Positions 1-22,782 of a stretch of DNA of 22,782 nucleotides are shown one piece after another (within the stretch, counting starts at the first letter, position 1; each line of letters starts with the position of its first letter). Under the pieces are notes generated by a model. That model saw nothing but the letters and a program-made list of their open reading frames with translations. It ran no database searches and was not told the DNA's origin. The DNA is from a virus. Location: the IMG/VR virus record IMGVR_UViG_3300030382_003852, positions 1 to 22,782 of that record. One strand, given 5' to 3'. Position numbers and translations under genes: made by a program.

Positions 1-1245
1 TTCTTTTTCTTCTTCTTTAACTTCTTTTTTTTCTTCAACGGTTTTTTCTTTTTTTTCTTCATGGGTGTTTTGTACCATTTTTATAGGGCCTTTGGCAACC
101 GTTTCTTCCTCCTCGGTAACTTCTTCTTGGGTTGATTCCATAATAGGGGATTCTTCAATGATTTCTTCCTCCTCTTGTACCATTTCCTCTTCTTTAGAAA
201 CCATTGGTAAGAAAGATGCTGCGATCTCCTCTGTTTCTTCATAAATCTCCTCTTCTTGTGCGACGGCTGAGAAAAAAGACGCTGTTATAGGTGTTTCCTC
301 TATTATAGACTCTTCTTCCATAACAATTTCTTCTTCCATAATTTCTTCTTCCATAATTTCTTCTTCTTCAAATACCATTAACATTGGAGTAAAGGAAAAA
401 GTCTCTTGAATTTCTTCCATTTCTTCAACTTCCATGGTTACTTCAATTTCTTCTTCCATTGTAAATTCAATAATTTCTTCTTCAAATTCTGCTAATTCTT
501 CTTGTAAATTGGTAAGAGCTGTTGATGTCGATTCCTCTAGGACTGTGTTGTCGTAGGTCATAGTTAATTTAGCACCCAATAAGTTTGGGCCACCTAAATC
601 AACGGGTGTAGAGTCTCCATCAATTCCCATCCAGGTCCAATCAAATTTATTGGATCCCGCACTATTGTAGATAACTTGATCTGTGTATTTGTGAGCATTG
701 GCATAGTATCCTGCATCTGTATTTCTAATCTGATCAACCTGGGATAGTACATTGCCATCGGAATCGAGTATTTTAACGGTTGTCTTAAAAGTATCTCTAC
801 CTGATTGAGCTTGTCCACACGCGCTAGAAGATCCAGACCACTCGCAGTTTTGAATAATTGTTGTCGAATCTAGTGTAACTCCATTATCGAGCATTGCCTG
901 AGTTGATGTTTCGTCACCTGTTTGAACTCCAACTAAGTTGCCTTGATAATTTAAGGTTCCTGTGCCTGAAGATGTACTTCCTACTTCTACTTCCTGATAG
1001 TTCCAATTTGAATTGGTGCACGTTGTATTAACGGACGTAAAAGAAGAACAACTAGATTGAACATTAGGGACTGTAGTGTCTACAGATTGTAGATTCGAGG
1101 CTGATCCTGTGCCATTAGGTAAAAGATTACCGGTTGTTATATCTTCTGCCCTAACTTTATGTATGGCACATGAGCCTATAAAATAACATACGAAAAAAGT
1201 AATAAGTAAGTTTTTTATCTTAGTTTTTATTTGGGTTGTTTCCAT
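1..1245 (-). CDS. Exported protein with acidic repeat tail (3' end beyond window)
   Basis: I do not recognise a function. The frame is open from an ATG at 1245 to the left edge, 415 codons, so the C-terminus is missing. It begins with a charged stretch and a hydrophobic segment (about residues 13-26, LLITFFVCYFIGSC), which is a signal peptide; cleavage could fall after VRA (residue 33), or C26 could act as a weak lipobox. Residues about 35-235 are Ser/Thr/Asn/Gly-rich with four cysteines and look like a secreted beta-rich domain (contains FDWTWMGIDGD). From about residue 236 the protein turns into a very acidic tail with EEEIM repeats and a recurring ASF-x(3)-V-x-x-EEE module. The start overlaps the end of the neighbouring exported protein by 19 nt, so the two are probably co-translated. 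It could be a virion adhesin or a host-envelope protein; both are inference. Confidence 0.75.
   Translation of the reverse strand, partial: METTQIKTKIKNLLITFFVCYFIGSCAIHKVRAEDITTGNLLPNGTGSASNLQSVDTTVPNVQSSCSSFTSVNTTCTNSNWNYQEVEVGSTSSGTGTLNYQGNLVGVQTGDETSTQAMLDNGVTLDSTTIIQNCEWSGSSSACGQAQSGRDTFKTTVKILDSDGNVLSQVDQIRNTDAGYYANAHKYTDQVIYNSAGSNKFDWTWMGIDGDSTPVDLGGPNLLGAKLTMTYDNTVLEESTSTALTNLQEELAEFEEEIIEFTMEEEIEVTMEVEEMEEIQETFSFTPMLMVFEEEEIMEEEIMEEEIVMEEESIIEETPITASFFSAVAQEEEIYEETEEIAASFLPMVSKEEEMVQEEEEIIEESPIMESTQEEVTEEEETVAKGPIKMVQNTHEEKKEKTVEEKKEVKEEEKE
301..375 (-). repeat. In-frame 15-nt repeat coding EEEIM
   Basis: On the plus strand the unit CATAATTTCTTCTTC recurs in tandem, with one longer copy, and codes for repeated (I)MEEE on the minus strand. 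It sits inside the acidic tail of the exported protein and keeps the reading frame, so copy number can vary without breaking the gene. Confidence 0.7.
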
Positions 1246-1865
1246 TGGACCTTTTTACCGATAGAAACATCTGCTGGAAGCGGTTCAGCTTTTACAACAG
1301 GTTCTACCTTTTCTCTTTTTTTCATACGAGATACGTATTTCTTATAATCAGGTCTCTCAAAATCGTATTTTTCCCAAAGTCTAAGGGCTTGTTTTCCAAT
1401 TTTACCATCAATTGGACATGGGGTTCCGGCTTGTATCATACTTTCAAATACTCTTTCATCTTGGCATAAGATTGCTACTGCTGCAACTTTCATACCAAAG
1501 TCATTTAAGATACGGGCTAGTTTAAGTCGTTCGCAATTTTTGTCAATAAAATGTTTTCCTGCTGATACTCCTACACCAAATGTTTGTACCCCTGCGGATG
1601 CACCTACGGCACATACATCTTGTGTCATTGAGTTATAAGAAGGGGCTCCTGCAGTAGGGGGGGCAGATCTTATATCTGAATTAGATGTATTGTTTGTTGT
1701 TGAGGTACTTGAACTACCTGATTCGTAAGTAGTTGCACCCCCTGTATACCCCCCCTCTATAGCTGTATTACTACCCGAGACGTTAGTCTGAGTAGAACCC
1801 GCGTAGGTATTTGTAGAAAAAAATAACACAAATAGTAAGGCTAATACTAAATATATTTTATTCAC
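1227..1865 (-). CDS. Exported conserved phage protein with four cysteines
   Basis: A GTG start at 1865 gives 212 residues beginning with a textbook signal peptide: NK, a hydrophobic core LVLALLFVLFF, and the cleavage site TYA|G after residue 22. A longer in-frame reading to 1952 would bury this signal peptide, so I reject it. The mature part starts with a Ser/Thr/Gly-rich linker (about 23-75). A compact conserved-looking domain follows, with CAVGASAG, NCERLKLARIL, MKVAAVAILCQDERVF and GTPCPIDGKIG; its four cysteines could form two disulfides outside the cytoplasm. The C-terminus is basic. The GTG lies in the end of the Cys-rich gene (8-nt overlap). Similar proteins are familiar from marine phage genomes as conserved hypotheticals; the role is unknown. 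Confidence 0.75.
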   Translation of the reverse strand: MNKIYLVLALLFVLFFSTNTYAGSTQTNVSGSNTAIEGGYTGGATTYESGSSSTSTTNNTSNSDIRSAPPTAGAPSYNSMTQDVCAVGASAGVQTFGVGVSAGKHFIDKNCERLKLARILNDFGMKVAAVAILCQDERVFESMIQAGTPCPIDGKIGKQALRLWEKYDFERPDYKKYVSRMKKREKVEPVVKAEPLPADVSIGKKVQWKQPK

Positions 1866-2025
1866 ATGCCTCACAGTCTTGGGTGCTGTCAATAACGACA
1901 CCACCTTCAAAGGTTTTATCTTCTGCTCTTTGTCCACATTCGCAGTCATCACACTTACAATCAGCGTGATCCGCTTCTACGCAATGGCATAGGTGGTTAC
2001 ATTTTTTGCAGAATCTATTTATCAT
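1858..2025 (-). CDS. Small Cys-rich zinc-ribbon-like protein
   Basis: 55 residues from ATG 2025 (MINRFCKKC). An in-frame ATG at 2046 would add seven residues (MDYLKKK) and cannot be excluded. The N-terminal half has CKKC, HLCHC, DCKCDDCEC and the end has CEAC, so there are ten cysteines plus histidines in a very short protein. That density points to bound zinc or another metal. The tail is acidic. It overlaps the 31-residue gene upstream by 11 nt and the exported-protein gene downstream by 8 nt, so it is embedded in the operon. The partner and function are unknown; a small metal-binding adaptor or host-takeover protein would fit. Confidence 0.65.
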   Translation of the reverse strand: MINRFCKKCNHLCHCVEADHADCKCDDCECGQRAEDKTFEGGVVIDSTQDCEACE

Positions 2026-2110
2026 CTTTTTTTTCAGGTAATCCATCAGCTAACCATTTAACAAATTTAGTCCATGGCCAACAAATGGTCTCTATTATTT
2101 TTTTAATCAT
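2015..2110 (-). CDS. 31-residue amphipathic peptide
   Basis: MIKKIIETICWPWTKFVKWL followed by a charged tail ending EKKDDK. The ATG at 2110 has a good ribosome-binding site (GAGGAG, 6-7 nt upstream) inside the end of the 217-residue gene, which it overlaps by 8 nt. A longer in-frame reading to 2224 lies wholly inside that gene and has no such site. The Trp/Lys/Ile pattern suggests an amphipathic membrane-surface helix. The function is unknown. Confidence 0.55.
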   Translation of the reverse strand: MIKKIIETICWPWTKFVKWLADGLPEKKDDK

Positions 2111-2756
2111 CCTTGTTCTCCTCAATTTCGTAGAAGAACCTGTCTGAGTCTTCAGTTGTCCATCTACGACTATTTTCAACAGTCCAATCACTGGTCTGTA
2201 CCTTCCAATCAGTTGGAACTTCATCTTTCACCGTGAAAGATGGTATATTCCATATTAATCTATTATTTGGCTGAGCCGCATAGTTGCCGTTTTCCAAGGC
2301 AAGTATGTGTGCGCACTTATGTTCATGCGGAATTTCGGAATGATCCGTATCGACTATATTACCCTCTGGATGAGCCCAGTCAATAGTAAAAAGATAATTT
2401 CCGTAATACCATTTCTTATCTTTTCCTATGTATTTACCGGATTGTCCGCTTAAAATATCGTAAGAAGTAACAGCAGGATAATAACTAAAACAATTCCAAA
2501 GCTCCAACTCGTCAAGTCGCATCCGAGGAACTTTTTTGACATCAAAGCCTCTTTGTATGAAGGCGCTAATCGGTAAACGATAGAAGACAGCACCATTTTC
2601 CATAACTGCATGAAAGAGTATGGAATGTCCTGAAATCGATGCCATGCCAAAGATAAGGCAGTCTTCCACTTCTCCGTAATGTTCTTTAAGGTCATAAAGA
2701 TATTCTCTCCTGACCTGTGCATAAGTTGCAGGAATGTTTGCGTTTAAGTATGCCAT
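2103..2756 (-). CDS. Conserved marine phage protein, 217 residues
   Basis: The protein starts MAYLNANIPATYAQVRREYL and is rich in aromatic residues: FSYYPAVTSYD, KKWYYGNYLFTIDWAHPEG, HKCAHILALENGNYAAQPNNR. It ends with a Trp/Glu-rich segment and a charged tail. There is no signal peptide or membrane helix. I recognise this layout from marine phages with T7-like or pelagiphage-like gene content, where it is annotated only as conserved hypothetical. The strong beta-type, aromatic composition would suit a soluble enzyme-like or virion-associated fold, but no catalytic motif is visible. It follows the 34-residue membrane peptide by 14 nt and overlaps the next small gene by 8 nt. Confidence 0.8.
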   Translation of the reverse strand: MAYLNANIPATYAQVRREYLYDLKEHYGEVEDCLIFGMASISGHSILFHAVMENGAVFYRLPISAFIQRGFDVKKVPRMRLDELELWNCFSYYPAVTSYDILSGQSGKYIGKDKKWYYGNYLFTIDWAHPEGNIVDTDHSEIPHEHKCAHILALENGNYAAQPNNRLIWNIPSFTVKDEVPTDWKVQTSDWTVENSRRWTTEDSDRFFYEIEENKDD

Positions 2757-2770
2757 CTATCATAAAGTCC

Positions 2771-2875
2771 TTAAAATGCTGCGATTATTAAAATTATAAC
2801 AACAACACCTGCGATAATCACAGCTTTTCTATGATTTTTCCACAGGTCTTTTGCTGCGTCTGTTATCATTTCCAT
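2771..2875 (-). CDS. 34-residue single-pass membrane peptide
   Basis: Translation gives an acidic/basic N-terminus (MEMITDAAKDLWKNHRK) and a single hydrophobic helix (about residues 19-34, rich in Val/Ile/Ala) that runs to the end of the protein. A near-perfect ribosome-binding site, AGGAGG, lies 4 nt before the ATG at 2875. The gene sits 8 nt after the DNA polymerase stop. Short peptides of this type are often seen next to the polymerase in marine phages. It could be holin-like or could tether replication proteins to the membrane; neither is shown by the sequence. Confidence 0.75.
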   Translation of the reverse strand: MEMITDAAKDLWKNHRKAVIIAGVVVIILIIAAF

Positions 2876-2883
2876 ATTTCCTC

Positions 2884-4737
2884 CTATTTAATTTCACCCC
2901 AGTTTTCACCAGACTCGTAGTCTACCTTATTTGGTATCTCTAATTCAACTGCTGATTCCATTATTTCTATAATATGTTTAGCTTCTTTATCATCTTTTAC
3001 AGAAATATCCAACTCATCATGTATTTGAATATGAGGTACAATATTTTCTTTATGTAATTCTATCATAGCTTTTTTTGTCATATCAGCAGCAGATCCCTGA
3101 ATTAATTTATTTAATGCTTTATAGGTATAAGCTCTTCTTATTCCTGGTCCGTGTTCCTGGAGTGCTGCATCATGTGTCAACGGCTTATGAATACCGAATA
3201 CTGCAGGTTCCCATAAATGAAACCGGCATAATCGTCCAAGTAAAGTCCTAATTTGTCCACGATTTTGAGCTCTTCGTGATACTGCCTCCATAAGTTGTTT
3301 AACAAAAGGAACTTTATTATGATAAGTTGAAAATAATTCGGATGCTTTATCTTTACTCACTCCTAATTCAGCTTGAAGTTTAGCTTTACCCATTCCATAA
3401 AATAATCCTAAATTAATTGTTTTGGCTTGAGATCGTGGAATTTCAGCCATGTCCGCAACAATTTTATGAAAATCTGCTTCTCCTTCTTTATAAGATTCTA
3501 TGACATCATAAACCCCTGGCAAATTTTGAAGAGAGGCATAATGCACAACGAGTCTTGGTTCTTGTTGAGAGTAATCAAAGCAGCCCCATGTATGTCCTTC
3601 TTCGGGTATAAATAAACTTCTAATTAATGGTCCGAGATCCTTGTTTCTTGCAGGAATTTGCTGGAGGTTTGGATTTTGGTAACTGAATCTTCCTGTCACG
3701 GTTCCTCCATTATCGGATCTTAATTGATTAATTTCTGAATGTATTCTTCCATGATGTTCGTGTTTTATAATCGTGTCAATGAATGTGGTATGGGCTTTAT
3801 TAATTTCTCTTGCGTGAGCAATTTTCTTTACTAAAGGATGTTGATGATTTTGTAAAAAGTTTTTAGTAAAAGAAGGTGCTCCTGTTTTTTCTGTTCGGTC
3901 ATAAGGTAGTTTTAATTTATCAAACATTTTAGCAATAGAGGCTGCAGCCCAGATTTGGGGTTCTACATTTGTTTCTTTTTTAATTTCAAACAATAATTGT
4001 TCCTCTTTTGTTGCTAGTTGTTTCTTCGTTTGGTTCGCTTTTTCAACTTGTACACGAACTCCCTTAAAACGCATATCAACCAAACAGGGAAATAAATCAG
4101 TTTCTAAATTGAAAATTGATTCAATGTCTTGGTTAATAATTTCTTGTTTTAGTTTTTGCCAAAGATCATAAGTAACTCTAGCATCTTTTTCTGCGTAGTT
4201 ACCTACATAAAGAGCCGGTAATCTCCACATATCTGCTTTAGGATCAATACCCCATTCTTTAGCTGCGGTCTGAAGTGCAAGTTCATCTTTTCCGTATCCT
4301 AAATATTCTTTACTGACACTATTTAAATCATATCGCATTCTATTTTCATCAACGAGAGAAGTGGCAATCATAGTATCAACAATTAATCCATTGATTTCCA
4401 TACCCATCGAACGAATCCAACAAACATCATACATAGCGTTATGAAATATTTTAACGGCATTATTTTTTAATAGATCTCTAAACCATGGTAAAACTCTAGT
4501 AGGTTCCATATTACCTCCACCTTCGTGATCGAAAGGGAAGTATCTACAATAGTCATTGGTAGCAACTGAAATACCCACAACTTTACCTTCTTGGATAACA
4601 GCTCCCGAACCCATACGATGATTTAAATTAGGGTCACAGGTTTCTAAATCAATGGCTATTTCACGATAGTTATTTAAATTAGGTAATTCTGTGGGCTTAA
4701 CCCATTCTTTTTGGGCTTCAAATTTTGGAATTATCAT
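2884..4737 (-). CDS. polA: DNA polymerase I, family A, with 3'-5' exonuclease
   Basis: The phage replicative polymerase, 617 residues, lacking the 5'-3' exonuclease domain of bacterial Pol I, as is usual for phage enzymes. The proofreading domain shows Exo I (AIDLET, D30/E32), Exo II (FHNAMYD, D104) and Exo III (YAEKD, D185). The polymerase domain shows motif A (DYSQQEPR, D388), motif B (RSQAKTINLGLFYG, R435/K439/Y447) and motif C (QIHDELD, H573-D574-E575). At the position equivalent to E. coli Phe762 this enzyme has Leu443. The ATG at 4737 overlaps the nuclease gene by 20 nt and has GGAAGG upstream. It acts in the cytoplasm with the primase and helicases of the same operon. Confidence 0.98.
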   Translation of the reverse strand: MIIPKFEAQKEWVKPTELPNLNNYREIAIDLETCDPNLNHRMGSGAVIQEGKVVGISVATNDYCRYFPFDHEGGGNMEPTRVLPWFRDLLKNNAVKIFHNAMYDVCWIRSMGMEINGLIVDTMIATSLVDENRMRYDLNSVSKEYLGYGKDELALQTAAKEWGIDPKADMWRLPALYVGNYAEKDARVTYDLWQKLKQEIINQDIESIFNLETDLFPCLVDMRFKGVRVQVEKANQTKKQLATKEEQLLFEIKKETNVEPQIWAAASIAKMFDKLKLPYDRTEKTGAPSFTKNFLQNHQHPLVKKIAHAREINKAHTTFIDTIIKHEHHGRIHSEINQLRSDNGGTVTGRFSYQNPNLQQIPARNKDLGPLIRSLFIPEEGHTWGCFDYSQQEPRLVVHYASLQNLPGVYDVIESYKEGEADFHKIVADMAEIPRSQAKTINLGLFYGMGKAKLQAELGVSKDKASELFSTYHNKVPFVKQLMEAVSRRAQNRGQIRTLLGRLCRFHLWEPAVFGIHKPLTHDAALQEHGPGIRRAYTYKALNKLIQGSAADMTKKAMIELHKENIVPHIQIHDELDISVKDDKEAKHIIEIMESAVELEIPNKVDYESGENWGEIK

Positions 4738-5086
4738 ATTCTACCTTCCATTTTTTATAGCCGTCTATCCATTTCTCTTGTTTGAGTTCTGTAAAAGATA
4801 TGCCTTTAGGAGGATGATAATGGCCTTCCATATCTTCATCAATGTAGAAAAGTTTAACTCCTAATTTTTTTTGTAGAATAGTTAGATTACGATGAATAGG
4901 ATAACCATCTCTTTTTCTTTTTAAATAAGTCTTTACGTCTAATAATTCTGTATCTCCTTTAGGATGAGTTACAGAAATATCATAAGGACCATGTTGTTCT
5001 ACATTTTTACAAACGACACATCCTTTTTTTAAAAAATAAATAATTGCTCTTTTTTCGTTGATCGTTCCTTTAGTGCTTTGTTTCAT
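4718..5086 (-). CDS. PD-(D/E)XK-type nuclease
   Basis: 122 residues with the layout of the restriction-endonuclease-like fold: an N-terminal helix with a conserved acid (KGTINEKRAI, E11), the strand GPYDISV with D36, then LLDVKTY giving D50-x-K52, the classic D...(D/E)xK metal site. This resembles small phage and archaeal Hjc-like resolvases or other small PD-(D/E)XK nucleases; I cannot decide which. The likely role is cutting branched or host DNA during replication or recombination, in line with its position directly before the polymerase. The start overlaps the stop of the SET gene (ATGA). No DNA-binding domain is added, so it is the bare catalytic core. Confidence 0.65.
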   Translation of the reverse strand: MKQSTKGTINEKRAIIYFLKKGCVVCKNVEQHGPYDISVTHPKGDTELLDVKTYLKRKRDGYPIHRNLTILQKKLGVKLFYIDEDMEGHYHPPKGISFTELKQEKWIDGYKKWKVEYDNSKI

Positions 5087-5385
5087 ATATTATAAAACGT
5101 ATATTTCAACGTTATTTCCTCCCCTTTATTAATGTCTTTGATTGTGATTAGACTCCACCTCTTAGCTTTTAGTTCTCCATTTGATTGAAGTTCTATTTTT
5201 ACACAGTTAGGATCATTTGCATGGTTAATAAAACCTCCTAAAGGTGTACGAATTATTTTATCTCCTACTTTAACATGAGATGTTCCTAGATTTGTAGCTT
5301 GTGGAATATTCTCTTTTGCAAAGAGACCAAGACCGTTGATTTTAGATGTAGCTACAGTTACAGAATCAGGTAAAGGTTTATACAT
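5083..5385 (-). CDS. SET-domain protein (putative protein lysine methyltransferase)
   Basis: 100 residues that match a minimal SET domain: GLGLFA (18-23) after the first strand, GGFINHANDPNC (50-61) with the N54-H55 pair and the PN turn that form the S-adenosylmethionine pocket, and GEEITLKY (88-95) with the catalytic-type Tyr95. SET enzymes move a methyl group from S-adenosylmethionine to a protein lysine. There is no pre-SET or post-SET cysteine cluster. The protein ends 5 residues after the last motif, so the substrate channel would be short. The substrate could be a phage replication protein or a host protein; nothing in the sequence says which. It overlaps DUF3310 by 8 nt and the nuclease by 4 nt. 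Confidence 0.85.
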   Translation of the reverse strand: MYKPLPDSVTVATSKINGLGLFAKENIPQATNLGTSHVKVGDKIIRTPLGGFINHANDPNCVKIELQSNGELKAKRWSLITIKDINKGEEITLKYTFYNI

Positions 5386-5587
5386 TATAATCCCTTTCGA
5401 GTATCATTTCGCAGTAATGAATCGCTTTCAATATATCTTCCTTCCCATTTTTTTCTTTATGCCTACAAATATATTTTATAGCATTTCCTTCAGCAAACAG
5501 CAACTTGTTCTCATTGATGAAGGTACTAGGCTGAATCTTCATTTTACGATAGTGTGATCCTCCAATTTGTTTTTTATAAGCACTCAT
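5378..5587 (-). CDS. DUF3310 family protein
   Basis: 69 residues carrying the hallmark DUF3310 motifs: IGGSHYRKMKIQP near the N-terminus, then EGNAIKYICRHKEKNGKEDILKAIHY. The family is common in phages; T7 gp1.7, a nucleotide kinase-related protein, is reported as a relative, and here only the compact core is present. A role in nucleotide metabolism during replication is an inference from family and neighbours. Its ATG overlaps the stop of the methylase-like gene (TAATG), and no clear ribosome-binding site precedes it, so it may depend on coupling. Confidence 0.9.
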   Translation of the reverse strand: MSAYKKQIGGSHYRKMKIQPSTFINENKLLFAEGNAIKYICRHKEKNGKEDILKAIHYCEMILERDYNV

Positions 5588-6081
5588 TATTTGTTTCTAA
5601 AAATTACAATCATTAAGGGTTTAATATAAGCAATTTTATTAGGGTCATCTTCTGTGCCATCATCGTGTCCAAATCTAAACCCTTTAACTGGCTTTCTTAA
5701 AAATCTGATTTCACAATTCGGATTATGATAAATAAAATCGTGAAAATATTTAGTGTGGGTCGACGCAGGTAATAAAAAAACACCTGTAAAGTTTTTAGTG
5801 TGATATGCTTTTTCTACAAATTTACCTATTTTACCATCAAATAAAGGGTGGATGTAGGCTATTTCACCTGACCAATCCTTTGTTAAACAATCATCTTTAA
5901 TTGTATAGTATTTAGGTAGCAGATGATTTTGGTCGGATGCACAACAATCAACTGTAAACTTAAATTCTTTAATTAAATCATCCCATATATCTTTAGGAGT
6001 TCTTAAATACTTCATTACCTTTGAAGTTTGAAAAGATAATTGATTTTTTTGATGTTTTAATTTTTTATCTATTTTTCTCAT
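5587..6081 (-). CDS. Phage Dam-like adenine methyltransferase homologue with altered catalytic motif
   Basis: The protein belongs by pattern to the phage N-6-adenine methyltransferase (Dam) family: TPKDIWDDLIKEFKFTVDCCAS matches its opening, followed by N56 and DWSGEIAYIHPLFDGKIGKFVEKAY, where family members have an NPPY-type catalytic loop. Here the loop reads HPLF, so both the Asn/Asp and the second Pro-Tyr are gone; activity is doubtful or the chemistry has changed. The later part (LLPASTHTKYFHDF, PVKGFRFG) is well formed, so this is not simple decay. I place the start at ATG 6081 (164 residues) because it overlaps the 28-residue gene's stop as ATGA; an in-frame ATG at 6093 would add four residues. 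Confidence 0.75.
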   Translation of the reverse strand: MRKIDKKLKHQKNQLSFQTSKVMKYLRTPKDIWDDLIKEFKFTVDCCASDQNHLLPKYYTIKDDCLTKDWSGEIAYIHPLFDGKIGKFVEKAYHTKNFTGVFLLPASTHTKYFHDFIYHNPNCEIRFLRKPVKGFRFGHDDGTEDDPNKIAYIKPLMIVIFRNK

Positions 6082-6164
6082 AAAATATACCAAAGATTAA
6101 AAACAAAGCAGCATGCCCAAATAACTACAAGTGTTTTACCCCAGTGTCGTTTTATTAACGTCAT
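6078..6164 (-). CDS. 28-residue membrane peptide
   Basis: Translation gives a basic start (MTLIKRHWGK) and one hydrophobic Trp/Cys/Phe-rich helix (TLVVIWACCFVFNLWYIL) to the end. The ATG overlaps the helicase stop as ATGA, the TGA overlaps the methylase-like ATG as ATGA, and AGGAG lies 9 nt upstream inside the helicase gene. It fills the whole gap between the two genes exactly, which is strong support for a real gene. The function is unknown; a small membrane anchor or membrane-perturbing peptide would fit. Confidence 0.7.
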   Translation of the reverse strand: MTLIKRHWGKTLVVIWACCFVFNLWYIL

Positions 6165-7636
6165 ATTTTATACTCCTTTCTTCTATCCTTTCCTCTAATT
6201 AGAAATAGATTTTGTTTTGCTCTTGTTACACCTACATACCAAACACGATGTTCTTCATCTTGTTTGGAAATTGATTTTTTTGAAGATTTTAATGTATTCG
6301 CTGTTTGATCTTGTAGTAAGACCACATTTTCTGCTTCCCCACCTTTGGCTCCGTGAATTGTTGATATTCTAACTCTAGGGTCTAATCTTAAGTCCTCACC
6401 ATTGATTCGCATTGAACGAATATAAGCCGATATTTGAGGCGAAACTGCTGTGAAAACATTATACCAAGGACCTTTCTCCTTTATTCCAACTTCTTCTAAA
6501 GTAAATTCTTTATCCAGTGTTTCTTTAAATTCTTTGTTCATCCTTTCAAAAATTCTAGTAATTTCTATAGTGTTTAATTTTTCTCCTTTTCTCCATTTTT
6601 CCCAGCTTAATATGTCTTTGTATAGACTTTCGCTAATGCTTCTACCATTTTTACTTTCAAAGTAAATACCTTTTTTCTTGAGGATAGGAATAAGCCCTCG
6701 GATAAGTTCGTTAGTCCTAGCCAAGATCAACCATGTTCCTTTGGACATGTCTAATTGATTAATAGAAAAAGATAAATTAATTGAACCTAGTTCATCTCTG
6801 GGTTTATAGGTTTTATCAATACGATTATCTACTTTTAATATTATTTTAAGAGCTATTTCTTGTACCTCTGTGGGTATCCTATTGGATTGGGTTAAAGGTA
6901 TTTCTTTTGCGTCAAAATTAATAAAAGATTCTACATCAGCACCCGCCCAACCAAAAATAGCTTGGTCGTCATCCCCTGCGATATAAACATCTTCAGAATA
7001 TTCTTGTAATTTTTTAACCATATCCCATTGAATAAGGGATAAATCTTGTGCCTCATCAATAAAAATGACATCAAATTCTGGACAATGACCACAGCCAATA
7101 AATTTTTTTATCATATCGGTAAAGTCAATGAGGTGGTAAGTTTTTTTATAAGAATCAATTTCTTTAGAAATAATATCTAATTTATATCTTTCTATTTTTC
7201 CTAAATGTTCATTACGATCTAATTGATCTAAAGCACTAATTTTTCTTACACTAGCTAAATTAATAATGTTTAAATATTCACTATTAGAAGTAAATATTCC
7301 ATTATATTCGTTCTTTTCATAGTTTGCATAATTAATTCTTACTCCAATAGTTTCTCCTATAGACCGGTAGTGATCTTCCTGAATAACATCTTCTTCTTTT
7401 AATCCTAAATAATTAAAACAAAAAGAATGAAGTGTTTGAAAATATTTTAAATCTTTTTTAACAAGATTAGGAAATTCTTTTAAAAATCTATCTCTTGCTT
7501 CGTAAGCTGCTTTACGAGTAAATGCAAAATAACCAATACGAGTTAAAGGGGTTCCTTTATTAATATATTCTTTTACCTTTTCTAAAAGGGTGTGTGTCTT
7601 ACCTGTTCCTGGTGGACCGATAACTTTATAATTCAT
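6161..7636 (-). CDS. UvrD/PcrA-like superfamily 1 DNA helicase
   Basis: 491 residues with the full set of SF1A motifs: Walker A GPPGTGKT (7-14), Ia FAFTRKAA (38-44), HSFCF (about 70), Walker B FIDEAQD (D194/E195), motif III GDDDQAIFGWAGAD (221-234), motif IV LTQSNRIP (248), motif V STIHGAKGGEAENVVLL (about 420-435) and motif VI YVGVTRAKQNLFL (about 465-478). It uses ATP to unwind DNA, probably 3'-5' as in UvrD/Rep. It is shorter than bacterial UvrD (about 720 residues), mainly from reduced 1B/2B domains, as in compact phage helicases. The start overlaps the primase stop (TAATG). It is the best candidate for the replicative or repair helicase of this module. Confidence 0.95.
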   Translation of the reverse strand: MNYKVIGPPGTGKTHTLLEKVKEYINKGTPLTRIGYFAFTRKAAYEARDRFLKEFPNLVKKDLKYFQTLHSFCFNYLGLKEEDVIQEDHYRSIGETIGVRINYANYEKNEYNGIFTSNSEYLNIINLASVRKISALDQLDRNEHLGKIERYKLDIISKEIDSYKKTYHLIDFTDMIKKFIGCGHCPEFDVIFIDEAQDLSLIQWDMVKKLQEYSEDVYIAGDDDQAIFGWAGADVESFINFDAKEIPLTQSNRIPTEVQEIALKIILKVDNRIDKTYKPRDELGSINLSFSINQLDMSKGTWLILARTNELIRGLIPILKKKGIYFESKNGRSISESLYKDILSWEKWRKGEKLNTIEITRIFERMNKEFKETLDKEFTLEEVGIKEKGPWYNVFTAVSPQISAYIRSMRINGEDLRLDPRVRISTIHGAKGGEAENVVLLQDQTANTLKSSKKSISKQDEEHRVWYVGVTRAKQNLFLIRGKDRRKEYKI

Positions 7637-9201
7637 TAAAAGTTATCTCCCTCACGTTTAATAGGCTTATATTCTATTTGATCTATATGTAGCTGTTTTA
7701 TTTTAATAACTTTTTCTGTTTTACCATCAATATTTATAGAGTAATTAAATATTGCTCCAAATTCTTTTTTCATCATATAGGCAGTTTCTTCTTCAGAAAA
7801 TTTCCAACGATTACCTAATGAATCATAGAAAGATTGAAATTTAAAAAAATGAAATCCTTTATTTGTATAGCAAGATCCACTTCTAATTTGTATTTTTTGC
7901 TTTGCTTGAGAACTATTGACACAGAATTCATATAAATGATTATATAATTTATCGACATCAGACGTTCCTGCTGCAGGTTTGACTTCTGTTGCAGAAGCTC
8001 TCATTCCATTTATTTTAGCAATAAAGTCATTAAATTTAAGACGTTCAGGATAAAAACCAGCAACTTCCCAACATAACGCTGCGAACTGTTCCTGTTTACA
8101 GAATATATTTTTATCTCTAACCACAGCGGGTTTTAATTTTCCGTCCTGTGCTTCAATATTAAAATGATACCTACGTGGATTTCCTAAAATAATTTCAAAG
8201 TCACTTATCATTGGGAATGCAACATTTGAATCGGATCTAATACCAAATGTTCTACTAGCGCATAATGTTCTTTGACAAACAGGGGCTATTGGATCTTCAT
8301 GACAAGTGTGACTCGCTGTTTCTTTTCTCCAAGCTTTTAATTTTTTTTGTAATTTTTCGTTGCTAAAAGGTTGTTCAAAATATTTAGTATTTGCTTCCAT
8401 AACCTTATCTTCCCATTCTTCTTTATATTTCTTTTTAGCAAAGACCATATAGTTATATAAAAATCGATCTCTACCATCATCTAATTTTGATTTTGATAAA
8501 CAACCTAAACAAGGAGGTCCATCATTAAATTCTGGATCTGCTCCTAATAGTATTTTTCTTCTTGATTCTTCAACTAAGCTATCTAAAGCTTTGCCATCTA
8601 TTCTAGAATTTTTAACTAATTCAATAAATTGTTCTAAACTTAATTTATGATTATTTTTATCAACAGCATAACGACTAGTTTTTTTACAATTAAAATAAGG
8701 AAGATTAATAAAATTACCTGGAGAATATTGATCTCCAATTTTTTCAAGTTTAGATTGTTTTGGAAAGACTTCAGTTTTTGGATCTAATTTTAAAGGTAAT
8801 AAGAAAGATTGTAGAGCTTCTCTTAAATCAGAAGCTGGAACAGGTTCTTTTAAAAAAATATAACAATGCAAACCTCCACTTTTAGATAAACAAGGAATTA
8901 GAGGAAGTCCATATTGTTGAAAGTAAGCTAAATAAGTTTCAATTTTAAATTCACTATAATTTTTTGGATCAATGTCTATACAACCAAAGGATGCTTTTCG
9001 GTCTATTCTACAAGGTTGTATGCCGATGGATATTTTGCCGTTTAAATGTAATTGGTAGTCTTGAGTATTGATGTTTCTTCCCGCCCATTCGTATCTAGGT
9101 TTAACTTTATTTCTTTCTGTGTCGACCTCGATGTTGGACATATCGGCTTTGCCGAAGTCCAAATCAAATCCACTAAATATTTTTATAAAATCTTCTATCA
9201 T
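7636..9201 (-). CDS. Archaeo-eukaryotic-type primase
   Basis: 521 residues. The N-terminal half has the signatures of the archaeo-eukaryotic primase (AEP) fold: FGCIDIDP with D76 and D78, LSKSGGLHCYIFL with S108/H112, and a later acid near KTEVFPKQ, followed by GNFINLPYFN. The middle carries PPCLGCL (C231, C234) and then HTCHEDPIAPVCQRTLC (C300, C309, C314), a cysteine set that could bind zinc or an iron-sulfur cluster. The C-terminal third is unassigned, and no helicase motifs are present. It should make primers for the family A polymerase and works beside the UvrD-like and SNF2-like helicases. The ATG at 9201 has no clear ribosome-binding site; instead a hairpin ends 11 nt before it. Confidence 0.8.
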   Translation of the reverse strand: MIEDFIKIFSGFDLDFGKADMSNIEVDTERNKVKPRYEWAGRNINTQDYQLHLNGKISIGIQPCRIDRKASFGCIDIDPKNYSEFKIETYLAYFQQYGLPLIPCLSKSGGLHCYIFLKEPVPASDLREALQSFLLPLKLDPKTEVFPKQSKLEKIGDQYSPGNFINLPYFNCKKTSRYAVDKNNHKLSLEQFIELVKNSRIDGKALDSLVEESRRKILLGADPEFNDGPPCLGCLSKSKLDDGRDRFLYNYMVFAKKKYKEEWEDKVMEANTKYFEQPFSNEKLQKKLKAWRKETASHTCHEDPIAPVCQRTLCASRTFGIRSDSNVAFPMISDFEIILGNPRRYHFNIEAQDGKLKPAVVRDKNIFCKQEQFAALCWEVAGFYPERLKFNDFIAKINGMRASATEVKPAAGTSDVDKLYNHLYEFCVNSSQAKQKIQIRSGSCYTNKGFHFFKFQSFYDSLGNRWKFSEEETAYMMKKEFGAIFNYSINIDGKTEKVIKIKQLHIDQIEYKPIKREGDNF

Positions 9202-9211
9202 TTTTCATTTT

Positions 9212-9267
9212 CTTAAACCTAGGCGGTTTAAGTCTCCCGCTACCGCCTAGTATCTTTACGTCCGTAA
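9212..9267 (-). promoter_or_regulatory. Primase leader with alternative hairpins
   Basis: Three inverted repeats fill the 73-nt gap between the ssDNA-binding-like gene and the primase. Arms CTTAAAC/GTTTAAG (9212-9218, 9226-9232) are perfect with a 7-nt loop. Arms CTAGGCGGT/ACCGCCTAG (9219-9227, 9242-9250) give a perfect 9-bp stem with a 14-nt loop. TTTACG/CGTAAA (9256-9267) is a near-continuous palindrome. The first two share bases, so only one can form at a time. No U-run follows in the leftward transcript, so this is not a plain terminator. It may control primase translation, or serve as a protein or primase recognition site. Confidence 0.6.
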
Positions 9268-9274
9268 AAGAATT

Positions 9275-10039
9275 TTAGAAGTGGGTTGATTCAGAAGTTT
9301 TATTTTCTGAATTATGTTTAGCTACAATAGCCCCCTTGCTGATACTTTCAGCAAAAGTTCTTGCTTGTTCGTAAAGTGGAGTATCTTCCACTTGACTAAC
9401 TTTGCTAACTTCCCAACCGAACCATGTTCCTTTATCATTTGACTGTTGAACAGTTCTTAAACGATAAACATGGCTAAAAGATGACGGAGTAAAAAGACCA
9501 TTCTTGCCTTTAAGTTTAACTCCTGCCATCATCGAATTCCATTTTCGACTTGTTTTAAGTTGAGTTGATTTCATATTGATCAACGCCGTTGTAGGCGAAT
9601 CTCCCAATACGATCACAAAGTGACTTGCTGTTTTTTCAATATAATTACCGTTTGGTAATCTATCTTTAAAATCAGCTCCTCTAGTTGTTTTACTAAGGAT
9701 ATCACTTGATGATGGATAGATATTCACTGGAGCACCAGAGCCTTCTCCAATGTTTTGCCACTCTACATATTCTAATTTGTAGAAGCATGGTAAAACTTGA
9801 ATACCTTTCTCTCCATTATGGAGTTCTCCAGAAACAGTATTGTATATCATTCCAGGTTCTGCACCTTGAACATACTTCCCGTCTCTTTTGTTAACCTCAG
9901 GAGATAATTGTCCTAAGATTTTAAGAAAAGGTAAAGCTAAATCTTCTTGAGTTAGTTTACCCAATCCTTTCCCTGCATCATCCTCAAATACACTCATCTG
10001 AGGAAGATTACTCTTCTTGGTTTCTATTTCTTGTTTCAT
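9275..10039 (-). CDS. Conserved replication-module protein, possibly ssDNA-binding
   Basis: 254 residues. The N-terminus (MSVFEDDAGKGLGKLTQEDLALPFLKILGQLSPEV) and KYVQGAEPGMIYNTVSGEL are typical of a protein found in many marine phage replication modules. The core has YVEWQ, FVIVLGDSPTTALINMKSTQLKTSRKWNSMM and FGWEVS, a beta-rich pattern with basic and aromatic residues that would suit a single-stranded DNA-binding fold. No acidic C-terminal tip of the classical SSB kind is present. The ssDNA-binding role is inference from position next to the primase and from composition. It starts 5 nt after the preceding gene's stop. Expect high expression. Confidence 0.6.
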   Translation of the reverse strand: MKQEIETKKSNLPQMSVFEDDAGKGLGKLTQEDLALPFLKILGQLSPEVNKRDGKYVQGAEPGMIYNTVSGELHNGEKGIQVLPCFYKLEYVEWQNIGEGSGAPVNIYPSSSDILSKTTRGADFKDRLPNGNYIEKTASHFVIVLGDSPTTALINMKSTQLKTSRKWNSMMAGVKLKGKNGLFTPSSFSHVYRLRTVQQSNDKGTWFGWEVSKVSQVEDTPLYEQARTFAESISKGAIVAKHNSENKTSESTHF

Positions 10040-10044
10040 GTTTC

Positions 10045-10602
10045 TTATTTCCTTTTTATTGAGGTACGGTTTCCTGCGTACACGTTAAATAGGTCAGAAG
10101 GTATCTCTCGTCCAGATTCGATACGCTCTCTGACCAATGCTTTAAGAGTCATAGGTTCAACCTTCAATTTCTGGACAGGTTGAAACCCTTGACCCTGTGC
10201 AAGGACAGCATATTGTACTGCCTTGTTGTCTTCGTTACGACCAAAAGAAACAGTAACCTCATTTTTAATAAGATCACCTAGGCCGTTGTCTCGAAGCCAT
10301 TTAAATGCTTCTTCTTTCCTTGAAACAGGAATTGAAGCACCGTAGACGGGTTTAACTTCAACAGAAGATCCGTCTGCTAATTTTAGTGAAGATAAAGACA
10401 TTTCTGTCATCATCGTAGGAATAATTTCCTCTGACAACATAGCAGCACTTTTCTTTTTATTCTTAAGTGCTTCTTCATCTTCTTTAATTTCTTTTTCTAA
10501 TCCTTGTAATTTTAAAACTTGATCTGAAAGGTTTTTCACATCTTTAGTTTTATCAATGGATTGAGTTTGATCTTTTTCAAACATTTCATTTAATTTATTC
10601 AT
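10045..10602 (-). CDS. Conserved phage protein with N-terminal coiled coil
   Basis: 185 residues. Residues about 20-60 are a Lys/Glu/Leu heptad region (LSDQVLKLQGLEKEIKEDEEALKNKKK) that should form a coiled coil. The next part, SLKLADGSSVEVKPVYGASIPVSRKEEAFKWLRDNGLGDLIKNEVTV, is a small beta/alpha domain of a kind that recurs in phage replication operons, and the end is basic (IKRK). I do not recognise an activity. It may be an oligomeric partner of the ssDNA-binding-like protein that follows it. A ribosome-binding site AAGGA lies upstream of the ATG, and the start overlaps the preceding gene by 8 nt. Confidence 0.75.
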   Translation of the reverse strand: MNKLNEMFEKDQTQSIDKTKDVKNLSDQVLKLQGLEKEIKEDEEALKNKKKSAAMLSEEIIPTMMTEMSLSSLKLADGSSVEVKPVYGASIPVSRKEEAFKWLRDNGLGDLIKNEVTVSFGRNEDNKAVQYAVLAQGQGFQPVQKLKVEPMTLKALVRERIESGREIPSDLFNVYAGNRTSIKRK

Positions 10603-10984
10603 TTATTTTTCCTTTCTCATATAAATTAATTTCTATTGGATAATATAGTCTTTCTTGTCGATCCCATTTTAATAAATTATATTTTCCGTGGGTTATATCA
10701 GATACTACAGAACATGCTACTCCAATAATTGCTGGATCACCTGTAAGTAGTAAATAATCTTCAGAAGTATAATTCTTCAATAATTTTCGAAGTTCGAAAA
10801 TAATTGGACCAGGACTAAAAATCATTTGGGAATCTTCTCTTAATAGAACTTTAATCCTCCCAAATTTTTGAGCTCCCATAATGTTAATTTTAGGGCGACC
10901 CTCTTTAGTACCTGGAATTTCTTGAATAACATATACTGTTTTTTCAAGATCCTGTTTTATTGCTTTATTTTCTAAAGTTGTCAT
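10595..10984 (-). CDS. Conserved phage protein, first gene of the leftward operon
   Basis: 129 residues, not recognised as a named family. The first half has a beta-hairpin pattern (EKTVYVIQEIP, INIMGAQKFGRIKVLL). The second half is the best conserved-looking part: EDYLLLTGDPAIIGVACSVVSDITHGKYNLLKWDRQERLYYPIEI, ending in a charged tail. There is no membrane segment. Being the promoter-proximal gene with an early-type promoter directly upstream and a leader of only about a dozen nt, it should be among the first proteins made after infection. A regulatory or takeover role is possible but not shown. Confidence 0.75.
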   Translation of the reverse strand: MTTLENKAIKQDLEKTVYVIQEIPGTKEGRPKINIMGAQKFGRIKVLLREDSQMIFSPGPIIFELRKLLKNYTSEDYLLLTGDPAIIGVACSVVSDITHGKYNLLKWDRQERLYYPIEINLYEKGKINE

Positions 10985-10994
10985 AGCTTTCTAT

Positions 10995-11023
10995 TTGACT
11001 TTGAATATATTATTTAGTAAGAT
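10995..11023 (+). promoter_or_regulatory. Rightward sigma70-like promoter for the SNF2 unit
   Basis: -35 TTGACT (10995-11000), a 17-bp spacer, and -10 TAAGAT (11018-11023). The predicted start near 11030 leaves a leader of about 13 nt before the ATG at 11043. Confidence 0.6.
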
Positions 11024-11030
11024 TTGTCAA
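11004..11030 (-). promoter_or_regulatory. Leftward sigma70-like promoter for the replication operon
   Basis: On the minus strand a perfect -35 TTGACA (plus 11025-11030) is followed after 15 bp by -10 TATATT (plus 11004-11009); a weaker TATTCA lies at the ideal 17-bp spacing. It overlaps the rightward promoter completely, so the two polymerases must compete. Confidence 0.55.
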
Positions 11031-11042
11031 TTAGAAAGAATT

Positions 11043-12479
11043 ATGAATTATAAATTTAAGACATCTCCCTATAAGCATCAGCTTGTTGCTTTGGAAAAGT
11101 CGTGGGATAAAGAAGTTTTCGCCTATTTTATGGAAATGGGTACAGGGAAATCAAAAGTGCTTATAGATAATATGTCTATGCTTTATGATAAAGGTAAGAT
11201 AAATGGGGCTTTAATTATTGCCCCTAAAGGAGTGTATAAAAATTGGTATACTCAAGAAATTCCAACACACCTTGTAGATCATGTCAAGAATAAGACTATT
11301 TTATGGCAGGCTAACATAAATCAAACACAACAAACAAAACTTGATACTTTATTTGAAACAGGAAATGATCTTCACATTCTCATTATGAATGTAGAAGCTT
11401 TCTCAACTAAAAAAGGTGTTGATTTTGCTTTTAAATTTTTGAATTCACACGAAACTTTAATGGCTATTGATGAAAGTACCACAATTAAAACCCCTTCTGC
11501 TAAACGAACAAAAAATATTATTGGTTTATCCAAATATTCTAAATATCGAAGAATACTAACTGGATCTCCTGTGACTAAATCTCCTTTAGATTTATACAAA
11601 CAGTGTGAGTTCCTTGATCCGTGGCTCCTAGGCCATGATTCATTTTACTCGTTCCGTTCACGATATGCTATTATGAGATCGGCTAACTTTGGGGGTAAAT
11701 CTGTGCAGCTTGTGGTAGGTTATAGAAATCTACCGGAATTGTCCGAGAAACTTAAGCCTTTTTCTGATCGTGTTTTAAAGGATGATTGTTTGGATCTTCC
11801 CCCAAAAACCTTTATGAAACGAATCGTTCAATTATCTGCAGAACAACAAAAGATTTATAATCAAATGAAACAGATGGCTCTTGCAGAAATGAATGGAAAA
11901 ATTATAACCACCGCTACTGCTTTAACTCAATTAATGCGATTACATCAAATTACCTGTGGTCATTTTACTGCGGATGATAAATCCATACAAGATATTAAAA
12001 ATAATCGTTTATCAGAATTAATGGATGTTTTAGATGAAATTGAAGGTAAGGCTGTAATTTGGGCGCATTATCAACATGATGTTCAAACCATCGTTAAAGC
12101 TATAGAGAAGAATGAAGATTATGGTAAAGGATCCGTTGTAACTTATTATGGTCTAACTCCATCAGAAGACCGAGATATTAATAGAAAAAAATTTCAAGAA
12201 GATGGTAAAGTTAGATTTCTTGTTGGAACTCCTCAAACAGGAGGTTATGGAATTACTTTAACCGCTGCATCGACCATGATTTATTATTCTAATGGTTATG
12301 ATTTAGAGAAACGTCAACAATCGGAAGCACGAATTGATCGTATTGGTCAAAAGAAACCTATGACCTATATTGATATCCTTGCAGAGAATACGGTTGATGA
12401 ACGAATCGTTAAAGCTCTTCGTAAAAAAGTAAATATTGCATCCAAGATTATGGGTGAAGAATTAAAAGACTGGATTTAG
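11043..12479 (+). CDS. SNF2-family helicase/ATPase
   Basis: 478 residues from ATG 11043; the upstream in-frame ATG at 10995 lies on the promoter -35 and is rejected. Motifs: YKHQL (Q-type, 10-14), Walker A MGTGKS (32-37), LIIAPKGVYKNW (motif Ia, 57-68), DEST instead of DEAH (143-146), LTGSP (172-176), GTPQTGGYGITLTAA (motif V, 395-409) and QSEARIDRIGQ (motif VI, 426-436). The two RecA-like lobes are complete and no chromodomain or nuclease is fused. SNF2 proteins move along double-stranded DNA using ATP. In phages they may clear proteins from DNA or aid recombination and replication. It is the first of two plus-strand genes, opposite in direction to all the rest. Confidence 0.95.
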   Translation: MNYKFKTSPYKHQLVALEKSWDKEVFAYFMEMGTGKSKVLIDNMSMLYDKGKINGALIIAPKGVYKNWYTQEIPTHLVDHVKNKTILWQANINQTQQTKLDTLFETGNDLHILIMNVEAFSTKKGVDFAFKFLNSHETLMAIDESTTIKTPSAKRTKNIIGLSKYSKYRRILTGSPVTKSPLDLYKQCEFLDPWLLGHDSFYSFRSRYAIMRSANFGGKSVQLVVGYRNLPELSEKLKPFSDRVLKDDCLDLPPKTFMKRIVQLSAEQQKIYNQMKQMALAEMNGKIITTATALTQLMRLHQITCGHFTADDKSIQDIKNNRLSELMDVLDEIEGKAVIWAHYQHDVQTIVKAIEKNEDYGKGSVVTYYGLTPSEDRDINRKKFQEDGKVRFLVGTPQTGGYGITLTAASTMIYYSNGYDLEKRQQSEARIDRIGQKKPMTYIDILAENTVDERIVKALRKKVNIASKIMGEELKDWI

Positions 12480-12534
12480 GTCATAATTATGCCACAAAGT
12501 TTTAGTATCATTCTATAAATAAAGGAGAATAAAA

Positions 12535-12909
12535 ATGAAAACAAATGAACAAGGTGATGTATGGTTAGATAAAGTTGGAGCCTATGTATGCTGCAGTTAT
12601 CTTAACGAATCTAAAACAGACTTCGTTGATGAAAAATCAGAATCTGTTTATCATTTATACCAAAAGCATTTTGGCAATAATGCGAATGATATAAAACACG
12701 AAATTAGAAGTTATATTTTTGAATTAATTGAAAAGACTCAATATAAAAAGCGTAATTTGATTAAGGCTCTTAGGGAAAAGTTTCCTCAAGTTAATTCAGG
12801 GGTCATTTGCCGAATTATCAAAAACTATTTAAATCTTAGAGTGCTTGAGATTGATAGAACCTATAAAACCAAACCTTTTATCATTAAAGGTAAATATTAC
12901 ATTAAATAA
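12535..12909 (+). CDS. Small basic protein, possible winged-helix regulator
   Basis: 124 residues, not recognised. The ribosome-binding site AAAGGAG lies 6-7 nt before the ATG. The N-terminal half is mixed alpha/beta. Residues about 60-124 (KKRNLIKALREKFPQVNSGVICRIIKNYLNLRVLEIDRTYKTKPF) have a helix-turn-helix rhythm followed by a beta hairpin, ending basic (KGKYYIK), which would fit a winged helix. Being the last gene of the only rightward unit, right before a terminator and downstream of a divergent control region, it is a fair candidate for the regulator that binds the inverted repeat. That is inference. Confidence 0.65.
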   Translation: MKTNEQGDVWLDKVGAYVCCSYLNESKTDFVDEKSESVYHLYQKHFGNNANDIKHEIRSYIFELIEKTQYKKRNLIKALREKFPQVNSGVICRIIKNYLNLRVLEIDRTYKTKPFIIKGKYYIK

Positions 12910-12911
12910 AA

Positions 12912-12944
12912 AAGGGGGCTTTCGCCCCCTTCTTATTACTTGAT
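12912..12944. terminator. Strong bidirectional intrinsic terminator
   Basis: AAGGGGGC-TTTC-GCCCCCTT forms an 8-bp stem with a tetraloop (12912-12931). Read leftward it is followed by a U-rich run (complement of AAATAAAAAA just left of the stem); read rightward by UCUUAUU. It lies between the convergent ends of the 124-residue gene and the Hsp20 gene and serves both. Confidence 0.88.
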
Positions 12945-13379
12945 TTTTATTTCTTTGGCTTTTTTGCCTTCAGGAACAATCTTAAGTAACGATACTTTTA
13001 ACAAACCGTCTTTCAGTTCTGCACCTTCGACTTCAACATCGTTGGCGATTGTAAAAGATCTTGAGAAAAGTCTTTTAGCGATTCCTTTATGGATTACTCC
13101 ATCTTTTTTATCTTTATCGCTAGTTTCTTGTTTTCTAGATGACCTGATAGTTAATACACCGTCTACAATATTTATAGCTATCTCCTTTTTATTGTAACCT
13201 GCTAACGCCACTTCGATGTCGTATGTGTACGTTCCAGTCTTAACAATATTATAAGGTGGATAGTTAAACTGTGGTGGGTTTTCGTTATCAAACATTCTTT
13301 CGAAATGATCGAAGATGCTATCGAAACCTACCGATACGGGTCTTAACTGATTAAATATGGATAATGCTCTATTTGTCAT
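12936..13379 (-). CDS. Small heat shock protein, Hsp20/IbpA family
   Basis: 147 residues. The alpha-crystallin domain spans about residues 40-135: YPPYNIVKTGTYTYDIEVALAGYNKKEIAI, GVLTIRSSRK, KGIAKRLFSRSFTIANDVEVEGAELKDGLLKVSL. The N-terminal arm (LSIFNQLRPVSVGFDSIFDHFERMF) and the C-terminal I-K-I anchor (144-146), which bridges subunits in oligomers, are both present, so the chaperone looks complete. It binds unfolding proteins without ATP. Phage copies, known from several marine phages, may help virion protein folding or host survival during infection. A very strong ribosome-binding site (AAAGGAGG), its own candidate promoter and its own terminator suggest separate, high expression. Confidence 0.95.
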   Translation of the reverse strand: MTNRALSIFNQLRPVSVGFDSIFDHFERMFDNENPPQFNYPPYNIVKTGTYTYDIEVALAGYNKKEIAINIVDGVLTIRSSRKQETSDKDKKDGVIHKGIAKRLFSRSFTIANDVEVEGAELKDGLLKVSLLKIVPEGKKAKEIKIK

Positions 13380-13440
13380 GGTATATAACCTCCTTTGTTA
13401 GACAGTTAATAAAGTGGGCCTTTCCAAAGCACCCATGACT

Positions 13441-13468
13441 AATATATGTTATTTTAAGAGAATTACAA
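13441..13468 (-). promoter_or_regulatory. Candidate sigma70-like promoter for Hsp20
   Basis: On the minus strand TTGTAA (plus 13463-13468), a 16-bp spacer, then TATATT (plus 13441-13446). It overlaps the last codons of the 39-residue peptide gene and would give a leader of about 55 nt, ending in the strong ribosome-binding site of the Hsp20 gene. Confidence 0.4.
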
Positions 13469-13568
13469 CAAGAATTAATAATAAAATTAATCCCTGATAA
13501 TCATTAGGAATTTTAACTAAATATCTATGTTTTATATTGCGATAAAATCTAATTAGTTTTTGTATCAT
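13449..13568 (-). CDS. 39-residue membrane peptide
   Basis: A basic N-terminal half (MIQKLIRFYRNIKHRYLVKI) leads to PNDYQGLILLLILVVILLK, a single hydrophobic helix at the very end. The ATG at 13568 has AAGGAG 7 nt upstream and overlaps the coiled-coil gene by 20 nt. The form is like small holin, pinholin or accessory membrane peptides; the neighbouring small membrane-anchored genes make a lysis or envelope role plausible but unproven. Confidence 0.65.
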   Translation of the reverse strand: MIQKLIRFYRNIKHRYLVKIPNDYQGLILLLILVVILLK

Positions 13569-13752
13569 CTTTCTTCTCCTTCTCTTGCATTTTATCCAAG
13601 TCGTCTGTTGTGTATTCTAATTTCTGTAAAGCTCTTTTTAGAGCAGCGTCTTTTAATTTGCAGGCTTCAGTTAGTTCACTAACCTGCTCCTTGAGTACTC
13701 TGACTTGCTCTTTATACTCATTGATAATTTCTTGGTATTCTGCTTTAGCCAT
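13549..13752 (-). CDS. 67-residue coiled-coil protein
   Basis: Almost the whole protein is helical with heptad leucines and valines (YQEIINEYKEQVRVLKEQVSELTEACKL, then ALKRALQKLEYTTDDLDKM) and a hydrophilic acidic/basic tail. There is no signal peptide or membrane helix. The ATG overlaps the stop of the gene before it by 1 nt. It probably forms a dimeric or trimeric rod; it could be a virion scaffold or an oligomerisation partner for the membrane-anchored coiled-coil protein upstream. The function is unknown. Confidence 0.65.
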   Translation of the reverse strand: MAKAEYQEIINEYKEQVRVLKEQVSELTEACKLKDAALKRALQKLEYTTDDLDKMQEKEKKDDTKTN

Positions 13753-13961
13753 TAGTTAAGGATAATTTTTTTAATTGATCTAGTGCCGTCAATATTGTCT
13801 TCTAATTCAGCCTGAGTCTTAACACATTTGTAGCTGACGGTCTCGCTATAGGTACGTTCCGCCTCACGCTTTCCCCGAAGGCACATTCCCATCGACTCTT
13901 GGATTCTATGCTCCTTGATCTCAAAATTTACAAACATTAATAATGCGACTACAGTTTCCAA
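13752..13961 (-). CDS. Small conserved phage protein, 69 residues
   Basis: It begins METVVALLMFVNFEIKEHRIQESMGMCLRGKREAERTY, a short hydrophobic start followed by a charged helix, then SYKCVKTQAELEDNIDGTRSIKKIILN. The hydrophobic start is short for a membrane helix but could be a signal or membrane-associated segment; two cysteines (27 and 46) would then be outside the cytoplasm. I remember close relatives in uncultured marine phages at the same place among small accessory genes, all without known role. It directly abuts the gene upstream. Confidence 0.65.
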   Translation of the reverse strand: METVVALLMFVNFEIKEHRIQESMGMCLRGKREAERTYSETVSYKCVKTQAELEDNIDGTRSIKKIILN

Positions 13962-14372
13962 TTATTGTGCTCCATTCTTATAGTGAATCTCTCTATTAGC
14001 ATCTTTTAGTTTTTCAACATCTTCTAATAGTTTCTCCACTTGTTTTTGTAAAAATTCTATATTCACTTTATTATGCATTCCATCTTCAATAGCTTTGTTC
14101 AAACGATCCACGGACTTGTAAAGATCCTCGATCATCATGAATTGTTCTTGGTCCGCCGGAAGCGATCCCATTTGGCCCCGAGGCCACTTGATCCGGAATT
14201 CTGTATTCATCTCTAAATCTTTTCCCATAATTTCTAATTGAGTTGTAACACGATTTTGAGTCTCAATAATACCGAAGTAAGCCCAAGTCCCGAGTGCGAC
14301 GAGGGTAATCAAAGAGGCAACCGTTTTCATGGGCATCTGCACAGCTGCGTGTTCTGAAATTTTGAGTGTCAA
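13962..14372 (-). CDS. Membrane-anchored coiled-coil protein (TTG start)
   Basis: The start is TTG at 14372, giving 136 residues (TLKISEHAAVQMPMKTVAS). The TTG overlaps the upstream stop as TTGA and GGAG lies 8 nt before it. The longer reading to 14429 lacks a ribosome-binding site and overlaps the neighbour heavily. One membrane helix follows (about 21-38, SLITLVALGTWAYFGII). Next come RIKWPRGQMGSLPADQEQFMMIEDLY and a C-terminal coiled coil with Leu/Val heptads (FLQKQVEKLLEDVEKL). The topology suits a membrane-bound spanin-like or virion-linked protein; no lipobox is present. Confidence 0.7.
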   Translation of the reverse strand: MTLKISEHAAVQMPMKTVASLITLVALGTWAYFGIIETQNRVTTQLEIMGKDLEMNTEFRIKWPRGQMGSLPADQEQFMMIEDLYKSVDRLNKAIEDGMHNKVNIEFLQKQVEKLLEDVEKLKDANREIHYKNGAQ

Positions 14373-14578
14373 AATAAATACTCCATTAATTGTAAGACCA
14401 CAGCCCCCACCGTAGCCAAAAGAACCCAATAGATTTTGTCTATCTTGCCACCCAATTTGTCAATATCTTCATGCATGTGTTTTAAATGGTTTGTTTTAAT
14501 ATTAGATATATCTCTCTTCAAACCTGTAACATGTCCTTGCAAACTGATAATATGTTCTCTTGTTGTCTTGGGTACCAT
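14369..14578 (-). CDS. XhlA-like small coiled-coil/membrane protein
   Basis: 69 residues: a soluble helical part (REHIISLQGHVTGLKRDISNIKTNHLKHMHEDIDKLGGKIDK) and one C-terminal membrane helix (IYWVLLATVGAVVLQLMEYLF). This order, coiled helix then tail anchor, is that of haemolysin XhlA-type proteins that go with holins in phage lysis. The match is by layout, not by a strict motif. The ATG overlaps the stop of the 1377-residue gene (TAATG), so it is coupled to the virion module. Confidence 0.6.
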   Translation of the reverse strand: MVPKTTREHIISLQGHVTGLKRDISNIKTNHLKHMHEDIDKLGGKIDKIYWVLLATVGAVVLQLMEYLF

Positions 14579-17500
14579 TATGCTAGTCCTCGTTCTCTTA
14601 ATCTCATTGCCTGTTCTGACGGTCTTAACAAGGCTGTTTCTGTTCTTGTTAAACCTGTCGGAAGAATAGGTTCACCTGTCTTACTTACACCTAAATTGAA
14701 CCTTTGTCCAAAGGTTTGCATTGCATTAGGTGCTTGTTGTTGGACATTAGGTGCTTGTTGTTGGGGTAAAGTTGCTATTCCACCAACTGCCATTCTTCTT
14801 TCCCTTCTTACAAATGGAGTTAATAATCTATCAATTAAATTTCTTAATTCATCCACTGATTTTCCTAATTCTATTGAATCCATATCCTCTTTTAAAAAAT
14901 CCATTTCTAACATAGCTTCATCCATTTCATTTTCTAATCTTATCGCTTGAGATGGATTTTCTACATAGAGACGATCTATTAAAGATTTAAATCTTTCTTT
15001 ACTATATCTTGGAGATTTAAATTCTCCCATATCAAATCTTGATATATCATCTTTTGTAAAACGACCTTGTAAAATATCTTGTAGTTCAATGTAATCAACT
15101 CCCATTGCTTCTGCATCTTTTAATGTTTGATTAAAATTACTCTGTGATACATAATTATCAATAAGATATTCTCGGTATGCAGCAAGTTTTTGTTCTGGAG
15201 AGGTTCTTCCTGAATAAGCCTCTCTTGAAAATTTACTTTGAATATTACTTTTATCTTTATTATAAGAAGATATAATAAAAGGCATACTCGCTAATGGTTT
15301 AGTTTCTTCCACACGAATTCCAGACATTAAAGCTGTTATTTCATTTTTGGTGTTAAAAGCTGTTCCTTGATCTGAAAATCTTTGTGTTGCTCCATCCCAA
15401 ATTCTTCTAGTAGATCTAAAAGCACCTGGCTCAAGTCCTCCAATAATATGTCCAAGACCCGCACCTATTTTTTCGATTATGGAATCGGTTGGATAAAAAA
15501 TTTTTCTTCCTGATCTCGTTTCTCCACCTCTTTGAACAACATCAAATATTCTTTCTGAACCAATAGATTCTTCTACAAAAGGAGCAAAGAATTCTGTTAA
15601 TGCTCCGGGTCTTCCAGTAATAGGATCACCGAATAAAGAATTCATTACAATTGTATCAGCACTTGCATTAGTTAATTTACCATCTCCAAAGGCACCCATA
15701 ATTGCTGATACAGGTCTAACTAAAGAATTATAAGGATTACTATAAGAAAAATCAAAAAATTTAAATTTTCCATTTCCTAATTGTTTGATCGGTACTAAAT
15801 CAGAATTTTTCTGATAATCAGGTGCAAAAGATCTTTGATATGCTTCTATGTCTTCTTCCTTAACTCCTGATAACATCCCTGCTGTTTTTTTAATTGTGTA
15901 TCCAACTCCTCCAAATACTGCGGAACTCCCTAGCAATCTTCTAGCTCCCATTTGTCTTATTAATGCGTTACTACTTGTTAATTCTCTAGCTCCAATAGCT
16001 AATAAATTAGAACTTGTTCTTAAAATTTCTGCTGGGAAAGCTATGAAATTACCTAAAGGCAAGTTTCTGATTTCTCTTATAATTCTTGGAACTTTACTGT
16101 AAGTAGGTATTGTATTTGTTGTCAACCATGCAGAAACATCTTTTATAGCTTCGTCATAAGTTTTTTTCTGTCCTGTTTTTAAACTAGTCTCAATAAAATC
16201 TTCTTTGGCAATTGTTTTATACCAATCCTTAATATCATCTAATCCATCAACTCCTATTTTTTTTAAAGCACCTCCGCCTTTGGCACCATCCAATGCATCT
16301 ATGTAAAACTTATCCGCATAAATTTTCCAAAGATTGTCACCCCCTTGATAAAAATCAAACATTTTTTTGACTGTAGGGTTTTCCATAAAAGTGTTTATTG
16401 AAACTTTTCCATCTTTTGCTTTTTGTAAAATATTTTTAATTTCTTGAACCTCTATGTTTTGATCAACAACTCCTCTTGTAATCATGTCATCAATTTGTTC
16501 CATAACTTTTTTTACAGAAACTGTTGCACCAGGAACCAAATCATCTGCTAGTATTTTCCAAGCATCCCTTAGACCAACTCTTCCTCCTATCAATCCACTT
16601 GCCAAAGCAAAGAAAGAAGCCGTACTTACATTTCTAACTTGGGTCATAGGAGAGAATACAGTTTTTCCAATTTGTGCTGTACTTTTTACCGTCATCAAAG
16701 ATTTATAACCAGGTAAGGCATTATAAAGTTTAGTCGTATATTCTTCTGCACCTCTAATAGCATTTGCGATTTCAGGAGTTGTATAAATTCCGTCAAAAAG
16801 TTCACTATCCACCATTGTATAAGCTCTACTAGCAGGGTTCATATCTTTAATAACAGGTTGTAAATCTGTTGATAATATTCCTCTAGCGCGAGCATCTTCT
16901 ATAGATTTAAATAGCCATCCCCTTGCAACACCTTCTTTAGCGGTCGCATCAAAGAATTTTTTCATATGAACTTGATTAGTTGCCTGTAAAACTGTGTCTA
17001 CAACAGCTTCTCGATAATCTCTTTTTGGTTCCAATAAACTTCCTTTTTCCATAAAAATTTTTCTAAGTTCAGTAGGTAAATCTTTTCCTGTTCGAATTGC
17101 AGGAAGTTTAAAAGACTTCATTATATGATTCATAACCATTTGGGGTGAACGATTACTTTCAATAAGTTGTTTTTTTAAAGATTCAAGTTGATTAGACGCA
17201 AAAGTATCTGCAGTTTTATTCCATGCTTCGGATCCTCTTTTTGCAAAACCTGATACTTCATCAACAATATTTTTAAGATCTTTATTTTTCATAATAATAT
17301 TATCCTTATAATAATTCTTTAGCCCTGAAACTTTTTCTGGATCAAATTTATATCTTTGGTTTTTAAAAGAAGAAAAGACGGGCTTTAAATAAGAATCAGC
17401 CTCTTTTATTAAGGTTGTTGATAATTCTCTTAAAGTTTTATCACTTGAATCTTTTAACAAATATCCAAACTGTTTATTTAATTTAATCTTTAATGCTTTT

Positions 17501-18711
17501 AGTCTTGAGGCAGATTCTTTTATTTCTTTGGGTAGTTTATTTAAATATTGTTTAGCCTCTTTACTTGGACTACTTAAGTAATCAAATAGATCATCCTTGT
17601 ATTTTGCTAAAAGAGTTTCTGATCCCATATCTTTATCAAAAATACGAACCTTAAAATCGTTAGCGACATCTTTTAATTTTCCGTCAATATCTTGAAGTAA
17701 TTTTCCAAGAAGTTTTTTATCCGTTTCAATCATTCCTTGAGCTGTTCTTTGCATTTCTTTTAATTCTGGACGAAGAGGTCCTGCGGAGGTAAAGAAATCT
17801 TTAAATTGATCTACTCTTTTTAACATTTTTTCTTTCCAAGGTCCTGTATTAGTAGAATAATATTTCCACGAATCTGTACTTGATAAATTTAATTTATCAA
17901 CCTGCTTTCCAACAGTTGATTTTGTCGCTCTTAATCCTTTTGCAGTTAATTCACTACCTATTATTTTTGTTAAGGGATTAACAATTAATTTGTTGGTAGC
18001 TCTTAAAGCATTTCCTCCAACAAATCCAACTGCTCTCCCTGCTGGTTTTAAGCCATATTTCCATCCTAATGTTCCAGCAACAGGAAGCAAAGGAGTAGCT
18101 GCTCCTAAAATGGCTCCTTCAGCTCCAAATTTTAATTTCTCTTTAAACATTTCAGAAGCTTTAGCACTTCCCTGAAGTCCTTTAGATTTATCACCTTCCC
18201 AGATTCCTAAAGTTTCACCGAGTGTTTGAATATCCCCTGGTGTTGAAGCCGCAATATCAGCAATTCCTCCAACGGGTCCATAGAAAGCAGCACGTTTTGC
18301 TAATTCTCCAGTTTTAGCTCCAATTGTTGGAAGACTAGATATTTTTGTAAAAGCAGAGGCATTTTTTAATTTAAATAAACCATTAGCTATTTTAATGGCT
18401 CCTGCAGCAGGCAAACCGAATTGTGCGAGAAGAGAAGTAATATCACCAACAGCCGTATGTGTGGTAATTTTAGGCCACATATCTTCAATTGCTGTAAGTA
18501 AATTAGTATCTGCAAGATAATCAATTGGCATTGCACCAAGTTGAACTAAACCTTTAGCAGCCTGACTAACTCCTTTAACGGCTCCTTTAGGTATTTCCCA
18601 AACGGTTCCCCAAAAACCTCTTCCTTGAGCTTCTAAAGTTTCAGGATTTTCATCCCCCCACATAGTTTGTTGTAGAGATAAAGTATCTATATCTTGTTGT
18701 GTAAGTGCCAT
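14578..18711 (-). CDS. Giant virion-type protein, possibly internal/ejection protein
   Basis: 1377 residues, the largest gene here. The N-terminal third has repeated Gly/Ala-rich hydrophobic stretches (about 88-120 and 195-225) with basic residues between. The middle is Lys/Leu-rich and helical (about 300-560). Around 675-705 is MTQVRNVSTASFFALASGLIGG and around 920-945 SSAVFGGVGYTIKK, both membrane-active-looking. The end has a duplicated QQQAPN linker and TRTETALLRPSEQAMRLRERG. There is no lysozyme, transglycosylase or protease motif that I can see. Size, helices and hydrophobic patches resemble internal virion proteins that leave the capsid with the DNA (T7 gp15/gp16-like in role, not sequence); that role is inference. 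A strong ribosome-binding site, AGGAGG, precedes the ATG. Confidence 0.8.
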   Translation of the reverse strand: MALTQQDIDTLSLQQTMWGDENPETLEAQGRGFWGTVWEIPKGAVKGVSQAAKGLVQLGAMPIDYLADTNLLTAIEDMWPKITTHTAVGDITSLLAQFGLPAAGAIKIANGLFKLKNASAFTKISSLPTIGAKTGELAKRAAFYGPVGGIADIAASTPGDIQTLGETLGIWEGDKSKGLQGSAKASEMFKEKLKFGAEGAILGAATPLLPVAGTLGWKYGLKPAGRAVGFVGGNALRATNKLIVNPLTKIIGSELTAKGLRATKSTVGKQVDKLNLSSTDSWKYYSTNTGPWKEKMLKRVDQFKDFFTSAGPLRPELKEMQRTAQGMIETDKKLLGKLLQDIDGKLKDVANDFKVRIFDKDMGSETLLAKYKDDLFDYLSSPSKEAKQYLNKLPKEIKESASRLKALKIKLNKQFGYLLKDSSDKTLRELSTTLIKEADSYLKPVFSSFKNQRYKFDPEKVSGLKNYYKDNIIMKNKDLKNIVDEVSGFAKRGSEAWNKTADTFASNQLESLKKQLIESNRSPQMVMNHIMKSFKLPAIRTGKDLPTELRKIFMEKGSLLEPKRDYREAVVDTVLQATNQVHMKKFFDATAKEGVARGWLFKSIEDARARGILSTDLQPVIKDMNPASRAYTMVDSELFDGIYTTPEIANAIRGAEEYTTKLYNALPGYKSLMTVKSTAQIGKTVFSPMTQVRNVSTASFFALASGLIGGRVGLRDAWKILADDLVPGATVSVKKVMEQIDDMITRGVVDQNIEVQEIKNILQKAKDGKVSINTFMENPTVKKMFDFYQGGDNLWKIYADKFYIDALDGAKGGGALKKIGVDGLDDIKDWYKTIAKEDFIETSLKTGQKKTYDEAIKDVSAWLTTNTIPTYSKVPRIIREIRNLPLGNFIAFPAEILRTSSNLLAIGARELTSSNALIRQMGARRLLGSSAVFGGVGYTIKKTAGMLSGVKEEDIEAYQRSFAPDYQKNSDLVPIKQLGNGKFKFFDFSYSNPYNSLVRPVSAIMGAFGDGKLTNASADTIVMNSLFGDPITGRPGALTEFFAPFVEESIGSERIFDVVQRGGETRSGRKIFYPTDSIIEKIGAGLGHIIGGLEPGAFRSTRRIWDGATQRFSDQGTAFNTKNEITALMSGIRVEETKPLASMPFIISSYNKDKSNIQSKFSREAYSGRTSPEQKLAAYREYLIDNYVSQSNFNQTLKDAEAMGVDYIELQDILQGRFTKDDISRFDMGEFKSPRYSKERFKSLIDRLYVENPSQAIRLENEMDEAMLEMDFLKEDMDSIELGKSVDELRNLIDRLLTPFVRRERRMAVGGIATLPQQQAPNVQQQAPNAMQTFGQRFNLGVSKTGEPILPTGLTRTETALLRPSEQAMRLRERGLA
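14724..14765 (-). repeat. 21-bp tandem duplication in the giant virion gene
   Basis: Unit CATTAGGTGCTTGTTGTTGG plus one base occurs twice in tandem (14724-14744 and 14745-14765), coding QQQAPN(V/A) twice at about residues 1316-1329. The 21-bp length keeps the frame. The identical copies suggest a recent slip or a tolerated flexible linker. Confidence 0.85.
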
Positions 18712-18719
18712 TAACCCTC

Positions 18720-20183
18720 CTACGCTTGTGGTGGTAAGACTAGATTAACACCATATTTTGTATTAAATTTACCTACGTCTCCTTGAGTTCTAATAAAAGC
18801 AAAATCCTGCATTGCTTCTTCACTTTGTGAAATAAGTTTAACAACATCATCCGTTATTTCTTTTGGAAGTCTGTTCCTTAATTCCTCAAATGTAAACTTA
18901 GTCACTTGTTCAGTAGGTTCTTTAGTATTTTGATTTGAAGGTATAGTTGGATTAGGATTTCCATAAGCTCTATCTACTCTACCTCCTTCTTTGCCAGCCC
19001 ATTTTTTATAAATATCTAATTGTTCTTGGTATTTTTCAATTAATTCCTTTTCTTCATCTTTTATAGCCTGTTCTAGTTTACGTTCTATATTAGAAATTTT
19101 GAGAGCTATTTCTAATTTATTAGCTTCTGATAATTGTCCCGTTTGTGCTTTTCCTATTGTTTCTTTAAGTGCTACAAATTCAGATTTTTCTGCATCACTA
19201 GCTTTTCCACTAGTTATTTTTTGGCGTAAAGAAACATATCTATCTACTAAATCTACTTGTGTCTTAGGTTTCATTCCTGCAATTTTCTCTTTACCTTTTT
19301 GACCATAGATCATTTTAGCTACTTCTCGTTTTCCTGCAGCTTTTCTTATTCTTTCAGCTTTAGCTTCATCTTTTAATAGATCAATGGCTTTTTTAGTTTT
19401 TGCTTTTGTCCCACCTGGTGTTCCAATTACGTCAGCAAGGATTAGTGCTTTTTCTCCTTTAGTCATAGGAGTATCTTCATATGCTTCTCTTAATATATCT
19501 TCTGCTGATTTTGGAGTTTCTCCTGGTTCTAAAAGATCAATAGGTAGTTCTTCTTCTTTTTTATAAAACATATCTGGATCTCCTCCGCCTGGTGGACCTT
19601 TCGCTGTAGTTATAGGTGTTCCATCTGAAGTTTTAGAGTCCGAAACTTTTTTACCTCGTAATATTTCATCAACTTCTGGATCGAGACCAGCACCTGCACC
19701 CATACCACCCCAAGCTGCAGTTGAAGTATCAAAAAGACCTCCTTCTCCTTTTAATTCTTCGGGTAAACTTTTTTGTACCATATGTGTTAAACCCGCTGCT
19801 CCTACTGGCAGAGCTGCAGTGGTTCCTATTCCTACTCCTGGAGTAGTAGCTATTCTTGCTAAATTTGCTTGACTAGGTTTAAATTTTTTTAACCATTCTA
19901 AAAATTTACTTGGTTTTCTTGCTGCTCTAGCTTTTTCAAGAGCGGCTCTCCATGATCCTGATCCACTTCCTCCTGGAGTATAGGTTCCTTGACCCATAGC
20001 ATATTCTGTAGCCATACTTGGACTAACTAATCCTGCTATATTAAAATTATACCTTCCATTGGTAGCTATTCTTCCTCCTCTTACATAACCTATTCTAGGT
20101 GTGTCTAATCCAGACGTGATCCCTGTTCCTTGAGACAACCCCCCTGTTCTAAACATCGGTCTTTTAAATACATTATATTTCAT
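18720..20183 (-). CDS. Virion-type protein with GGR motifs, 487 residues
   Basis: It starts KRPMFRTGGLSQGTGITSG and VRGGRIATNGRY, followed by a Gly/Ala-rich hydrophobic stretch (about 105-135) and a Gly/Pro/Ser-rich linker. A long Lys/Glu helical region follows (about 225-395), then KEGGRVDRAYGNPNP. The C-terminal segment (ISQSEEAMQDFAFIRTQGDVGKFNTKYGVNLVLPP) I know from uncultured marine phage virion-type proteins. The layout of basic di-glycine motifs, spacer and helical rod suggests a structural protein. A ribosome-binding site GGGAG precedes the ATG, 3 nt from the preceding gene's stop. Confidence 0.75.
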   Translation of the reverse strand: MKYNVFKRPMFRTGGLSQGTGITSGLDTPRIGYVRGGRIATNGRYNFNIAGLVSPSMATEYAMGQGTYTPGGSGSGSWRAALEKARAARKPSKFLEWLKKFKPSQANLARIATTPGVGIGTTAALPVGAAGLTHMVQKSLPEELKGEGGLFDTSTAAWGGMGAGAGLDPEVDEILRGKKVSDSKTSDGTPITTAKGPPGGGDPDMFYKKEEELPIDLLEPGETPKSAEDILREAYEDTPMTKGEKALILADVIGTPGGTKAKTKKAIDLLKDEAKAERIRKAAGKREVAKMIYGQKGKEKIAGMKPKTQVDLVDRYVSLRQKITSGKASDAEKSEFVALKETIGKAQTGQLSEANKLEIALKISNIERKLEQAIKDEEKELIEKYQEQLDIYKKWAGKEGGRVDRAYGNPNPTIPSNQNTKEPTEQVTKFTFEELRNRLPKEITDDVVKLISQSEEAMQDFAFIRTQGDVGKFNTKYGVNLVLPPQA

Positions 20184-20186
20184 AAT

Positions 20187-21455
20187 TTATCTCCCGAACA
20201 TACTTCCTATTCCATAAGCTGCTAATCCAGTCGATAACGCTTGTGACAATGGACTTGCTGGTGCTTGTGGAGTTGTTGGTTGATAAGGAGCTTGTTGACC
20301 TGCAAGCAGACCTGTGATTGCTGAACCAAGGAATCCTGCTCTTTGGTAAGGTTCGTAAGCATATGTTTGTGCTGCTTGAGCTTGAGAATCTTTGATTGCT
20401 TGTTGGTAAGCTAAAGCTTGTGTTCCTGCTGCGCCTAAGCCTTGAATATTTCCGCCTGCAAGAGTTGGTTGAAGACCTGCTAATCCAGCATAGTATCCAC
20501 CTAGTCCTTGTTGCGCGGTTCCTAATCCTTGTTGTTGTTCTGCTGCTCCTAAGTATTGAGCACCTAATTGTCCTTGCATTCCACCTAAACCACCTTGTAA
20601 TTGCCCCAAAGAGCCTCTCTGTTGAGCAATTCCTGCTTGTGCAGTACCTAACCCTTGCTGTGCTGCTCCTAAGCCTAATTGTTGGCCGTAGGCTTGATTA
20701 GCGAGTGCTTGAGCTTGTGTATAGCCTTGAGAGAGTAATTGTGCCTGAAGTAAGGCTCTATCTCGGTCAGATTGTGTTTGGTATTCAGCAAGCTGAACAC
20801 CTTCTCTACCTCCACCAAAACCACCTACTTGAACGGCTTTATCGGAAATAGCTTGTTGTCTTGCTGCGGCTTGTTTATCGAATTCTGTTAATGTTGCACC
20901 AATGACATCGGATTGGTACGGAGACATAAATTGTGAATAAGCAGAAGGTCCTGAGTAGCCTGCTGCAGAAGTTAAGTAAGAAGGAACTCCTCCTAAAGTT
21001 GTTCCTGCGGCTCCGAGCTCCGTGCCTGCTGTTCCTAAAGTTCCTAATCCTGTAGCAAGAGTCGTTCCTGCTGTACCCATTGCGCCTCTCGCAGAAGTAA
21101 TATCGGCACCTACACCACCTAAAGTGGTTCCTGCTTGAGTACCATACGTTCCTGCTTGATCTAGATAAGGTTGATAACCTGAAACTCCTGTTCCTGCTCC
21201 AATTGAAGTTGGTGCTCCTGTTGTTGGATCAAAAGAAATTGCTCCCAAACCTGCTTGTGAAGCAGCCATTTGTTGAGCTTGTTGAGTAAAGGGATCATAC
21301 GCTGCAACACTAGGTGCAAACGTTTCTGTTTTAACTCGTTGTCCTGTTAAAGGAGTAACGATGTCTTTTAAAAACGTTTCCCCAGCTTGTTCTAAATAAG
21401 GTGCGGATCGTTGTATTACGGATGATGTTCCTGTTTGAAAATTTTTTCTTTGCAT
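20187..21455 (-). CDS. Gln/Ala/Gly repeat virion-type protein
   Basis: 422 residues. Residues about 103-157 repeat GTAGTTL/LGAAGTTLGG-like units. Residues 171-255 form the best-defined domain (FMSPYQSDVIGATLTEFDKQ, GGFGGGREGVQLAEYQ). Residues about 258-345 repeat AQQGLGTAQ and GLGxxxxGL units. The C-terminus is Pro/Gln-rich, then a hydrophobic Gly/Ala tail (ALSTGLAAYGIGSMFGR). The composition is that of elongated phage tail, fibre or internal virion proteins; related repeat proteins are common in marine podovirus genomes. The start overlaps the previous stop (TAATG). Confidence 0.8.
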   Translation of the reverse strand: MQRKNFQTGTSSVIQRSAPYLEQAGETFLKDIVTPLTGQRVKTETFAPSVAAYDPFTQQAQQMAASQAGLGAISFDPTTGAPTSIGAGTGVSGYQPYLDQAGTYGTQAGTTLGGVGADITSARGAMGTAGTTLATGLGTLGTAGTELGAAGTTLGGVPSYLTSAAGYSGPSAYSQFMSPYQSDVIGATLTEFDKQAAARQQAISDKAVQVGGFGGGREGVQLAEYQTQSDRDRALLQAQLLSQGYTQAQALANQAYGQQLGLGAAQQGLGTAQAGIAQQRGSLGQLQGGLGGMQGQLGAQYLGAAEQQQGLGTAQQGLGGYYAGLAGLQPTLAGGNIQGLGAAGTQALAYQQAIKDSQAQAAQTYAYEPYQRAGFLGSAITGLLAGQQAPYQPTTPQAPASPLSQALSTGLAAYGIGSMFGR

Positions 21456-22782
21456 TATCTTAATTGTCCTTCTAACATTTTCATTGTGTTGTACATTCGT
21501 TGTGCTCCTTTTTGCATACTTCCTCCTCCTGCAGCTCTAACTGCATCGGCTGTGAATACGAATTCATTTTTACTTAATCTTGCTGGAACATCGTCTGCTT
21601 TTTCTTTTTCACCATAAGGCATAAAACCTCCAGTATATCTCATATCGGCTTCAACGGGAAGTCCTCCAAGACCTCCTTCACCAGCTGGTGGGGTTCCAAG
21701 AGCATATTTTACTCTTCCGCCTTTAGCCATATTTTTCTCACGATCCATCATTCTCTCCATATAACTTGTATCCCCTTGACCGCTGTTTTGCCAAAGAATA
21801 TCTTCATATTCGTCACTATAAGGATGAGCATCTGCTCTAGGATCATTCGCTTCATAAAGTTTTAACCAATTTTGAAACCCTGTTGATTTTGCAATTCCAC
21901 TTGTATCTAATTTCATCCTCCCAAGCTTTTCAAATCTTTTATCGAGAGCTTGTTCTCGTTTATCTAGTTCTTCACTTTTTTGTTGGTAATAAGGAAGATT
22001 TATTATATTTTCATCAGGAATTTCTTTTTGATATCTTGCTTCAACATCTTCAAATTTGTTTTCTAATCGTTCATATCTTTTTTTTGCAGCTTTAAGATCT
22101 TTTGGATCCATAAATTCTCCTCTTTTTAATAAAGCATCTTTTTCAATATCATCCAAAAGGTTTTTCCCTTCTCCTAACATTCCTCCATAATCTTCCATCA
22201 TTTCTGATATATATCTATCTTCTCCAAAATTAGGCGTCCCTGATCGATACCCAATCCTTCCGCCATCTTTTATTTTAAGTCTATCAAAATCTTTAATCGA
22301 TTTATGTGAGCCAGGTACATCTAAATATCCTCTCTTGAGTATTTCTTCTTTAAATTCTTCTTTTGTCATAGGTTCAGCTTCTCTTTTTCCCATACCCCAA
22401 AAACCTTTGGAACCTTCATCATCCCAGCCTTTTGCATTTTTCCAGAGATCGTTTAAATCATAAGCTCCTGCTTCTAAAAAACGCCAATCATGATCCATTT
22501 GTTGTCTTTGTTTATCCGTTACCTTAGCCAATTGAATGGATTTTGCTCCAACATCGATTTTTTTATCTCTAACTTGTTCCCCAACAGGAATTCCCTGTTC
22601 CTTGATTATTTCAAAAATGGTTAAATCGTCTCCTTCTTCTGGATATTCATCAGGATCGGCTCCGAAAGCGTAGTTTCTTCTAATCAATCCACCTTTAGCT
22701 AAATTGCCTGTATAGCCTGTTCCTGTAAAGAAACTTCCAAGGTTAGATTCATAAGTTTTTTTAGAATCTGCTTTAGCTGCAG
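21455..22782 (-). CDS. Virion-type protein with repeated GGR motifs (5' end beyond window)
   Basis: A TTG at 22687 could be taken as the start, but the frame stays open to the right edge (441 residues visible). The sequence just upstream (YTGNLAKGGLIRRNYAFG) completes a motif repeated later, so the real start lies outside. The motif occurs three times: AKGGLIRRNYAFG, KDGGRIGYRSG and AKGGRVKYALG. Between the copies are acidic helical regions. The C-terminus, VPARLSKNEFVFTADAVRAAGGGS followed by QRMYNTM, is a recurring ending of phage structural proteins. It is probably a virion or tail component. Confidence 0.8.
   Translation of the reverse strand, partial: AAKADSKKTYESNLGSFFTGTGYTGNLAKGGLIRRNYAFGADPDEYPEEGDDLTIFEIIKEQGIPVGEQVRDKKIDVGAKSIQLAKVTDKQRQQMDHDWRFLEAGAYDLNDLWKNAKGWDDEGSKGFWGMGKREAEPMTKEEFKEEILKRGYLDVPGSHKSIKDFDRLKIKDGGRIGYRSGTPNFGEDRYISEMMEDYGGMLGEGKNLLDDIEKDALLKRGEFMDPKDLKAAKKRYERLENKFEDVEARYQKEIPDENIINLPYYQQKSEELDKREQALDKRFEKLGRMKLDTSGIAKSTGFQNWLKLYEANDPRADAHPYSDEYEDILWQNSGQGDTSYMERMMDREKNMAKGGRVKYALGTPPAGEGGLGGLPVEADMRYTGGFMPYGEKEKADDVPARLSKNEFVFTADAVRAAGGGSMQKGAQRMYNTMKMLEGQLR

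Follow-up and report, generated by a model that had tools for sequence, protein, structure and literature searches.

The locus

The window analysed here is the whole of a 22,782-bp virus record (IMGVR_UViG_3300030382_003852), a contig of an HTVC023P-type pelagiphage. This assignment is based on its SNF2-type helicase, which shares 67% identity with its counterpart in Pelagibacter phage HTVC027P and 65% with the one in 023Pt_psg01, and on the genes of the opposite strand, which occur in the same order as in those two genomes (Pam3-like genes, primase, helicase, PolA). The first gene of the leftward replication operon is a Pam3 gp32-like gene (PF23992; 10595-10984, minus strand), hereafter the left gene, and it is separated by an intergenic gap of 58 nt from the divergently oriented SNF2 gene (11043-12479, plus strand). 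Downstream of SNF2 lies a gene for a 124-residue protein (12535-12909, plus strand), which is lineage-restricted and outside the conserved unit.

Within the intergenic gap, a left arm, CTTTCTATTTGAC (10987-10999), and a right arm, GTCAATTAGAAAG (11026-11038), pair as an inverted repeat at 12 of 13 positions across a gap of 26 nt (10987-11038). Each arm contains the -35 box of one of two opposed sigma70-like promoters: the left arm joins the rightward -35 to a minus-strand AGAAAG in the leftward leader, and the right arm joins the leftward -35 to the AGAAAG of the rightward leader. The rightward promoter consists of TTGACT (10995-11000, plus strand) and, after a 17-nt spacer, TAAGAT (11018-11023, plus strand; the same in L001-L004), with a predicted start at about 11030. 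On the minus strand, the leftward promoter has a -35 box, TTGACA (11025-11030), that is kept in related phages. The preliminary description had paired this box with TATATT (11004-11009, minus strand) over a 15-nt spacer. The -35 stands, but the -10 was probably read in the wrong register, as the near relatives L002-L004 carry TATAAA or TATACA at the 17-nt register and no -10 at the 15-nt register. The leftward -10 of the window is thus probably TATTCA (11007-11002, minus strand; 17-nt spacer, predicted start about 10995), a weak box (3/6), with TATATT as the alternative. Each element of that description, namely the repeat, the boxes and the AGAAAG hexamers, was found where it had been placed. 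Its estimate that transcription starts about a dozen nucleotides from both genes also agrees with the predicted starts (about 11030 rightward and 10995-10997 leftward), which are 33-35 bp apart. An AGAAAG stands ahead of each start codon, 4 nt from the ATG of SNF2 (11043) and 2 nt from that of the left gene (10984, minus strand). The two divergent genes have their -35/-10 sets on the same DNA, on opposite strands (10995-11030 in the window, and in related phages as well).

Taken alone, the window sequence is little proof of such an arrangement, as both of its components occur at near chance frequency: nine consensus promoter matches were found in 2 kb (8.7 expected from shuffles), and three 12/13 inverted repeats with gaps of 3-40 nt in the window (2.0 +/- 2.5 in Markov-1 random windows). 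We hold the observation to be real because the arms, their orientation and the gene pair recur in relatives.

Conservation among relatives

Relatives were fetched by their SNF2 protein, so that the conservation sample is independent of the motif, and were clustered at about 92% SNF2 identity. Loci obtained through the palindrome pattern were excluded from the conservation statistics; earlier counts that included them are superseded by those given here. TTGAC...GTCAA arms are present at the SNF2/Pam3 gp32-like junction in 148 of the 156 junctions of two arm-bearing clades. Arms, orientation and gene pair occur together in 81 of 89 junctions of the window clade and in 67 of 67 of the 023Pt_psg01 clade, and both -35 pentamers are kept in 56 of the 58 clusters of these clades. 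The commonest form of the arms is near-palindromic, TTGACAATATA-N12-TATATTGTCAA. Arms are absent from the junctions compared in the HTVC027P and HTVC023P clades, as well as from the one DSL-LC04-like relative inspected, intergenic regions being longer in that group.

Comparison across related phages had been proposed as a check of the preliminary description, and it shows the TTGAC halves of the arms to be conserved in two clades. Loss of the arms with retention of the boxes, which that description would have counted against itself, is seen in part: the inner halves are kept in two clades, the outer halves are kept only partly, and a third clade has promoter boxes without both arms.

The pattern TTGACAATAT-N12-18-ATATTGTCAA was also scanned in IMG/VR, and the matches listed were pooled with the loci from relatives. 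Among these matches there are at least 134 palindrome occurrences, some of them from contigs counted twice; 127 of the 134 listed are adjacent to SNF2, to the left gene or to both, and 121 show a 14-nt gap, the length at which both promoters obtain 17-nt spacers. The same pattern is matched by 67 scattered records from bacterial genomes (L458-L524), in mixed contexts, and none of them is titled SAR11. The 14-nt gap occurs in 24 of these 67 bacterial matches, where about 10 would be expected if all gaps were equally frequent; few of the 24 lie between divergent genes.

Promoters or operator

An operator and a promoter pair should respond differently to a change in the gap between the arms: the flanks of operator half-sites should move with the arm, whereas a -10 should hold its 17-nt distance to the -35 of the same promoter. 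The comparison covered 30 clusters of the window clade (60 strand-cases). In 75% of these cases TAT begins at precisely that distance (70% when clusters with a 24-nt gap are left out), whereas no single distance measured from the opposing arm accounts for more than 35% (42% without those clusters). The gap between arms measures 23, 24, 26, 27 or 28 nt and has changed repeatedly on the SNF2 tree, so that the fixed half-site spacing of a dimeric operator is not found here. In addition, the -10s on both strands score above shuffled cores. The repeat thus behaves as two promoters, and not as the operator of a dimer.

The inner arms match each other beyond permutation only at gaps of 23-24 nt; at gaps of 26-28 nt, and in the 023Pt clade, they match no better than permuted arms. 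At 23-24 nt each -10 lies directly against the opposing -35, a layout that imposes a match, since moving both boxes changes both arms.

That only one of the promoters is real, whether rightward or leftward, the other being a by-product of AT-rich sequence combined with chance symmetry, seems unlikely to us. AT-rich DNA does easily yield -10-like hexamers, the leftward -10 of the window is weak at 17 nt, and the consensus scans return no more promoters than shuffled sequence. However, the retention of both -35 pentamers in nearly all clusters, the excess of both-strand -10s over shuffled cores and the 17-nt lock (which holds with strands pooled) all argue against it, and a contig of 58-63 kb contains no more than 1-3 close matches to TTGACN-16/18-TATAWT.

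We likewise give little credence to the view that the palindrome serves mainly as the operator of a dimeric regulator, from phage or host, with promoter boxes that are secondary or covered. The near-perfect dyad of the commonest form would suit an operator, and so would the better-than-permuted match of the two inner arms at gaps of 23-24 nt. Against this stand the variable gap, the -10s locked to their own -35, the failure of the inner arms to exceed permuted ones at gaps of 26-28 nt and in the 023Pt clade, and the lack of the palindrome in any record titled SAR11 in the bacterial-genome search. Moreover, no conserved regulator gene adjoins the junction in the fetched loci, and the HTVC027P clade has lost an arm while apparently keeping the overlap. 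The dimeric regulator envisaged in the preliminary description is therefore not borne out. Nor is its candidate, the 124-residue protein: among the fetched loci it occurs only in L003 and L004, which belong to the nearest relatives of the window, and in no phage record, and, being confined to these two, it cannot regulate a clade-wide site. No family match was obtained for this protein (12535-12909). Its C-terminal half looks helix-turn-helix-like by eye, the fold prediction being poor (single sequence, pLDDT 60).

AGAAAG and a predicted leaderless transcript

The preliminary description regarded AGAAAG as a weak ribosome site shared by both genes. In annotated HTVC027P and 023Pt_psg01 genes, the usual ribosome site is mostly AGGAG or GGAG. 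The distance of GAAAG to GTCAA in the window clade has a standard deviation of 1.3 nt, versus 3.8 nt for its distance to the SNF2 ATG, and the commonest form has its left GAAAG within the coding sequence of the left gene (ATGAAAG). These observations make it improbable that AGAAAG acts just as a ribosome site. In the arm-bearing clades, the hexamer (11033-11038 and 10987-10992 in the window) keeps a near-fixed distance to the promoter and not to the start codon. When a -10 followed by AGAAAG was searched for as a motif of phage promoters in general, the clear matches came from this same junction and the others were near control.

In 51 of the 52 junctions with 23-24-nt gaps (the L005 type), the left ATG lies 6-7 nt after the end of the left -10, and no ribosome site lies between them. 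Such a placement is expected of leaderless mRNA (PMC3160421), and we predict from it that in the commonest form the mRNA of the left gene, the first of the replication operon, is leaderless. The window itself is not leaderless on this side, its predicted leftward leader being about 11-13 nt long.

The HTVC027P and HTVC023P clades

The HTVC027P clade, labelled by kinship and not by scoring, forms one side of a fully supported branch of the SNF2 tree. It has lost the right-hand arm and kept a rightward TTGACT-17-TATATA, and most of its clusters have leftward TTTACT-18-TATA-type boxes. By box scan, the predicted -10s overlap by 4 nt and the starts are 21 bp apart in 13 of the 20 clusters, a count that may be low, as the best-score scan chose implausible leftward boxes in some of them (L206, L244, and L252). 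Judging from these boxes, promoter overlap seems to persist in the clade, where the two promoters would now have a -10 in common. As overlap seems to be retained without the right arm, overlapping divergent promoters appear to be the constant feature of the larger clade, and the arms one route to building them.

In the HTVC023P clade (L366-L445), it is the left gene that has a strong ribosome site, AAGGAGGTTCTT, and SNF2, often with a GTG codon, starts shortly after TAAATAATT without such a site. SNF2 may thus be the leaderless gene in this clade.

Proposed mechanism

We consider it likely that the junction is an interlocked divergent promoter, that is, two housekeeping-sigma promoters on opposite strands which limit each other. 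With 17-nt spacers in both, either -10 would come to lie next to the opposing -35 or end slightly before reaching it. Each arm would then consist of an inner half, which is the -35 of one promoter (continued in the commonest form by the -10 of the other), and an outer half, which is the AGAAAG close to the 5' end of the transcript leaving on that side, so that the inverted repeat would result from the layout itself. The boxes, their spacing, the lock of each -10 to its own -35, their conservation and their distribution among clades are direct results of the computation. We infer from them that polymerase uses both promoters, occupies them exclusively and in this way sets the ratio of the two transcripts. 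Host RNA polymerase could bind in a single orientation at any moment, so that the replication operon (leftward) and SNF2 (rightward) would depend on a common site, each at the expense of the other. The preliminary proposal of overlapping divergent promoters for these two units is supported and extends to relatives, and the competition for RNA polymerase that it suggested is plausible. The sequence can be explained without invoking a dedicated regulator.

Mutually exclusive binding of polymerase at overlapping promoters has been reported in other systems (PMC4207663; PMC12825309). Overlap need not mean interference, however, since unactivated bidirectional promoters of E. coli are often too weak: the basal output of five of them was too low for competition (PMC12825309). 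The further idea of an early switch finds no support. The early genes in the HTVC027P transcriptome (PMC12753301) are without exception of unknown function, so that the annotated helicase of this phage would not be among them.

The palindrome might also do double duty, serving as two promoters and at the same time as a recognition site that sets direction during infection; the recogniser would be a phage protein or polymerase in a special two-way state, and the promoter-locked GAAAG near each transcript start would be part of the signal, a combination that we judge improbable as a whole.

Relation to known systems

Overlapping divergent promoters are a known kind of element. What is new is that the two promoters interlock as mirror images, that this layout has persisted, and that a sister clade has apparently replaced it with a shared -10. 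In phage lambda, PR and PRM are divergent promoters placed back to back, with repressor operators. The cI mRNA of lambda is leaderless (PMC9031893), and the junction described here resembles PR/PRM in having divergent phage promoters with one leaderless mRNA (here predicted, for the left gene, in the commonest form). Unlike the present promoters, those of lambda are not written over one another, and they come with repressor operators, whereas no repressor is known here.

A second parallel is provided by the bidirectional promoters with a shared -10 described by Warman, Grainger and colleagues (PMC12825309, PMC10268837). The likeness lies in pseudo-symmetric DNA, in divergent transcription and in a polymerase that binds in one of two orientations, as we propose for the window. 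By prediction, the HTVC027P clade fits this class, with overlapping -10s and starts 21 bp apart in most clusters. In contrast, the window and its clade have no shared -10, each -10 lying by the -35 of the other promoter (in the window, 11018-11023 versus 11002-11007 or 11004-11009). Their symmetry takes in the -35s, and predicted starts about 33-37 bp apart in the clade (33-35 bp in the window) fall outside the 7-25 bp of the definition.

The Pc and Pr promoters of plasmid pLS20 (PMC4207663) likewise have coinciding divergent core promoters, and polymerase itself is part of the switch, a role that we propose for it here too. They differ in that pLS20 has a strong and a weak promoter, a dedicated regulator (Rco), operators and looping, none of which was found at the window junction. 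The paper on HTVC023P-type genomes makes no mention of promoters (PMC9599517).

The layout spans much of the most abundant known virus group of ocean SAR11 bacteria. As a compact and conserved host-type promoter heading the replication operon, it offers a testable handle on phage gene timing, and the series of natural variants (gaps of 23-28 nt, a shared -10, leadered and leaderless forms) lends itself to testing how divergent overlap is maintained in evolution.

Two other genes of the window may be recorded here. The primase (7636-9201, minus strand) matches the archaeo-eukaryotic primase domain of TOTE conflict systems (PF22548, E = 2e-14). A phage protein of 100 residues (5083-5385, minus strand) matches the SET domain (PF00856, E = 2.3e-10), a protein-lysine methyltransferase fold that is unusual for a small marine phage.
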